A program made the translations under genes and the position numbers. The notes below the pieces were generated by a model that was not told the DNA's origin, did not search any database, and saw only the letters and a program-made list of their open reading frames with translations. Below are positions 1-64,000 of a stretch of DNA of 64,000 bases, piece after piece. Numbering within the stretch: the stretch's first letter is position 1; the number at the start of each line of letters is the position of its first letter. The stretch is from Dyella sp. EPa41 (GTDB lineage Bacteria > Pseudomonadota > Gammaproteobacteria > Xanthomonadales > Rhodanobacteraceae). The DNA lies in contig NZ_BCPR01000014.1 of assembly GCF_016586165.1 (NCBI RefSeq), positions 1 through 64,000 on the forward strand, written 5' to 3'.

Positions 1-201
1 GGAGAAAAACGGCGGTGCGGCGCGAATAGATCCCCTCAGGGCTCAACAACGTTGCCTTGAGTCCTCTTCGCTACGGCGCGTGGCGGTGTAGCGGCTACGT
101 TCGAGGTAGTAACGAGCACGGCCCGACTGACCTCGGTCGTCCGACGCTCCTATCCCCCATATCGCTATGAGCCTTGGCTCTCAAGGCCTATTTTCTTTGG
201 G

Positions 202-235
202 TTACTTTTCTTTTGGGCAAGCAAAAGAAAAGTGA
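202..235. repeat. Stem-loop repeat, A/T-rich arms
   Basis: The left arm at 202-215 (ttacttttcttttg) pairs with the right arm at 222-235 (caaaagaaaagtga) around a 6-base loop, with a single G-T wobble. Similar hairpins are, from general knowledge, scattered through xanthomonad intergenic regions. There is no T-tract, so terminator function is uncertain. Confidence 0.6.
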
Positions 236-359
236 CTCGGCGGCCGGCAGGACGTCGAAACGCCCGCTGCGTAAGCGGCACGCTGGCGGTAGCGGAGCTA
301 CCGAAGGCAATAGCCCGCTTTCACAAGAGCAACAAACGTGCAGACCGGCGCGAAAGGCT

Positions 360-383
360 GTCGCGCACAGGGTGCGCTCCTAC
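360..383 (+). repeat. REP-like unit, single arm
   Basis: This is one copy of a 24-bp unit containing CACAGGGTGCGCTCC that recurs as inverted pairs at 18699-18780, 45528-45573 and 61486-61563 in this window. Here only one arm is recognisable. Confidence 0.65.
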
Positions 384-489
384 ACAAAAGCAGGAGATAG
401 CATGCAGCGCTGCGGCGACCGCAAATCAGGCATGTGGAAAGGCACGAAGGCACCGCGCTAGCACAGCCCACCCGCCAGCACCGCACCCC

Positions 490-2214
490 TCACTGATAAA
501 CATGCAACCGATCAAACACCCACGCGTGATACGACTTCACCAACCCCGGCTGCGCGCAATCCGTGTACAGGCCATTGCACCGCGTCCGCAACGCGATCGC
601 CGCTGAAAAATACGGATCGGTCGGCAAGTCCGCCGCCTGCAGCACCATGCTCGGCAGCATCGCGATGTCGAGCAAGGGATAGCGCGGCAACGCTGCACCC
701 CGGAAGTTGCTCTTGATCATGTAGTACGTCAGGTAGTCCTTGTACTGCGCGAGGCCATCGGGCCAGGTGCGCGGCATCTCGCGGATCAGGCCGCTGAAGG
801 ACGGCTGGTGGTCGCCGAAGTGCACGATCACCGTCGGCTGCGCGCGATCCAGGAAGTCATGCTCCAGCCCGCGCATCGCCACGTCGGAATTGTGCAGGTT
901 CGACAGGTAGGTGTTGAAGTTCACCGATTCGCGTGTCGGCAGGCCCTTCAACAGGCCTTTGTTGAACGGCGCCGGCAACGACGAGATCGGGTCGGTGTCG
1001 TGCGGCCCGTGCTGCGCCAACGTGAGGATCATGATGAAGACCGGCTGCCCCGGCTTCTTCACCTTGTCGTAGACTCGCTTGGCCGCGGTGAACATCTGCG
1101 CGTCGGTTTCTTCCCACTCCTCCAGGCCAAGCTGGCCGGCGTCGTAGAACTGGTCGAAGCCGTAGGCCGTGTACGCGTTGCGCCCGTTGAGGAAAGCGCC
1201 ATTGGTTGGATAGATCGCCACCGTGAGGTAACCCAGGCGCTGCAGCTGGCGCGGCAGCGAATCCTGCACGTGCGGCGCGAGCACGTAGGGCGCATACATG
1301 CCGCCCGGCCCGAAGATGTCCTGCGGCATGCCGGTAAGCGTGGCGAACTCGCTGACCCAGGTGCCGCCGCCGAAGGTGTGCACGCGCAGCGGGCCGGTGG
1401 CGCGCGTGCGCGCATCGGCCTTGAACATGCCCACGCGGCACTCCGGGATGTTGCACTGGCTGAAGTTGGACGGATTGAAGGTGCTTTCTTCCAGCACCTG
1501 CACGATGTCCGGATAGTTCTCCGGCGTGCGCGGCGTGGCGGCCGGGAAACCCGATGCGGTGGCGCCCCAGTCCTGTTCGGCGATGGCGTCGTCTGCCATG
1601 TCGGGCATCTGGACGTCCGAATCACTGAAGTTGACGAAGAAGTTGGTGATCTGCGCGTCGTCGGAGAGTTTTTCCCATACGTTTCTCGCATGCACCTCGG
1701 CGAACGGGCCGTTCGGCAACAGGCACACCCAGAACGCTACCGCCCACAATGCCACGCCACCCAGGCGCATCGACCACGCACGGCGCCGGCTCATGTGCGA
1801 AAGCATGCGGCGATCGAAGCGCCACACGGCCCATAATGCGAGCGGTGTCAGCACGCCCACGGCCAACGTCAGCATCCACAGGTGCGGGTAGTGCCCCAGC
1901 GTCTCCAGCAGGCTGCTGCGGGCGTAGTAGATGAAGTCCGCCGGCATCAGCGGCGAGTCCAGGTAACGCAGCTTGAGTATGGACAGGAAATTGAGCGCGA
2001 GGAAAAGACCGCCGCTCACCACCAGCGCGGTGGCGGGGCGCGCGAAGGCGAACAGCAGGATGCCGAACGCGCACACCATCAGGGCGATCACGAACGCCTG
2101 CTGCAGCAAGGCGGGCTCACGCAGGGCCGTCATGCTGACGCAGAACACGAAAAAGCAGGCGGCAAAGAGCCAGGGCCCACTCCTTCGCAAAAAGCGTAGC
2201 GATGATTGCGGCAT
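490..2214 (-). CDS. LTA synthase/OpgB-like sulfatase-fold transferase, membrane-anchored
   Basis: This is a membrane protein of about 574 residues. The N-terminal third carries about five hydrophobic segments, and the rest is a periplasmic alkaline-phosphatase/sulfatase-fold domain. The likely nucleophile is the Thr in 'LEESTFNPS' near residue 240; 'LAQHGPHD' and 'FGDHQPS' (about residue 466) are metal-site motifs. Relatives are lipoteichoic acid synthases and the phosphoglycerol transferase OpgB, so phosphoglycerol or phosphoethanolamine transfer to a periplasmic glycan is the likely role, but the substrate is not readable from sequence. The start is ambiguous: ATG 2214 gives a clean N terminus ('MPQSSLRF'), and ATG 2247 adds 11 residues. 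It diverges from the cpdB-like gene across 184 bp. Confidence 0.82.
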   Translation of the reverse strand: MPQSSLRFLRRSGPWLFAACFFVFCVSMTALREPALLQQAFVIALMVCAFGILLFAFARPATALVVSGGLFLALNFLSILKLRYLDSPLMPADFIYYARSSLLETLGHYPHLWMLTLAVGVLTPLALWAVWRFDRRMLSHMSRRRAWSMRLGGVALWAVAFWVCLLPNGPFAEVHARNVWEKLSDDAQITNFFVNFSDSDVQMPDMADDAIAEQDWGATASGFPAATPRTPENYPDIVQVLEESTFNPSNFSQCNIPECRVGMFKADARTRATGPLRVHTFGGGTWVSEFATLTGMPQDIFGPGGMYAPYVLAPHVQDSLPRQLQRLGYLTVAIYPTNGAFLNGRNAYTAYGFDQFYDAGQLGLEEWEETDAQMFTAAKRVYDKVKKPGQPVFIMILTLAQHGPHDTDPISSLPAPFNKGLLKGLPTRESVNFNTYLSNLHNSDVAMRGLEHDFLDRAQPTVIVHFGDHQPSFSGLIREMPRTWPDGLAQYKDYLTYYMIKSNFRGAALPRYPLLDIAMLPSMVLQAADLPTDPYFSAAIALRTRCNGLYTDCAQPGLVKSYHAWVFDRLHVYQ

Positions 2215-2398
2215 ATGGTTCGGCCCCCTGTTCGGCCTGGCTGTCATTCGGCCGCAATTCTACGGTCTCCAAACGGTCACATGCACAACGGTGGGCAACG
2301 GCAGGATGGCGCCACGACGCGGTTCAGCGCCGGTTTCGCCGCCCACGGCCCGGCCTATCTGGTAGCGTGCGCAGTCCCCGACAGGAACAGGTCCCCTC

Positions 2399-4408
2399 AT
2401 GCCCCTCCGCTTGCGCCCCATCGCCCTGCTTTGCGCCGCCGCCCTGGCCGGTTGCGCCGGCCAGTCGCCCAAGCCCGCGGCCAGCCTGCCGGACGGCAGC
2501 CACGCCCAGGTGGCGATCCTGGAGACCACCGACGTCCATTCCAACGTGCTGAGCTACGACTATTACAAGCAGCGCGAGGACACCACGGTGGGTTACGAGC
2601 GCACCGCCACCTTGATCCGCCGCGCCCGCGAGCAGTACGCGAACAGCTTCCTGTTCGACAGCGGCGACACCATCCAGGGCAGCGTGCTGGCCGACTACCA
2701 GGCCCAGGTGAAGCCGGTGGGCTGCAACGAGGAGCTGGGCATCTATCGCGCCATGGACGCCATGGGTTACGACGGCGGCACTGCCGGCAACCACGAGTTC
2801 AACTACGGCCTGGGCTTCCTCTCGCAGGTCACCGGCACGCCGATGAACGTGGATGGCGGCCGCGGCGAACGCTGCGTCGGTCCGCACTTCCCGCTGGTGC
2901 TCTCGAACGTGTTCAGTGCCCGCGACGGCGCGCCGATCTTCAAGCCGTGGACGGTGGTGCAGAAGGACATCACCGTCACCGCACCGGATGGCAGCCAGCG
3001 CAAGGTGCCGCTGAAGGTCGGCATCATCGGCCTCACGCCGCCGCCCATCCTCGAATGGGACAAGCAGAACCTTGCCGGCAAGGTCACCGTCACCGGAGTG
3101 GTCGAGGCCACGCGGAAATACCTGCCGGAACTGCAGGCGCAGCATCCCGACCTGGTCGTCGCCGTGCTCCATGGCGGCCTCAACACCGCGCCGTACACGC
3201 CGGACATGGAGAACGGCGGCTGGTATGTCGCCGGCGTCCCGGGCATCGACGTGGTGCTGATGGGCCACTCGCACACCGAGTTTCCCGGCCCGCACTACAA
3301 AGGCATGAAGGACGTCGACGCCGAGCGCGGTTTCGTGCGCGGCAAGCCGGCCGTGATGGGTGGCTTCTTCGGCAAGGATCTTGGCGTCATCGACCTCGCG
3401 CTGCAGCGCAAGGACGGCCGCTGGGTGATCGATGCCGGCCAGACGCATAGCGAAGTGCGCCCGATCTGTCCGAAGAAGAACGCATGCGTGCCGGCCGATC
3501 CCGCCATTGCGCCGCTGGTGCGGCAGGCGCACGAAGCGGCCGTGCAGTATGTGAACACGCCCATCGGCACGACCACGGTGCACATGAGCAGCTACTTCGC
3601 CGACGAAGGCAACATGACGGCGCTCGCGCCCATCAACGCCGCGATGCGCGACTACGTGCAGAGCGAACTGCCGAAGCTGCACCCGGAACTGGCCAAGCTG
3701 CCGGTGCTGTCGTCAGCGGCCGCGTTCCGTACCGGCTTCGGTGGCCCGGACGACTACACCGACGTCGAGCCCGGTCCGCTCACCTTGCGCAGTGCGGCCG
3801 ACTTGTACTTCTATCCCAACACGCTTTCGGTGGTGCAGGTTGACGGCGCCGGCCTCAAGGCGTGGCTGGAAAAGTCGGCCGAGCGCTTCAACCAGATCGA
3901 CCCGTCGAAGGAGGCCGAGCAGGAGCTGATCAACACGCGCATGCCCGGCTACAACTTCGACCAGATCCAGGGCGACCTGGCCTACGTGATCGACGTGTCC
4001 AAACCCGCGGGCGAGCGCATCACCAGGCTCACCTACAAGGGCAAGGCAGTGACGCCGCAGCAGCCGTTCGTGGTTGCAACCAACAACTACCGCGCCAGCG
4101 GCGGTGGCAACTTCCCCGGCCTGGACGGCAAGAACATCGTGCTGGCCGCACCCGATGGTGCGCGCGAAATCCTCGCCAAATGGCTGCAGCGCGAACAGAC
4201 CATCGGCACGAACACGCTACCCGCCCCATCGTGGCGCTTTGCCCCGCTGAAGACCCGCGGCGAAGTGGTGTTCAAGGGTGCCGCCGGCAAACAGGACGTC
4301 GCGCGATCGGTGGGCCTGAAGAACATCCGCCAGCTCAAGGACAACGGCGACGGCACTGCAGTGTATGCCATTGATCTGGCTACGAAAGCATCCACCCAAA
4401 CCAGGTAG
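2399..4408 (+). CDS. cpdB: 2',3'-cyclic-nucleotide 2'-phosphodiesterase / 3'-nucleotidase (CpdB-like lipoprotein)
   Basis: This 669-residue protein is close to the E. coli CpdB length. It starts with a lipoprotein signal ending 'AALAGC' (Cys19), so it is probably anchored in the periplasm rather than soluble. The N-terminal metallophosphatase domain shows the two-metal motifs 'ETTDVHSN', 'DSGDTIQGS', 'GNHEFNYG' and 'GHSHTEFPG'. The C-terminal 5'-nucleotidase domain carries 'GYNFDQIQGDLAYVID' and the nucleotide-stacking region 'YRASGGGNFPG'. The family hydrolyses 2',3'-cyclic NMPs and 3'-NMPs to nucleosides and phosphate for scavenging. It is monocistronic, transcribed away from the sulfatase-fold gene; the region up to 4573 marks the boundary with the glycan locus. 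Confidence 0.93.
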   Translation: MPLRLRPIALLCAAALAGCAGQSPKPAASLPDGSHAQVAILETTDVHSNVLSYDYYKQREDTTVGYERTATLIRRAREQYANSFLFDSGDTIQGSVLADYQAQVKPVGCNEELGIYRAMDAMGYDGGTAGNHEFNYGLGFLSQVTGTPMNVDGGRGERCVGPHFPLVLSNVFSARDGAPIFKPWTVVQKDITVTAPDGSQRKVPLKVGIIGLTPPPILEWDKQNLAGKVTVTGVVEATRKYLPELQAQHPDLVVAVLHGGLNTAPYTPDMENGGWYVAGVPGIDVVLMGHSHTEFPGPHYKGMKDVDAERGFVRGKPAVMGGFFGKDLGVIDLALQRKDGRWVIDAGQTHSEVRPICPKKNACVPADPAIAPLVRQAHEAAVQYVNTPIGTTTVHMSSYFADEGNMTALAPINAAMRDYVQSELPKLHPELAKLPVLSSAAAFRTGFGGPDDYTDVEPGPLTLRSAADLYFYPNTLSVVQVDGAGLKAWLEKSAERFNQIDPSKEAEQELINTRMPGYNFDQIQGDLAYVIDVSKPAGERITRLTYKGKAVTPQQPFVVATNNYRASGGGNFPGLDGKNIVLAAPDGAREILAKWLQREQTIGTNTLPAPSWRFAPLKTRGEVVFKGAAGKQDVARSVGLKNIRQLKDNGDGTAVYAIDLATKASTQTR

Positions 4409-4573
4409 TTCCATGTTTTGGGATTCCTCTCCCTGTAAGGCCTCTCGGGAAAACCTACACTTGGTCTTGTTGTTTTCGGTGTATGAGGGACGCCAGGGAG
4501 GGGCTATCTGGTGCGACCCGTCCTTGCGCAGGGAAACGGGAGCGCAACTCATCCAGTTTTGCAGAGAACAGTT

Positions 4574-5353
4574 ATGAAGCCCTTGCTGGACAACAAGCAA
4601 ATGCTGGCTATTCGGCGGCGATTGCTTCAGATGCACCACGAAAGCGGGGTGGGCCATATTGGCGGCAACCTGTCCGCCATCGATGTGTTGTCCCTGCTGT
4701 TCAACGAATACCTGGGCGCCCAGGATGCCTTCATCCTGTCCAAGGGCCATTCCGCCGGCGCGCTCTATGTCGCGCTGTGGAGCGTGGGGAAGTTGGGTGA
4801 CGAAGACCTGCGCATGTTCCACCGGGACGACAGCCTTCTGGCAGGGCATCCACCTGCTCGAGGCATTGCAGAAATCATGTTCGCCACTGGCAGCCTGGGG
4901 CATGGGCTGTCATTGGCAGCAGGCACCGCTCTCGCAAAGCGCTTGAAGGGAGAGAACGGCCAGACGTTCTGCCTGACGTCGGATGGTGAATGGCAGGAAG
5001 GCTCGACCTGGGAGGCACTTATATTCGCGGCCCACCGTCGGCTTACGAATTTGACGATCCTGATAGACCACAATCGGCTCCAAGGCTTTGGCGGCACCGA
5101 AGACGTGGCATCAATGTGCCCGTTGCAAGAGCGGCTGAAGGGCTTTGATGTCGACGTACAGGCTGTTTCCGGCCATGACCTCGACGCCATGCGCAACGTG
5201 CTGGCATTACCCTCTCGGCGCCTGAGGATCGTCGTATTGGAAACCACCAAGGGCAAAGGTGTTTCATTCATGGAGAACCGAATGGAGTGGCATTACCTGC
5301 CACTCAAGGAACCCCATTACACCTTGGCGCTTGAGGAACTCGGCCTCACATGA
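4574..5353 (+). CDS. Transketolase, N-terminal (TPP-pyrophosphate) subunit of a two-subunit enzyme
   Basis: The protein has 259 residues from ATG 4574 and covers only the first half of a normal transketolase of about 660 residues. It contains 'SGVGHIGGNLSAIDVL', 'LSKGHSAGALYVAL' and the thiamine diphosphate motif running from 'SDGEWQEG' to 'DHNRLQG' (Ser replaces the usual first Gly of GDG). Its stop overlaps the next start (ATGA), so the two halves are translationally coupled and probably form a heteromer. Split transketolases are known from archaea, apulose metabolism and some polysaccharide clusters. The presence of sugar-modifying genes just downstream argues for making a special sugar rather than for the pentose phosphate pathway. 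An upstream in-frame start at 4511 is possible but less likely. Confidence 0.88.
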   Translation: MKPLLDNKQMLAIRRRLLQMHHESGVGHIGGNLSAIDVLSLLFNEYLGAQDAFILSKGHSAGALYVALWSVGKLGDEDLRMFHRDDSLLAGHPPARGIAEIMFATGSLGHGLSLAAGTALAKRLKGENGQTFCLTSDGEWQEGSTWEALIFAAHRRLTNLTILIDHNRLQGFGGTEDVASMCPLQERLKGFDVDVQAVSGHDLDAMRNVLALPSRRLRIVVLETTKGKGVSFMENRMEWHYLPLKEPHYTLALEELGLT

Positions 5354-6255
5354 GAAAGCAACTGTGCGACACCTTGGTCTCCCAGGCGGACAACCCCAGG
5401 ATGGTCTTTCTTACCGGCGACCTGGGCTTTATGGCACTTGAGCCGCTGCAGGTGGCTCTCGGCGAACGCTTCATCAATGCCGGCGTCGCCGAACAGAACA
5501 TGGTTTCCGTTGCCGCCGCCATGGCGCGCCAGGGGTTCGATGCCTGGGTCTATAGCATCGCACCGTTCTGTTATGCGCGGCCATTTGAGCAAATCCGCAA
5601 CGACGTGACCTTCCACAACCTGCCCGTTCGCCTGATCGGCAATGGCGGGGGTTATGCCTATGGCGTGATGGGACCGACCCATCACGCCATCGAGGACTAT
5701 GGCGTCCTCCTGACATTGCCCAACCTCTGCGTTTATGCGCCGGTATTCGACGAAGACGTCCCCGCGGCCATCGAATCCGCGAGCAAGGAAACCAGAGCGG
5801 TCTACCTGCGACTCGGTCGAGGCGAGCAACCCGCGGGCTACGCCATCCCGGACTATTCGCCTTGGCGGCAGCTGGTGCAGGGCGAAGGAATACCGGTGAT
5901 AGCCGTCGGCCCCCTGGCCACGACGTATATTTCCGCCTTGCAGGACCTTTCGGACAGCCGACGCCCCAACTTGTGGGCGGTGGCGGAACTTCCGCTCTCG
6001 CGCCATGGGCTTCCCGAGGCACTGGAGCAAGCCATCAGGACTCATCAGGTGATCTGCGTCGCCGAGGAACATGTTGCACACGGTGGCTTTGCATCCGAAC
6101 TCAGCCTATACCTGATGCAGCGTGGCGTCTCGGCACGCATGCTGCACCTTCATGCCAAGGCCCACCACTACGACAGGTACGGATCGCAGGCCTATCTTCG
6201 CGCGCAGTCCGGACTTGATCCGCAAAGCCTTCTGGATACCATTCAAGGCACGTAA
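5350..6255 (+). CDS. Transketolase, C-terminal (pyrimidine-binding) subunit
   Basis: The 301-residue partner of the previous gene corresponds to the PYR and C-terminal domains of transketolase. The catalytic glutamate that activates thiamine diphosphate is in 'NAGVAEQNMVSVAAAMA'. Donor-site elements include 'YGVMGPTHHAIEDYG', with the His pair usual in the family. The ATGA overlap with the N-terminal subunit at 5350-5353 and a gap of only 6 bp to the next gene (6262) indicate one operon. The reaction would be transfer of a two-carbon ketol unit; donor and acceptor are unknown. It is lower in GC by eye than the flanking housekeeping operons. Confidence 0.88.
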   Translation: MRKQLCDTLVSQADNPRMVFLTGDLGFMALEPLQVALGERFINAGVAEQNMVSVAAAMARQGFDAWVYSIAPFCYARPFEQIRNDVTFHNLPVRLIGNGGGYAYGVMGPTHHAIEDYGVLLTLPNLCVYAPVFDEDVPAAIESASKETRAVYLRLGRGEQPAGYAIPDYSPWRQLVQGEGIPVIAVGPLATTYISALQDLSDSRRPNLWAVAELPLSRHGLPEALEQAIRTHQVICVAEEHVAHGGFASELSLYLMQRGVSARMLHLHAKAHHYDRYGSQAYLRAQSGLDPQSLLDTIQGT

Positions 6256-6261
6256 TCCGAC

Positions 6262-8226
6262 ATGACCGAACTGATTCAGCACATCCGCGCGTTGAAGGGT
6301 CCCATCCTGGTGACTGGTGCCGCGGGGTTTGTGGGAGCAAACCTGTTCCGGACGATCTTCGAACAGCGTCAGGACGTGCATGCCGTGGTGCAGACGGTCC
6401 GCAACTGGCGGCTGGACGGCATTCCGGACGCCAACATCGCCGTCGCAAACGTCAACGATTCGGCGGCATTGAAGCACCTTGTAGACCAGATCGCACCGCA
6501 AACCGTATTCGATTGCGTCGCTTACGGCGCCTACTCCTTCGAGCGCGACCCGACCCTCATCTACGAGACGAACTTCCAGTCGATCGTTGGCTTGACCATG
6601 CTGTTGAACGAGCGCGGCGTGTCCGCCTTCGTGCATGCCGGCACTTCCTCGGAATACGGCAGCAATAGCGCCGCACCTGTCGAAGATGCAGTATGCCAGC
6701 CGAACAGCCACTACGCCGTGTCCAAGGTCGCGACCGCGGAATATCTCCGCTACATGGGCAAACATCACCGCTTTCCTTGCGTCAACCTCCGGCTGTATTC
6801 GGTCTATGGACCGCTGGAGGATGGCTCGCGACTGATCCCTAATCTGCTCCACAAGGCGCTGTCCGGCAGCTTGCCACCGTTCGTCGATGCGCGTACTTCG
6901 CGCGATTTCGTGCATGTGGACGACGTCTGTCGCGCATTCATCTACGCCGCAGTGAAAATGAATCCGGACCTGTATGGCGAGAGCCTCAACATCGGCTCCG
7001 GCAAGCGTACGACCATCGCCGAGCTGGCCGAGCTGACGCGCCGCGTTTTCAAGATTGAAGAGCAGCCCGTTTTTGGCAGCATGCATGCCCGTGCATGGGA
7101 TCTCGCCGACTGGTATGCCAACCCGTCCAAGGCCGATCGGATGTTGGATTGGAAGGCAGAGATAGGTCTCGCCGATGGACTGCGCGCCACGAGCACCTGG
7201 GTGGAAACCCTATCCGAAGATGACCTCAAGGGCTTGTCCAAGCATGCCACCAGCAAAAGGCGACGGAGCATTTCGGCAATCATCGCCTGCTACAAGGACG
7301 AACCCGCCATTCCTGTGATGTACGAGCGCCTCAAGGCCACGTTCGAACGGCTGCGTATCGATCACGAAATCATCTTCGTCAATGACTGCAGCCCTGACGA
7401 CAGTGCCGCGGTGATCAGGGATATCTCCGCTCGGGATCCCAAGGTCATCGGCATCTCGCATTCGCGCAACTTCGGCTCGCAGATGGCATTTCGCAGCGGC
7501 ATGGAGCTGGCTTCCAAGGACGCCGTGGTGCTATTGGACGGCGACCTGCAGGACCCGCCAGACCTGATCGAAGCCTTCTACGAAAAATGGGAAGATGGCT
7601 TTGACGTGGTCTATGGGCGCCGCGTCCAGCGCGAGATGCCGTGGCACTGGGGGCTGCTGTACAAGGCCTTCTACCGGGTCTTTGCGGCCTTCAGCTACGT
7701 CAAGATCCCACTCGACGCCGGTGATTTCTCCCTGATCGATCGGAAGGTCGTTCAGTGGCTGCTTTCGTGCCCGGAGCGTGACTTGTTCATGCGCGGATTG
7801 CGCGCCTACGTTGGATTCAAGCAGGCCGGCGTGGACTACGTGCGCCCAGAGCGGATGTTCGGCAGCACAACCAACACACTCATCAAGAACATCGACTGGG
7901 CGAAGAAAGGCATCTTTTCCTTCAGCAACGTCCCGCTGACGCTGCTCACCGCAGCCGGCCTGGCCTTGCTCGGGCTGTCAATCATCGCCGCGATCATTGT
8001 CGTATTGCTTCATGTCGCCTGGCCAAACACCGCCCCACGGGGGACCACAAGCATCCTGATCGGCGTGTTGATGTTCGGCTCTCTGAACCTGTTCGGCATC
8101 GGACTGGTTGGCGAGTACATTGGAAAGATCATGATCGAAGTCAAGGGAAGACCACGACTTATCCGGTCTGCACTGATCAGGCACGGTGTCGTCACAACCC
8201 AGGTGACGAGAGCTGATCCACAGTGA
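6262..8226 (+). CDS. Fusion: NAD-dependent sugar epimerase/dehydratase + GtrB-type glycosyltransferase
   Basis: This 654-residue protein joins two enzymes that are normally separate. Residues about 10-320 are an extended short-chain dehydrogenase with 'VTGAAGFVGANLF' (Rossmann, 18-30) and the catalytic pair Y151/K155 in 'HYAVSKVATAEY'. Residues about 335-550 are a GT2 domain like dolichol-phosphate-mannose synthase and GtrB/ArnC, with 'SAIIACYKDE', 'FVNDCSPDDS', 'LDGDLQDPPDL' and 'VYGRRVQREM'. Two membrane helices follow (about 555-583 and 597-622), ending in 'GEYIGKIMIEVKGRPR', typical of GtrB. I infer that the first half finishes a nucleotide sugar and the second transfers it to undecaprenyl phosphate. 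There is no stop or frameshift at the junction. Confidence 0.88.
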   Translation: MTELIQHIRALKGPILVTGAAGFVGANLFRTIFEQRQDVHAVVQTVRNWRLDGIPDANIAVANVNDSAALKHLVDQIAPQTVFDCVAYGAYSFERDPTLIYETNFQSIVGLTMLLNERGVSAFVHAGTSSEYGSNSAAPVEDAVCQPNSHYAVSKVATAEYLRYMGKHHRFPCVNLRLYSVYGPLEDGSRLIPNLLHKALSGSLPPFVDARTSRDFVHVDDVCRAFIYAAVKMNPDLYGESLNIGSGKRTTIAELAELTRRVFKIEEQPVFGSMHARAWDLADWYANPSKADRMLDWKAEIGLADGLRATSTWVETLSEDDLKGLSKHATSKRRRSISAIIACYKDEPAIPVMYERLKATFERLRIDHEIIFVNDCSPDDSAAVIRDISARDPKVIGISHSRNFGSQMAFRSGMELASKDAVVLLDGDLQDPPDLIEAFYEKWEDGFDVVYGRRVQREMPWHWGLLYKAFYRVFAAFSYVKIPLDAGDFSLIDRKVVQWLLSCPERDLFMRGLRAYVGFKQAGVDYVRPERMFGSTTNTLIKNIDWAKKGIFSFSNVPLTLLTAAGLALLGLSIIAAIIVVLLHVAWPNTAPRGTTSILIGVLMFGSLNLFGIGLVGEYIGKIMIEVKGRPRLIRSALIRHGVVTTQVTRADPQ

Positions 8227-8311
8227 AGCAGGATGTTCTGATTCGCCGCATGCCGATGCTCCCGCAGACGCGGTCATCTTCCTTCGACTGGCAAAAGCCT
8301 GGACGCCTTTG

Positions 8312-9265
8312 ATGCAACGGGATTCCTACCAAGGTAGCACCTCGCTATCGGATCGACCGGAACGAACCTGCCCTGTCTGCGGGAGTGGTCCGGAACATGC
8401 CCGCGCATTTCTCGAGGAACGGATCGATGCTTCGCGTCTCAACCAGTTCAGCTTCGCGTCTCGAAAAGAACCGGAATTCTTCAATTACCGCATGATCCAG
8501 TGCACAACCTGCGATCTGGTCTACGTTGATCGCCCGCCATCGCAGCAAGCGCTGGCGCACGCCTATCACGTGGCTGATTACGACAGCAGCGAGGAAGCGA
8601 ACGACGCAGCTGATGCCTACATGAGGGAGCTGCGCCCGGTACTTGCCCGGTTAAACCGGGATTCTGCCCTGGAAATCGGTACCGGCACGGGTGTCCTCCT
8701 GGACGGACTGGCGGCGGCCGGTTTCAGGCGGCTCGTTGGTATTGAACCCTCTTCCGCTGCCTTTGCAGCTGCCCCGCCACATCGACGCCCCTGGATCAGG
8801 GAGGGCATTTTCCGCGAAGAAGACTTCGAGCCGGAATCCTTCGATCTCGTGTGCTGCTTCATGACACTTGAGCATGTGCGCGACCCAATGGAGATTGCAA
8901 GGTCGGTCTCACGGTTGCTTCGCCCTGGCGGTGCGTTCGTGACGGTAACGCACAATTACAGAAGCGCCATCAACCGGGTGCTTGGACGTCGCTCGCCGAT
9001 CATTGACGTTGAGCATATGCAATTGTTTTCCAACATGAGCATCGGCGAGTTGCTCACCCGCGCAGGCTATGATGAGGTCCAATCCAGGCCATTGGTGAAT
9101 CGCTACGCGCTCGCCTACTGGACTCGCCTGCTGCCATTCCCTTCAACTATCAAACGCCAGTTGATAAGTTTCGAGAACGCGATGGGATTGGGCCAAAGAA
9201 AGCTTTCCTTCAACGTCGGAAACACCATCGCGTCCGGCTTCCGGCCAGCTGATGCAGGAGCTTGA
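8312..9265 (+). CDS. Class I SAM methyltransferase with N-terminal zinc-ribbon-like motif
   Basis: The protein has 317 residues from ATG 8312, after an 85-bp gap. The N terminus has two Cys pairs ('CPVCGSG' and 'CTTCDLVYVD') resembling a zinc-binding module, as in SAM methyltransferases of sugar and polyketide clusters. Residues about 108-220 form the Rossmann SAM-binding domain: 'ALEIGTGTGVLLDGL', 'FDLVCCFMTLEHV', 'LLRPGGAFVTVTHN'. Its place between the GtrB-fusion and gtrA suggests methylation of the same sugar or glycan, which is an inference. It overlaps the next gene by 14 bp. Confidence 0.82.
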   Translation: MQRDSYQGSTSLSDRPERTCPVCGSGPEHARAFLEERIDASRLNQFSFASRKEPEFFNYRMIQCTTCDLVYVDRPPSQQALAHAYHVADYDSSEEANDAADAYMRELRPVLARLNRDSALEIGTGTGVLLDGLAAAGFRRLVGIEPSSAAFAAAPPHRRPWIREGIFREEDFEPESFDLVCCFMTLEHVRDPMEIARSVSRLLRPGGAFVTVTHNYRSAINRVLGRRSPIIDVEHMQLFSNMSIGELLTRAGYDEVQSRPLVNRYALAYWTRLLPFPSTIKRQLISFENAMGLGQRKLSFNVGNTIASGFRPADAGA

Positions 9266-9659
9266 TCGCATGACCGGCGACAAGCGCTTCACTCGGTTTA
9301 TCTTTGTTGGCCTGCTCAACACGCTTTTTGGGCTCGGCGCATACAGCTTTCTCGTGTGGATTGGCCTGCCCATCTGGACCGCGTTGATCGGCGCAGGCAT
9401 CGCCAGCATCGGGTTCAATTTCTTCACCACGGGCCATCTAGTCTTTTCGGACATTGCACCTTCGCGGCTGCCGCGTTTCGTCGGTGCGTATCTTGTCTTG
9501 TACGTCGTCAATTACCTGTCGATTCGCGCCCTCGTGCTTCTTCACCTTGGACCGATTACCAGCCAAGTCATTCTTACGCCTGCCATCGCGATGTTGTCGT
9601 TCTTCGTGATGTCCAGACTCGTCTTCTCGTCCGAAACCGTGAGGAGTGGAGGCGAATGA
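9252..9659 (+). CDS. GtrA family flippase-like membrane protein
   Basis: This protein of 135 residues has four predicted membrane helices and the GtrA start pattern 'RFIFVGLLNTLFGLGAYSF'. GtrA proteins are proposed to flip undecaprenyl-phosphate-linked sugars to the periplasm, working with a GtrB synthase and a GT-C transferase. Both partners lie beside it here (6262-8226 and 9656-11257). The start at 9252 overlaps the methyltransferase end; an internal ATG at 9270 would remove six residues and overlap. The stop overlaps the next start (ATGA at 9656-9659). Confidence 0.87.
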   Translation: MQELDRMTGDKRFTRFIFVGLLNTLFGLGAYSFLVWIGLPIWTALIGAGIASIGFNFFTTGHLVFSDIAPSRLPRFVGAYLVLYVVNYLSIRALVLLHLGPITSQVILTPAIAMLSFFVMSRLVFSSETVRSGGE

Positions 9660-11257
9660 ACGTGTGGCCCACCAAATGGCTGCTAGGCAACGGACCGGGC
9701 ATGGATGAACGCACGCATCGCCGCCTGGCTGTCGTCGGTGCAGCGTCGCTTGGCCTGCTCACCGCGGCCGTGTTCTTCGCCTGGGAAAGTCACCAGGGAC
9801 TGAGCCTGTGGGACGAGGGTTATCTTTGGTATGGCGTGCTGCGCGTGCTGGCCGGAGAGGTCCCGCTTCGAGACTTTCAGTCGTATGACCCGGGGCGCTA
9901 CTACTGGAGCGCCTTGCTCCTGCGGCTCACGGGAACGGAAGGCATCTTGGCCATCCGCTATACCTTGGCGCTGTTCCAGGCCATCGCGCTATCCACAGCC
10001 CTGATCGCACTCGCCGCGATCAGGCCAAGGCGCGGCGGCACTTTCTATCTGCTCGCATGTGCCCTGACGCTTGCAGCATGGATGGTACCTCGCCACAAGT
10101 TGTTCGATGTATCCATTTCAATGGTCCTTGTTTGCGTATCGGCGCTATGGATCGCGAGGCCCTCGCTCAGGAATTACTTCCTGATGGGGTTGGCGCTTGG
10201 CCTGGCCGCCTACTTCGGCAAGAACCATGGGATGTATGGAATGCTGGCCACCGGTGGAATTCTCCTGTCGCAGGCGCTGCACCGAGACAATGGGGGCCGC
10301 CTTTGGCGAGGAATCATGGTCCTCGCCGGGGGAGTGGTGGTCGGCTATACGCCGATGTTCGCCACGATGGGCCTGGCGCCGGGCTTCATGCAGGCTTTTT
10401 TTCGCGGCATCAAGTTCTATGCGGAGATCAGGGCGACGAACCTGCCACTACCCGTACCGTCACCATGGCATGCTGGTTTCTGGAATTCCTTTTCCCCAGA
10501 CAGCCTGAGAGAGCTGGCGGAGGGATGGATCTTCCTTTTCATCCCGGTCTTCGGGTGCCTGTCGGTAATCTACGTGCTGATAGCACGCCGGAAGGGACTG
10601 CCTGTGCGTTCACTGTTTGTGGCAAGCGCCTTCTACGTTCTTCCCTACGCGCACTACGCCTATTCACGGGCCGATCTTGGCCATCTTGCACAAGGCATCT
10701 TCCCAACCCTGATCGGCATCATGGTGCTGTGTGCGTCACTTCCCGCACTACCGCGCGCTCTCGCGCTGATGGCACTGTGCGCGACCAGTCTCTTCACCGC
10801 GGCCCCGCTGCACCCGGGCTGGCAGTGCAAGGTCAACCACAACTGCACGACGGTCGTAGTCGACGGCACCCGGCTTCGTGTCGACGGCGGCACCGCCAGG
10901 GAAGTTGCACTGCTGCGGTCGCTCAAGCGGGACTTCGCGCCAACAGGGCAAAACATCTATGTCACCCCCTTCCTTCCGGGCGCCTATGCGCTGCTCCATT
11001 CAAGATCCCCCACGTGGGAGATCTATGCGCCCTGGCGCCGCGGCGATCAGGTGCAACGCGACGATATCAGGCAGATCGAACTGGCGAAGCCGGCCTTTGT
11101 ACTGATTTACGACATTTCACTGGATGGCCGGGACGAGCTTCGCTTCAGGAACACGCATCCGCTCATCAACAGTTATATCCAGGATCATTACGTCGCTGTC
11201 ACTGGATACACCGACGACCCCGCTTACTTGATCTACCGTCCTCCAGGGGTGCGATAA
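9656..11257 (+). CDS. Multi-spanning GT-C-type glycosyltransferase (PMT/ArnT-like)
   Basis: The protein has 533 residues from ATG 9656, translationally coupled to gtrA. It has about ten hydrophobic helices and a first periplasmic loop with the acidic pair in 'SLWDEGYLWYGVL', the usual catalytic feature of lipid-phosphosugar-dependent GT-C transferases. The C terminus is a soluble domain of about 150 residues containing 'QNIYVTPFLPGAYALL'. In Gtr systems the third gene is a highly variable membrane transferase that moves the flipped sugar onto O-antigen or another glycan; this gene fits that slot. The acceptor is unknown. Confidence 0.78.
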   Translation: MNVWPTKWLLGNGPGMDERTHRRLAVVGAASLGLLTAAVFFAWESHQGLSLWDEGYLWYGVLRVLAGEVPLRDFQSYDPGRYYWSALLLRLTGTEGILAIRYTLALFQAIALSTALIALAAIRPRRGGTFYLLACALTLAAWMVPRHKLFDVSISMVLVCVSALWIARPSLRNYFLMGLALGLAAYFGKNHGMYGMLATGGILLSQALHRDNGGRLWRGIMVLAGGVVVGYTPMFATMGLAPGFMQAFFRGIKFYAEIRATNLPLPVPSPWHAGFWNSFSPDSLRELAEGWIFLFIPVFGCLSVIYVLIARRKGLPVRSLFVASAFYVLPYAHYAYSRADLGHLAQGIFPTLIGIMVLCASLPALPRALALMALCATSLFTAAPLHPGWQCKVNHNCTTVVVDGTRLRVDGGTAREVALLRSLKRDFAPTGQNIYVTPFLPGAYALLHSRSPTWEIYAPWRRGDQVQRDDIRQIELAKPAFVLIYDISLDGRDELRFRNTHPLINSYIQDHYVAVTGYTDDPAYLIYRPPGVR

Positions 11258-11362
11258 AGGCAGCCCACCGCAGAAGGCACCGATGATCGTTAAAATTGAT
11301 TGAAACATCATGGTTGACGCTCCCCGCTGAAAAGCACCTCCAGATACACGTTGGGTACTGCA

Positions 11363-12088
11363 ATGACTGAGACAAAACGAAACGTCGATGTGTTTGACAT
11401 GGACGCTGCGACAAGCGGGGGCTACCTGTATACAAGCCAGTCACGCCTTTCCAGCCGACTGGCCAATGCGCGCATCAGCAGCGCCGTCTTGTCGTCGGTC
11501 GATTTTCGTAACCAGCGCGTGGTCGACATTGGCTGCGGTGACGGCAGTTACACCGTGGAGATTGCGAGCCAGGGGGCGCGGCATGTTACCGGCCTCGATC
11601 CCGCGGCCGTCGCCATCGAGAAAGGTCGGGAACGCGCGCGCGCGCTGGGCCTGGAAAACTGCAGCTTTGAGACACATAGCATTTATGACGTGCCATCAAG
11701 CCTCGATGAGACGTTCGATGTCGCCGTGCTTCGGGGAGTGCTTCATCACCTGAGCGACCCTGCCCAGGCGGTCGCCATTGCGCTGCGCCTCGCCAAATGC
11801 GCCGTTATCCTGGAACCCAACGGGCTCAACCCCGTACTCAAGCTCATCGAGCGTACTTCGCGCTACCACATCGAGCACGAAGAGCAGTCGTTCACGCCGC
11901 GCTCTGCCGCCAGCTGGTGCCGCGAGGGCGGCGCGCGTTCCGTGCGGTGGTCTTTCCTTGGCCTGGTTCCGTTTTTCTGCCCCGACTGGATGGCCAAAAC
12001 AGGCCGCCTGGCCGAGCCAGTGGTCGAGAAGATACCGGGATTACGCGCCATTTCCTGCGGGCAGTACGTAATGGTCGCGGAACGCTAG
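11363..12088 (+). CDS. Class I SAM-dependent methyltransferase
   Basis: The protein has 241 residues from ATG 11363 (a TTG at 11351 would add four). The SAM-binding fold is clear: 'RVVDIGCGDGSYTVEIA', 'HVTGLDPAAVAIEKG', 'FDVAVLRGVLHHLSDP', 'KCAVILEPNGLNPVL'. It follows the glycosyltransferase by 105 bp on the same strand and converges with the YfhO-like gene. A role in methylating the glycan or its lipid intermediate is suggested only by position. Unlike the 8312-9265 enzyme it has no Cys-rich N terminus. Confidence 0.8.
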   Translation: MTETKRNVDVFDMDAATSGGYLYTSQSRLSSRLANARISSAVLSSVDFRNQRVVDIGCGDGSYTVEIASQGARHVTGLDPAAVAIEKGRERARALGLENCSFETHSIYDVPSSLDETFDVAVLRGVLHHLSDPAQAVAIALRLAKCAVILEPNGLNPVLKLIERTSRYHIEHEEQSFTPRSAASWCREGGARSVRWSFLGLVPFFCPDWMAKTGRLAEPVVEKIPGLRAISCGQYVMVAER

Positions 12089-12196
12089 GTTCATTTCATC
12101 TTCATGCGTGGGCGGCAACCACGTGGACATGGCTGTAGCCTTTCTGGCCCTGGCTTGGAACAGAGGTTGCCTGCACCCGCCTACCGGCCCTGATTG

Positions 12197-14542
12197 TCAG
12201 CGCACGACCTGTCTTTGGCTCATGGCGCGACACCGCCAAACCCTCCTGGTCGAAGCGACTACCAGGACCATGCCGATCACGGCAAAACCGGCGTGGCCCA
12301 GCCACGCCCAGCGTATCCAGGGGCGGAACGTCAGCCTCACGGCCTCCGCCCCTGGCGGCAGGACAATGCCTTCGTAGGCGCCATTGACGACCACCGGTCG
12401 CGCACTCACCCAACGGCCCTGCACGCGAACCTTCGTCAGCCAATTGGCGTTGTAGGCCTGGCTCACGACCAACAATGAGTCTTTGTCCGAGCCTACGGTG
12501 AGTTGCAACTCAATCTTGTCGCCGCGATCACTCAGTACCTTGGCAGTGTCCTTTTCGACGACGGGCGAATCCGTGAGTTTCATGCCCATGTCGCCTTCGA
12601 CGATATGGTCCATGGGAATACGGACATACGCCCCCCAGCGAACCAGGACTTTGTAGACGAGCAATCCGCTGAAGTTGCCCTGGAGTACGACCATCGGCGA
12701 ACTCAATGGTTGTCTCGTCACCAGCGCGCCAATGTTTGCCAACATGAAATCAGCGGAGCCAATACTGGCGGCGTCGATGACTCTATTGGTCCGCCCGTAG
12801 TTCTCGCTTTCGCCTCCAAGTCGCCGGATGAGGTCCTGGTAGCGCACGGGGGACAGACTGTCGTAGGAATGTATGGAACGCAGTGACATTTGAACGTTCA
12901 AGTTCGCCGGTACGAAGTCTTCCGCGGACTTCAGCACCGCGTAACGCGATCCATCGGCGAGCAACGCCTGTAACTCCGTGGTCGCCGGAGAGGATTGGGC
13001 AATGGAACTGCGAGACTGAACGAGAAGCTGATGCCGATCGAAGACGAACAAGTGCACGATCACAACGGCGAGGAAGAGACTGATCCAGCGTCTTTGCAAT
13101 GCCATCCAAAGCACTGGCAGGTAGAACGCTAGCAGGAGCGTTGCCCGGCCATCAAAGTGACCTTGCATATGAATCGATGCGGCAACGGCATTGGCGAGAA
13201 GGAGCGCGTAGAGCAATGTCGCGAGCAATAGACGCCTGGCGTTGGCGCAATCTTCTCCAGCTTCAACCTGCAATGACACCCGCTCTGCAGGGCGGCTCAA
13301 CGCATCCATGCTGATGGCGGCGATCAGGCCAAGAGGAATGACGGCCTGCACGCTGGGAACGGAACGCGAGATTCCCAGGCCCAAGTGCTGCACGGCAAAT
13401 GCAAAAATCCAAGGAACTGTATCAGCAGCGACCAGTATCGCCACCGCGAGCCACCATCCCCACGTACGGCGCCATGGCGCGGCACATAGCAGAAACGTAA
13501 TGTAGGGCGCTACGCTACGTCCGTTGAAGAGCGAAGGGAACTCGGGCGAGATCGGATCACCGAATACCTGAGGGAAGGTCCAGAAGGCCAGGAAACGCTG
13601 CCAATCCCAAGTACTGGACATCGGGGGAATGGTTGCCCGCAGGAACTCGACACTGGGATGCATCCGTGCGGACTGCTTGGTCGTGACCCAGGTATCGATT
13701 AATGCGGGAAGCGCAGCCATGAGGCCAAGCAGAGCTGCGGACGCCAGCCCAATCGTCATCTGCGTGAGGTGCCCCTTGCCCCCGGGAAAAACCGGAAGTC
13801 GCAGATACGTATAGACAAGAAAGCCGGCCACCAGATACGCGTAGTACAACACCATCACTGGATACGCCGACATGGTCAGGCTGTACACCGAGAATGCGAT
13901 GACCACCCATGACAGCATGTCGCCGCGTCGCACATACCCTACCAGCCCATACAGCGCAGCCAATACCCAACCATAGGCCGCGGCAAACATAGGGAATGTG
14001 GCCCAGTAGATCAGGCTGGGCGACAGACCCAGTGACAACGACGCGACAAGCGCGGCCGCAGGCGAAAGAGTGAGCTCCCGCGCCAGGAGAAAGGCAAAAG
14101 CTCCTGTGAAGAAAGCCGCCAATACGGCGATCCACGTAACATAGACAAATGCATCATCGGTGAACTTGGAGATGATCCAATTGGGGAGGTACGCGGGACT
14201 CAAGCCCGACATGTGGCCTGTTGGCCGCCCAAGCTCGTTGAATGGCGTCCAGATGGTGATCCAGCCCGAGCGATCTCCCTCGAGGAAAACCTTGCCTTCG
14301 GTGACATAGGTCAGCGGGTAGTCGCTGAACTTGTAGTTTTCCTTGCGATGACTGTCGGATTGCACATGCGCGTCGAGGAAAAAGTCCTGGCGGCTGGGGG
14401 CGATGACCTTGCCGCCGGTCCAGGCTTGCGCAAAGACGATGAGGAACATCGCCACATACAGAATGAAGAACGGCCCATGCCTGGGTTGTCGAACGTGCGA
14501 AAGGATGCCGAAAGGGCCCATCTTTGCTTCCTTTAGAAACAC
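12197..14542 (-). CDS. Large polytopic membrane protein, YfhO-like
   Basis: This protein has 781 residues, or 774 from the second ATG at 14521. About a dozen hydrophobic segments fill the first two thirds. The C-terminal domain has the pattern seen in YfhO-family proteins: a Tyr/Trp-rich segment 'AYNANWLTKVRVQG', then 'LPPGAEAVRLTFRPW', then a last helix. The first periplasmic loop contains 'FNELGRPTGHMSGLSP'. YfhO relatives take part in glycosylating cell-surface polymers (lipoteichoic acid in Gram-positives). Here it is convergent with the methyltransferase and probably marks the far end of the glycan locus. The precise function cannot be stated. Confidence 0.7.
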   Translation of the reverse strand: MFLKEAKMGPFGILSHVRQPRHGPFFILYVAMFLIVFAQAWTGGKVIAPSRQDFFLDAHVQSDSHRKENYKFSDYPLTYVTEGKVFLEGDRSGWITIWTPFNELGRPTGHMSGLSPAYLPNWIISKFTDDAFVYVTWIAVLAAFFTGAFAFLLARELTLSPAAALVASLSLGLSPSLIYWATFPMFAAAYGWVLAALYGLVGYVRRGDMLSWVVIAFSVYSLTMSAYPVMVLYYAYLVAGFLVYTYLRLPVFPGGKGHLTQMTIGLASAALLGLMAALPALIDTWVTTKQSARMHPSVEFLRATIPPMSSTWDWQRFLAFWTFPQVFGDPISPEFPSLFNGRSVAPYITFLLCAAPWRRTWGWWLAVAILVAADTVPWIFAFAVQHLGLGISRSVPSVQAVIPLGLIAAISMDALSRPAERVSLQVEAGEDCANARRLLLATLLYALLLANAVAASIHMQGHFDGRATLLLAFYLPVLWMALQRRWISLFLAVVIVHLFVFDRHQLLVQSRSSIAQSSPATTELQALLADGSRYAVLKSAEDFVPANLNVQMSLRSIHSYDSLSPVRYQDLIRRLGGESENYGRTNRVIDAASIGSADFMLANIGALVTRQPLSSPMVVLQGNFSGLLVYKVLVRWGAYVRIPMDHIVEGDMGMKLTDSPVVEKDTAKVLSDRGDKIELQLTVGSDKDSLLVVSQAYNANWLTKVRVQGRWVSARPVVVNGAYEGIVLPPGAEAVRLTFRPWIRWAWLGHAGFAVIGMVLVVASTRRVWRCRAMSQRQVVR

Positions 14543-15008
14543 GTCCTAACAGTCCAAAAATATAACGGAGTTCAGCATGCAGATCCTCGCCCGGCCTCGG
14601 CCAGGTCGCTACTGCCCGCGGCGTGGGCCACGCGCTCCAGCGCGTGTCGACACGGGTGCTCTGATGGATTTCAATGCAAGGTAGCCGGGAAGTGCTGGTT
14701 TCCGGCCAAAGGATGCCGCTATGGCTTTCCAACGGTGCGGTTGCAAACGGTGCCGCCAAATGGATGCAGGCCATATGTTGGGCGCCGGCACGGCTTCGGC
14801 CCGCGCACATGCATTGCTCTTGCGGTATCCCAAACCCGCCAGGTGCGGGTTTCCCTGCCGTAGAGAACATCATGCCAGGCACGGGCATTGGGGGAATGGT
14901 GTCCTACCCGCCTGGGCCAGTAACCCAAGGTTACAAAAGAACCTATTGACTGAAGTGCAGCCGTCGACCTATGTTCAAACTATGTTGCTGTCCTTCCCGC
15001 CAGCCCGC
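14543..15008. other. Intergenic region upstream of the threonine operon
   Basis: There is no protein-like frame. The left part must hold the minus-strand promoter of the YfhO-like gene; an A/T-rich block at 14552-14566 is the only obvious candidate. The right part holds the proposed thr promoter. The middle contains a few GC-rich partial palindromes that I cannot assign. Confidence 0.5.
14946..14975 (+). promoter_or_regulatory. Proposed sigma70 promoter of the thr operon
   Basis: A -35-like TTGACT (14946-14951) is followed after 18 bp by TATGTT (14970-14975). Transcription would begin near 14982, about 27 bases before the leader peptide ATG. This was read by eye only. Confidence 0.5.
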
Positions 15009-15134
15009 ATGTACCTAAACCCGGTCCTGACCGGGCGCGAGAGGCTACACACGGACACGACAACCGTTGCCGCCACGACCACCACCACGACCACTATTAC
15101 CACCGGGTCGGGGTGGGTATCCGTGCGCGAGTAA
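15009..15134 (+). CDS. thrL: Threonine operon leader peptide
   Basis: A 41-codon frame starts at ATG 15009. Fourteen codons are threonine, including seven in a row followed by Ile-Thr-Thr, and it ends 'GSGWVSVRE'. The 'TITTGSG' stretch matches the 'TITTGNG' of E. coli ThrL. It sits directly upstream of homoserine dehydrogenase-thrB-thrC. Ribosome stalling at Thr (or Ile) codons when charged tRNA is scarce would prevent the downstream hairpin and allow transcription of the operon. The ATG has no strong ribosome-binding site, so a slightly different start is possible, but the Thr run is in frame and followed by TAA. Confidence 0.85.
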   Translation: MYLNPVLTGRERLHTDTTTVAATTTTTTTITTGSGWVSVRE

Positions 15135-15150
15135 GTTCCCTAACGCAAAC

Positions 15151-15175
15151 GGCCCCGCCCTCGATGAGGCGGGCC
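15151..15175 (+). terminator. Proposed thr attenuator hairpin
   Basis: The arm at 15151-15162 (GGCCCCGCCCTC) pairs with 15166-15175 (GAGGCGGGCC) around a GAT loop, with two bulged C residues. It begins 16 bases after the leader stop codon, as expected for an attenuator. It lacks a run of T after the stem, so it may be a weak or Rho-assisted terminator, or may act as an RNA switch. Confidence 0.55.
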
Positions 15176-15229
15176 GGAATGCACCACTCCGATACCGCCA
15201 GCGAGCACGGGCCCCGAATGGAGGCCACC

Positions 15230-16378
15230 GTGAACCTTGCCGTATCGCCATCGCTCGAACAGCCATCGCTTCCGCCGCATGCCGCAGCGCTGCCGATGGT
15301 CACCGCACGCCAGCGCGTGCTCGCCGTGGGCCTGGTCGGCCCCGGCCGTGTCGGCAGCGCCCTGCTCAACCAGTTGCGCTCGGCGCAGCCGCGGCTCGCG
15401 CGGGCCGGCCTGGAGCTCAAGCTCTGCGGCGTGGCCGCCAGCCGACGCATGTGGCTGGACGCCGACGACCCTGAACTCAACGGACGCTACGGCGGCGCGC
15501 AGACCTGGCGGCCCAGCAACCTGGACGAGTTCGCCGCCCACGTGCGTGGCGACGAGGGCCGCCATGCCCTGCTGATCGACTGCAGCGCCAGCGAAGCGGT
15601 GGCTTCGCGCTACGCCGAATGGCTGGCGCGGGGCATCCACGTGGTGACGCCGAACAAGCTCGCGGGCAGCGGTTCCTTTCCGCGCCTGCAGGCGATCCGC
15701 GCGGCCTGCACCAGCGGTGCGCGCTTTCGCTACGAGGCCACGGTATGCGCGGGACTGCCGGTGGTGCAGACGCTGCGCGACCTGCTCGATACCGGCGACG
15801 AACTGCTCGCGGTGGAAGGCATGTTCTCGGGCACGCTGGCCTGGCTGTGCCATCGCCACGACGGCAGCCGCCCGTTCTCGGCGCTGGTGCGCGAGGCGCA
15901 CGCGCTGGGTTATACCGAACCGGACCCGCGCGACGATCTCTCGGGGCTCGACGTGGCGCGCAAGCTGGTGATCCTCGCCCGCGAGGCCGGCTGGGCATTG
16001 TCGCTGGAAGACGTGCAGGTGCAGAGCCTGGTGCCGCCGGACCTGGCGGCCATGGCGCCGGAGCAGGCGTTGGAAAACCTGCACCTGCTCGATCGGGCGA
16101 TGGCCCGCGAAGTCGCGCGTGCGCAGACCCAGGGCAGCGTGCTGCGCCACGTGGCCAGCCTGGATGCGAAAGGCCATGCCAGCGTGCGCCTGGCCATGCT
16201 GCCGGCCTCGCATCCGTTCGCGCATTCACGCCTGACCGACAACATCGTTCAGTTCACCACACACCGATACCGCGATAATCCGATGCTGGTGCAGGGCCCC
16301 GGTGCCGGTCCGGAGGTGACAGCGGCGGGCATTTTCGCCGATCTTCTGCGCATTGCTGAATCCCTGGAGGTGCGCTGA
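15230..16378 (+). CDS. Homoserine dehydrogenase (monofunctional, ThrA-type domain)
   Basis: The enzyme reduces aspartate semialdehyde to homoserine. The N-terminal NAD(P)-binding site is '[16 protein letters not shown]'; the catalytic domain shows '[11 protein letters not shown]', '[11 protein letters not shown]' and '[19 protein letters not shown]', and ends '[18 protein letters not shown]'. Similarity is to the C-terminal half of the bifunctional aspartokinase-homoserine dehydrogenase of enterics, but there is no aspartokinase half and no obvious ACT domain, giving 382 residues. I chose GTG 15230 because GGAGG at 15220-15224 is ideally spaced; ATG 15218 is the alternative. It is first in the thr operon, with 1-bp overlap to thrB. 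Confidence 0.9.
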
Positions 16379-17352
16379 TGAATGCGCAACTGGCTGATCC
16401 CATGTCCGCATCGCAACGTGCATTGAGCGCCCAGGCCATGGCCTACGCGAGCGTCGGCAACGTCGGCGTGGGCTTCGACATCCTGGGGCACAGCGTGGCC
16501 GGCGCCGGCGATCGGGCCATCGTGCGCCGCATCGACGAGCCCACGGTTCGCATCGTGGGCGTGCACGGCCTGGTCACCGACCTGCCGCTCGACCCCGCCC
16601 GCAACACGGCGGGCGCCGCGCTGCTTTCGTTGCGACGCGCGCTCGGCCTGCGGCACGGTTTCGAGGTGGAGCTGCACAAGGGCATCGCGCTGGGTTCCGG
16701 CATGGGCGGATCGGCCGCTTCGTGCGTCGCGGCGCTGGTCGCCGCCAACGCGCTGCTTGAACGGCCGTTGCCGCGCGAAGCGCTATACGGCTTTGCGCTG
16801 GATGGCGAAGTCGTCGCGAGCGGCAGCCGGCATGGCGACAATCTCGGCCCCATGCTGCTCGGCGGGTTGGTGCTGTCCACGCGCGAGCGCCTGCTGCGCC
16901 TGCCGGTGCCCGACGCCTGGCACTGCGCCCTGGTGCATCCGCACGTGGTGCTGGAGACGCGCGAGTCGCGCGCGGTGCTCGCCGGCGGCTTCGCGCTGGC
17001 CGACGTGGTCGCGCAGCAGGCGAACCTGGCCCTGGTGCTGACCGGTTGCCAACGCGGCGACGCCACGCTGGTGCGCGAAGGCCTGAAGGATGTGCTGGTG
17101 GAACCGCGCCGTGCGCCGCTGGTGCCGGGTTTCGCGCGCGTGAAGCAGGCGGCGCTGGATCACCACGCGCTCGGCGCCAGCATTTCGGGCGCCGGCCCCA
17201 GCATGTTCGGCTGGTACGAGAACCGCGAGGATGCCGAGCGCGCCGCCGAAGCGATGGTCGCCGCGTTTGCCCAGGAAGGCCTCGCGAGCGATCGCCTGGT
17301 TTCCCCCGTCAACGGCCCGGCCGCGGCACTGCTGGACGAGGCAGCGGCATGA
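16378..17352 (+). CDS. thrB: Homoserine kinase
   Basis: This 324-residue GHMP-family kinase phosphorylates homoserine to O-phosphohomoserine. The N-terminal motif '[19 protein letters not shown]' and the ATP-binding glycine-rich loop '[16 protein letters not shown]' are clear, and the C-terminal '[12 protein letters not shown]' is the third GHMP motif. The length fits the family. The start overlaps the dehydrogenase stop (TGATG) and the stop overlaps thrC (ATGA), so translation of the three genes is coupled. Confidence 0.96.
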
Positions 17353-18680
17353 GCGAGCCGTTGCATTACCGAAGTACGCGCAGCGCACGACACGCGGCGC
17401 ATATCGGCGACGTCATCGCCGCCGGGCTGGCGCCGGACGGGGGACTGTACGTGCCCGAGGCGTTGCCGCCGCTCGATGTCGCCGCCTTCGATCCGCGCGG
17501 CTCGCTGGCGGACACGGCGGTAACGCTGCTCTCGCCGTTCTTCCGCGCCACGCCGCTGGCATCCGAGCTTCCGGCGATCTGCCGCGAGGCGTTCGACTTT
17601 CCGGTGCCCTTGCGCCCGCTCGCCTATGCGGACGGCGCCTCGGTGCTGGAGCTGTTCCACGGTCCGAGCGCGGCCTTCAAGGATGTGGGGGCGCGCTTCC
17701 TCGCCGCGTGCTTCCGCCGCTTGCGGCGCGACGGCGATGCACCGTTGACCATCCTGGTCGCGACGTCCGGCGACACCGGCGCGGCGGTGGCGGCGGCGTT
17801 CCATCGCCAACCCGGCGTGCGCGTGGTGATCCTCTACCCCGACGGCCGCGTGTCGCCGCGGCAGGCGCACCAGTTGGGCTGCTTCGGTGACAACGTGCAT
17901 GCACTGCGCGTCGCCGGCAGCTTCGACGACTGCCAGCGCATGGTGAAAGCTTCGCTGGGTGACGCGGAACTGCAATCGCGCGTGCCGATGTCCTCGGCCA
18001 ACAGCATCAGCCTTGGCCGCCTGCTGCCGCAGATGAGCTACTACGCGCACGCCTCGTTGGATGGATGGCATCGGCATCGCTCGCCGCTCAACTTCATCGT
18101 GCCGACCGGCAACCTCGGCAATGCCCTGGCCTGCGTATGGGTGCGCGAGATGGGCCTGCCGGTCGGCGAGATCCACCTCGCGTGCAACACCAACGCGACG
18201 CTGCCCGACTATTTCGACGGCGACGCCTATTCGCCGCGCCCGGCGATTGCCACGTTGGCGAACGCGATGGACGTGGGCGCGCCGAGCAACTTCGAGCGCC
18301 TGCGCTGGACCTTTCCCCGCGATTACGAACTGCGCGTGCAGTTGCACGCCAGCAGCGTGGACGACGACACCATCCGCGATACCATCGTGCGCCACGCGCG
18401 CGACCACGACGAACTGTTCTGCCCGCACACCGCCACCGCGGTGCACGTGCTCGATGCCATGGGTTCCACGGGCCTGCCCTGGGCCGTGGTGGCTACGGCG
18501 CATCCGGCGAAGTTCGACAGCGTGGTGGAGCCGTTGGTCGGGCGAACGGTGGCGGTGCCGCCTGCCCTCGAGGCAATGTTGCGGCGGCCCGCGCATGCCG
18601 AGCCATTGGCGGCCAGCGATGCGGCGCTGAAGGATTGGCTGGTGCGGCGGGTGGAGCGTGGGCGGGCGGTCACGGGCTGA
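17349..18680 (+). CDS. thrC: Threonine synthase
   Basis: A PLP enzyme of 443 residues from ATG 17349, converting O-phosphohomoserine to threonine. The N terminus '[20 protein letters not shown]' is typical of the gammaproteobacterial type. The PLP lysine is in '[14 protein letters not shown]', and the phosphate-binding region includes '[15 protein letters not shown]'. It is the last gene of the thr operon, followed within 20 bp by an inverted REP pair that probably serves as the end of the transcript. The much longer frame beginning at 17046 merely reads through thrB in another frame. Confidence 0.95.
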
Positions 18681-18698
18681 GCCCCGCCTGCCTATCTG

Positions 18699-18780
18699 TG
18701 TGGGAGCGCACCCTGTGCGCGACAAACCACCGGAGCGGTAACGTCGTGACTCCGCGGTCGCGCACAAGGTGCGCTCCCAC
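18699..18780. repeat. REP-like inverted pair downstream of thrC
   Basis: Arms at 18699-18722 and 18757-18780 are near-perfect reverse complements of one another (starting GTGGGAGCGCACCCTG), separated by 34 bp. The pair lies between the convergent thrC and GH1 genes and could form a bidirectional terminator. Confidence 0.8.
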
Positions 18781-18804
18781 AACGGTCAAAACAGGCGCAA
18801 GACC

Positions 18805-20157
18805 TCACTCGTCCAGCACCGCCCCGTTCGTCTCGATGACCTTGGCATAGAACTTCGCCGTGGCCTTGGGCGTGCGCTTCTGCGTGGCGAAATCCACGTG
18901 ATAGAGACCAAAGCGCTTGGAGAAGCCCAGCGACCACTCCAGGTTGTCCATCAGCGACCACGCGTAGTAGCCCTTGAGGTTCACGCCGGCTTCGATCGCC
19001 CGATGGATCGCCTTGAGGTGCTTGCGCAGGTAGTTGGTGCGCAACGGGTCATCCAGTACATCGCCTTCGGCCACCGGCGGATCGTAGAACGCCGAGCCGT
19101 TCTCGGTGATGTACAGCGGGATGTCGCCGTAGCGCTGCTTGAACCAGGTGAGCGTGTCGGTGAGGCCTTGCTCGTACACCTCCCAACCGGTTTCCGTGTA
19201 CGTCTTGTTGGGCTGGCGTACCGGCGCCGCGCGCAGCGGATAGTGGTTGGGATCGTTCCTCACCACCGCCCGCGTGTAGTAGTTGATGCCCACGAAGTCC
19301 ACGGGCTGCCGCGTGAGCTTGAAGTCATCCTCGGGGAAATCCGGCCATGCCGGCCCGAATACGTCCTTCAGTTCCGGCGGGTAGCTGCCCAGCAGCGCCG
19401 GATCGGCGAACTGCTCGTTCATGTAGGCCTGCGCGCGGCGCGTCGCGGCCAGGTCGTCCGGGCTGCCGGACGCGGGATACTTCGGCTCGATGTTGAACAC
19501 CACGCCGATCTCGTGCTTGCCGATGGCGCGATACGCCTGGATACCCGCGCCGCTGGCGCGCATCAGGTTGTGCGCGGCGATCGGTGCTTCGTACAGGCTG
19601 CGATGGCCGGGGGCCAGCGCACCATGCAGGTAGCCGCCGTCGGTCACCACCCATGGCTCATTGAGCGTGGACCAGCGCTTCACGCGATCGTCCAGCGCCT
19701 TGTACACCACGCTGGCGTACTCGGCGAACCAGTTCGCGATGTCGCGGTTCAACCAGCCGCCGCGATCATCCAGCGCGGCCGGGAGATCCCAATGGAACAG
19801 CGTGACATTCGGCTCGATGCCGTTCTGCAGCAACTCGTCGACCAGCCGCGAATAGAAGTCCAAACCCTTCTGGTTGATGCGACCGGCGCCTTCCGGCAGC
19901 ACGCGTGCCCACGCGATGCTGAAGCGATAGCCCTGCAGGCCGAGCGCGCGCATCAGCTGCACGTCGTCCTTGTAGCGACGGTAGTGGTCGCATGCGACAT
20001 CGCCCGTGTCACCGTTGGCCATCATGCCCGGCGTATGCGCGAAACGCTCCCAGATGCTCGGGCCCGCACCATCGGCCAGGGGTGATCCCTCGATCTGATA
20101 AGCCGAGGTCGCGGCGCCCCAATGGAAATCGGCCGGGAAGCGATAGCTGTGCGTCAT
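18805..20157 (-). CDS. GH1 family beta-glucosidase
   Basis: This 450-residue enzyme is the standard length for bacterial GH1. The N-terminal signature 'FHWGAATSAYQIEGS' is present. The acid/base glutamate is E167 in 'STLNEPWV' and the nucleophile E352 in 'LYITENGSAF'. There is no signal peptide, so it hydrolyses imported glucosides in the cytoplasm. It is divergent from the sugar ABC ATPase gene, and a LacI-type palindrome lies 37 bp upstream of its start. Together with the PF10091 enzyme, TonB receptor and ABC transporter this suggests beta-gluco-oligosaccharide use, though GH1 specificity cannot be read from sequence. Confidence 0.95.
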   Translation of the reverse strand: MTHSYRFPADFHWGAATSAYQIEGSPLADGAGPSIWERFAHTPGMMANGDTGDVACDHYRRYKDDVQLMRALGLQGYRFSIAWARVLPEGAGRINQKGLDFYSRLVDELLQNGIEPNVTLFHWDLPAALDDRGGWLNRDIANWFAEYASVVYKALDDRVKRWSTLNEPWVVTDGGYLHGALAPGHRSLYEAPIAAHNLMRASGAGIQAYRAIGKHEIGVVFNIEPKYPASGSPDDLAATRRAQAYMNEQFADPALLGSYPPELKDVFGPAWPDFPEDDFKLTRQPVDFVGINYYTRAVVRNDPNHYPLRAAPVRQPNKTYTETGWEVYEQGLTDTLTWFKQRYGDIPLYITENGSAFYDPPVAEGDVLDDPLRTNYLRKHLKAIHRAIEAGVNLKGYYAWSLMDNLEWSLGFSKRFGLYHVDFATQKRTPKATAKFYAKVIETNGAVLDE

Positions 20158-20193
20158 GATGGAGGCAATTCCTTATGCCGCAGTGCGGCTTGA

Positions 20194-20207
20194 TGAAAAC
20201 GTTTACA
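20194..20207. promoter_or_regulatory. LacI-type operator between the GH1 gene and the sugar ATPase
   Basis: The sequence TGAAAACGTTTACA has the AACGTT centre of LacI/GalR family operators and matches the sites at 28942-28953 and 30092-30105. Its position lets one repressor control both divergent genes. Confidence 0.75.
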
Positions 20208-20306
20208 TGGCGAGAATAACGGAGCGCGGCCCGAATGTGCACGGGTCTTTTCGCCTAAACATGCAGTGGCCGCCCGCGGTCCGGACAGGGGAGTGACGCA
20301 AGGTCG

Positions 20307-21398
20307 ATGGCAACGGTGACGCTGGATCGGTTGCGCAAGGTCTATCCCAACGGACATGTCGGTGTCGACGAGGCGACGTTCGAGATCGCCGACGGCGAAC
20401 TGCTGGTACTGGTGGGTCCTTCCGGCTGCGGCAAGACCACGCTGCTGCGCATGATCGCGGGCCTGGAGTCGATGTCCTCGGGCACGCTGAGCATCGGCGG
20501 ACGCGTGGTCAACGACGTGTCGCCCAAGGATCGCGACATCGCGATGGTGTTCCAGAACTACGCGCTGTATCCGCACATGACGGTGGCGCAGAACATGGCG
20601 TTCGGCCTGCGCCTGCGCGGCAAGCCCAAAGCCGAGATCGATGCGCGCGTGCGCGACGCGGCAAGGCTGCTGGAGCTGGAGCATCGTCTCGATGCCCTGC
20701 CCGCCGCGCTTTCCGGTGGACAGCGCCAGCGCGTGGCGCTTGGGCGCGCGCTGGTGCGCGAGCCGAAGGTATTCCTGCTCGACGAGCCGCTGTCCAATCT
20801 CGACGCGAAGCTGCGACTGTCGATGCGCGTGGAGATCGCGCGACTGCATCGGCAGCTCGGCACCACCACCATCTATGTGACGCACGACCAGGTCGAAGCC
20901 ATGACGCTGGGGCAGCGCATCGTGGTGCTCAACGGCGGGCAGATCCAGCAGATCGACACACCGATGCGCCTGTACGAGAAGCCCGCCAACCTGTTCGTGG
21001 CCGGCTTCCTCGGTTCGCCGGCGATGAACCTGTTGCACGGCACGCTTCGCCACCGGCGCGGCTGGTCGCTGGATATGCCCGAGGGCACGGTGCCGCTCGG
21101 CGAACTGGCGGCGCAAAGCCATGAGTTGCTGCCGTGGATCGATCGCGAGGTCGTGCTCGGCGTGCGTCCCGAGGATCTCCGGCTGACCGGCGCCGACCAT
21201 GCCGCCTTGAGCGCGGTGCTCGACGTGCCCGAACCGGTGGGCAACGAGATCTTCCTCAACCTGCGCCACGGATCGCAGTCGCTGGTATCGCGCGTGGCGC
21301 CCGGCGCCCTGCCCGAAGCCGGCGCCGTCATGCACTTCGCGTTGGCTCACGATCGTCTGCATGTGTTCGAACCGAGCGGCGGCACCCGTATCGTCTGA
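20307..21398 (+). CDS. Sugar ABC transporter ATP-binding protein (MalK/UgpC type)
   Basis: This 363-residue protein has Walker A 'GPSGCGKTT' (37-45), ABC signature 'LSGGQRQR' (135-142) and Walker B 'VFLLDEP' (155-161), followed by the TOBE-type regulatory domain typical of MalK/MsmK ('VLGVRPEDLRL'). It energises import by the permeases at 21405-23101. It is encoded on the opposite strand from the other transporter genes and converges on them with only 6 bp between stops, so it is expressed from its own promoter beside the LacI operator. Confidence 0.94.
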   Translation: MATVTLDRLRKVYPNGHVGVDEATFEIADGELLVLVGPSGCGKTTLLRMIAGLESMSSGTLSIGGRVVNDVSPKDRDIAMVFQNYALYPHMTVAQNMAFGLRLRGKPKAEIDARVRDAARLLELEHRLDALPAALSGGQRQRVALGRALVREPKVFLLDEPLSNLDAKLRLSMRVEIARLHRQLGTTTIYVTHDQVEAMTLGQRIVVLNGGQIQQIDTPMRLYEKPANLFVAGFLGSPAMNLLHGTLRHRRGWSLDMPEGTVPLGELAAQSHELLPWIDREVVLGVRPEDLRLTGADHAALSAVLDVPEPVGNEIFLNLRHGSQSLVSRVAPGALPEAGAVMHFALAHDRLHVFEPSGGTRIV

Positions 21399-21404
21399 GG
21401 AAGG

Positions 21405-22226
21405 TCAGCCTTTCACGCTGCCGAGCAGCAGGCCTTCGATGTAGTAGCGCTGCATGGCGAGGAACAACGCCAGCACCGGAACCACCGTCACCACCGAGCC
21501 CGCCATCATCAGCTCGCTGTCCTGCGCGTGCTCGCGCGCCAGCGAAGCGAGGCCGATCGGCAGGGTGTAGTGCTCCTGGCCGGTGAGCGCGATCAGCGGC
21601 CACATGAAGTCGTTCCACGCGGTGAGGAAGGTGTAGATCGCCAGCGTCACCATGATGGGCTTGAGCAGCGGCAGCACGATCTGCGTGAAGATGCGAAGCT
21701 CGCCCGCGCCGTCGATGCGCGCCGCTTCCATCAGTTCGTCCGGGATGCCTCGCGCGTACTGGCGGACCAGGAAGATGCCGAAGGCCGTGGCCATCGCCGG
21801 CACGATCACCGCCGCATAGCTGTTCACCAGGCCGATGTACTTCAGCATCAGGAACAGCGGCAGCATCGCCACCTGCGCGGGAATCACCAGCATGCCGAGC
21901 AGGCCCTGGAACAGGCGCTCCCGGCCATGGAAGCGCAATTTGGCGAAGGCGTAGCCCGCCATCACGTTGCAGGCGAGCGAAAGCACGGTGATCGCCACGG
22001 AGATCGCCAGGCTGTTCAGCAGATAGCGCCCCATGCCGGCCCGAACGAACAGTTCCTCATAGTTCTGCCAACCGGCATGCGCCGGCAGCAGCGGCGGCGG
22101 CAGCGCGCCCGCCTCGCCGGGACGCATGAACGACACCGACAGCATCCACAGCAGCGGAAACAGCGCGACCACGGCGCCACCGATCAGCAGCCCGTTGATG
22201 AGGGCCTTGGCGATGCGCGGGCTCAT
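21405..22226 (-). CDS. Sugar ABC transporter permease, MalG-like
   Basis: The protein has 273 residues from ATG 22226 and six hydrophobic helices. The cytoplasmic coupling motif 'EAARIDGAGELRIFTQIVLPLLKP' region (EAA-G----I-LP) contacts the ATPase. The start overlaps the stop of the MalF-like gene (ATGA). The longer open frame reaching 23171 is only read-through upstream of this start. It is last in the receptor-glucanase-binding protein-permease operon. Confidence 0.93.
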   Translation of the reverse strand: MSPRIAKALINGLLIGGAVVALFPLLWMLSVSFMRPGEAGALPPPLLPAHAGWQNYEELFVRAGMGRYLLNSLAISVAITVLSLACNVMAGYAFAKLRFHGRERLFQGLLGMLVIPAQVAMLPLFLMLKYIGLVNSYAAVIVPAMATAFGIFLVRQYARGIPDELMEAARIDGAGELRIFTQIVLPLLKPIMVTLAIYTFLTAWNDFMWPLIALTGQEHYTLPIGLASLAREHAQDSELMMAGSVVTVVPVLALFLAMQRYYIEGLLLGSVKG

Positions 22227-23101
22227 GCCGCCGCCCCGCGGCGCGCCACGCGCAGCATCAGCGCGGTGACGGCGAACATGATGACGAACAGCAGGAACGC
22301 CACCGCCGACGCGGTGCCGAAGTTCCACCATTTGAAGCCTTCGTTGTACATCAGGTACAGCACGCTGGTGGTGCTCTGCAACGGGCCGCCCTCGGTCATC
22401 ACGTAGGGCTCGGCGAACAGCTGGAAATAGCCGGAAACGGTGAGGATGCTCACCATCAACAGCGTCGGCGCGAGCATCGGCAGCGTGATATGGCGGAACT
22501 GCTGCAGCGGCGAGGCGCCATCGATGCGCGCCGCTTCGTAGAGATCGCCCGGGATCGCCTGCAGGCCGGCGAGAAAGATGATCATGTTGTAGCCGAAGTT
22601 CTTCCACACCGCGAACAGGATGATGGTGGGCATGGCCCAGTGCGGATCGCCCAGCCAGTCCACCGGATGGATGCCGACCGCGCCCAGCACATAGTTCGCC
22701 ATGCCGTATTTGGTGTTGAAGATGTACCGCCACACCAGCGCCACCGCGGCCACCGTGGTCACCACCGGCGCGAACAGCGCCGTGCGGAAGAACGGCTTGC
22801 AGCGCGCCAATGGCGAGTTGAGCAGCAGCGCCGCGCCGAGCGACACCATGATCGAGAGCGGCACGCCGGCCAGCACGAAGTAGAACGTGTGGCCCAGCGC
22901 CGACCAGAACGCCGGCTGGTGCAGCAGGTCCCAATAGTTGCCCAGGGCGACGAAGCGAAGATGACGGATGTCGGCCAGCGCGTAGAGGTCGTAGTCGGTG
23001 AGGCTCAACCCAAGGGCCGCGATCACCGGCAGCAGGAAAAATACGCCCAGCACCAGCAGCGCGGGCGCCAGGAACCACCAGGCGGCGCGTTGCGGATTCA
23101 T
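22223..23101 (-). CDS. Sugar ABC transporter permease, MalF-like
   Basis: The protein has 292 residues from ATG 23101. Six membrane helices are visible and the EAA coupling loop is 'YEAARIDGASPLQQFRHITL'. It overlaps the binding-protein gene upstream (ATGA at 23098-23101) and the MalG-like gene downstream by 4 bp each, a tightly coupled CUT1-type arrangement. Confidence 0.93.
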   Translation of the reverse strand: MNPQRAAWWFLAPALLVLGVFFLLPVIAALGLSLTDYDLYALADIRHLRFVALGNYWDLLHQPAFWSALGHTFYFVLAGVPLSIMVSLGAALLLNSPLARCKPFFRTALFAPVVTTVAAVALVWRYIFNTKYGMANYVLGAVGIHPVDWLGDPHWAMPTIILFAVWKNFGYNMIIFLAGLQAIPGDLYEAARIDGASPLQQFRHITLPMLAPTLLMVSILTVSGYFQLFAEPYVMTEGGPLQSTTSVLYLMYNEGFKWWNFGTASAVAFLLFVIMFAVTALMLRVARRGAAA

Positions 23102-24417
23102 GGCGCGGCCCCGGTGCCGTGACGTTCGTGGTCGAGGATCCAGCGCCGCTTCTCGAGAATGCGATCGGCACGGCGATCCATCTCCGCGGCCGCCTCGTCG
23201 ATGCTCAGCGCGCCCGCCACCGCCTGTGCGGCGACCAGCTGCATTTCGTTGGCGATCTGCTCCCACTCCGGCACCGGTGGCGTCGGCTTCACATGTTCCA
23301 GTTGCTCGCGGAACGCCAGCACCTTCGGATCATGGCGCAGGCCATCGCCATCCCAGGCGCTGCGCCGCGCAGGCATGTCGCCGAGCAGCTCGTAGAAGCG
23401 TTGCTGCACATCCGGGCGCGAGAGGTATTCGATCAGCGCCCACGCTTCGTCCTTGTGCCTGGAATGGCGAAAGATCACCAGGCTGGAACCACCCGCCGCC
23501 CCGACGCCGGCGCCATCAGGGCCGGGCAACGGCGCCGTGGCCCAGTCATCCTGCTCGGTCGCCGGCAGGCGCTTGCGGAACTCGCCGATGTTCCAGGGGC
23601 CCGAGAAGTAGAACGCGTACACGCCGCGCCCGAACTCGTCCCACGGGTTGCCGGCCTCGACATTGGTGATCGGCGGCGCCTGGCGCAGGCGAAAGGTATC
23701 CACGTAGAACGCCAGCGCACGCTTGAAACCTTCGCTGCGGAAGTTGCCGTAGCGCCCGCCGTCGCGCAGCATCGGCTCGGGCTGCTGCAGCGCGAGCGAC
23801 ATCAGCTGCTCGTACTCGTTCGTGGGCAGCAGGATGCCGTAGACACCGTCCTGCGGCCTGCTGAGCGCGGCCAGCACCTTGCGCCATTGGGCCCAGTCAC
23901 GCGGCGGCGTATCGAAACCGGCCGCCTTCAGCAGGTCGGTCCGATAGAAGATGAGCCGCGTGTCCACGTACCACGGCACGCCCACCAGCCTGCCGTCGAT
24001 CACACTGGTGGCCCAGATGTTGGCGAAGTAGTCGTCCTGCTTCACCACGGTGGAGCGGTCCACCCGCGGCTGCAGCGGCTCCAGTGCGTTCAGCGCGGCG
24101 AACTCGGGCAACCAGGTGTTGCCCAGCTGGGTGAGATCCGGCGTGGAGCTGCCGGCAAAGGCCGTGAGCAACTTCTGGTGCGCCGCCGTCATCGGCAGCT
24201 GCTGCACCTTCACCTGCACGCCCGGATGCAGGCGCTCGAATTCGGGCAACAGCTTCACCACCGCCTCGCCTTCGCGGCCGATGGTCCAGAACGTCAGCGT
24301 CGTGCCGTCCTCATGGGGCGAGGTGCAGCCGGCCGCGATCGTCACGACGCCACCGAGCAGCATCGCGCACAGGCGATGCAGGATCCCGCTCGATCGGCGT
24401 TGGGTGGTTGAAGACAT
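23098..24417 (-). CDS. Extracellular sugar-binding lipoprotein of the ABC transporter
   Basis: This 439-residue protein has a lipoprotein signal ending 'VVTIAAGC' (Cys31), so it is tethered in the periplasm. The mature part begins 'GTTLTFWTIGREGEAVVKLL', the usual family-1 solute-binding pattern, with 'VGVPWYVDTRLIFYRTDLL' further on. It lies 3 bp after the glucoamylase-like gene and overlaps the MalF-like permease. The ligand is presumably an oligosaccharide released by the neighbouring hydrolase. Confidence 0.92.
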   Translation of the reverse strand: MSSTTQRRSSGILHRLCAMLLGGVVTIAAGCTSPHEDGTTLTFWTIGREGEAVVKLLPEFERLHPGVQVKVQQLPMTAAHQKLLTAFAGSSTPDLTQLGNTWLPEFAALNALEPLQPRVDRSTVVKQDDYFANIWATSVIDGRLVGVPWYVDTRLIFYRTDLLKAAGFDTPPRDWAQWRKVLAALSRPQDGVYGILLPTNEYEQLMSLALQQPEPMLRDGGRYGNFRSEGFKRALAFYVDTFRLRQAPPITNVEAGNPWDEFGRGVYAFYFSGPWNIGEFRKRLPATEQDDWATAPLPGPDGAGVGAAGGSSLVIFRHSRHKDEAWALIEYLSRPDVQQRFYELLGDMPARRSAWDGDGLRHDPKVLAFREQLEHVKPTPPVPEWEQIANEMQLVAAQAVAGALSIDEAAAEMDRRADRILEKRRWILDHERHGTGAAP

Positions 24418-24420
24418 GTC

Positions 24421-25881
24421 TCAGCGTGGTTTCTGTTCCAGCCATCCGCCGGTGAACCCGGCACGTTCCAGACCCTTGCGGACATACGGATTCTTGCGCA
24501 TCACGTTCCACACGAAGCCACTGCGCCAGTTCTCGATCATCAGCACGATGGGGCCCTGGTCGATGCCGATCTGCTTGTCGTCGGCCCAGCCCATGCCAGG
24601 CACGGCGCGGCCTTCCTTGGGCGCGATGCCGGTATCGTAGCTGGGATTGAATGCATCGACGAAGCCGTACCTGGTGTAGATCGCCTCGCCGTAGCGCGCC
24701 TTCATCTCCATCAGCGCGGGCACGACGATCTCGGGCGCGAACGCGATGGAGCCGCCCGCGGCGGTCGGTGCGATGGTGCCGTCGTCCGAGACGTAGTCGA
24801 GGCCTGCGCCACGCGCCGTGTAGCCGTAGAACGCGCGCGTGCTGCCGTCGTTGCGCTTCACCACCGCATCACCCGGGCCGTTGCACGCGGTCAGGCCCCA
24901 GATGTTTTCACCATAGCCGGTCCAATGATTCGGATTGGCGATGGCGTAGGCACGCTGCGCGTAGGTGGCCTGGCGGCTGTTCTGCGCGTAGTCGGTGTCG
25001 TGCTCGCGGCTCCACGCGTCGCGGATGCCGCGGAAGTCGATCCACGCGTGGCTGTACTGGTGGCCGAACAGCGGCGCGAAATTGAGGAACGTGCGGCCCT
25101 GGTATTCACCCCAGTTCTGCGGGTAGCTCTTCGTCCAGGCCGCCCAGGCATCATCGGCCACCGGGTGCGTGGGCGAGCCCAGCGCCAGCACGTAGACCAG
25201 CATGCCCTCGTTGTAGCCCTTCCAGTCGGCCGGGATGAACTTGCCGCCCGGCGTCCAGCCCATGCTGATCAGCGGCGAGCGCGGCTGCATCCAGGTCCAG
25301 TCGACGCGGCGGTAGATGGCGTCGGCGAGCTGGCGGATCTCTTTTTCGTCCTTGTTGTTGCGGTCGAAGTACGACTGCGCGAACAACACGCCGCCGAGCA
25401 GCAGCGTGGTGTCCACGCTGGACAGCTCGACGCCGCGTGCATGGCGTTTGCCGGTCTGCATGTCGAGGAAGTGGTAGAAGAAGCCGTGATAGCCGGAGAC
25501 GTCGTCTTCGTCGTCACCCTGCCTGGCGTCATGGAAGAAATGCAGCGTGGCCAGCGTGCGCTCGACCGCCTGCTTGCGCGTGATGTAGCCGCGCTCCACG
25601 CCCACGCCATAAGCGGTGAGCGCAAAACCCACCGACGCGATGCTGGCGAAGGAGTCGCCGGGCCAGTGATCGGGTACCAGGCCGGTCTTGGCATCGGCGC
25701 TGTCCCAGAACCACTGGAACGTGCGCTTCTCCAGGTCCTCGACCATCGCGCGCTGCGTTGCAGGCAGCGCTTCATAGGTCTGCGTGGTGCTGCTTGCCTT
25801 CGCGTGTCCGGCATATGCGAAGGAGGAAGCAAGGACGAAAGCGCCGGCAAGTGCGGCTCGGAGCGTTCGCTTGATCATCAT
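24421..25881 (-). CDS. Secreted glucoamylase-like (PF10091/COG5368) glycoside hydrolase
   Basis: This 486-residue protein carries an N-terminal signal peptide ('AALAGAFVLASSFAYAGHAKA'-like region, residues about 8-29). The mature chain 'LEKRTFQWFWDSAD' to 'PNHWTGYGENIWGLTACNGP' is the glucoamylase-like alpha/alpha-barrel domain. Characterised members include endo-beta-1,2-glucanases of GH144, while many are unassigned. Acting in the periplasm between a TonB receptor and an ABC importer, it probably trims an imported glucan to oligosaccharides. It follows the receptor gene by 76 bp containing a hairpin and precedes the binding protein by 3 bp. Confidence 0.87.
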   Translation of the reverse strand: MMIKRTLRAALAGAFVLASSFAYAGHAKASSTTQTYEALPATQRAMVEDLEKRTFQWFWDSADAKTGLVPDHWPGDSFASIASVGFALTAYGVGVERGYITRKQAVERTLATLHFFHDARQGDDEDDVSGYHGFFYHFLDMQTGKRHARGVELSSVDTTLLLGGVLFAQSYFDRNNKDEKEIRQLADAIYRRVDWTWMQPRSPLISMGWTPGGKFIPADWKGYNEGMLVYVLALGSPTHPVADDAWAAWTKSYPQNWGEYQGRTFLNFAPLFGHQYSHAWIDFRGIRDAWSREHDTDYAQNSRQATYAQRAYAIANPNHWTGYGENIWGLTACNGPGDAVVKRNDGSTRAFYGYTARGAGLDYVSDDGTIAPTAAGGSIAFAPEIVVPALMEMKARYGEAIYTRYGFVDAFNPSYDTGIAPKEGRAVPGMGWADDKQIGIDQGPIVLMIENWRSGFVWNVMRKNPYVRKGLERAGFTGGWLEQKPR

Positions 25882-25900
25882 TTTCAGCTCTTCAAAGAGA

Positions 25901-25918
25901 GGCCCGCTTGCGCGGGCC
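25901..25918 (-). terminator. Hairpin between TonB receptor and hydrolase genes
   Basis: GGCCCGC (25901-25907) and GCGGGCC (25912-25918) form a 7-bp GC stem with a 4-base loop. It is 39 bp past the receptor stop on the minus strand, followed by only a short T-rich patch. It may partially terminate or stabilise the receptor mRNA, giving more receptor than hydrolase. Confidence 0.5.
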
Positions 25919-25957
25919 CGGGAAAGGCCATCCTAGTGATGCCCGGGAGGTGCGATA

Positions 25958-28900
25958 TCAGAAGTTGATGCCTGCAGAGACCTTCAGGGTCCGCGGATAA
26001 CCCGTGATGTTGCCCGTCGGGTTGTAGATCACCGGTGTCCTGGTGAGCACGCCGTTGGCACCCCAAGTTTCGATGTAGTCGCTGTAGTTGTGCCAGTTGA
26101 ATGCATTGATCAGGTCGATGCGCACATAGGCATTGAGGTTGCCATAGACCTTGAAGTTCTTGGTCGCCTGGAAGTCGATGTCGCGGTAGCCGAACACCTT
26201 GCCGCCAACGATGAACTTGCCCGTGCCCGGTGGCCTTGAAGCAATGGCCTGGCAGCCACCACCGTTGATCGCGCCGCTGTCCATGCCCGACGACGGCAAG
26301 CCATAGCACGCCAGGTTCACGTCGGGAACGGGCGTCGCCAGGGTCAGCTTGCCGCCAAGCACAAAGCCCCATGGACCATCGAGCGAGCCGGTTGCCACCA
26401 GTCGATGTTTGGAGATGCCCGGTGCCGTGACATACGGATAGTTGGCGATCTTCTCGAAGTCAAAGGCGTACTGGTCGGTAGGGTCGTTGTTGTCGTTGTT
26501 CTTCAGCGCGTGGGTATAGGTATACGCAATCGTGGCACCCCAATGCGAGTCCGACGTATAGGGCTTTTCCGCCGACAAAAGGATCTGGTCGGTCTTGGTG
26601 GTCAGGCCGTTGTTGCCGATGATCAAGCTGCCGAAGCCGGGAATGCCATTGCCCCACGGCTGGCTGCCGTTCTTCCAGAAGCTGCCGTCCGGGTAGCGGT
26701 TGCCCAACGTATACACGACGCCGTCGTGGCTCTTGATGCTCACCAGCGTGACACTGGTATTCCAGTCGCCGATCTTGTTGCGCATGCCGAGGCTGAGCTG
26801 GTCGGAGTACGGCGTGCGGAGGTTGTTGTTGATCATGTCAACCTCCTTGCCCGCCGACGTGCCTGCCACCAGTGCCTGCAGGTTCGGAATGCTCAGGTAC
26901 TTCGGGTCCCATGCAAGGCAGGTCGCACTGGATGTGCATGGCGCCAGCGGTGTGTTGAAGTACAGCGTAGGCTGCGACAGCACCGACTTGGTCTCTTCCA
27001 CCTGCAGCGACTCGTACAGGTTGCGATCGTAGGCACGGCCCCAGCCGCCGAAGATCACGTGTGCCTCGTCGCCAAACAGATCATCGGAGAAACCGAAGCG
27101 CGGCTGCACCTGGCCCTTGTGCGCGCTGCGGTTGCTGCCTGTGCTGATGTAGTCGTTGATGTTGACGCCGCCCTTGGCAAGCGTCTGCGCATATGTCTGG
27201 CCGGCGGGCGCATTAGGGTCCTGCATGTTGAAGGCCGCGACCACGTCAGCCGGCGTCACGTAATCGAGGTACGAGGGGGTCTTCTCGTAATCCCAGCGGA
27301 CGCCCATGTTGAGCGTCCAGTGATCGTCGATCTGCCAGTCATCCTGGATATACGTGCCGAACTGCTGGTCGCGACTGGTGGCCACCGGGCTCTGCCCTGG
27401 CACCGGTGAACCGAACTGCACCTTGTATGGAATGTTTTCGGTGCCGGTTGGGCCGACGGCATAGGTGTACAGCGCGTTGGAGTCGCCCGCATCCTGCGCG
27501 GTCAGCTTCACCGACTTGAACTTCACGCCCATCTTGATGACGTGATCGCCGTGCCACGACAGGTCGTTGAAGGTGAGGTCATCGGAAATCGACGGACCCT
27601 TCTGTCCCTTGTTCTGGAAGGCCAGCGGCGAGTTGCCCGTCTGGATCAGCACCGAGTTCTGGTCGTTGTATGGCGTGTAGTTGGCGCCCACGCCCGTGAT
27701 GACCGGCGAGGGGTTGTAGAAGGCATCTTCGTACGTGGCCTGCAGGCGGTTGAACCAGCTGTCGGTGCTGTGATCCCAGCGGATGTCGAAGCGCTTGTCG
27801 TAGTTGCTGGTATTGAGGCCCGCCGTGGCCGTATTGGCACCGCCGACGCCACTGATCTGGGTCTCGTCACGGTACTTGGCACTCACCTCGATGCGGTCAC
27901 GATCGGTGGGCTCCCAGTCCACCTTGCCAAACCAGTCGTTTTCCTTGAATGGCAGGTTGGCCGGGCCGAACTGGCTCTGCACGCTCGCCGGCAGCAATGG
28001 CCAGAACGCCGAGTTCCCCTGCGGCACGACGGTAATCGGGCTATCGAATTCCTTGCCTTCGTAGGCGATGTAGAAATGCGCCTGATCCTTGAGGATCGGG
28101 CCGCCGAAATCAAATCCGTAGTCCTTTTCGTGGGACGGCGTCTTCTTGTTGGCAGCAGCTTCGGAAGGCGTTTCGGCGCGCATGGTCGTGTTGGTGTAGC
28201 TGCCAAAGACATTGCCGTGGAATTCGTTGGTGCCCGACTTGGTTTCAGCCGTCACCGCCGCGCTGGAAACCTGGTCGTACTCTGCCTTGTAGTTGGAGGT
28301 GATGACCTTGTACTCGGCAATGGCCAGCTGCGGGAACGGGTTGCCCTGGCTACCGTTCTGGCCAGTGATGCCGCCCGGCAGCACGTAGTTCTTCTGGCCC
28401 ACGCCATCTATGTAAACGTTGATGTTGCTGGTGGCCTGGGCGCCGGAACGCAGGCTGGTATTACCGTTGGCATCCCGCGTGAAGACCATGCCCGGCACGG
28501 TGTCGGCGAACTCAAGGAAGTTGCGTGAGGCAGCCGGCGTGGTTTCGATCTGACGCAACGACACCTGCGTACCCACTTCCGAGGTTTTCACTTCCTGCAG
28601 CGTGGTGGCCGTGACGCTGACGGCGGCGAGGGTGGTGGCATTTGGATTGGTGCCACCCGCCGCCGCGCCGAAGTTCAGCGTGGCGACGCTGGCTACCTGC
28701 AGGGTGACGGTGCGTTCGGTGCCCGGGCCGGCGTCGACCTGGTACGTGCCCGGGGACAGTCCGACCAGCGCGTAGCTGCCGTCCTTGTCGGTATGCGTGC
28801 GGCGGACCGAACCGGTGGCGACGTTCTTGGCGACCACGTCGGTGTCTGCCGGCCCCTTGCCGCGCAGGGTGGCATCGGAGGTCTGCGCCGATGACAGGAT

Positions 28901-28975
28901 AGGCATGGCGGATGCCACGGCAAGCGCGATGGCAGCGGTGAGTAAACGTTTACGTCTTGGGCTGTAGTTATGCAT
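25958..28975 (-). CDS. TonB-dependent receptor, Oar-like with carboxypeptidase-regulatory domain
   Basis: A protein of 1005 residues from ATG 28975, which has a strong GGGAGGGGAGG site upstream (a GTG at 28993 would add six residues). A signal peptide ends near 'LSSAQT'. Residues about 30-100 are a CarboxypepD_reg-like Ig domain ('TDKDGSYALVGLSPGTYQVD'), then the plug ('VPGMVFTRDANGNTSLRSG', 'NVYIDGVGQ') and the beta-barrel ending in 'LKVSAGINF' with the terminal Phe needed for outer-membrane insertion. It probably imports the glucan fragments used by the downstream genes. A LacI-type palindrome lies inside its first codons. Confidence 0.93.
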   Translation of the reverse strand: MHNYSPRRKRLLTAAIALAVASAMPILSSAQTSDATLRGKGPADTDVVAKNVATGSVRRTHTDKDGSYALVGLSPGTYQVDAGPGTERTVTLQVASVATLNFGAAAGGTNPNATTLAAVSVTATTLQEVKTSEVGTQVSLRQIETTPAASRNFLEFADTVPGMVFTRDANGNTSLRSGAQATSNINVYIDGVGQKNYVLPGGITGQNGSQGNPFPQLAIAEYKVITSNYKAEYDQVSSAAVTAETKSGTNEFHGNVFGSYTNTTMRAETPSEAAANKKTPSHEKDYGFDFGGPILKDQAHFYIAYEGKEFDSPITVVPQGNSAFWPLLPASVQSQFGPANLPFKENDWFGKVDWEPTDRDRIEVSAKYRDETQISGVGGANTATAGLNTSNYDKRFDIRWDHSTDSWFNRLQATYEDAFYNPSPVITGVGANYTPYNDQNSVLIQTGNSPLAFQNKGQKGPSISDDLTFNDLSWHGDHVIKMGVKFKSVKLTAQDAGDSNALYTYAVGPTGTENIPYKVQFGSPVPGQSPVATSRDQQFGTYIQDDWQIDDHWTLNMGVRWDYEKTPSYLDYVTPADVVAAFNMQDPNAPAGQTYAQTLAKGGVNINDYISTGSNRSAHKGQVQPRFGFSDDLFGDEAHVIFGGWGRAYDRNLYESLQVEETKSVLSQPTLYFNTPLAPCTSSATCLAWDPKYLSIPNLQALVAGTSAGKEVDMINNNLRTPYSDQLSLGMRNKIGDWNTSVTLVSIKSHDGVVYTLGNRYPDGSFWKNGSQPWGNGIPGFGSLIIGNNGLTTKTDQILLSAEKPYTSDSHWGATIAYTYTHALKNNDNNDPTDQYAFDFEKIANYPYVTAPGISKHRLVATGSLDGPWGFVLGGKLTLATPVPDVNLACYGLPSSGMDSGAINGGGCQAIASRPPGTGKFIVGGKVFGYRDIDFQATKNFKVYGNLNAYVRIDLINAFNWHNYSDYIETWGANGVLTRTPVIYNPTGNITGYPRTLKVSAGINF
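28942..28953. promoter_or_regulatory. Intragenic LacI-type operator in the TonB receptor signal-peptide region
   Basis: The perfect 12-bp palindrome GTAAACGTTTAC lies 22-33 bp into the receptor gene. It forces the codons AAA CGT TTA; a TTA leucine codon is rare in so GC-rich a gene, which suggests the site itself is selected. Bound repressor would act as a roadblock. Confidence 0.65.
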
Positions 28976-29005
28976 ATGGTCCTCCCCTCCCACTAAGGCC
29001 GGCGC

Positions 29006-30049
29006 TCAGATGAACGCCGGGGAATGTCTTGTTACAACGTTGGTTTGATGTGCCCCGCACGAATCGCGTACGACCACTTCGCAGGCGAGCGTGCGTACAT
29101 GGGGGCCCGCGACGTGGCCCTTGCCATCCATGAGTCCGGTGAGCATGAGCAGCGCGCTCTTGCCCAGGTCCGCAATGCTCACGCCCACCGTGCTGAGGGG
29201 CGGCGTGACGTAACGCGCGATGAGGATGTCGTCGAAGCCGGCCAGCGCGATGTCGTCCGGCACGGTGAGACCTGCTTCCTTGAAGGCGTACAGGCAGCCC
29301 ACCGCCATCATGTCGTTGGCGGCAAACACGGCGCGGGGCCGCTTGGCCTGCGCGAGCAGCTCGCGGCCGGCGCGATAGCCGGATTCCTCGGTAAAGTCGC
29401 CGGCCACGATGTTGAGCGGCCCCTTGTGCTCGGCCATGGCCTGGCGATAGCCCTTTTCGCGCTGCTGCGCGTCGAAGTTGCCAGCGGGACCGGCGATGAA
29501 GGCGACTGACGCATGTCCGTGGCCCAGCAAGTGCTGCACCATCGCGTGCGCGCCAGCGACGTTGTCGATGCGGATGACCGGAAAGCGCGCACTGTCCACC
29601 GGACTATCCAGCAGCACGGCGGGCAAGTCGATCGGAAGGTTCTGCTCCAGGAAGTCGGCATCGACGTACTGCGAAAGGATGATCATGCCGTCCACGCGCC
29701 CGCGCATGGTGCGCACGACGGCGGCGGCATCCTCCATGCCGCCATGCGAGCTGGACACCAGCAGGTGCAATCCCTGGGCATGCGCCGCCAAGTCGATACC
29801 GCGGATCAGCTCGGAGAAGAACTCGCCATACAAGTCTGGGAGCAGCGCGCCGATGGTGTGGGTGCGCCCGGTGATAAGGCTGCGTGCCGCGTTGTCGGGC
29901 ACGTAATGCAGGTGCTTGGCCGCGACGCGGATGCGTTCGAGTGTTTCGGCGGTGACGCCGCCCTGCCCGTTCAATGCGCGCGACACGGAAGCCACCGACA
30001 CCTTGGCCTCACGCGCTACATCTTTGATGGTCGCTTTCTTGGTCGTCAC
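29006..30049 (-). CDS. LacI family transcriptional regulator
   Basis: This 347-residue repressor starts at GTG 30049. The helix-turn-helix and hinge are 'TIKDVAREAKVSVASVSRAL' followed by 'YVPDNAARSL', and the rest is a periplasmic-binding-protein-like sugar sensor. Its gene ends 30 bp before the TonB receptor, on the same strand. LacI-type operators occur at its own promoter (30092-30105), between the GH1 and ATPase genes, and in the receptor gene, so I infer that it controls the whole sugar regulon and itself. The inducer is probably a mono- or disaccharide from the imported glucan. Confidence 0.94.
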   Translation of the reverse strand: MTTKKATIKDVAREAKVSVASVSRALNGQGGVTAETLERIRVAAKHLHYVPDNAARSLITGRTHTIGALLPDLYGEFFSELIRGIDLAAHAQGLHLLVSSSHGGMEDAAAVVRTMRGRVDGMIILSQYVDADFLEQNLPIDLPAVLLDSPVDSARFPVIRIDNVAGAHAMVQHLLGHGHASVAFIAGPAGNFDAQQREKGYRQAMAEHKGPLNIVAGDFTEESGYRAGRELLAQAKRPRAVFAANDMMAVGCLYAFKEAGLTVPDDIALAGFDDILIARYVTPPLSTVGVSIADLGKSALLMLTGLMDGKGHVAGPHVRTLACEVVVRDSCGAHQTNVVTRHSPAFI

Positions 30050-30091
30050 GGTGCCGGCTTTGAGGGTGACCAGGGGTCACGGCGGCGCCAA

Positions 30092-30105
30092 CGTAAACGT
30101 TTTCA
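30092..30105. promoter_or_regulatory. LacI-type operator upstream of the lacI-family gene
   Basis: The sequence CGTAAACGTTTTCA, 43 bp upstream of the GTG start, is the reverse complement of TGAAAACGTTTACG and matches the 20194-20207 site at 13 of 14 positions. This indicates autoregulation. Confidence 0.75.
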
Positions 30106-30260
30106 TGAAACCTTGTAAAGACGCCGCGACGACATCTTTCGCTGCGGCGCAATAATTCACCCGGCGCACGATGACGGCCGCGACCGACAAGGGCCGCGTA
30201 ACGCCGCCATAACGCCCTCTACACGGCGGTGAACGCACCGCAACAAAAGCGATTTAGGTG

Positions 30261-30280
30261 GCGGCCATGATTGTGGCCGC
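30261..30280 (-). terminator. Probable terminator of the esterase gene
   Basis: GCGGCCA (30261-30267) pairs with TGGCCGC (30274-30280) around a 6-base loop. On the minus strand it lies 26 bp past the esterase stop and is followed, after about 14 bases, by a CTTTTGTTG patch, so the fit to an intrinsic terminator is only partial. Confidence 0.45.
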
Positions 30281-30306
30281 GCCGTGGTTTTGCCGGTGTC
30301 GTCGCG

Positions 30307-31089
30307 TCAATGGGCAACGCGATGGGAGAACATCCACGGCCACAACTCGGCGGTGGCGTAGGCCGGCACCCAGGAACCATGGTTCACGCCCGGAAACTGC
30401 GTATAGCGAACCTCGTCACCCGCCTTCAGCAGCGCGGCGTACATGTTGCGCGCCTCGCTGGGCGGCACCTGGTCATCCACTTCGCCATGGAAGATCCACA
30501 CCGGCATCGGCTTCACGTGCTCGGCCACCCACTGGTACGGGTTGGCGTCCCGCGGCGTCCCATGCACGACGAGTTCGGGCATGTCCTCAGGCGCGCGGAT
30601 CGCCCCGCAGATCACCGCGGCGGCGGCGAACAGGCCAGGATGATCCACCGCGAACTGCCATGCGCCGTAACCGCCCATCGAGAGGCCGGTGACATACAGG
30701 CGGGAGCGATCGCCGTGATAGGCCTTGATGCTGTCTTCCATGGCCGCGAGCGCCGCCTGTTCCTGCGCGCCATCCCAGATGGTGTCGTCGGGTGCCTGCG
30801 GCGCGACCACCACGGCCGGGAAATCGTCGCCATGCGTCTTCAACCATGGCGGCAGGCCCTGCTTGAGCTGCAACCGGTTGTCGCTGCCTCGCTCGCCGCT
30901 GCCGTGCAGGAACAGCACCACCGGCCACTCGCGATCCGCCGACCAGTGCCTGGGCACGAACACCTGATAGGCGACATCGCGGCCGTCCACCTGCACGTGG
31001 CGCGCGGAAAATGCGCCATCGGCGGTCGCCGCGGACGATGCCATCGCGCACGACAACCCCGCAAACGCCAAAGCGACCTTCACCTTCAT
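30307..31089 (-). CDS. Secreted alpha/beta-hydrolase, PHB-depolymerase/prolyl-oligopeptidase-like esterase
   Basis: The protein has 260 residues from ATG 31089 and a signal peptide ('LAFAGLSCAMASSAATA'). The fold markers are 'WPVVLFLHGSGERGSDN' (oxyanion region), nucleophile Ser in 'VTGLSMGGYGAWQFA', Asp in 'FHGEVDDQVPP' and His in 'PGVNHGSWVP'. Relatives (COG4099) are periplasmic or secreted esterases, some acting on polyester or acetylated polysaccharide. It is on the same strand as the lacI-family gene but 257 bp upstream of it and with its own hairpin end, so membership in the sugar regulon is uncertain. The frame extended to 31233 is not supported by a signal peptide. Confidence 0.85.
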   Translation of the reverse strand: MKVKVALAFAGLSCAMASSAATADGAFSARHVQVDGRDVAYQVFVPRHWSADREWPVVLFLHGSGERGSDNRLQLKQGLPPWLKTHGDDFPAVVVAPQAPDDTIWDGAQEQAALAAMEDSIKAYHGDRSRLYVTGLSMGGYGAWQFAVDHPGLFAAAAVICGAIRAPEDMPELVVHGTPRDANPYQWVAEHVKPMPVWIFHGEVDDQVPPSEARNMYAALLKAGDEVRYTQFPGVNHGSWVPAYATAELWPWMFSHRVAH

Positions 31090-31141
31090 GCCTGTTCCCT
31101 CGACCGGATGGGTCGGGCGAGGGTAACCAAGCGGCGGGGCT

Positions 31142-31711
31142 TCAGGCCAGCATGGCCAGCACCTGCTCGGTGGAACGCACGCGTCCCAGGCGCGGGAAAA
31201 TGTTCGCCACCGCGAAGCGGTGATGGTCGGCATGGGACGAGCTCATGGCGTCTTCCACCAATACCTGGTTGAAGCCCAGCTCGAAGGCATGGCGCGCGGT
31301 GGATTCCACGCCGATGTTGGTGGATACGCCACCCAGCACGATCTGCGTGATGCCGCGGCGGCGCAGCTGCAGTTCCAGTTCGGTACCGTAGAACGCGCCC
31401 CACTGGCGCTTGTTGATGTGGATGTCGCCTTGGCCCGCCTGAAGCTCGTCGGCGTACTCCCACCAGTTGGCGGGCAGGGTCATGTTGCGCGGGGCCTCGT
31501 CGGCCAGCGGATGCAGCATGTCGCCGCCGTCGGCCGACCAACCCACGCGCACCAGCACCACCGGCGCCTTGAGCTCGCGGAAGCGGGCGGCAAGGCGACC
31601 GGCGCGGGCATTGACGTCGGCGCTGGTGTGCGGGCCGCCGGCGAATGCGGCGATGCCTTTTTGCAGGTCGATGAGGACGAGCGCGGTGGTGCGGGGGTCG
31701 AGGGTTTCCAA
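31142..31711 (-). CDS. Isochorismatase family cysteine hydrolase
   Basis: This protein is of isochorismatase fold, with the Asp in 'ALVLIDLQKGIAAF', the Lys in 'HINKRQWGAFYGTELE' and the loop 'VLGGVSTNIGVESTARHAFELG'. In this family the nucleophilic Cys usually sits in the last loop (as in GV-TxxCV); here the position reads 'STNIGVE', so the Cys seems replaced by Asn, and it may be a non-cysteine member. The proposed start is TTG 31711, preceded by GGAG; an ATG at 31783 exists but would place the start amid the divergent tetR promoter. It diverges from the TetR gene and is likely its target. Confidence 0.8.
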   Translation of the reverse strand: METLDPRTTALVLIDLQKGIAAFAGGPHTSADVNARAGRLAARFRELKAPVVLVRVGWSADGGDMLHPLADEAPRNMTLPANWWEYADELQAGQGDIHINKRQWGAFYGTELELQLRRRGITQIVLGGVSTNIGVESTARHAFELGFNQVLVEDAMSSSHADHHRFAVANIFPRLGRVRSTEQVLAMLA

Positions 31712-31807
31712 GGGTAACTCCGGCGATATGCAGGGTAACGGGCAGGTATCCGAGTAGAATAGGCCGTGTTCACGCCGCGCCACGGGTCCTGCCAGAAAGG
31801 CTAATAT

Positions 31808-31823
31808 GTGAGGGTAGCCTCAC
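31808..31823. promoter_or_regulatory. TetR operator, copy 1
   Basis: The palindrome GTGAGGGTAGCCTCAC has two 6-bp half-sites around 4 bp. A second copy begins exactly 26 bp further on. It lies in the intergenic region between the isochorismatase-family gene and tetR. Confidence 0.7.
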
Positions 31824-31833
31824 ATTGGAGTTT

Positions 31834-31849
31834 ATGAGGATGGCCTCAC
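31834..31849. promoter_or_regulatory. TetR operator, copy 2, overlapping the tetR start codon
   Basis: The sequence ATGAGGATGGCCTCAC repeats copy 1 with one changed half-site base (G to A) and a different spacer. It covers the proposed ATG at 31840, so a bound dimer could also hinder translation initiation or early elongation. Confidence 0.65.
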
Positions 31850-32460
31850 AAAATACAAGCCAGGCGGGCCGCGCGCCCAGTCGCCGCCGTGGCCACGAGC
31901 GCGTGGCGGCCCTGCTGGCCGCCGCCTCGGACTGCTTCGTCGAAAAAGGCTACGACGCCACCACGATGACCGAGATCGCGGCGCGGGCCGGCGCCTCCAT
32001 CGGCTCGCTCTACCAGTTCTTCCCGACCAAGGAATCGGTGGCCGAAGCGCTGATCACCGGGCACGCGAACGGGCTGAACGAGCACATGGAGCGCCTGCTC
32101 GCCCAGACGCCGGACTGGACGACGGAGGAACTGGCGGACCATCTGCTGCGGGCCTTCGCCGACTACCGGAAACGGCACCCGGCCTTCGTCGCCCTGGTGG
32201 AGGTCGCCGGCTCCCTGCCCTCCATGCTGGGTCGCACCATTCGCCAGCGCATGCGCGATTACCTCAGCCAGATCCTTGCGATCCACGCGCCCGGCCTCCC
32301 CGCGGGCGATCTTCGCCCCGCCGCGATGGTGGTGCAGCAGTTGATGAAGGCAGCCGTCGCGCTGGACGGCGAACAACCGGCGACACTGCGAAAAGCCGCG
32401 CAAAACCAGCTGCAGCATGCGCTTTCGCTCTATCTAGGCCAACTCGCCGCACGTCGTTGA
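31840..32460 (+). CDS. TetR/AcrR family transcriptional regulator
   Basis: A protein of 206 residues from ATG 31840, chosen because GGAG at 31827-31830 is 9 bp upstream (ATG 31834 and TTG 31825 are alternatives in frame). The N-terminal helix-turn-helix is 'MTEIAARAGASIGSLYQFFP', and the C-terminal ligand domain ('LADHLLRAFADYRKRHPAFV') is variable. It faces away from the isochorismatase-family gene, with two operator-like palindromes between. Autoregulation and control of that gene are likely. Confidence 0.9.
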   Translation: MASQNTSQAGRAPSRRRGHERVAALLAAASDCFVEKGYDATTMTEIAARAGASIGSLYQFFPTKESVAEALITGHANGLNEHMERLLAQTPDWTTEELADHLLRAFADYRKRHPAFVALVEVAGSLPSMLGRTIRQRMRDYLSQILAIHAPGLPAGDLRPAAMVVQQLMKAAVALDGEQPATLRKAAQNQLQHALSLYLGQLAARR

Positions 32461-32473
32461 TCGCGATGCGCCT

Positions 32474-32496
32474 CGCGCGCGTGCGACACGCGCGCG
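32474..32496 (+). terminator. GC hairpin downstream of tetR
   Basis: A perfect 10-bp stem, CGCGCGCGTG/CACGCGCGCG, with a 3-base loop, starts 13 bp after the tetR stop. No T-run follows, so termination strength is unclear. Confidence 0.5.
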
Positions 32497-32566
32497 GGGC
32501 GTTCAGCCATCTGGACGTCCGAATGTCGACCGCGGCACGCGATCACGAAATTTTCAAAAGAAACTG

Positions 32567-32596
32567 TTGACAACCCGTTGGACGGCCCATTAGGGT
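32567..32596 (+). promoter_or_regulatory. Promoter of the leu-ilv operon
   Basis: A consensus TTGACA (32567-32572) is followed after 18 bp by TAGGGT (32591-32596). Transcription would then start at about 32603-32604, which is the first base of the leader peptide ATG, implying a leaderless leader mRNA. Confidence 0.65.
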
Positions 32597-32603
32597 CGGT
32601 TGC

Positions 32604-32741
32604 ATGTCGCAGCGCAACAGCCACGATCGCATTGCCGAACCGATTGGTCCCCCGACCATCGACGGCGCGCTGCGCCTTCGCAACAACCTCCTTCTTGCCC
32701 TTGTACTCGTACTCCTTATTACCAACGGAGGTGCGGGCTGA
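32604..32741 (+). CDS. Branched-chain amino acid operon leader peptide
   Basis: A 45-codon frame from ATG 32604. Residues 29-39 read 'LLLALVLVLLI', so the stall region contains leucine, valine and isoleucine, the three end products of the operon that follows. It ends 'TNGGAG'. A strong intrinsic terminator lies 46-80 bp after its stop. Ribosome stalling on any of these codons would favour antitermination, as in enterobacterial ilv and leu leaders. There is no Shine-Dalgarno sequence because the predicted transcription start coincides with the ATG. Confidence 0.9.
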   Translation: MSQRNSHDRIAEPIGPPTIDGALRLRNNLLLALVLVLLITNGGAG

Positions 32742-32786
32742 GGGCGTGTGTCCAGGTAAAGCAGAACTAACCTAGATACCACCAAC

Positions 32787-32821
32787 AAACCCCGCACCCG
32801 GTAACGGATGCGGGGTTTTTT
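32787..32821 (+). terminator. Attenuator terminator of the leu-ilv operon
   Basis: AAACCCCGCA (32787-32796) pairs with TGCGGGGTTT (32809-32818), followed directly by a run of T to 32821. This is a textbook intrinsic terminator placed between the leader peptide and leuA. Confidence 0.93.
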
Positions 32822-32855
32822 GTTGCCCAACGGCGCGTGCCGGCGGAACCAGACG

Positions 32856-34507
<1,652 letters not shown>

Positions 34508-34511
<4 letters not shown>

Positions 34512-35512
34512 CCACGCCATTCCTCTGGCACAACGGCCAGATCAAACCCTGGACCGAGGCCACCGTCCACGTCAGCACCCACGCCCTGCACTACGGCTCC
34601 TCGGTCTTCGAGGGCGAGCGCGTCTACGCCACGCCGCAGGGGCCGGCCTACTTCCGCCTCACCGACCACACGCGCCGCCTGTTCGAATCGGCCAAGGTGT
34701 ATGAGATCGAGATCGGTTTCAGCGAAGAAGAGATCAACGCCGCCTGTCACGAAGTGATTCGCGCGAACCGCATGAAGTCCGCCTACGTGCGCCCCATCGT
34801 GTTCCGCGGCGCGGGTGGCCTGGGCGTGCTGCCCAAGGGCGATTCGCCGGTGGACGTGGCGATCATGGCGCTGGAATGGGGTGCCTACCTGGGCGAGGCG
34901 ATCGAGCATGGCGCCGACGTGTGCGTGTCGTCGTGGCATCGTCCCGCGCCGAACACCATTCCGAGCTGGGCCAAGGCCGGCGGCAATTACCTCTCCAGCC
35001 AGCTGATCGCACTCGAAGCGCGTCGCGGCGGTTATGCCGAGGGCATCGCACTGGGCCACAACGGCCTGCTGAGCGAAGGCGCCGGCGAGAACCTGTTCCT
35101 GGTGAAGAACGGCAAGCTGCTCACCCCGCCCACCAGCGCAGGCATCCTCGCCGGCATCACGCGCGAGTCGGTGATCACGCTGGCCGGCGAGCTGGGCATC
35201 GTGGTGGAAGAACGTGACCTGCCGCGCGAGGCGCTGTACACCGCCGACGAGATCTTCATGACCGGCACCGCGGCCGAGATCACGCCGGTGCGTTCCGTGG
35301 ATCGCAAGCAGGTCGGCGCGGGGCGTCCCGGCGACGTGACGCGCGCGCTGCAGAAAGCCTTCTTCGGCCTGTTCGACGGCACGACCACGGATAAGTGGGG
35401 TTGGTTGACGCCCGTTTCCGATGTGGTCATCCCTGACCACGAAGATCCAAAGGCGTCCATCCATGGCCGCGCCCCCCACCAACAGCCGGCTTCGATGGGG
35501 GCAGTGGCATGA
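34508..35512 (+). CDS. ilvE: Branched-chain amino acid aminotransferase
   Basis: This 334-residue fold-type IV PLP enzyme interconverts leucine, isoleucine and valine with their 2-oxo acids. It begins '[20 protein letters not shown]', with the PLP lysine in '[15 protein letters not shown]' and '[16 protein letters not shown]'. Good ribosome-binding site AAGGAGA precedes ATG 34508. The final 30 residues ('[20 protein letters not shown]') extend past the usual IlvE end and derive from a repeat at 35438-35470. The stop overlaps leuC (ATGA). Confidence 0.95.
35438..35470 (+). repeat. Dispersed 33-bp repeat in the ilvE 3' end
   Basis: It matches the leuD copy (37673-37705) at 25 of 33 positions, best over the final CATCCATGGCCGC. 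It is immediately preceded by a GTGGTCA/TGACCAC hairpin (within 35426-35440). Confidence 0.55.
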
Positions 35513-36921
35513 CCGCCAGGACCCTCTTCGAGAAAGTGTGGGACGCGCACGTCGTCGCCCCGGAAAGCACCGACACGCCGGCGATCCTCTACATCGACCT
35601 GCACCTGGTGCATGAAGTGACTTCGCCGCAGGCCTTCAGCGAACTGCGCGGGCGCGGCCTCAAGCTGCGTCGTCCGGATCAAACACTGGCCACGCTGGAC
35701 CACTCCACGCCCACCCTGCCCGCCGACGCGACCGGCGAGCGTCCGTATGCGAACGCCGAAGCGAAGGCGCAGGTCGCGCAGCTGGAAACCAACTGCCGCG
35801 AGTTCGGCGTCGAGCTGCATGGCTGGGACAGCGCCGACCGCGGCATCGTGCACGTGATCGGCCCCGAGCTGGGCGCGACGCAGCCGGGCATGACCATCGT
35901 GTGCGGCGACAGCCACACCTCCACGCACGGCGCCTTCGGTGCGCTGGCGTTCGGCATCGGCACCACCGAAGTCGGCCACGTGATGGCGACCCAGTGCCTG
36001 CTGCAGCGCAAGCCGAAGACGCTGGCCATCCACGTCGACGGCAAGCTGCCGGCTGGCGTGGGCGCCAAGGACCTGATCCTGCACATCATCGGCGAGATCG
36101 GCGTGGACGGCGGCACCGGCTACGTCATCGAGTATCGCGGCGACGCCATCGAGGCGCTGTCGATGGAAGAGCGTATGACGGTGTGCAACATGTCGATCGA
36201 GGCAGGCGCACGCGCCGGCCTGATCGCGCCGGACGAGACCACCTTCGCCTGGCTGAAGGGCCGTCCGCGCGCGCCGCAGGGCGCCGCGTGGGACGCGGCC
36301 GTGACGCGCTGGCGTTCGCTGCGCACCGATGCCGGCGCCGCCTACGACCGCGAAGTGCATATTGACGCCAGCAAGGTACGACCCACCGTCACCTACGGCA
36401 CGCATCCTGGCATGGCGATCGCCATGGACAAGCCCGTGCCCGCCGCGCGCAACGCGGTGGAGAAGCGCGCGCTCGACTACATGAAGGCCGAAGCCGGCAA
36501 ACCGATGCAGGGCACGCCGGTGGACGTGGTGTTCGTCGGCAGCTGCACCAACTCGCGCCTGTCCGACCTGCGCGAAGCGGCGCAGGTGCTGCGCGGCCGC
36601 CGCGTCGCCGACGGCGTGCGCATGCTGGTGGTGCCGGGCTCCGAAGCGGTGCGCCGCGACGCCGAAAACGAGGGCCTGCACCACGTGTTCACCGCCGCCG
36701 GCGCCGAGTGGCGCGTGCCGGGCTGCTCGATGTGCATCGCCATGAACGGTGACCTGGCGCAGCCGGGGCAGCTGGTGGTCAGCACGTCCAACCGCAATTT
36801 CGAAGGCCGCCAGGGCAAGGGCGCACGCACGGTGCTGGCGAGCCCGGCGACGGCCGCTGCGTCCGCTGTCGCGGGGCGTATTGCCGATCCGCGTGAGTAC
36901 GTGGCGGAGGTGGCGGCATGA
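35509..36921 (+). CDS. leuC: 3-isopropylmalate dehydratase large subunit
   Basis: This 470-residue aconitase-family subunit isomerises 2- to 3-isopropylmalate with LeuD. The [4Fe-4S] cysteines are visible in '[14 protein letters not shown]' and '[12 protein letters not shown]'. Other markers are '[16 protein letters not shown]', '[20 protein letters not shown]' and '[22 protein letters not shown]'. Length is normal for the bacterial heterodimeric type. It overlaps ilvE by 4 bp; a 184-bp gap filled by a repeat element separates it from leuD. Confidence 0.97.
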
Positions 36922-36935
36922 GCGCACGCCGTTTG

Positions 36936-37082
36936 CTCCCTCTCCCCTCCGGGGAGAGGGTTGGGGTGAGGGGCCGATCTTGCCTCACCGCTTCCCAAGA
37001 GCGCGCTTCGTTCAGCGCCGTCGCGAGCACCCGCCCCTCATCCGCCCCTTCGGGGCACCTTCTCCCCGGAGGGGAGCAGGGA
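36936..37082. repeat. Intergenic inverted-repeat element between leuC and leuD
   Basis: The ends CTCCCTCTCCCCTCCGGGG (36936-36954) and CCCCGGAGGGGAGCAGGGA (37064-37082) are inverted copies with one indel, and each also contains a local hairpin. The inside carries further CCCCTTCGGGG palindromes. It looks like a non-coding miniature repeat inserted in the operon without ending transcription. Confidence 0.7.
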
Positions 37083-37105
37083 CTTTGCCCCTCGGAGGTT
37101 TTCTA

Positions 37106-37756
37106 ATGCGCCCCGTCACCCGTCTCCACTCCCGCACCGCCGTCCTGCCGGACGAAAACATCGACACCGACCGCATCATCCCGGCGCGCTTCCTCACCAC
37201 CACCGAGCGCGCGGGCCTGGGCAAGCTGTGCTTCAACGACTGGCGCTACCAGGCCGACGGCAGCGACAACCCGGCGTTTCCCCTGAACCAGCCGAAGGCG
37301 AAGGGCTGCGCCATCCTCGTCGCCGGCCGCAACTTCGGTTGCGGTTCCTCGCGCGAGCATGCGCCGTGGGCATTGCTGGACTACGGCATCCACGCCGTGC
37401 TGTGCAGCGAGATTGCGGACATCTTCCGCAACAACGCGCTGAAGAACGGCCTGCTCGCCATCGTCCTCGACGAAGCCGAGCATCGCTGGCTGCTCGCCAA
37501 CCCCGGCATCGAACTGACCATCGACGTGCGCGAGCAGGTCATCGCGCTGCCCGATGGCGGCCACATCCGCTTCCAGCTCGAACCGTTCGCACGCCACTGC
37601 CTGCTCAACGGCGTCGACCAGCTGGGTTACCTGCAGCAACACAGTGACCTCATCGATGCGTTCATTCGTGAACGCGAAGGTGAAGAAGCGGCCATCCACG
37701 GCCGCACTCCTCCACAAGACACGCTTCGATCAGCATCAGCCGGAGTTAACGCATGA
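37106..37756 (+). CDS. leuD: 3-isopropylmalate dehydratase small subunit
   Basis: The swivel-domain partner of LeuC has 216 residues from ATG 37106, with GGAGG at 37094-37098. The key motifs are '[15 protein letters not shown]' and '[21 protein letters not shown]'. The last 20 or so residues ('[18 protein letters not shown]') come from a repeat at 37673-37705 and are not family-like. The longer frame from 36749 is read-through of leuC and the repeat. The stop overlaps leuB by 4 bp (ATGA). Confidence 0.96.
37673..37705 (+). repeat. Dispersed 33-bp repeat in the leuD 3' end
   Basis: It is the inverted counterpart of the leuA copy at 34444-34476 (29 of 33 positions). The core GGCCATCC-N2-GGCC is partly palindromic. 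Confidence 0.65.
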
Positions 37757-38850
37757 GAGCGCAAATCGTCACCCTGCCCGGCGATGGCGTCGGCCCCGAA
37801 GTCACGGCCGCCGCGGTCGCCGTGCTCGACGCGGTCGCCGCGCATTTCGACCATCACTTCCATTTCGAGGAACAGCTGATCGGCGGCTGCGCCATCGATG
37901 CCACCGGCGAACCGCTGCCGGCCGCGTCGCTGGACGCCTGCAAGGCCGCCGATGCCGTGCTGCTCGGCGCGGTGGGCGGACCGAAGTGGTCCGACCCCAA
38001 TGCGCCGGTGCGTCCCGAGCAGGGCCTGCTGGCGCTGCGTGCCGCGCTGGGCGTGTACGCCAATCTGCGCCCCTTGCAGGTGCATCCGGCGCTGGCCTCG
38101 CTGTCGCCGCTGAAGAACGAGAAGCTCAAGAACGTCGACGTGCTGTTCGTGCGCGAACTCACCGGCGGCGCGTATTTCGGCGCCAAGACGCGCACCATCG
38201 ATACCGCCACCGACGAGTGCAAGTACACCGTGGCCGAAGTGGAACGCGTGACGCGCCGCGCCTTCCAGCTCGCGCGCGAGCGCCGCAAGCACGTCACCTC
38301 GGTGGACAAGGCCAACGTGCTGGAAACCTCGCGCCTGTGGCGCAGCACGGTGACTCGCATCGCCGCCGAATTCCCCGACGTGAAGCTGGAACACCAGCTG
38401 GTCGACTCCATGGCGATGCTGTTGCTCACCCAGCCGGGCAAGTACGACGTGGTGGTTACCGAGAACCTGTTCGGCGACATCCTCACCGACGAAGCCGCGG
38501 CATTGGCCGGTTCGCTGGGCCTGCTGCCGTCCGCTTCGCTCGGAGAAGGCAAGGCCGGCCTGTATGAGCCGATCCACGGTTCCGCGCCGGACATCGCCGG
38601 CCAGGGCGTGGCCAATCCGGTGGGCGCCATCCTTTCCGCCGCGATGCTGCTGCGCCATTCGCTGGGCCTGGAACAGGAAGCCAGCACGGTGGAAGCCGCC
38701 GTGGCCGACGTGGTCGAACACGGTCCGCGCACGCGCGACATCGGCGGCAGCGCCGGTACCAAGGACGTGCTCGAAGCCGTGCTCGCCGCCATCGACGAAC
38801 ACGCCTGCAACGCGGCGGCGTTCCTGCGCTGGGGACGGGCCTGCGGATGA
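37753..38850 (+). CDS. leuB: 3-isopropylmalate dehydrogenase
   Basis: A 365-residue NAD-dependent beta-decarboxylating dehydrogenase. It starts '[19 protein letters not shown]'; substrate-binding Arg residues lie in '[22 protein letters not shown]', and the metal/cofactor end shows '[22 protein letters not shown]' and '[19 protein letters not shown]'. Length is family-typical. It has coupled starts on both sides (ATGA with leuD and ilvD). Confidence 0.97.
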
Positions 38851-40586
38851 GCACGAAGACTCCTATGCGTAGCGATCTGATCAAGACCGGCCCCGACCGC
38901 GCCCCCGCGCGCGCCATGTTGCGCGCCACCGGCCTGGACGATGCCGCCATCGCCAAGCCGCTGGTGGCCGTGGTGCACACGTGGTCCAACGTGAGCCCCT
39001 GCAACCTCAACCTGCGCGAACTCGCCGAACACGTGGCCGAAGGCATCCGTGCCGCCGGCGGCACGCCGATCGAGTTCAACACCATCGCGGTGACCGACGG
39101 CATCGCCATGGGCACGCCGGGCATGCGAGCCTCGCTGATCAGCCGCGAGGTGATCACCGACTCGATCGAGCTGGCCGTCGACGGCCACTGCCTGGACGCG
39201 ATGGTGGTGCTGTGTGGTTGCGACAAGACCATCCCCGCCGCGGCAATGGCAATGGCGCGCCTCGACATTCCCAGCGTCGCGCTGTACGGCGGCACCATCG
39301 CGCACGGCACGCACGACAACCATCCCATCACCATCCAGCAGGTGTTCGAAGCGGTCGGCGCGCACGGCGCGGGCAAGATCGGCGACGCCGAGCTGACCTC
39401 GGTGGAACGCGACGCCTGCCCCGGCGCCGGCGCCTGCGGCGGCCAGTTCACCGCCAACACCATGGCCATGGTGCTGACCACGCTGGGCCTGTCACCGATG
39501 GGCTTCAACGATATTCCCGCCACGCATCCGGCCAAGGCCGCCGCCGCGCGTCGCTGCGGCGAGCTGGTGATGGATTGCCTGCGGGAGAACCGCACGCCGC
39601 GCGAATTCCTCACCGAAACGGCGTTCCGCAATGCCACCCGCATGGTCGCGGCCACCGCCGGCTCCACCAACGCCGTGCTGCACCTGCTCGCCATCGCGCG
39701 CGAAGCCGGCACGCGCTGGACGCTGGAAGATTTCGAACCGGCCTCCAGGCACACGCCGGTGATCGCCGACCTGCTGCCGGGCGGGCGCTACACCGCCGTC
39801 GAGATGTTCGGCGCCGGCGGCAGCGCGCGCGTCGCGCAGGAGCTGATCGCCGCCGGCATGCTGGACGATGCACCGACCGTCACCGGCCGCAGCCTGTTCG
39901 ACGAAGCGGCCGCCGCGCCGCGCGCCGAAGCGCAGGATGTGGTGCATCCGGTCACGCAGCCGCTGAAGCCGCGCGGTGGCTATTCGATCCTCTACGGCAA
40001 CCTCGCGCCGGAAGGCTGCATCCTCAAGCTGGCCGGCAAGGGCGCCAATCATTTCGAAGGCCGCGCGCGCGTTTTCGAGAGCGAGGAGCAGGCCTTCGCC
40101 GCCGTGCAGGGCGGCACCATCGAGAAGGGCGACGTGATCGTCATCCGCAACGAAGGTCCCGCCGGCGGCCCCGGCATGCGCGAAATGCTGGGCGTCACCG
40201 CGGCCTTGATCGGCCGCGGCCTGGGCGACGACGTCGCGCTGATCACCGATGGCCGCTTCTCCGGCGCCACGCACGGTTACATGGTCGGCCACATCGCACC
40301 GGAAGCCGCGCGCGGGGGCCCCATCGCGCTGCTGCGCGATGGCGACCGCATCCGCATCGACGCCGACACGCGCGAGATCAGCACCACCGCCGACCTTGCC
40401 GCGCGCCGCGCCAGCTGGCAGCCGCCCGCGCCCAAGGTCACGCGCGGCGCGCTGGCCAAGTACGTCTCGCTGGTGGGCTCGGCGTCCGAAGGCGCCACCA
40501 CGCAACCCATCGCCGCACGCAGTACATCCGCCTCTTCCGTTTCCCAACAAGTCAACGAAGACACGACCGCAGGAGTCACCGCATGA
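38847..40586 (+). CDS. ilvD: Dihydroxy-acid dehydratase
   Basis: The enzyme makes 2-oxoisovalerate and 2-oxo-3-methylvalerate. It has 579 residues. Iron-sulfur cysteines are in '[20 protein letters not shown]' and '[20 protein letters not shown]'; the active-site serine region is '[20 protein letters not shown]'. The C-terminal 35 residues ('[18 protein letters not shown]') are low complexity and probably unstructured. Overlaps ilvC by 4 bp. Confidence 0.96.
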
Positions 40587-41599
40587 GCAACAACACCAAC
40601 GACACGCTGGCCAAGGCCCGCATCGCCGTCCTCGGCTACGGCAGCCAGGGCCGCGCCCACGCCCTCAACCTGCGTGACTCCGGTCTCGACGTGGTGGTTG
40701 GCCTGCGCAAGAACGGCCCCTCGTGGGAGAAGGCCCGCGCCGAAGGCTTCAGCGTCGCCGAGCCGGGCGATGCGGTGAAGGACGCCGACCTCGTCGCCGT
40801 GCTCACGCCGGACATGGTGCAGCCGAAGCTGTACACCGAAAGCATCGAGCCGAACATCAAGCCGGGTGCCGCCCTGCTGTTCGCGCATGGCTTCAACGTG
40901 CACTTCAAGCAGATCGATCCGCGCAAGGACATCGACGTGATCCTGGTCGCGCCGAAGGGCCCGGGCGCGCTGGTGCGCCGGGAGTACGAGATCGGCCGCG
41001 GCGTGCCGAGCATCTGGGCCATCCACCAGGACGTCAGCGGCCAGGCCGAGGCGAAAGCCAAGGCCTATGCCGACGGCATCGGCGGCGGTCGCGCGCTGCT
41101 GATCAAGACAGACTTCAAGGAAGAGACCGAGACGGATCTGTTCGGCGAACAGGCCGTGCTCTGCGGCGGCGCCAGCTCGCTGGTGCAGGCCGGCTTCGAG
41201 ACGCTGGTGGAAGCCGGCTACCAGCCGGAGATCGCGTACTACGAAGTGCTGCACGAACTGAAGCTGATCGTGGACCTGTTCTACGAAGGCGGCATCACCC
41301 GCATGCTGGAGTTCGTCTCCGAGACCGCGCAGTACGGCGACTACGTGAGCGGCCCGCGCGTGATCGACGCCGGCACCAAGGCGCGCATGAAGGAGGTGCT
41401 GAAGGACATCCAGGACGGCACGTTCGCGAAGAACTGGATCGCCGAGTACAACGCCGGCCTGCCGAACTACAAGAAGTTCAAGCAGGCGGACCTGGAGCAT
41501 CCGGTGGAACAGGTGGGCGCGAAGCTGCGTGCGCGCATGCCGTGGCTGCAGGCGAATGCGCCGAAGCCGGCCACCGAGCCGCTCAAGAAAGTGGGTTGA
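40583..41599 (+). CDS. ilvC: Ketol-acid reductoisomerase (NADP+), class I
   Basis: The enzyme converts 2-acetolactate and acetohydroxybutyrate to the dihydroxy acids. It has 338 residues from ATG 40583, the short class I form. The Rossmann motif is '[20 protein letters not shown]', with '[14 protein letters not shown]' for the NADP-selecting loop; the knotted C-terminal domain has '[19 protein letters not shown]' with the Mg-binding Asp and Glu. The very long frame from 38981 is the shadow of ilvD. Confidence 0.97.
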
Positions 41600-41608
41600 G
41601 GTTTGGCG

Positions 41609-41633
41609 TCTCCCCGCGCCCTGCGCGGGGAGA
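41609..41633. repeat. Hairpin after ilvC
   Basis: TCTCCCCGCGC (41609-41619) and GCGCGGGGAGA (41623-41633) form a perfect 11-bp stem with a 3-base loop, 10 bp after the ilvC stop. No T-run follows. Confidence 0.7.
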
Positions 41634-41673
41634 TCGGAAGGGGAGCCCTCCCGCTGGCCTTCACCCCTTCCTA

Positions 41674-41719
41674 CCCCCGCCCGCGCAAGCCACCCCTGTC
41701 GGGCTTGCGCGGGCGGGGG
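41674..41719. repeat. Long perfect hairpin between ilvC and ilvG
   Basis: The 18-bp arm CCCCCGCCCGCGCAAGCC (41674-41691) is the exact reverse complement of 41702-41719, with a 10-base loop. With the previous hairpin it fills most of the 164-bp gap and may reduce read-through or protect the upstream mRNA. Confidence 0.75.
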
Positions 41720-41763
41720 AGCTTCTTCACCGAAGACGATATTCCCAAGGAAACCCGACGACC

Positions 41764-43635
41764 GTGAACCTGCCATTGCAAATGGAGATGCCCACCCCGG
41801 CCACCGCCCATCCGCTCGCCGGCCAGACCATGAGCGGCGCGGAAGTGGTGGTACAGGTACTCGCCGACGAAGGCGTCAGCGTGCTGTTCGGCTATTCGGG
41901 TGGCGCGATCCTGCCGGTTTACGACGCGGTATTCCGTTACAACACCACGCATCTTTCGCCGCTGGGCGGCGAGCCCATGCCGCTGATCGTGCCTGCCAAC
42001 GAGCAGGGTGCGGGCTTCATGGCGGCCGGTTATGCACGCGCGTCTGGCAAGGTGGGCGTGGCCATCGTCACCTCCGGCCCGGGCGCCACCAACATGGTGA
42101 CGCCGGTGCGCGACGCCATGTCCGATTCCGTGCCGATGGTGGTGATCTGCGGCCAGGTGCCGACCGGTGCGCTGGGCAGCGATGCTTTCCAGGAAGCGCC
42201 CGTCAGCAACATCATGAGCCCGTGCGCGAAGCACGTGTTCCTGCTCACCGATCCCTCGCGACTGGAAGCCACGCTGCGCACCGCGTTCGAGATCGCGCGC
42301 AGCGGGCGCCCCGGCCCGGTGGTGGTGGATATTCCCAAGGACGTGCAGAACACGCCGCTGACCTTTGCGGGTGAAGGCACGCTGCCCATTCCCGGCTATC
42401 GCGCGCGCCAGCATGCGATCCACAGCGCACGCGTGGATGACGCGCAGTGCGAAGCCTTTTTCGCGGCGCTGGCGAAAGCGAAGCGCCCGCTCATCTACGC
42501 CGGGGGCGGCCTCATCGCCGGCGAGGCCTCCGCGACGCTGCGCGCCTTCGTGCAGCAGTTCGGCCTGCCCGTCACCACCACGCTGATGGCGCTGGGCGTG
42601 ATGGACACCACCGATCCGCTGGCGCTGCACATGCTGGGCATGCACGGCACGGCGTATGCGAACTACGCCGTGGAAGACTGCGACTTCCTGCTCGCGCTGG
42701 GCGCGCGCTTCGACGACCGCGTCGCCAGCGTGCCGGACAAGTTTGCGCCGAACGCGCGCTTCGTCGCGCAGATCGACATCGACCCGGCCGAGATCGGCAA
42801 GGTGAAGTCGGTGGACTGGCATCACCAGGGCGACCTCGATCGCACGCTGTCGCGCCTGCAGCAGTACGGTGTGCGCCACGGCTTCCATTTCGCCAGCGAT
42901 GGCCGCTACGCGGACTGGCATGCGCACGTCGCCGCGCTGAAGGCCACCCACGCACTGAATTACGACCATGAAAGCGAACTGATCCAGCCGCAGGCGGTGA
43001 TCGAGGCGATCAACCGCCAGATGCAGGGTCGCGCGGTGATCAGCACCGGCGTCGGCCAGCACCAGATGTGGGCAGCGCAGTACTTCGATTTCCGCGAGCC
43101 GCGCCATTGGCTCACGTCCGGTTCGATGGGCACCATGGGCTTCGGCCTGCCCGCCGCCATCGGCGCGCAATTCGCGCGGCGCGATGCGGTGGTGATCGAC
43201 ATCGATGGTGACGCCAGCATCCGCATGAACCTCGGCGAGCTGGAAACCGTCACCACCTACGGCCTGCCGGTGAAGGTGGTGGTGCTCAACAACATCGGCG
43301 ACGGCATGGTGAGGCAGTGGCAGAAGCTGTTCTTCCGCGGCCGCTTCGCCTCCTCCGACAAGAGCCTGCACAAGAAGGACTTCATCAAGGCCGCGCAGGC
43401 CGATGGCTTCGAATGGGCGCGCCGGCTGGAGCGCAAGGAAGACCTGGCGCAGACCATTGGCGAGTTTCTTGCCTTCGATGGCCCGGCCTTCCTCGAAGTG
43501 ATGATCGATCCCGATGCGGGCGTCTATCCGATGGTGGGCCCGGGCGCGACCTATGCGCAGATGATCACCGGCGACTTCATCCCTTCGCGGGTGCCGCCGG
43601 CGGTGTCGAGGGATTCGAAGAGCGACATGTTCTAA
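41764..43635 (+). CDS. ilvG: Acetolactate synthase large subunit
   Basis: This TPP/FAD enzyme has 623 residues from GTG 41764 (AAGGA at 41747-41751); ATG 41782 would shorten it by six. Catalytic Glu is in 'VPANEQGAGFMAAGYARASG', the quinone-oxidase-like FAD domain is in the middle, and the TPP motif spans 'DIDGDASIRMNLGELET' to 'VVLNNIGDGMV'. It forms acetolactate from pyruvate, or acetohydroxybutyrate with the product of IlvA. The N-terminal extension of about 20 residues is poorly conserved. It works with the small subunit at 43710-43955. Confidence 0.95.
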   Translation: MNLPLQMEMPTPATAHPLAGQTMSGAEVVVQVLADEGVSVLFGYSGGAILPVYDAVFRYNTTHLSPLGGEPMPLIVPANEQGAGFMAAGYARASGKVGVAIVTSGPGATNMVTPVRDAMSDSVPMVVICGQVPTGALGSDAFQEAPVSNIMSPCAKHVFLLTDPSRLEATLRTAFEIARSGRPGPVVVDIPKDVQNTPLTFAGEGTLPIPGYRARQHAIHSARVDDAQCEAFFAALAKAKRPLIYAGGGLIAGEASATLRAFVQQFGLPVTTTLMALGVMDTTDPLALHMLGMHGTAYANYAVEDCDFLLALGARFDDRVASVPDKFAPNARFVAQIDIDPAEIGKVKSVDWHHQGDLDRTLSRLQQYGVRHGFHFASDGRYADWHAHVAALKATHALNYDHESELIQPQAVIEAINRQMQGRAVISTGVGQHQMWAAQYFDFREPRHWLTSGSMGTMGFGLPAAIGAQFARRDAVVIDIDGDASIRMNLGELETVTTYGLPVKVVVLNNIGDGMVRQWQKLFFRGRFASSDKSLHKKDFIKAAQADGFEWARRLERKEDLAQTIGEFLAFDGPAFLEVMIDPDAGVYPMVGPGATYAQMITGDFIPSRVPPAVSRDSKSDMF

Positions 43636-43638
43636 CAC

Positions 43639-43687
43639 CCGTCGTCCCGGCGCACTCCGCAAGAGGGGGCAAGGGCCGGGATGACGG
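43639..43687. repeat. REP-type palindrome between ilvG and ilvM
   Basis: CCGTCGTCCCGGC (43639-43651) and GCCGGGATGACGG (43675-43687) pair with one G-T wobble. It fills most of the 74-bp gap. It belongs to a different family from the GTGGGAGCGCACC units. Confidence 0.75.
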
Positions 43688-43709
43688 ATAACCCAACGTA
43701 GGCGCGGCC

Positions 43710-43955
43710 ATGAAACACACCTTGTCCATCCTGTTGCAAAACGAATCCGGCGCGCTGATGCGCGTCGCCGGCCTGTTTGCCGCGCGTCATTGCAACATCG
43801 ATTCGCTCACCGTCGCCGCCACGCGCGACCCCGCCGTATCCCAGCTCACCCTGGTGATGGATGGCGCGGACGACACGGTGGAGCAGATCATCAAGCAGAC
43901 GCGCAAGCTGGTCGACGTGATCGACGTCAGCCATCCGACCGTTGCCGCGCCGTGA
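43710..43955 (+). CDS. ilvM: Acetolactate synthase small subunit, IlvM-type
   Basis: An 81-residue single ACT domain ('TLSILLQNESGALMRVAGLF', 'RHCNIDSLTVAATRD', 'LVDVIDVSHPT'). It is much shorter than the IlvH/IlvN proteins (about 160 residues) and close to E. coli IlvM. It stabilises and activates the large subunit; the short form may bring weaker valine feedback, an inference from the IlvG-IlvM type. The stop overlaps the GTG of ilvA. Confidence 0.92.
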   Translation: MKHTLSILLQNESGALMRVAGLFAARHCNIDSLTVAATRDPAVSQLTLVMDGADDTVEQIIKQTRKLVDVIDVSHPTVAAP

Positions 43956-45517
43956 ATGCACTCGCCAAGCCCGTGTCGACCACCGCCCGCCTCAGCGAGC
44001 ACGAACTGCTGCGGCAGACCGTGGGTGCCCGCGTCTATGACGTGGCGCGCGAGACGAGTCTCGACGAGGCGCCGCTGCTTTCGGCGCGGCTGGGCCAGCG
44101 CGTATTGCTCAAGCGCGAAGACCAGCAGCCGGTGTTCTCGTTCAAGCTGCGTGGCGCCTACAACCGCATGGCCTCATTGGAGCCGGCACAGCGCGCGCGC
44201 GGCGTGATCGCCGCCTCCGCCGGCAATCATGCGCAGGGCGTGGCGCTGGCCGCCGCGCGCCTCGGCATCCACGCCGTGATCGTGATGCCGGTGACGGCGC
44301 CGCAGGTGAAGGTGGATGCCGTGCGCCGTTTCGGCGGCACGCGGGTGGAGGTGGTGCTGGCGGGCGACTCGTACAGCGATGCGCAGGCCGCCGCCGCGCA
44401 GCTGCAGGCCGGGCACGGTTACACCTTCGTGCATCCGTTCGACGACCCCGCCGTGATCGCCGGGCAGGCCACGGTGGGCATGGAGATCCTTCGCCAGCAC
44501 GCCGGCCCGCTGCATGCGGTGTTCGTTCCGGTCGGTGGCGGCGGACTGCTGGCGGGTGTTGCCGGCTACATCAAGGCGCTGCGCCCCGAGGTGAAGGTGA
44601 TCGGCGTGCAGACCTGCGATTCCGATGCGATGGCGCAGTCGCTGGAACGCGGTGCGCCGGTGACGCTGCCGGAAGTCGGTCTGTTCGCCGACGGCACCGC
44701 GGTGAAGCGCGTGGGCGACCTCACCTTCGAACTGTGCCGGCAGCACGTGGACGCGATGGTCCGCGTGGATACCGACGCCATCTGTGCCGCGATCCGCGAC
44801 GTGTTCCAGGAGACGCGCAGCGTGCCGGAACCGGCGGGCGCGCTCGCGTTGGCTGGCCTCAAGCACTACGTGGCCACGCATGGAGCGTCGGAACACCCGA
44901 TGGTCGCCATCGTCTCCGGCGCCAATCTCAACTTCGATCGCCTGCGCTTTGTCGCGGAGCGCGCCGAGGTGGGCGAGCAGCGCGAAGCGGTGTTCGCGGT
45001 GACCATCCCGGAGGAGCGCGGCAGTTTCCGCCGCTTCTGCGCGGCGCTGGACCAGCGCAACATCACCGAGTTCAACTATCGCATCGGCAGCACCGCCGAG
45101 GCGCATATCTTCGTTGGCGTGCAGACCACGCATCGCGATGAGCGGCATACCTTGATCGATGCGTTCCGCACGCACGGCTTCGGCGTGCTCGATCTCACCG
45201 ACGACGAGCTGGCCAAGCTGCACCTTCGCCACATGGTCGGCGGAAGCTCGCCGCTGGCGCGCGATGAATTGCTGTATCGCTTCGAGTTTCCCGAACGACC
45301 CGGCGCATTGACGCGTTTCCTCGGCCATATGCATCCGGACTGGAACATCAGCCTGTTCCATTACCGCAACCAGGGCGCGGACTATGGGCGCATTCTGGTC
45401 GGCATCCAGGTGCCGGAAAATGAGCGGGCGTTGTTCCAGGCGTTCCTGCAGACGCTGGGCTATCCGTTTCGCGACGAGAGTGCCAATCCGGCGTATCGGT
45501 TGTTGTTGAGGGAGTGA
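43952..45517 (+). CDS. ilvA: Biosynthetic threonine dehydratase (deaminase)
   Basis: A PLP enzyme of 521 residues from GTG 43952 that deaminates threonine to 2-oxobutyrate, committing it to isoleucine. The PLP lysine is K65 in 'PVFSFKLRGAYNRM'; 'VIAASAGNHAQGVALAA' and 'VPVGGGGLLAGVAGYIKA' are the PLP-phosphate motifs. Two C-terminal ACT-like domains ('REAVFAVTIPEERGSFRRF' and 'LLYRFEFPERPGALTRFLG') indicate isoleucine feedback inhibition. It is the last gene of the leu-ilv operon, with a REP hairpin just after the stop. Confidence 0.97.
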   Translation: MNALAKPVSTTARLSEHELLRQTVGARVYDVARETSLDEAPLLSARLGQRVLLKREDQQPVFSFKLRGAYNRMASLEPAQRARGVIAASAGNHAQGVALAAARLGIHAVIVMPVTAPQVKVDAVRRFGGTRVEVVLAGDSYSDAQAAAAQLQAGHGYTFVHPFDDPAVIAGQATVGMEILRQHAGPLHAVFVPVGGGGLLAGVAGYIKALRPEVKVIGVQTCDSDAMAQSLERGAPVTLPEVGLFADGTAVKRVGDLTFELCRQHVDAMVRVDTDAICAAIRDVFQETRSVPEPAGALALAGLKHYVATHGASEHPMVAIVSGANLNFDRLRFVAERAEVGEQREAVFAVTIPEERGSFRRFCAALDQRNITEFNYRIGSTAEAHIFVGVQTTHRDERHTLIDAFRTHGFGVLDLTDDELAKLHLRHMVGGSSPLARDELLYRFEFPERPGALTRFLGHMHPDWNISLFHYRNQGADYGRILVGIQVPENERALFQAFLQTLGYPFRDESANPAYRLLLRE

Positions 45518-45527
45518 GGCGGGATCT

Positions 45528-45573
45528 GTCGCGCACGGGGTGCGCTCCCACAGGGGCGCACCCTGTGCACGAC
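45528..45573. repeat. REP-like hairpin after ilvA
   Basis: GTCGCGCACGGGGTGCGCTCC from 45528 faces GGGCGCACCCTGTGCACGAC ending at 45573, a compact inverted pair of the same family as 18699-18780. It lies between convergent ilvA and a VOC gene and may terminate both. Confidence 0.75.
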
Positions 45574-45582
45574 CGGGAAGCC

Positions 45583-45939
45583 TCAGCCCTCAACAACCTC
45601 CAGCTCGAACACGTGGTTGTCGTAATCGCTGAAATACAGCGCCGTATCTCCTCGCGCCATCTGGTAGTCCAGCGCCAGCGCGTCCATGCGACGCGCGCAC
45701 GCCAGCTGCTCTTCCTTGCTCACCGCGAACGCGATGTGATCACCGTGGCGCGATGCGGGCCCCTGCCCGCGAATCAACGCGAACTCCAGCCCGGCCAGTG
45801 CAACGATCACTTCCTGGTGCGAATCGCCCGGGTCCTCCTCGCGCAGGATGCGCGCGTCCTCGAACACGCCGGTGAGGAGGTGCGCCGTCCGCGTGGGATG
45901 GGCGACGATCAGGGCGATGTGGCTCAAGGCGTTGGGCAT
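45583..45939 (-). CDS. FosX/FosA-like VOC-fold metalloprotein
   Basis: The protein has 118 residues. 'LSHIALIVAHPTRTAHLLTG', 'GDHIAFAVSKEEQ' and 'ALYFSDYDNHVFELE' give the His, His and Glu metal ligands in the arrangement of the fosfomycin-resistance VOC enzymes (FosX hydrolase, FosA glutathione transferase). It is somewhat shorter than those at about 135 residues. Antibiotic resistance is possible but unproven; many chromosomal relatives have unknown substrates. It converges with ilvA. Confidence 0.75.
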   Translation of the reverse strand: MPNALSHIALIVAHPTRTAHLLTGVFEDARILREEDPGDSHQEVIVALAGLEFALIRGQGPASRHGDHIAFAVSKEEQLACARRMDALALDYQMARGDTALYFSDYDNHVFELEVVEG

Positions 45940-46064
45940 GGCGGTGGTCCGGTCCGGAGATCCGCAGTGTAGTCAGCTTTGTGACCGTGTTGCGACGGCG
46001 CGCGCCATGCAAACCGGTGCTGCGTCACGCCACCCGGGCTGGCAGGGCACGCTACACTTCGGGG

Positions 46065-47093
46065 ATGGCTCCGACTTCACGCAAGCGCCAGCGGCGCAAC
46101 CTGCCGACCACCGGCGCTCCCCGCCCTCGCCCAGGCGCGGCACCACGCACGGCGCGCGGTACCGCGCAGCCCGCGGACAGCTCCACTCGCGCCACGCGCG
46201 TGCTGGACTGGCTGCTGCAGCAGTTGCCGGCGCCCTATCGCAGCAAGGCGCGCGACTACCTGGTGCTCACGCGCATGGATCGCCCGATCGGCGCACTGCT
46301 GCTGCTGTGGCCCACGTGGTGGGCGCTGTGGCTGGCCGCGGCGGACTTTCCGCCGGTGAAGCTGCTGGTGATCTTCACGCTGGGCGTGTTCTCCATGCGC
46401 GCGGCAGGTTGTGCCATCAACGATTTTGCCGACCGGAAGCTGGATCCGCAGGTCGCGCGCACCGCCGGTCGCCCCATCGCAGCCGGGCGCGTGACGCCGC
46501 GCGAAGCGCTGATCGTGTTCTCCAGCCTGCTGGTGTTCTCCTTCATCCTGGTGCTGTTCACCAACAAGCTCACCATCGAACTTTCGTTTGCCGGCGCGGC
46601 GCTGGCCGCCCTGTACCCGTTCACCAAGCGCTACACGCACCTGCCGCAGGTGGTGCTGGGCGCGGCGTTCGGCTGGTCGATCCCGATGGCCTTCGCCGCC
46701 GTGTCCAACACCGTGCCGGCGGTGGGCTGGCTGCTGTTCATCGCCAACATCATCTGGTCGGTGGTCTATGACACGCAGTACGCGATGGTGGATCGCGACG
46801 ACGACCTCAAGGCCGGTGCCAAGTCCACGGCCATCCTGTTTGGCGATGCGGACCTGCCCATCCTGGGCATCCTGATGGCCACGTTCCTGCTGGCCATGCT
46901 GTTCGTGGGGCAGCGCGCCACGCTGGGTTGGCCGTATTGGCTGAGCCTGCTGGTCGCCGCCGGCCTGTTCGGCTGGCAGATGTGGCGTATCCAGGGCCGC
47001 GAGCGCGACGCCTGCCTGTGGGCCTTCCGCAACAACAATTGGCTCGGCATGGCGCTGTGGATCGGTATCGTGCTGGCGCTGGCGGTGCGCTGA
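46065..47093 (+). CDS. ubiA: 4-hydroxybenzoate octaprenyltransferase
   Basis: The protein has 342 residues from ATG 46065; the first 60 or so are Arg/Pro-rich and disordered, an unusual extension. The polytopic UbiA domain has both Asp-rich prenyl-diphosphate motifs: 'CAINDFADRKLDPQVARTAG' and 'YDTQYAMVDRDDDLKAGAKS'. It prenylates 4-hydroxybenzoate in ubiquinone biosynthesis at the inner membrane. It stands alone; ubiC is not adjacent. The 125-bp upstream region is shared with the divergent VOC gene. Confidence 0.93.
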   Translation: MAPTSRKRQRRNLPTTGAPRPRPGAAPRTARGTAQPADSSTRATRVLDWLLQQLPAPYRSKARDYLVLTRMDRPIGALLLLWPTWWALWLAAADFPPVKLLVIFTLGVFSMRAAGCAINDFADRKLDPQVARTAGRPIAAGRVTPREALIVFSSLLVFSFILVLFTNKLTIELSFAGAALAALYPFTKRYTHLPQVVLGAAFGWSIPMAFAAVSNTVPAVGWLLFIANIIWSVVYDTQYAMVDRDDDLKAGAKSTAILFGDADLPILGILMATFLLAMLFVGQRATLGWPYWLSLLVAAGLFGWQMWRIQGRERDACLWAFRNNNWLGMALWIGIVLALAVR

Positions 47094-47110
47094 GGCACCC
47101 TTCCGCCGCT

Positions 47111-47195
47111 GCAGGAGCGCACCCCGTGCACGAAAACCCTGCGCAGCAGCAGCAAGGGATGAAACCCTGCGATCACGCACCGGGTGCGCTGCTGC
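47111..47195. repeat. Degenerate REP-like pair between ubiA and the YciI gene
   Basis: GCAGGAGCGCACCCCGTGCA from 47111 and GATCACGCACCGGGTGCGCT from 47171 are inverted, imperfect copies of the GTGGGAGCGCACC family. Confidence 0.6.
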
Positions 47196-47321
47196 GGATG
47201 GCGTTGCGGCGCCTCCCTGAAACCTGGCTTCACTTCCCCTGTCGATTTCGACGGGTATCGTTCGTCGTCTGGATGAGAGCCGCGCTTCAGTGGCCCGGCT
47301 GACCAACCAGGAGCAACGACA

Positions 47322-47750
47322 ATGCGATTCATAGCCATGGTGCGCGCCACCCGCGCGTCCGAAGCCGGCGAGATGCCGAGCGAGAAGCTGCTGACCGAGA
47401 TGGGCAACTTCAACGAGGAACTGGTGAAGGCCGGCGTGATGCTGGCCGGCGAAGGACTTCACCCGAGCAGGAACGGCGCGCGCATCCGTTACGAGGGCGA
47501 CAAGCGTACCGTCATCGACGGCCCGTTCACCGAAACCAAAGAGCTGATCGCCGGCTTCTGGCTGCTGGAGTGCGCCTCGCTGGAGGAAGCCGTGGAATGG
47601 CTCAAGCGCGCACCCAACCCGTTCGAGGACGGCGCGTCGGAAGTGGAGATCCGCCGGGTGTTCGAAGCCGAGGACTTCGGCGCCGAATTCACGCCCGAGC
47701 TGCGCGAACAGGAAGCGCGCCAGCGCGCGCAAATGGCCGACAAGCACTGA
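47322..47750 (+). CDS. YciI/DGPF-domain protein
   Basis: A 142-residue protein with the family motif 'VIDGPFTETKELIAGFWLLE'. AGGAG lies 8 bp before ATG 47322. DGPF proteins (COG3795) are regularly encoded beside ECF42 sigma factors, as here. Function is unknown; the fold is a ferredoxin-like dimer with a possible His/Asp active site. It is followed after 16 bp by the VOC gene, in an operon that ends with the sigma factor. Confidence 0.85.
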   Translation: MRFIAMVRATRASEAGEMPSEKLLTEMGNFNEELVKAGVMLAGEGLHPSRNGARIRYEGDKRTVIDGPFTETKELIAGFWLLECASLEEAVEWLKRAPNPFEDGASEVEIRRVFEAEDFGAEFTPELREQEARQRAQMADKH

Positions 47751-47766
47751 CCACCGGGAGAGTGAC

Positions 47767-48186
47767 ATGCAGGTGCAACCCTATCTGTTCTTCGACGGCC
47801 GCTGCGAGGAAGCCCTCGCCTTCTACGGCAAGGCCGTGGGCGGACAGGTGCAGAACCTGGTCCGCTTCAAGGAAAGCCCGCAGCCCACCGAAGGTTGCGG
47901 GCCAAACGAACCCAACGGCGAGAAGGTCATGCATGCGTCGATGAAGATCGGCGAATCGCTGGTCAACTTTTCCGATGGCGAATGCGGAGGACAGCCGGAT
48001 TTCCGCGGCTTCTCGCTCGTACTGAACGTGAAGGACGAGGACGAGGCCAAGCGCCGCTTCGATGCATTGCTGCAAGATGGCGGCGAGGCGACCATGCCGT
48101 TGTCGGCGACGTTCTTCGCCTCCAGCTTCGGCATGCTGCGCGACCGCTTCGGCGTGAACTGGATGGTGATGTCGCCACCGGCATAA
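47767..48186 (+). CDS. PhnB-like VOC family protein
   Basis: The protein has 139 residues, beginning 'VQPYLFFDGRCEEALAFYGK' and ending 'FGMLRDRFGVNWMVM', the pattern of PhnB/3-demethylubiquinone-methyltransferase-like VOC proteins. A good GGGAG site precedes ATG 47767. It is sandwiched between the DGPF gene and the ECF42-like sigma gene, so it is probably part of that regulator's target set. Substrate is unknown. Confidence 0.85.
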   Translation: MQVQPYLFFDGRCEEALAFYGKAVGGQVQNLVRFKESPQPTEGCGPNEPNGEKVMHASMKIGESLVNFSDGECGGQPDFRGFSLVLNVKDEDEAKRRFDALLQDGGEATMPLSATFFASSFGMLRDRFGVNWMVMSPPA

Positions 48187-48241
48187 CCATGCGCAACCGC
48201 AGGGTTGCGTCGCGGGAGGCGCGGTGCTGTGATCGGTGACC

Positions 48242-49516
48242 ATGACGGCCACCGACATCCACCGCACCATCGACGCGCTGTGGCGCATGGAATCGCCCCG
48301 GCTGATCGCCGGCCTGGCCCGCATCGTGCGCGACGTCGGCCTCGCCGAGGAGCTGGCGCAGGATGCCCTGGTGACGGCACTGGAGCAGTGGCCGGCCACG
48401 GGCGTCCCGCGCAATCCCGGCGCATGGCTGATGACCACGGCCAAGCACCGCGCGATCGACCAGATGCGCCGCCATGCCCTGCATCGCCGCAAGGAAGACG
48501 AACTCACCCGCGAAATCGAGGACCAGCTCGAACAGACCGTGGGGGACCCGGACGCCATGCTGGACGATCCGATCGGCGACGACTTGCTGGGCCTGGTATT
48601 CACGGCCTGCCATCCGGTGCTGTCCACCGAGGCGCGCGTGGCGCTGACGCTGCGCCTGCTCGGCGGGCTGACCACGCCGGAGATCGCACGCGCCTTCATG
48701 GTGCCTGAGCCGACGGTGGCCCAGCGCATCGTGCGCGCCAAGCGCACGCTCAGCGAGGCGAACGTGCCGTTCGAGGTGCCGCGCGGCGAGGCTTTGTCCG
48801 AACGACTCGCATCCGTGCTCGAAGTGGTCTACCTGATCTTCAACGAGGGCTACACCGCCACCACCGGCGACGCCTGGATGCGCCCGGACCTGTGCGGCGA
48901 GGCGCTGCGCCTGGGCCGCGTGCTGGCCGGGCTCGCTCCCGGGGAGCCGGAAGTGCACGGGCTGGTGGCGCTGATGGAAATCCAGGCCTCGCGCATGGCT
49001 GCGCGTGTGGGCCCGAACGGCGAGCCCATCCTGCTCAGCGAACAGAATCGCGGGCGCTGGGACCCACTGCTGATCCGCCGCGGCCTCACGGCGCTGCAAC
49101 GCGTGGAGGCGTTGGGCGGCAGGAACGGCCCTTATGCATTGCAGGCTGCGATTGCGGCTTGCCATGCACGCGCACGCACCGTGCAGGAAACGGACTGGGC
49201 CCGCATCGCCTCGCTCTACGACACCCTCGCGCAGCGCATGCCCTCGCCGGTGGTCTCGCTCAATCGCGCCGTCGCGCACGCCATGGCTTTCGGGCCTGCC
49301 GCTGGGCTGGCGCTGGTCGATGCGCTTCGCGACGAGCCGTTGCTGCGCCACTATCACCTGCTGCCCAGCGCGCGCGGCGATTTGCTGGGCAAGCTGGGCC
49401 GCCATGACGAAGCCCGCGAAGAATTCGAGCGTGCCGCCTCGCTCACCCGCAACACGCGCGAACGCGATCTGCTGCTGCAGCGTGCCGCCGCCAGCAGGCA
49501 GGCTTCCGGACGCTAG
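48242..49516 (+). CDS. ECF sigma factor with long C-terminal TPR-like domain (ECF42 type)
   Basis: The protein has 424 residues from ATG 48242, more than twice the length of a simple ECF sigma factor. Region 2 lies at about 5-75 ('VGLAEELAQDALVTALEQWP', 'AWLMTTAKHRAIDQMRR') and region 4 at about 110-165 ('LTTPEIARAFMVPEPTVAQR'). The remaining 250 residues ('EVVYLIFNEGYTATTGDAW' onward) are the COG4941 TPR-like extension that replaces an anti-sigma factor in this group. It overlaps the convergent araC-type gene by 4 bp at the stops. Confidence 0.9.
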   Translation: MTATDIHRTIDALWRMESPRLIAGLARIVRDVGLAEELAQDALVTALEQWPATGVPRNPGAWLMTTAKHRAIDQMRRHALHRRKEDELTREIEDQLEQTVGDPDAMLDDPIGDDLLGLVFTACHPVLSTEARVALTLRLLGGLTTPEIARAFMVPEPTVAQRIVRAKRTLSEANVPFEVPRGEALSERLASVLEVVYLIFNEGYTATTGDAWMRPDLCGEALRLGRVLAGLAPGEPEVHGLVALMEIQASRMAARVGPNGEPILLSEQNRGRWDPLLIRRGLTALQRVEALGGRNGPYALQAAIAACHARARTVQETDWARIASLYDTLAQRMPSPVVSLNRAVAHAMAFGPAAGLALVDALRDEPLLRHYHLLPSARGDLLGKLGRHDEAREEFERAASLTRNTRERDLLLQRAAASRQASGR

Positions 49517-50454
49517 GAGACGGACGCGTCGCGCTTCATCAAACGGCGGTAAGCGGCCGGACTCATGCCCTTGTGCCGCTCGAAGGCACGGATGAACGCC
49601 GATTCCGATTGAAAACCCACGGCTTCGCCAATGGCGCCCACGCTTTCGCCGCCGCGTTCCAGTCGCACGGCGGCGGTATCCATGCGCAGCTTGGCCAGGA
49701 GTTGCGCGGGTGGCGTACCGCTGGTGCGCTCGAACAGGCGCAGAAAACTTGCACGCGACATATGGCAGCCCGCTGCCAGCTCGTCGATCGTCAAGGGCTC
49801 GTGCTGGTGCGACAGCATCGCGATGGCCGCGGGGCGCAGACGGGGTTCGCGCAACAATCCAAGCACACCGTCAGGCGCGCCCGCCTGCTGCCACCAATGG
49901 CGAACGGCCAGCACGAACAGCATCGAGGACAGTTGGCCCACCACGCTGCGCGCGCCCGGTGCGCCGCCCTGCACTTCGCTGCGCATCAGCGCCACCAGCG
50001 GCGCCAATGCCGCCATGGGCACACCGGCCTCACCAGGCAGGTGCATCTGCCGCGGCAGCGCCGACAACAAGGTGGTGGCGCCGGCACCGAAGTCGATGCG
50101 ACCACAGAGCATGTCCACCTCGGGCGACGAACTGCCGTCGGTTCGCCATTCGAGCAGGCCGTGCGGCTGTATCGTCGCGCGTGGCGCAGGCGCCCTCCCG
50201 TCATCGCCGCGCGAAGAAAGCAGATGCCGACTACCCGCGGGCAATACCGCGATGTCGCCCGCTGACAGCGCGAGCACCGGCGCATCGTCCATCTTCAGAT
50301 GCACCTGCCCTTGCAGGATCACGTGGAAGCGCACCGAACCCGGCGCTTCCGCGCGATGCGGATAGGCCCAATGGCCCGACCATTGGCAATGCACGTCGAG
50401 GTTGCCGCGTGCCGGATAGGCGTCGAGCAATTCGCTGAGCGTGTCCATGGCCAT
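49513..50454 (-). CDS. AraC family regulator with N-terminal cupin domain
   Basis: This 313-residue protein has an N-terminal AraC-type cupin ('VRFHVILQGQVHLKMDDAPV', 'LSAGDIAVLPAGSRHLL') and a C-terminal double helix-turn-helix ('IDELAAGCHMSRASFLRLFE', 'VGFQSESAFIRAFERHKGMS'). Starts at ATG 50454 or 50448. It is 50 bp downstream of the DUF302 gene on the same strand. Regulators of this subgroup often sit beside carboxymuconolactone-decarboxylase-like genes, which are the likely targets. Confidence 0.9.
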   Translation of the reverse strand: MAMDTLSELLDAYPARGNLDVHCQWSGHWAYPHRAEAPGSVRFHVILQGQVHLKMDDAPVLALSAGDIAVLPAGSRHLLSSRGDDGRAPAPRATIQPHGLLEWRTDGSSSPEVDMLCGRIDFGAGATTLLSALPRQMHLPGEAGVPMAALAPLVALMRSEVQGGAPGARSVVGQLSSMLFVLAVRHWWQQAGAPDGVLGLLREPRLRPAAIAMLSHQHEPLTIDELAAGCHMSRASFLRLFERTSGTPPAQLLAKLRMDTAAVRLERGGESVGAIGEAVGFQSESAFIRAFERHKGMSPAAYRRLMKRDASVS

Positions 50455-50504
50455 CGCTTCGGTGGAAAGACGCAGCTTAGCTCAAGCGCTTTTTTCGATC
50501 GCGC

Positions 50505-50939
50505 CTACGCCAGGCGAGCCAGGACGCGGCGCATCACATCGGCCAGCTCGGACGCGAGCGCCGCCATCCCGGGATAGCGCAAAAGCTGCGCCTCGATGTC
50601 CATGTGCCGCACGAGCACGCGGCCATCCGGCATCTGCAGCACGGCGATCTTCAGCGGAATCTCGATCAGCGCCGCAGGATTGGCTTCCAACAGGCGTGCC
50701 GCATAGCGCGGATGAAAGAACAGCCATTGTCGCGCCTTGCCGATGGGATACCCATCACGAGCCAGCAGCATCTGCGGATCGATCTCATGGATGAGCCACA
50801 GGTCCAGCGCCTTGAAGGCATGCTTGAGGCACGCAAGCGTGGCGTCGAAATCCACCGGCGATATCGCCACCGCCTCGCCGGGCGGCGGCGATACCTCGCC
50901 ATACGACACGCTTTTCAACGAGCCGCTGGCGGTGTTCAT
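50505..50939 (-). CDS. DUF302 domain protein
   Basis: A protein of 144 residues from ATG 50939, which overlaps the stop of the upstream AhpD-like gene (ATGA). The DUF302 pattern 'FDATLACLKHAFKALDLWLI' through 'AALIEIPLKIAVLQMPDGRV' fills it. DUF302 proteins have unknown function, sometimes with heme or redox partners. No signal peptide. The open frame reaching 51107 is the antisense-style extension through the neighbour. Confidence 0.83.
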   Translation of the reverse strand: MNTASGSLKSVSYGEVSPPPGEAVAISPVDFDATLACLKHAFKALDLWLIHEIDPQMLLARDGYPIGKARQWLFFHPRYAARLLEANPAALIEIPLKIAVLQMPDGRVLVRHMDIEAQLLRYPGMAALASELADVMRRVLARLA

Positions 50940-51283
50940 GCGGTGACGGCGTCGTGTGCCTTCACCGCGTCCAGCACGCGAGCCGAGTACACCATCGCAG
51001 CGCCAGCGTTCAACGCTACTGCCACACCGAGGGCCTCGGCGATTTCTTCGCGGCTCGCACCCTGCTTCAACGCCTCGGCACTGTGCACGGTGATACAGCC
51101 ATCGCATCGCGTGGTGACCGAAACGGCCAGGGCGATCAACTCGCGCGTCTTCGCATCGAGTACGTCGGTCTTCTTGCCGGCGTTGGACAAGGTCTGGTAA
51201 CCCGCGAGCGTGTCGGGGCTGAGTTTGCCCAGCTCACCGATGCGGCCAACGAGCTCTTTGCGGTATTCGGTCCAGTTCAACAT
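50936..51283 (-). CDS. Carboxymuconolactone decarboxylase/AhpD-like protein, copy 1
   Basis: A protein of 115 residues from ATG 51283. The AhpD-type redox motif is 'TTRCDGCITVHSAEAL' (CxxC followed by His), suggesting a thiol peroxidase-like activity rather than decarboxylation. It is the first gene of a likely operon with DUF302 and the AraC regulator. A close paralogue is at 58932-59282; the two differ at about 14 of the first 107 residues. Confidence 0.9.
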   Translation of the reverse strand: MLNWTEYRKELVGRIGELGKLSPDTLAGYQTLSNAGKKTDVLDAKTRELIALAVSVTTRCDGCITVHSAEALKQGASREEIAEALGVAVALNAGAAMVYSARVLDAVKAHDAVTA

Positions 51284-51383
51284 GACGTGCCTCCTCAAGG
51301 GACGGGGTGCTCCGGCCGTTGCCGGAACCTGGCGCGCATGTTGCGCCGGCACGCACCCGGACTGAATGCCCGGGCGGCTCGTT

Positions 51384-51833
51384 CTATTGCCCGATCGTCT
51401 CAGGCGCCTCCGGCGGCCAGGCTTGCGCGAGGAAGTCGCCGCGATAGGCGGCAAGATCCGCCCGCATGCCGTACATGTGCTTCACGAACGCCTGGCGCTC
51501 ATGCCACATCACTTCCATGTCCCACAGGCAGAACGAGTAGCGGCCCAGGTCTTCGACCCAGCCCAAGGCCGCCTGCGTCGCCACGGCGATGAACATTTCA
51601 TTGTCGTTGCCCCACCAGCCGAGGGTGAGGTACCGGGCGCTGGCGCCGTCGTGGAAGATGGCAAACGCCGGCATGTCGCTCCACGACACCGGCCTTGCCT
51701 GTTTCATCAACTCCAGGCGCGGCAGGTAGACACTTGCGCTCACCGCCTCGTTGCCCGGCGTGATCGTGTACAGCTTCACGCCGTCCGTATCGGTGTCGAT
51801 CGGCAGATGCTCGATGCGTCGAGGTCGAAACAT
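51384..51833 (-). CDS. Hypothetical protein, 149 residues
   Basis: I do not recognise the family. The sequence is Trp- and Met-rich ('YLTLGWWGNDNEMFI', 'FCLWDMEVMWHERQAFVKHM'), with no signal peptide or membrane segment and a compact globular look. It starts at ATG 51833 and lies between pilY1 (42 bp upstream) and the AhpD-like operon. It might be cotranscribed with the pilus genes, but nothing in it points to a pilus function. Confidence 0.65.
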   Translation of the reverse strand: MFRPRRIEHLPIDTDTDGVKLYTITPGNEAVSASVYLPRLELMKQARPVSWSDMPAFAIFHDGASARYLTLGWWGNDNEMFIAVATQAALGWVEDLGRYSFCLWDMEVMWHERQAFVKHMYGMRADLAAYRGDFLAQAWPPEAPETIGQ

Positions 51834-51875
51834 GCCACCCCTCCCCTTGGACGTCCCTGTCCAAGGATAGGGCGA

Positions 51876-54800
51876 TTACTTCACGCCTTCGATGAACCAG
51901 TAGGTGCGCTTGCGCTTGCCCAGCTGGGGCGGCGAGATTTTCTGGGCACCGAGAACCGAGGTGTTGTTGCCGCCGCTGGGCGACGTCTGGTTGCCGCCGC
52001 CGATCAGCACCGGCGTGATGACCGACGAGGTACCCGAGCCGATCGAAATCAGGCCAAACACGGGTGAGGGCGGGAAGCCGCCACCGGAGAACACCACGAA
52101 GCCATCGGAATTGAGGCCCACGCCCGTGAGGAAGTTGATGGCGTAGCCACGCGCAATGCCGAGGTTTGGATAGCACTTGGTGGAATCGGCGCCAATCACA
52201 TCGGGGGTATTGGTGCCGAAGTAGGTGTAGCCGGCCACCGTCAGCGGTGCGTTCACTGCCTTCTCGCCGGTATGGTTCAGCGTGACATAGAAGCCCGAGG
52301 TCGTGCTGGTGAGCGAATAGGGGGTCGTCGTACCCGCCGATGCGCCCGTTTCATCGGTAAGGCTCGCCTCGGTGATCGGCGTCCAGTTGTTCGCCACCGT
52401 GTTGCCGGTGTTGGTGTCCCTGAGCATGTAGAAACGGTTCACCACGTTGTAGGCCGTGCCTGCGGTGGTCGAGGACGAATACAGCGGATGCTCGCGATCG
52501 CCGCTCGCGGCGGTCACCGCATCGAAGGTACTGGTCGGCGTCACGTCCGGCGGATAGAAGAATTTGCGCGCGTTGTTGCCGGTGCCGCCCAGGCTCGCGA
52601 TCTGGCTGACCGCCCAGCCCGACGGCGTGGATGCACCGTTGGGCTCCAGGTCGACGCGCCAGATGTTGCCGCCCACGTCCGCCGCGTACAGGCGATCGAC
52701 ATAGCCGTCCGAATTGCGGTCGAGCAGGGTGATGTCGGCCGGAATGGAGCGCGTCAGGCCAGCCGTGGTTTTGCAGGTGGTCGATCCTGTCGGGCACGTC
52801 GGCGCGGTCATCCACACGACGCTGCCGTTGAGCGCATCCAACACCACGATCGCCCGGCCCTGGGTGTCCGAGGCGGGCGCGGGATCGCTGTCTTCGGCGG
52901 GGTCATAACCGCCGCCCATGATGATCACGGGATCGGTGCTTCCCTTGACCATGGCCACCTTGGGTTGCGACCAGGTCTGGCCCAGCTCCGGGATATCCGT
53001 GTTGGTGATCTTCCATACGAACTTGGGCTTGGTCGGGTCCGTCACGTCGAAGGCGTAGACGAAGCGGCCGCCGCGGCGCGCGGACAGGAAGATATAGACC
53101 TTGGGGTTATTGGCGACACGCAGATCCTGATAGACCGTCGCGGTACCGTCGAAGAAGTAGTCCTTGGGCGTGGCCGTGGGATCGGTGGTGCCGTAGAGCT
53201 TGATCTTCGGGTTGTTGTTGTATAGGCGCTGGAACTTGCCGAAGAACTCCGGGGCCACGAACGACCACAGCTCGCCGCCGGGCCGTACGCTGCCGATGCC
53301 TTCCGGCGCAGTGGGATCGCTGGAGGGCTTGTTGCCGTTGATGGCGTGGAACATGCCGTCATTCGACCCGTAATACACCACCACACCGGTGCTGCCGCCG
53401 TAGTTGACCACCGCCGGGCGCGAGTGCAGCACATCGCCGTGGATGGACGGGCGCACGGTCACCAGACCGCCCGGTCCCGGCTCGGTCTCGTTGCCTGCGT
53501 TGTCGGTGCCACGCACCCAATTGATCAGGTTGGCGGCGGTGGGCGTGGTGGTGCTGCTGCCCAGTGCCGTACCGCTCAACGAGGTGTTGGAGGTGGCGAA
53601 CGACTCCATGGGAAAGGTGGTGACGCAGTTGCTGACCGTGCTGCAGGTGTAGACCGTGCGCTTGGATTGGTCGACCAGGTAGTCGATGCGCATCGACTCA
53701 CCCACGCCGCCCTTTTCCACGACCTCGCCGTCAGGTGCATCGTAGGCACCACCCACGCCCGAAGCAGGCGCCGGCGCATTGGCGCTCGCTGGGGCACTCC
53801 AGAAGCCCGCGGCCGGCCAGTTCGGCACCGCATTGGTCGTCATGGCGTTGTTGGCGAACTGGTACGGGCCGTCGCCGGAAGCGGATGTATCCGACGTCCA
53901 GAAACTGGTCGCATTGGGCGAAACGAATCCGGTGCCCGCGCTGCTGATGGCCGGCTGGCCCGCAGCGTCCTCCATCTGGACGCTGGTATTGGTGCTGTCC
54001 ACGAAACCCAGCTGGTACTGCTTGAGGTTGCCCATCCAGCGCGGCAGGCCGTTGGCGTCGGGGCGGAACATGCCGACGTAGATCTGGTTGAGGTAGCTGC
54101 CCTGGCCGTTCACGCTGACCGGCAAGCTCACCGAGGCGAACACGCTGTTGACCGCCTGCACTTCGTTGAAGATCTGCGTGAGGTCGGCCACGAGCTGGTC
54201 GAGCGCACCGGGGTTGGTAACGTCGATCACGAAGGCCTTGCCGCCACCGTTGGATGCCATGCTGCCCACGAACTGCACGTAGTCAGGATTGCTGCCATCG
54301 GACATCGCGATGGTGTAGGTGACGATGTTCTGCTTGTTGACGTTGGTGCCGTTGGACAGGTCGGTCTGGTACATGTACCGGGTCCACTCGTCGGCCCAGT
54401 TGCCCTGATCGGCGTTGCCCTTGTTGGCATTCTTGTACGGCGGGGGAATGGTGATGGTGGTCAGCTGCGCGCTGGTGGCGCCCGCATTCTGGAGCGCCGT
54501 GTACGAAGGCGGCGTGCCGTTCGGCGTCTTGGGATCGTTGTTGTTGACGGCGTTCGCGATATAGATCACGAAGCTCTTTTGGCACGGCTGCAACGGCGAC
54601 GTGTAATTGGTGCCGGACAGGCCCTTCTTGCCGGCGAAGTATGCCCAGACCTCCTGCATCTCCTCGTCGACCTTGTTGCTGTTCGACTTGTTGGCGACGC
54701 TCAGGTTGTTCTGGATGGCGCTCTGGAATCCGGCGACGCCGGCACTGTCCATCAGCGGAAGCGCGCCCGGCGGTGACGGCGGGGTGTTCGCCGGGTAGTA

Positions 54801-55163
54801 GAACTGGCCGCCATTCAACGGGCTCAGGGCGAACATCATGAGGCCCATGTTGATCTTGCCCGCGAGCAGCGGGTTCGTGCCCAGGCCAGTCACCGCCTTG
54901 TACAGGCCGCAGCGGATGAAGTCGGCGTCTTTGGTGCCCGTGATCCAGCTGGGGCAGTTGGCAGCGGCCGGGATCGACACGGTGGCGTCCCACGCCGCGG
55001 CATTGTCGATGGCCAGCAGCACATTGGGCTTGCCGCCGTTTGCGGGCGCACCGGTGTACAGGTCGATGTCGTCACCCAGCGCCAGCCCTGGCAGCGTGAG
55101 CATTAGCGTGCTGCAGGCCAGCGCGGAGAGCAGGCGGCTCAGCGGTGAACGCTTAAGGGTCAT
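51876..55163 (-). CDS. pilY1: PilY1-like type IV pilus tip/assembly protein
   Basis: The protein has 1095 residues from ATG 55163, with a signal peptide ('LACSTLMLTLPGLALG'). The N-terminal part is a vWA-like domain, but the metal-ion site is degenerate: 'PNVLLAIDNAAAWDATV' where a DxSxS motif is expected. The C-terminal beta-propeller has the calcium loop 'LLDRNSDGYVDRLYAADVGG', the PilY1 signature. It is the last gene of the minor pilin operon. PilY1 primes and caps pili and controls retraction and adhesion; the shorter, degenerate vWA domain may alter mechanosensing. Confidence 0.92.
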   Translation of the reverse strand: MTLKRSPLSRLLSALACSTLMLTLPGLALGDDIDLYTGAPANGGKPNVLLAIDNAAAWDATVSIPAAANCPSWITGTKDADFIRCGLYKAVTGLGTNPLLAGKINMGLMMFALSPLNGGQFYYPANTPPSPPGALPLMDSAGVAGFQSAIQNNLSVANKSNSNKVDEEMQEVWAYFAGKKGLSGTNYTSPLQPCQKSFVIYIANAVNNNDPKTPNGTPPSYTALQNAGATSAQLTTITIPPPYKNANKGNADQGNWADEWTRYMYQTDLSNGTNVNKQNIVTYTIAMSDGSNPDYVQFVGSMASNGGGKAFVIDVTNPGALDQLVADLTQIFNEVQAVNSVFASVSLPVSVNGQGSYLNQIYVGMFRPDANGLPRWMGNLKQYQLGFVDSTNTSVQMEDAAGQPAISSAGTGFVSPNATSFWTSDTSASGDGPYQFANNAMTTNAVPNWPAAGFWSAPASANAPAPASGVGGAYDAPDGEVVEKGGVGESMRIDYLVDQSKRTVYTCSTVSNCVTTFPMESFATSNTSLSGTALGSSTTTPTAANLINWVRGTDNAGNETEPGPGGLVTVRPSIHGDVLHSRPAVVNYGGSTGVVVYYGSNDGMFHAINGNKPSSDPTAPEGIGSVRPGGELWSFVAPEFFGKFQRLYNNNPKIKLYGTTDPTATPKDYFFDGTATVYQDLRVANNPKVYIFLSARRGGRFVYAFDVTDPTKPKFVWKITNTDIPELGQTWSQPKVAMVKGSTDPVIIMGGGYDPAEDSDPAPASDTQGRAIVVLDALNGSVVWMTAPTCPTGSTTCKTTAGLTRSIPADITLLDRNSDGYVDRLYAADVGGNIWRVDLEPNGASTPSGWAVSQIASLGGTGNNARKFFYPPDVTPTSTFDAVTAASGDREHPLYSSSTTAGTAYNVVNRFYMLRDTNTGNTVANNWTPITEASLTDETGASAGTTTPYSLTSTTSGFYVTLNHTGEKAVNAPLTVAGYTYFGTNTPDVIGADSTKCYPNLGIARGYAINFLTGVGLNSDGFVVFSGGGFPPSPVFGLISIGSGTSSVITPVLIGGGNQTSPSGGNNTSVLGAQKISPPQLGKRKRTYWFIEGVK

Positions 55164-55194
55164 GGCGGCGTGTCCGTGGATGCGTAATGAAATG

Positions 55195-55746
55195 TCAGGG
55201 GCAACTGGCGCCGTTGAGCGCGCGCACTGCCACACCCTGGTGTACGGTGACCGAAGCAGCGGTGTTGTTGGGATCGGTAACGCTGGATTTCACATCCCAC
55301 TGCGTTGCCTGGCAGGGCGGCGCGGGTACCGCGCCGGCGTTCGGCAGCAGGATGCCGGTGTTCTGGCCCGAGCCACTGAACATGCAGCCGACATCGTTGG
55401 GATTGGTGGGATCGAGGTCCTGGTTCAGTACCGGCTTGGTACCGGTGCAGACCGGCGGATCCACTTGTGCGGTGAAGTCGTTGGTGCCGTCCCCGTTCAC
55501 GTCCACGGGCCAGGAGGTGACCGCGGTGATGGGCACCGAGGTGAACGGCTGGCTGAGCACCTGTTCGATGCCTTGCTGGGCGACGGTCTTGGCTTCCAGG
55601 CGGAACTGCTGGTTGCTGGCGACCTTGGTGTTCACCAGGCTGGAACCCACCATGGAGATCGCGAAGATGAGAAAGATGGCCAGGAACACCAAGGTCGTGA
55701 CCAGCGTGAAGCCGCGCTGACGCTGCATGAATCGAAGGCTGCTCAT
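55195..55746 (-). CDS. pilX: Type IV pilus minor pilin PilX
   Basis: The protein has 183 residues from ATG 55746 (1-bp overlap with pilW). The prepilin-like leader 'MSSLRFMQRQRG' precedes the hydrophobic 'FTLVTTLVFLAIFLIFAISM'; residue +5 is Thr rather than Glu, usual for PilX. Its PilX N-terminal domain 'RLEAKTVAQQGIEQVL' follows. It is part of the minor-pilin priming complex with PilV, PilW, FimT and PilY1. Confidence 0.88.
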   Translation of the reverse strand: MSSLRFMQRQRGFTLVTTLVFLAIFLIFAISMVGSSLVNTKVASNQQFRLEAKTVAQQGIEQVLSQPFTSVPITAVTSWPVDVNGDGTNDFTAQVDPPVCTGTKPVLNQDLDPTNPNDVGCMFSGSGQNTGILLPNAGAVPAPPCQATQWDVKSSVTDPNNTAASVTVHQGVAVRALNGASCP

Positions 55747-56801
55747 CACTGGATCTCCCGCTGGCCGCCGGTGTTCCACAAGCGCGCCGTGCTGTTGTAG
55801 ACGTGGCGTTTGTAGCTGTCGTTGTAAGGGCCACTCGCAGCGGCGCGGCCAAGGTCATAAGTGCGCTTGTCGGTCCAACCCACGCTGTTGGCCAGGTTGC
55901 GCGACAGCACGCTTACCCTTACCGCGGTGACATTGGCCCAGTTGGCCGCCGACGATGCCCAGCTGTAGGCGCCGCCATTGGGACATTGGTTGGTACCGCC
56001 GGCGGAGTTGTCGACCGAGGGATCGTCGACATAACAGTCCGGGCCACCGTTCTTGTCGGTATCCACGCCGTAGCTGTAGTGCACGTCCTGGATGCCGGTG
56101 ACCAGAGACGTCACGGCGGTCGTGCCACCATTGAATTCGGCCACCTTGAGCGTCGGTATGCCGTCGTTCTTGGTGCAGTCGTCGCATGATGCGAGGTAAT
56201 AGATACGCTTGACGTACTTGCGGATCTCCGTGTACGTGCCGCTGCACGTGCGCGTCTGCAGGGTGAAGCTCGTGTCCGCGTTGTCGTACACCAGCGGCAC
56301 CGCATCGAGGCGGCAGCGCGACAGCTGGATGAAGTAGTCGTTGCCGGACACGGCGCTTGCCGAGATGCTCGACGCATAGCGCACGGTGAGCACTTCGGAA
56401 TTGGCCACGATATTGGGAAGACAGGCCGGCGCCGCCGCCGTCGTGGGCAGGCCCGCCACGCCCACCGGCACCGTCAGGCCAGCCGTGGTGTCAAAGCCCA
56501 TGGAGGCCTTGGCGGTAGCGCACGGATCGGGAACGATGTAGTTGAGCGAACTGCCCAGGTTCGCCTGTCCCCAGAAGCCGGCCATCTCGACATCGCGCAC
56601 GATGGAATCGAGCGCATAGCGACCGTTCTCGACCTGTTCCGACGTCTTGTTGAATTCAGCACGCGCCTTGCTGCTCGACACATAGAGCGAACCCAGCGCC
56701 GCAAGCAGTACCAGGCCAATGGCCATGCCGACCATCAGTTCGATGAGCGAGAGGCCCGCCTGGCGGCGCCGTGAAACGACAGAGCACTGAAGGGCGGTCA
56801 T
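55746..56801 (-). CDS. pilW: Type IV pilus minor pilin PilW
   Basis: The protein has 351 residues from ATG 56801. Prepilin cleavage site 'RRRQAG|LSLIELMVGMAIGL' with Glu at +5. The large C-terminal domain holds several Cys pairs (e.g. 'YLASCDDCTKNDG'), typical of PilW. It overlaps pilV by 4 bp and pilX by 1 bp. The frame extended to 57101 is read-through. Confidence 0.9.
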   Translation of the reverse strand: MTALQCSVVSRRRQAGLSLIELMVGMAIGLVLLAALGSLYVSSSKARAEFNKTSEQVENGRYALDSIVRDVEMAGFWGQANLGSSLNYIVPDPCATAKASMGFDTTAGLTVPVGVAGLPTTAAAPACLPNIVANSEVLTVRYASSISASAVSGNDYFIQLSRCRLDAVPLVYDNADTSFTLQTRTCSGTYTEIRKYVKRIYYLASCDDCTKNDGIPTLKVAEFNGGTTAVTSLVTGIQDVHYSYGVDTDKNGGPDCYVDDPSVDNSAGGTNQCPNGGAYSWASSAANWANVTAVRVSVLSRNLANSVGWTDKRTYDLGRAAASGPYNDSYKRHVYNSTARLWNTGGQREIQ

Positions 56802-57355
56802 GTGGAAAGATTCGCTATCTGGATCTCGACGCTGACGGCGCGCCGAAAAGTGTCGGTACCGAACTGATCCTTCCCGCACGACAGGCCCGAGGGCGCCGCG
56901 GTCGCCACCAGCCCTTGCCATGCGACAGTGACGCGATAGACCTGCACGATCGTGCCGACGCGCTCCACACAGCCCACCGCGCCGATCATTGCGCCAACCT
57001 TGGAGCCGCTGCTGACTTCGGCGGCGCCACGCAAGCTGTTCTGCCAGGCGGTGAGATCGTTGTTTGCCGTAGCCGATTGCGCCGTCGTGCCTGATGCACA
57101 TACCGGCAAGGCGGTGGCCACGTTGCCCGCGGTGAGGCCGGTCGTGCCATTGGAATAGCAGTCGGCCACCTGCCGGTTGGCGTTGATTCGCGAGACCATG
57201 TCCTGCACCAGCGTGAGCGCCTGCACGCGCTGGTAGGACTCCATCTCGGTGCGCGTGGACTTGGCCATCATGGTGACCGTGCCCAACAGCGCAATGGCCG
57301 CGATGAAGATGGATACGAGCACCTCGATCAACAGCATGCCGCGTTGACGGTTCAT
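56798..57355 (-). CDS. pilV: Type IV pilus modification/minor pilin PilV
   Basis: The protein has 185 residues from ATG 57355, overlapping the fimT stop (TAATG). Leader 'MNRQRG|MLLIEVLVSIFIAAIAL' with Glu at +5; the rest is a compact domain with PilV-like 'ALTLVQDMVSRINANR'. A GTG at 57361 is a less likely start. Confidence 0.9.
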   Translation of the reverse strand: MNRQRGMLLIEVLVSIFIAAIALLGTVTMMAKSTRTEMESYQRVQALTLVQDMVSRINANRQVADCYSNGTTGLTAGNVATALPVCASGTTAQSATANNDLTAWQNSLRGAAEVSSGSKVGAMIGAVGCVERVGTIVQVYRVTVAWQGLVATAAPSGLSCGKDQFGTDTFRRAVSVEIQIANLST

Positions 57356-57819
57356 TAGCACGGCCCTCCAGCGGTCGTAACCCGCCCGCTTGTACCGACC
57401 GCGACGCAGAGCGGCTGTTGTTTCGTATTGGCTTCGGTCGGCTTCACCTGGAACGAATCCGCGCTGGTCACCATTCGCCCATCGCCACCGAACGAGAGCG
57501 TCGCACTGCCGTTTTTTGCCGCGATATCGAGGTTTGTATAAGCGTCGTAGCTACGCAGGCTTTTGCCCCCGCTCAGCACTCGCCAACCGTTGCCCCACCC
57601 GCCTGTATTGGCTGTTATGTCGATCTGCGCGTTGCGCTTGATGGCCTCGCTTCGCGCATAGATCACCGAGGACGACATGTCCATCGCGGCATTCTTCACG
57701 CGCTGCGATTGGACGAAGGTTCCCAGGTAAGGCACGGCGATCAAGGTGAGCACCACGAAGATCGTGATGGTCATCACCAGTTCCACGAGGGTGAATCCAT
57801 GCTGCCGGCGTCTATTCAT
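57355..57819 (-). CDS. fimT: GspH/FimT-type minor pseudopilin
   Basis: The protein has 154 residues from ATG 57819. Prepilin leader 'MNRRRQHG|FTLVELVMTITIFVV' with Glu at +5, followed by the GspH domain ('NAAMDMSSSVIYARSEAIKR', a typical FimT segment). It is 4 bp from the pilE-like gene and precedes pilV. FimU/FimT is the cap minor pilin, and some FimT proteins bind DNA in natural transformation; comF elsewhere in the window fits a competent lifestyle, though this is only suggestive. Confidence 0.88.
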   Translation of the reverse strand: MNRRRQHGFTLVELVMTITIFVVLTLIAVPYLGTFVQSQRVKNAAMDMSSSVIYARSEAIKRNAQIDITANTGGWGNGWRVLSGGKSLRSYDAYTNLDIAAKNGSATLSFGGDGRMVTSADSFQVKPTEANTKQQPLCVAVGTSGRVTTAGGPC

Positions 57820-57823
57820 GGCG

Positions 57824-58288
57824 TCATTTCCAGCAGCCCGTCGGCTGCTTGTTGCCATCGGCGCCGAGGGTAAGCTTGCCGCAACTGTCGTTGGCTTGCG
57901 GACTCCCCGTCTTGGGCGTCGCCGTGATCGAGTAGGTCGGGGGCAGGCCGGAGCTAGTCGCCACCGCGAGGTCGTAATTGGAGGAGACGCCCGTGGGCTG
58001 CGCGCTCGGGCCATAGCCCAGTGTCCCGACATCTGCCGCGTATCCGCGGTTATCGACCATATAGCGCTCCTGCGCGCTGGCGATTTCCAGCATCAGGCTC
58101 TCGGCGGCCTCGCGATTGCCATGCATGACGTAGCGGCGATAACTGGGGACGGCGATGGCTGCCAGGATCGCCACGATCGCGACCACGATCAGCAGTTCGA
58201 TCAGCGTGAAGCCGGAAGCACCGGCATCACGCAGCGCGCGCGACCGATGCGTTGGCGAAACCGAACGGCGCCAATGACCCCTGCCCAT
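57824..58288 (-). CDS. pilE: PilE-type pilin with unusually long leader
   Basis: A protein of 154 residues with the class IVa pilin core 'GFTLIELLIVVAIVAILAAI' and the C-terminal Cys pair ('SCGKL' to 'GCWK') seen in PilE. The leader before the processing Gly is 26 residues, against 6-10 in typical type IVa pilins. ATG 58288 has a strong GGGGGAG site and there is no good start nearer to the cleavage site, so the long leader looks real. It is first in the operon and preceded by an A/T-rich promoter region. Confidence 0.87.
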   Translation of the reverse strand: MGRGHWRRSVSPTHRSRALRDAGASGFTLIELLIVVAIVAILAAIAVPSYRRYVMHGNREAAESLMLEIASAQERYMVDNRGYAADVGTLGYGPSAQPTGVSSNYDLAVATSSGLPPTYSITATPKTGSPQANDSCGKLTLGADGNKQPTGCWK

Positions 58289-58931
58289 GATGCTCCCCCG
58301 CTATCAGGCAACGTTTCGAAATGGGATGAGTGACGTCGCGTTGAATAACGCGATGAATCGGAATCCCCTGAATTAAGCGTAAGGCGATTAATGCAAGCCT
58401 GTCAATTTGTGAAACGGGTCACATTTGAATACAAACAAGAACTTACCGTTATTTTCAGCGCTTTAGTTATCCGCTCTTAATTCCGATCTATTCCGTTAGT
58501 CGTACCGGGCGGGCTCCTGCCAAAACCGGATGTCGTGGGGAACGGATTTTCCCGGCTCGAAGCCTTCGCCGGTGAGGACGACCAGTGCACTGGCAGGCCG
58601 TCCTCACCCCGGGGTGCTAAGGCACTGACCACGATGGAATTAAAGCGATTTTCGTGCCATGGCCAGCCGCGCCCGGCCACTATGGATGAATGGTTTTCGA
58701 CAGCGCGGCATTTGCACGGCATGGAGGGAGAAAGGCGGTCGCGCCGCGGCAATCATCGCCTGGGCGGTGATTTTCTTTTGGCTGCCTTTCAATAACCTTA
58801 GTAAATGCTTATGCAAATCTGACGCCATTCTGACGTTGATAAGCGAGGTAAATAACGAGATTTACCCTACGGCGGCACTCCGGGACGCCGAACGGACCCA
58901 AAGCGTCACCCGCCTTTTCGGTATATGCGGC
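58289..58931. other. A/T-rich intergenic region upstream of the pilin operon
   Basis: There is no convincing gene. Bases 58310-58500 are notably A/T-rich and probably hold the minus-strand pilE promoter. Small frames (58477-58752 on -, 58535-58795 on +) have unconvincing translations. A complex hairpin sits at 58571-58608. The rest, up to the AhpD-like gene stop, shows nothing I can name. Confidence 0.55.
58571..58608. repeat. Hairpin with nested perfect palindrome
   Basis: GGTGAGGACG (58571-58580) pairs with CGTCCTCACC (58599-58608). Inside the loop lies the perfect 12-bp palindrome CCAGTGCACTGG (58582-58593). The nested design could be a regulator site or a stable non-coding hairpin. Confidence 0.6.
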
Positions 58932-59282
58932 CTATGACGATGACTTGCCCTCGTAGGCGGCGACGGCGTCGATCACGCGTGCCGAGTACACGAGCGCCGC
59001 CCCAGCATTGAGGGCCACCGCCACGCCCAGCGCTTCGGCGATTTCCTCGTGGCTCGCGCCCTGTTTGAGCGCCTCGGCCGTATGCACCGTGATGCAGCCG
59101 TCGCAGCGCGTGGTGACCGCCACCGCCAGTGCGATGAGTTCGCGGGTCTTGGCGTCGAGCTTGCCGGCCTTCTTCGCGGCGTTGGACAAGGTCTGGTAGC
59201 CGGCGACGGTATCGGGACTGAGCTTGCCGATGTCGCCGATACGGGACACGAGTTCCTTGCGATATTCGGGCCAGTTGAGCAT
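58932..59282 (-). CDS. Carboxymuconolactone decarboxylase/AhpD-like protein, copy 2
   Basis: A 116-residue paralogue of the protein at 50936-51283, with the same 'TTRCDGCITVHTAEAL' CxxC-His motif and almost the same start 'MLNWPEYRKELVSRIG'. It stands alone between the pilin promoter region and comF, with no regulator beside it. It may be a recent duplicate with different control. Confidence 0.9.
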   Translation of the reverse strand: MLNWPEYRKELVSRIGDIGKLSPDTVAGYQTLSNAAKKAGKLDAKTRELIALAVAVTTRCDGCITVHTAEALKQGASHEEIAEALGVAVALNAGAALVYSARVIDAVAAYEGKSSS

Positions 59283-59375
59283 GGACGTTGCCTCGGCGAA
59301 GGGAGGGGTCCGCGACGATGCGGAACAGCCATGCTGCGCCCGCTCGCGTGTGGCCCCGGTGATGCCCGCGGCGAC

Positions 59376-60098
59376 TCAGCGCTGGCCGACCGGTGCGCGG
59401 GCCAGCGCCCATACGTCGATGCGTTTGGCGCCCGCCCGCCGCAACACGCGGCAGCACTCGGCCAGCGTGGCGCCGGTGGTCATCACGTCATCGAGCAAGA
59501 CCACGTGTTCGGGCCAGACCACGCCGGCTTTCGCCGCGAATGCCCGGCGTACGTTGCGGCGACGCGCCAGGGCGCCAAGCTCGGTCTGTGCCGCGGTGCC
59601 GCGCTCTCGCAACAGCCAGGTGGCCTGCACGGGCACCTGCATCGCGCGCGCCAGCGGTCGCGCGAGCTCAAGTGCCTGATTGTGGCCGCGGGCCCTCAAC
59701 CGTTGGCGGTGCAGGGGTACCGGCACGATCAGTTCCGGCGGCACGGCCCATGGCATTTCGCGCAACCATAGCGTCGAAAGCACCCGGCCCGCGGCGAGAT
59801 CCGCGCCGAATTTGAAGCGCGTTTCCAGCCGGTCCAGCGGCCACGCATAGCGGAACGGTACCCAGGCCGCATCCCAGGGCGGCGGTCGGCGCTGGCATTG
59901 GCCGCACAGGGCCGCGGACTCGGCCAGCGGCAGCGCGCAACGGGCGCAGCAGCGGCGATTGCGCGGCAACTCGGCGGCGCAGTCCGCGCACAGGTCGATG
60001 CCGGCGTCCCCGACGCCACCACAGAGCAGGCAGTGATAGGGAAGAACGAAACGTTGCAGCGAATCCCTCGCCGCGTGCCACCACGAAAGCGCATCCAT
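59376..60098 (-). CDS. comF: ComF family amidophosphoribosyltransferase-like protein
   Basis: The protein has 240 residues. The N-terminal zinc-binding Cys cluster ('CLLCGGVG', 'CADCAAEL', 'CCARCALPL') precedes a phosphoribosyltransferase domain with the PRPP motif 'VVLLDDVMTTGATLAECC'. ComF proteins are needed for DNA uptake in competence in several bacteria. The gene neighbours the biotin genes, as gntX/comF does bioH in enterics. It follows the small membrane-protein gene by 16 bp. Confidence 0.92.
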   Translation of the reverse strand: MDALSWWHAARDSLQRFVLPYHCLLCGGVGDAGIDLCADCAAELPRNRRCCARCALPLAESAALCGQCQRRPPPWDAAWVPFRYAWPLDRLETRFKFGADLAAGRVLSTLWLREMPWAVPPELIVPVPLHRQRLRARGHNQALELARPLARAMQVPVQATWLLRERGTAAQTELGALARRRNVRRAFAAKAGVVWPEHVVLLDDVMTTGATLAECCRVLRRAGAKRIDVWALARAPVGQR

Positions 60099-60114
60099 GC
60101 GCCGGCTCCTCGCC

Positions 60115-60321
60115 TCAGGTCTTGGGTTTGAACATCGCCGCGTCGAGGATGGACCAGAGATGGATGATCCAGCCCAGCCACACGATCCACAGGATGGCGG
60201 CCAGCACGAACATCACCAGCGCGATCCAAAACCGCCCCTGCACCAGCTGGCCCAGGCCAGGAATGAAGAAACTGCAGATGGCGGCGAGCACATTGCCCGC
60301 ACTGCCTTGTCCGGCGCTCAT
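60115..60321 (-). CDS. Small membrane protein, TM2-like
   Basis: This 68-residue protein from ATG 60321 has two hydrophobic helices and the '[20 protein letters not shown]' pattern common to TM2/YccF-like small membrane proteins. Function is unknown. It is encoded upstream of comF on the same strand and divergent from bioB, within the 143-bp region that holds the proposed BirA operator. Confidence 0.75.
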
Positions 60322-60380
60322 GCCTTGAAGCTCCCGTGGAGTGGAACCTCGATGGTAGCGCAGCCATACGCGCACGCATC

Positions 60381-60411
60381 GTCAACTTCATTGCGGCTTC
60401 AAAAGTTGACA
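60381..60411 (+). promoter_or_regulatory. BirA-like bio operator overlapping a -35 element
   Basis: GTCAACTT (60381-60388) and AAGTTGAC (60403-60410) are inverted with a 14-bp spacer, the geometry of BirA operators (two 8-9 bp arms around 14-15 bp). The right arm overlaps a TTGACA -35 (60406-60411), so binding would block bioB transcription. Confidence 0.65.
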
Positions 60412-60464
60412 GAGACGGGAGCGCTGCCAAACTGTCGTCCATTCCCCATCCCAGAGCTGTCGCC

Positions 60465-61469
60465 ATGGCCCACCCGATCCGCCACGACTGGACCCGCGCC
60501 GACGTCGCCGCGCTGTTCGCGCTGCCGTTCAACGAGCTGCTGCACAAGGCGCATGCCGTGCACCGCGAGCACCACGACCCGAACGCCGTGCAGGTGTCGA
60601 CCCTGCTGTCGATCAAGACCGGTGGCTGCCCGGAAGACTGCGCCTATTGCCCGCAGGCCGCCCGCTACGACACCGGCGTGCAGGCGCAGAAGCTGATGAG
60701 CGTGGAGGCCGTGGTGGCGCGGGCGCGCGCGGCCAAGGATGCGGGCGCCTCGCGCTTCTGCATGGGCGCCGCCTGGCGCAGCCCGAAAGATCGCGACGTG
60801 GCCAAGGTGGCCGAGATCGTGAGCGCGGTGAAGGGCCTGGGGCTCGAAACCTGCGCCACGCTGGGCATGCTCGACGGCGATCAGGCCGCCACGCTCAAGC
60901 AGGCCGGCCTGGACTATTACAACCACAATCTCGACACCGCGCCCGAGTTCTACGGCGAGATCATCCACACGCGCCAATACCAGGATCGCCTGGACACGCT
61001 GGAACACGTGCGCGAAGCGGGCCTGAAAACCTGCTGCGGCGGCATCGTGGGCATGGGCGAGACGCGCGACCAGCGCGCCGGCCTGCTGCAGACGCTGGCC
61101 AACCTGCCCGAGCACCCGGAATCGGTGCCGATCAACCAGCTGGTGCAGGTGGAAGGCACGCCACTCAACGGCGTGCAGGCGCTGGACCCCTTCGAATTCG
61201 TGCGCACCATCGCCGTGGCGCGCCTCCTGATGCCGGCCTCGATGGTCCGCCTTTCCGCCGGTCGCCAGCAGATGGACGACGCGGTGCAGGCGCTGTGTTT
61301 CTTTGCAGGCGCCAACTCGATCTTCTACGGCGAAAAGCTGCTGACCACCGGCAACCCCGACGTGGAACACGATCGCCAGCTGTTCAAGCGGCTCGACCTG
61401 CATCCGCTGGAAGTGGTGGAACAGAGCGGCACGGTGCATGCGGACATCCTGCAGCACTGCGCCGCCTGA
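60465..61469 (+). CDS. bioB: Biotin synthase
   Basis: This radical-SAM enzyme has 334 residues from ATG 60465 and inserts sulfur into dethiobiotin. The cluster cysteines are C55, C59 and C62 in '[14 protein letters not shown]'. Downstream motifs include '[14 protein letters not shown]' and '[15 protein letters not shown]'. It is the first gene of the bioB-bioF-trhO-bioH run; a REP pair lies in the 111-bp gap before bioF. A frame starting at 60336 reads through the operator and is rejected. Confidence 0.96.
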
Positions 61470-61485
61470 CGCTGCCGTAGCCCTT

Positions 61486-61563
61486 GTGGGAGCGCACCCT
61501 GTGCGCGACTTGCGGCGATGGCGTCCCGCTCCGTACGCCGTCGCGCACAGGGTGCGCTCCCAC
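61486..61563. repeat. REP-like inverted pair between bioB and bioF
   Basis: Arms at 61486-61509 and 61540-61563 are exact reverse complements (starting GTGGGAGCGCACCCTG), separated by 30 bp. It ends 17 bp before the bioF start and could partially terminate or stabilise bioB mRNA. Confidence 0.85.
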
Positions 61564-61580
61564 AGACAAGCCGTCGCTGT

Positions 61581-62765
61581 ATGACTCCCCGCCCCGACCT
61601 GCTCGCCCGCCTCGCCCTGCACGCGCAACAGCGCGAGCAGGCCGGGCTGCGCCGGCGGTTGCGCGTGATCGAGCGCGTCGATGGCCCCTGGGTGGAGCGT
61701 GACGGCCGTCGCCTGCTGTCCTTCTGCAGCAACGACTACCTTGGCCTGGCGCAGCATCCCGCGCTGGTCGCCGCACTGAAGCGCGCGGCGGATGACGACG
61801 GTGTCGGCAGCGGTTCCGCCCACCTCATCGGTGGCCACCGCAGCGCTCACGCCGCGCTGGAGGAAGCGCTCGCCGAATGGACCGGCCGCGAACGCGCGTT
61901 GCTGTTTTCCACCGGCTACATGGCCAACCTCGGCACGATGCAGGCTCTGCTGGAACGCGGCGACGTGTGCGTGCAGGACAAACTCAATCACGCCTGCCTG
62001 CTCGACGGCGCGCAACTCGCGGGCGCGGAGTTGAAACGCTATCGGCACGGCGATGTGGATGCGGCGGCCCGCCAGTTGGCCAACCGCGGCGACGCCCCCG
62101 CGCTGCTCGCCACCGACGGCGTCTTCAGCATGGATGGCGATATCGCCCCACTGGCCGAGCTCGCCGCCCTGTGCCGGCGCGAAGGCGCCACGCTGATGGT
62201 CGATGATGCGCATGGCCTGGGCGTGCTCGGCGAACGCGGCGAAGGCAGCGTGACCGATGCCGGACTGGGTCAGAACGATGTCCCGGTGTTGATGGCCACC
62301 CTTGGCAAGGCGCTGGGCTGCAGTGGCGCGTTCGTCGCGGGACCGGCGACGCTCACCGATGGCCTGCTGCAGTTCGCCCGCACCTACATCTACACGACGG
62401 CGATGCCACCCGCGCTCGCCGCCGCCACGCTGGCCGCGGTGCGGTTGGCGCAGGCGGAAGGCTGGCGCCGCGAAAAGCTCCATGGTTTGATCGCCCGCTT
62501 TCGCCAGGGAGCACGGGAGCTGGGATTGCCGCTGATGCCCTCCCCCACCGCCATCCAGCCGCTGTTGCTGGGCGATGCGCGGTCGGCGATGGAGGCTGCC
62601 CAGGCCCTGGAGCAGCGGGGTTTCCTGGTCACCGCGATCCGCCCACCCACCGTGCCGCAGGGCCAGGCGCGCCTGCGCATCACCCTGTCGGCCGCCCACG
62701 AGGAAGGCGACGTGGACCGGCTGCTGGAGGCGCTGTCCCGGGCGCCTCGGGCCCAGCCCGTATAA
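61581..62765 (+). CDS. bioF: 8-amino-7-oxononanoate synthase
   Basis: A PLP enzyme of 394 residues from ATG 61581 that condenses pimeloyl-ACP with alanine. The PLP lysine is K243 in '[15 protein letters not shown]'; '[15 protein letters not shown]' holds the PLP-ring Asp and His, and '[13 protein letters not shown]' is the N-terminal marker. The stop (TAA) lies inside a TATAAT that may serve the next gene. Confidence 0.95.
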
Positions 62766-62766
62766 T
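62761..62766 (+). promoter_or_regulatory. Possible -10 element at the bioF stop
   Basis: A perfect TATAAT covers the bioF stop codon, 29 bp before the trhO start. No good -35 is seen 16-18 bp upstream, so promoter activity is uncertain. Confidence 0.35.
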
Positions 62767-62794
62767 GGCGGTCTTGCCGTACCCGCTCCCCTCC

Positions 62795-63670
62795 ATGTCC
62801 ATCGTCAATCTCTCCGCCTATCGCTTCGTCAGCCTGGACGACCTGCCCGCGCTGCGCGAACGCGTGCTCGAGCGCTGTCTGGCGCTGGAACTCAAGGGCA
62901 CCATCCTGCTCGCGCCCGAAGGCATCAACCTGTTCCTGGCCGGCCCGCGCGAACCCATCGACGCCTTCATGCACTGGCTGCGCGAAGACCCGCGCTTCGC
63001 AGGATTGGAGCCCAAGGAGTCGATATCCGACGGCGTGCCCTTCGGGCGCATGCGCGTACGCCTGAAGAAGGAGATCATCACCATGCGCATGCCGGCGATC
63101 CGTCCGGAAGGCGCGCGTGCGCCATCGGTGGCGCCGGCGACGCTGCAGCGCTGGCTGACGCAGGGCCATGATGACGACGGTCGCGAGATCGTGCTGCTCG
63201 ATACGCGCAACGACTACGAGACCGACGTCGGCCTGTTCGACCACGCGGTGGACTATCGCATCGCCAGCTTCACCGAGTTCCCCGGCGCCATTGCCGCCGA
63301 TCGCGCGCGCTACGACGGCAAGACCGTCGTGTCGTACTGCACCGGCGGCATCCGCTGCGAGAAGGCCGTGTTGCACATGCAGGACATCGGCATGCAGCAC
63401 GTGTACCAGCTCGAAGGCGGCATCCTGAAGTACTTCGAGGAAACCGACGGCTCGCACTGGCGCGGCGACTGCTTCGTGTTCGATGAGCGTGGCGCGGTGG
63501 ACAAGAGCCTCGCTCCATCACTCCCGCTCCCTTCTGGGCAAGCCGAAGGTAGTTCCGTGCGAGAGAGGCCTGGAGCGAGGGCCCAATCCTTCGACGAGCC
63601 CGCATCAGGCCAAGCCTTCGCGAGCACCCAAACCCCGCCCCAGTGGGGAGTGGGAGTCGACGCCGCATGA
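62795..63670 (+). CDS. trhO: tRNA uridine hydroxylase/rhodanese-family protein (TrhO/YceA-like)
   Basis: The protein has 291 residues from ATG 62795. The N-terminal acylphosphatase-like half ('[19 protein letters not shown]', '[17 protein letters not shown]') is joined to a rhodanese domain with catalytic Cys in '[16 protein letters not shown]'. TrhO hydroxylates wobble U34 of some tRNAs to ho5U in an oxygen-dependent way. The last 45 residues ('[20 protein letters not shown]') are repeat-like and not conserved. The stop overlaps bioH (ATGA). Its link with biotin genes is probably positional. Confidence 0.9.
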
Positions 63671-64000
63671 CGCTCCACATCGAAACGCACGGGCGCGGCG
63701 ACATCCCCGTGGTGATCCTGCACGGCTGGGCCATGCACGGCGGCATGATGGAACCGCTGTGCGAAGTGCTCGCGGACCGCTGCACGCTGCACGTCGTCGA
63801 TCTGCCGGGTCACGGTTATTCGCGCGACAGCAAGCTTCCGCTGGAGCCTTCCGCCTGCGTGCAGGCCATCGCCGAACGCACGCCGCCGGCGATCTGGATC
63901 GGCTGGTCACTGGGTGGCCTGATCGCCATGACGGCCGCGTTGGAACGCCCCGCGAATGCCCGGGCCCTCGGCGTCATCTGCGGCACGCCGAAATTCTCGC
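63667..64000 (+). CDS. bioH: Pimeloyl-ACP methyl ester carboxylesterase, partial at window edge
   Basis: The first 111 codons are in the window from ATG 63667. The alpha/beta-hydrolase fold has the oxyanion segment '[16 protein letters not shown]' and nucleophile Ser in '[13 protein letters not shown]', as in BioH. It frees pimeloyl-ACP for BioF. It overlaps the previous gene by 4 bp. The rest, with the Asp and His of the triad, lies beyond 64000. Confidence 0.92.

Follow-up and report, generated by a model that had tools for sequence, protein, structure and literature searches.

A split transketolase linked to an SDR–GtrB-type glycosyltransferase fusion in Dyella and other bacteria: a candidate module for C2-branched surface sugars

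Introduction

Branching of a nucleotide-4-keto-deoxysugar by a ThDP enzyme for a surface glycan is described for yersiniose, through YerE/YerF, and for erwiniose, through ErwE, and is the kind of step that we propose here for a gene module of Dyella sp. EPa41. According to the relevant sections of a 2025 review, YerE is a decarboxylase-type enzyme that takes pyruvate as donor and CDP-3,6-dideoxy-4-keto-glucose as substrate (PMC12247030), whereas in the module a transketolase of two subunits is combined with an SDR-GT2 fusion. The same sections describe, for miharamycin and amipurimycin, a two-gene transketolase for which hydroxyacetyl transfer to a keto sugar is proposed, report 13 split transketolases of this type found by genome mining, all in Streptomycetes, and state that ketone-accepting split transketolases have been proposed, with none characterised in vitro (PMC12247030). 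Those pathways make small molecules, whereas the module lies in surface-glycan-type loci of several phyla, and the likeness between the two is one of description. In the passages of PMC13390465 on the wps-2 exopolysaccharide cluster of Actinoplanes, N- and C-terminal transketolase genes are annotated together with a methyltransferase; unlike the module, this cluster carries DegT aminotransferases and Wzx/Wzy, and its deletion caused no change under the conditions used. These passages assign no sugar to the cluster.

Gtr systems share with the present locus a GtrA protein, a variable polytopic protein and a GT2 of the GtrB type that carries two C-terminal helices. According to the original prediction for this DNA, a transketolase of its own is not known from any described Gtr system, and the open-licence PMC papers, the scope of our search as opposed to subscription literature, do not contradict it. 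A description of the module was likewise not found in the open-licence PMC literature, including the portions covered of PMC12247030, PMC4753412 and PMC13390465.

Results

The module locus lies in a window of 64,000 nucleotides, the whole stretch of DNA analysed, at the start of contig NZ_BCPR01000014.1 of Dyella sp. EPa41. Open reading frames and domain scans place all its genes at the positions listed in Table 1 and bear out the predicted gene list of a split transketolase, an SDR-GT2 fusion, a methyltransferase, GtrA and a polytopic protein. The close spacing also expected is found, with gaps of -4, 6, 82, -14 and -4 bp in order from tktN to the polytopic gene and the largest gap of the set, 93 bp, before MT2.

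Table 1. Genes of the module locus, with positions in the window
Feature	Position (strand)	Length	Assignment	Evidence
tktN	4574..5353 (+)	259 aa	split transketolase N-terminal (ThDP-binding) subunit	
tktC	5350..6255 (+)	301 aa	split transketolase C-terminal (pyrimidine-binding) subunit	
SDR-GT2 fusion	6262..8226 (+)		SDR ~1-325 + GtrB/ArnC-type GT2 ~330-654, two C-terminal membrane helices	
MT1	8309..9265 (+)		SAM-dependent methyltransferase, N-terminal CxxC..CxxC pair	Methyltransf_23 1.8e-23
GtrA-type small membrane protein	9252..9659 (+)		presumed flippase of lipid-linked sugar	PF04138 49.5 bits (cut-off 26.1); 3 hydrophobic segments (hydropathy)
Polytopic protein with C-terminal soluble part	9656..11257 (+)		presumed GT-C glycosyltransferase	hydropathy
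MT2, second methyltransferase	11351..12088 (+)		accessory, exchangeable	Methyltransf_31 5.3e-20

The membrane protein that follows GtrA had been predicted to be GT-C-like. Its polytopic nature is borne out by 7 hydrophobic segments, and its GT-C identity only in part: it carries an N-terminal D-E motif, which we take to resemble that of GT-C proteins, yet it matches no family in Pfam to E 0.01 or NCBIfam to E 0.001, and its AlphaFold model has a mean pLDDT of 54.9. Among the loci scanned with it, relatives occur only in three of the same genus (L023, L144 and L145), where the flanking cpdB and sulfatase genes are also syntenic. Other genomes of the genus share the gene order of the window locus, and the last methyltransferase varies among related loci: MT2 relatives are also present in L145 and L146, and in L023, L144 and L148 the gene after the polytopic one or after gtrA encodes a different methyltransferase. 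This same-genus synteny, together with linkage across phyla, rules out a chance operon or an assembly artefact.

With the SDR-GT2 fusion as the sole query, 37 loci were obtained from several phyla, at least Pseudomonadota, Bacteroidota, Fibrobacterota, Bdellovibrionota, Myxococcota and Patescibacteria. The predicted tie between transketolase and GT2 holds in this neighbourhood comparison: the pair is not separate from the GT2, tktC adjoining SDR-GT2 in 36/37 loci and tktN in 35/37, the exceptions (L050 and L047) being truncated by contig ends. MT1 stands between in L058, and the transketolase pair is divergent in L040. An MT1 relative is found in 24 of the 37 loci, short contigs included. The Gtr set proposed as constant partners, in contrast, is inconstant. 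Within the flanks examined, a GtrA-like protein occurs in only nine loci and an ArnE/F-like pair in two; this pair, present in Vibrio hepatarius (L039) with relatives in L052 and L146, can replace GtrA. The conserved unit, tktN-tktC-SDR-GT2(-MT1), is thus narrower than the gene set first proposed, and, since GtrA and the polytopic transferase are variable, we regard it as a module for making a sugar and loading it on lipid, and not as a Gtr system proper. It also differs from Gtr systems in having sugar-making enzymes of its own. Unfused versions with transketolase, SDR and GT2 genes were also found (L053 and L055 to L059), as was one with transketolase and GT2 in which no SDR was seen (L054). 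In a tktC tree built from pieces of more than 250 residues, the tktC of L040 groups with that of L059 in another clade even though L040 retains the SDR-GT2 fusion, which suggests that its transketolase pair was recruited anew.

Together, tktN and tktC cover the ThDP-binding, pyrimidine and C-terminal domains of a transketolase. In Pfam, tktN (scanned from its second codon) matches Transketolase_N at 2e-24, and tktC matches Transket_pyr at 1.3e-19 and Transketolase_C at 6e-5, the latter with 23.4 bits, below the cut-off of 25.9. For both subunits the nearest solved relative by sequence is the split transketolase of Carboxydothermus, with tktN matching its N-terminal chain 6YAK at 4.8e-47 and tktC matching 6YAJ at 4e-27. 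tktN scores 199 bits as transketolase versus 40 bits as dxs, and tktC scores comparably with DXP synthase models (81 bits) and transketolase (71 bits). For each chain a transketolase family is thus the best match or close to it, and neither chain belongs with the decarboxylase family of YerE.

The residues that we take to be catalytic are retained. In TktA numbering, His26, His66, His100, His261, Asp155, Glu160 and Asn185 are kept by the window tktN and, along with Glu411 and His473, in 34/34 fused-module rows; L047, which has no tktN, contributes none to the tktN counts, and the tktC table covers pieces longer than 140 residues, which leaves out L029 among others. His100 was tried as a test of donor class and gave no discrimination, E. 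coli DXS also having His there. Presumably, Ser385, His461, Arg520 and Arg358 of TktA contact the sugar phosphate, and these positions diverge: Ser385 is Ser in none of the 34 rows, and His461 is replaced by Gly in all of them, as well as in 41/44 other split pairs. Such contacts are only partly lost, since Arg358 is kept in 33/34 rows and Arg520 in 23/34. A further change, Met in place of Asp469, is found in 33/34 fused-module rows and 3/44 other split pairs, the unfused relative L055 retaining Asp. The window tktC has both Gly and Met, whereas 6YAJ, a metabolic split enzyme aligned as a control, has H and D at these places. As a second control, the host genome's own transketolase (L060) retains THDSIGLGEDGPTHQ.

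The fusion protein comprises an SDR (Epimerase, 2.2e-43, residues 15-245) and a GT2 (Glycos_transf_2, 5e-25, residues 338-497), both by Pfam, and ends in two hydrophobic helices at about 565-583 and 598-616 by hydropathy. Among solved structures, the GT2 half matches sll0501 (5EKP), which we take to be a GtrB, at 1.2e-57 and ArnC (9HWJ) at 7.5e-33. The module thus resembles the Arn pathway in its ArnC-like GT2 half and in the ArnE/F-like pair of V. hepatarius, and differs in that the ArnC model gives 132 bits, under its cut-off of 529, and that the window locus holds neither ArnA nor ArnB. A structural model of the SDR part is of good quality (pLDDT 92.8), and its function could not be read from structure, as its matches, 4-epimerases and 4,6-dehydratases, are generic; most of the closest solved SDRs are UDP-sugar epimerases, with 4,6-dehydratases close behind. 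The SDR has a G[ST]xxEYG motif, and the acid of 4,6-dehydratases is absent at the aligned place.

Scans of ten proteins at and around the module in the window turned up no genes for a nucleotide-4-keto-deoxysugar; the window differs from the YerE/YerF pathway in having no local CDP-sugar genes. Local rmlAB occurs in only 3 of the 37 module loci (L039, L042 and L052). In V. hepatarius, rmlB-rmlA ends 17 bp upstream of tktN; by coordinates, this rmlB is the genome's only RmlB match at E 1e-60, and the genome has no RmlC match, while its best RmlD match scores 115 bits where the cut-off is 224. The RmlC and RmlD searches covered 23 of the 45 module genomes. Rhamnose may explain the rml genes of the other two loci, since L052 has a full rmlBACD set and L042 has rmlC, with rmlD on another contig. 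Across 45 genomes with the module or unfused relatives, RmlB is present in 42, compared with 224/299 Pseudomonadota (193/239 good ones), a few of the 299 being module genomes themselves (Fisher p 0.004, kinship and phylum ignored). The three module genomes with no RmlB match are 74% complete (G206), 1.0 Mb in size (G458) or fragmented (G469), and the last two have a CDP-glucose dehydratase. CDP-glucose as a general substrate of the SDR-GT2 clade was rejected, because a CDP-glucose 4,6-dehydratase match occurs in only 14/45 genomes, 13 of them over the cut-off.

Split pairs were also surveyed more widely, in 40 regions among the matches listed (the 33 that rank directly below the window and 7 chosen from farther down), of which 39 were analysed, a 3.2 kb contig (L079) being excluded. 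Seven of these 39 loci, and two of three plasmid loci, have rfbF and rfbG within about 6 kb of the pair, some with rfbH as well, genes that we take to make the YerE substrate; many other split pairs have no neighbour of this type. In Paenibacillus an SDR is fused to tktN, adjoining rfbF-rfbG. In the tktC tree, the rfbFG-linked pairs fall outside the module clade, in several places. None of the 42 loci has gmd, fcl, arnA or glf above the bit limits.

Discussion

Gene content, cross-phylum linkage, residue changes and the position of some pairs beside NDP-4-keto-sugar genes were computed directly; from these we infer donor, product, SDR role and final target. We give a probability of roughly 0.55 to the reading, drawn from sequence, that tktN-tktC-SDR-GT2(-MT1) makes a nucleotide-bound C2-branched deoxy-sugar and loads it on undecaprenyl phosphate. 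RmlA and RmlB, usually encoded elsewhere, would supply dTDP-4-keto-6-deoxyglucose. TktN/TktC would take a two-carbon ketol from a ketose phosphate or hydroxypyruvate and, as residues and gene context suggest, join it to the sugar at the C4 ketone, so that C4 would become a tertiary alcohol bearing a hydroxyacetyl branch. The SDR would then act on the branch, turning its ketone into a dihydroxyethyl group; in some members it may first make the ketone. The fused GT2, by its similarity to GtrB/ArnC, would move the octose to undecaprenyl phosphate, MT1 and the variable second methyltransferase would methylate the octose, GtrA, or the ArnE/F-like pair in other genomes, would carry the lipid-linked sugar across the membrane, and the polytopic protein would attach it to a surface glycan, lipid or protein.

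The original prediction had favoured a ketose or chain-extended sugar. A C2-branched sugar built on a nucleotide-4-keto-sugar appears likelier, since His461 is Gly throughout the fused modules and some pairs lie beside rmlAB or rfbFG. The transketolase architecture, the intact catalytic residues and the retention of Arg358 would suit an unbranched pentulose or heptulose, activated elsewhere and loaded by the GT2; yet the core of tktN, tktC, SDR, GT2 and MT1 has no kinase or nucleotidyltransferase, the nucleotidyltransferases that our markers recognise near split pairs are rmlA and rfbF, or cpsB/galF-like ones that are more distant, and the host genome already encodes full-length transketolases, which, with the loss of His461, makes such a product quite improbable. 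Another donor, as for a pyruvate-type carboligase giving an acetyl branch, could be accommodated by the DXP synthase score of tktC and by the non-discriminating His100, and is nevertheless very doubtful given the strong preference of tktN for transketolase over dxs and the best matches of both chains to 6YAK/6YAJ.

An unlikely order of events, though one with several points in its favour, is that an ordinary nucleotide sugar (e.g. UDP-glucose at C4) is oxidised by the SDR before the transketolase traps the resulting ketone, so that neither a 4,6-dehydratase nor a 6-deoxy product would be involved. Most module loci have no recognised local dehydratase, UDP-sugar epimerases predominate among the closest solved SDRs, though 4,6-dehydratases follow closely, SDR and transferase form one fused protein, and a ketone-making oxidoreductase ahead of the split transketolase is proposed for miharamycin in the sections of PMC12247030 on that compound. 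On the other side, rmlBA directly precedes tktN in V. hepatarius, with no RmlC match, and rfbFG loci hold an SDR of the same motif type alongside a dehydratase. For the preferred 4-keto-deoxysugar reading, we see about even odds that hydroxyacetyl addition to nucleotide-4-keto-sugars by a split transketolase, coupled to GtrB-type lipid loading, is a further ThDP route to C-branched surface sugars.

If true, C2 branching by a transketolase would be the chemistry of a multi-phylum gene module, and ketone-accepting transketolases would become available. The gene signature tkt-SDR-GT2, with Gly at TktA position 461 and Met at 469, could be used to find such sugars, which would make up a hidden class of bacterial surface octoses, branched and often methylated.

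A seven-gene glycan-type locus with an additional transketolase

The gene set of the original prediction is borne out. The genome holding the window (4.92 Mb, Dyella-like, Rhodanobacteraceae) carries seven co-directional genes at this locus, in the order tktN, tktC, SDR-GT2, MT1, gtrA, polytopic protein and MT2, with successive intergenic distances of -4, 6, 82, -14, -4 and 93 bp. The G+C content of the locus is 0.594, versus 0.662 for the window outside 4574-14542. As the same genome already encodes two full-length transketolases, L060 and L062 (999 and 679 bits against E. coli TktA, respectively), the tktN/tktC pair is an additional enzyme. The polytopic protein encoded convergently with the locus has no match in Pfam and NCBIfam searches; a relative adjoins the locus in L023, a second locus of this type, too (1092 bits), and it may be another membrane glycosyltransferase. 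The sulfatase-family membrane protein shows a weak likeness to lipoteichoic acid synthase, and its synteny extends to loci L023, L144 and L145.

Coordinates of the features in the window and at the compared loci
Feature	Location	Coordinates	Strand	Description
Seven-gene run	window	4574-12088	+	tktN to MT2
tktN	window	4574-5353	+	split transketolase subunit
tktC	window	5350-6255	+	split transketolase subunit
SDR-GT2	window	6262-8226	+	SDR fused to GtrB/ArnC-type GT2
MT1	window	8309-9265	+	methyltransferase
gtrA	window	9252-9659	+	GtrA
Polytopic protein	window	9656-11257	+	presumed GT-C
MT2	window	11351-12088	+	methyltransferase
Polytopic protein	window	12197-14542	-	781 aa; 10 hydrophobic segments; convergent with the locus
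Sulfatase-family membrane protein	window	490-2247	-	adjoins cpdB
SDR-GT2 fusion with transketolase pair	L040 (Fibrobacteres)	7027-12710		divergently oriented pair
rfbF-rfbG-SDR-rfbH-tktN-tktC	L142 (Methylovirgula plasmid pHY1)	3943-11681		GT2 and GtrA adjoining
SDR-tktN fusion	L143 (Paenibacillus plasmid)	7097-9004		annotated SDR; near rfbF-rfbG

SDR-GT2 was found in 6 of the 61 genomes scanned, all six among the 20 genus members (G000, G002, G004 as two contig pieces, G006, G010 and G014). L023, L144 and L145 share with the window the order cpdB-tktN-tktC-SDR-GT2-MT1-gtrA-polytopic protein, with the polytopic gene of L144 split over two reading frames. The methyltransferase downstream of the polytopic gene varies: the window and L145 have one of the MT2 type, whereas L023, L144 and L148 carry a different type, encoded on the opposite strand; in G006 (L146), an ArnE/F-like pair with MT2 stands in place of gtrA.

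The transketolase pair is linked to SDR-GT2 across phyla

With the SDR-GT2 protein as sole query, a scan of the genome collection yielded 37 loci, spanning Pseudomonadota, Bacteroidota, Fibrobacterota, Bdellovibrionota, Myxococcota, Patescibacteria, a Vampirovibrionales MAG (L059) and L054 (assigned only as bacterium). SDR-GT2 is adjoined by tktC in 36/37 loci and by tktN in 35/37; L058 has MT1 in between, L040 has the pair in divergent orientation and L029 has a tktC fragment. L050 starts within SDR-GT2 at a contig end, its remaining half being L051 of the same strain, and L047 starts 119 bp upstream of tktC. The two domains form a single gene in L023-L049, in L052 and across the L050/L051 pair; in L053-L059 SDR and GT2 are separate genes, with no SDR seen at L054, where the tkt pair accompanies GT2. 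MT1 is present in at least 24 of the 37 loci, GtrA-like proteins in at least 9 and ArnE/F-like pairs in at least 2, all lower bounds as many contigs are short. The proposal of a Gtr-like system with its own transketolase stands in part: a tie between the transketolase and a glycan system with lipid loading is upheld, but what stays constant is transketolase-SDR-GT2(-MT1), whereas the flippase and the transferase are variable.

In a tktC tree of 75 rows, from which short pieces were excluded, the fusion-linked pairs fall in a single 36-row clade (support 100/99) that also includes L056, L058 and L102; the tree has a very long outgroup branch, and its deep joins are unsure. The exception is L040, which has the fusion, yet its tktC is placed with L059 and further tkt-MT1-GT2 loci; judged from this different clade, the pair has apparently been replaced there. 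In L053, L055, L057 (Levybacteria/Patescibacteria) and L054, tktC comprises merely ~158-170 residues, too short for a transketolase C-terminal domain, though located between tktN and GT2. A further split transketolase clade comprises L111, L118, L119, L121-L123, L126, L127 and L129-L131, near which none of the tested sugar-nucleotide markers scores above limits.

Altered active-site residues and sugar-nucleotide gene contexts

Residues were classed as catalytic or other by the roles of the corresponding positions in E. coli TktA. Every tested catalytic position is retained in the 34 fused-module rows, whereas His461 is replaced by Gly in all 34, Asp469 by Met in 33, and Ser385 is Ser in none. 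We read this as a working ketol-transferase with an acceptor other than an ordinary sugar phosphate. Arg520 is retained in 23/34 rows and Arg358 in 33/34; the latter may serve the donor phosphate. Among other split pairs (n = 44), Gly occurs at position 461 in 41 and Met at 469 in 3; in E. coli DXS, position 461 is Arg. The normal stretch is retained in this region of L060, and H and D occupy the two places in 6YAJ, a metabolic split enzyme.

At L039 of Vibrio hepatarius, rmlB and rmlA (above the NCBIfam cut-offs of TIGR01181 and TIGR01207) end 17 bp upstream of tktN. By coordinates, this rmlB is the sole RmlB match (E 1e-60) in the genome, in which searches found no RmlC and only a sub-cut-off RmlD-like match (115 bits, ~18 kb away), so dTDP-4-keto-6-deoxyglucose is probably not destined for rhamnose there. 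Rhamnose may also explain the rml genes at L042 (rmlA-rmlC-rmlB upstream, rmlD on a separate contig) and L052 (complete rmlBACD set). RmlB occurs in 42 of 45 genomes with the module or unfused relatives (41 above cut-off), the misses being G206 (74% complete), G458 (a 1.0 Mb single-cell genome) and G469 (a fragmented MAG); given a base rate of 224/299 Pseudomonadota, this is permissive, not decisive. Matches to CDP-glucose 4,6-dehydratase occur in 14/45 of these genomes, including G458 and G469.

More widely, a relative of tktC was found at E 1e-40 in 86/398 Pseudomonadota. Markers within ~6 kb of tktC were surveyed at 39 loci around other split pairs and three plasmid loci. Both rfbF and rfbG were found at 7/39 and 2/3, respectively, representing six lineages since L115-L117 belong to one genus and L120/L125 to one genus; rmlB was found at 1/39 and 1/3, and gmd, fcl, arnA and glf exceeded bit limits at none of the 39 and three. 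L142, where an rmlBCDA set lies farther along, is a CDP-sugar version of the module layout, and L105 carries rfbF-rfbG-tktN-tktC with a weakly fcl-like protein, gtrA and GT2. As many remaining survey pairs have a DegT aminotransferase nearby or no tested marker, not every polysaccharide-linked split transketolase need perform branching chemistry.

A putative route to a branched sugar

The original prediction had allowed for a ketose; the His461-to-Gly replacement and the rmlBA and rfbFG contexts make a branched sugar more likely. In such a route, the transketolase would perform ketol addition onto a nucleotide-4-keto-sugar, the SDR would reduce the product and GT2 would load the resulting sugar. 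In the module SDR, the Ser/Thr-Tyr-Lys set is present together with a G[ST]xxEYG motif that also occurs in the SDRs of rfbFG loci, and the acid of the dehydratases is missing from the aligned place; these features fit a reductase or another oxidoreductase without settling which.

As described in PMC12247030, the acceptor of YerE is CDP-3,6-dideoxy-4-keto-glucose, and split transketolases of the miharamycin/amipurimycin pathways are proposed, not shown, to place a hydroxyacetyl group on keto sugars; Streptomycetes are the source of all 13 such transketolases reported there from genome mining. C4-hydroxyethyl octoses are known from Gram-negative polysaccharides, and Pau7 is a ketoreductase of such a branch in paulomycin, as reported in PMC4753412. 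The simplest reading is that the module would be a transketolase-based counterpart of known branched-sugar routes.
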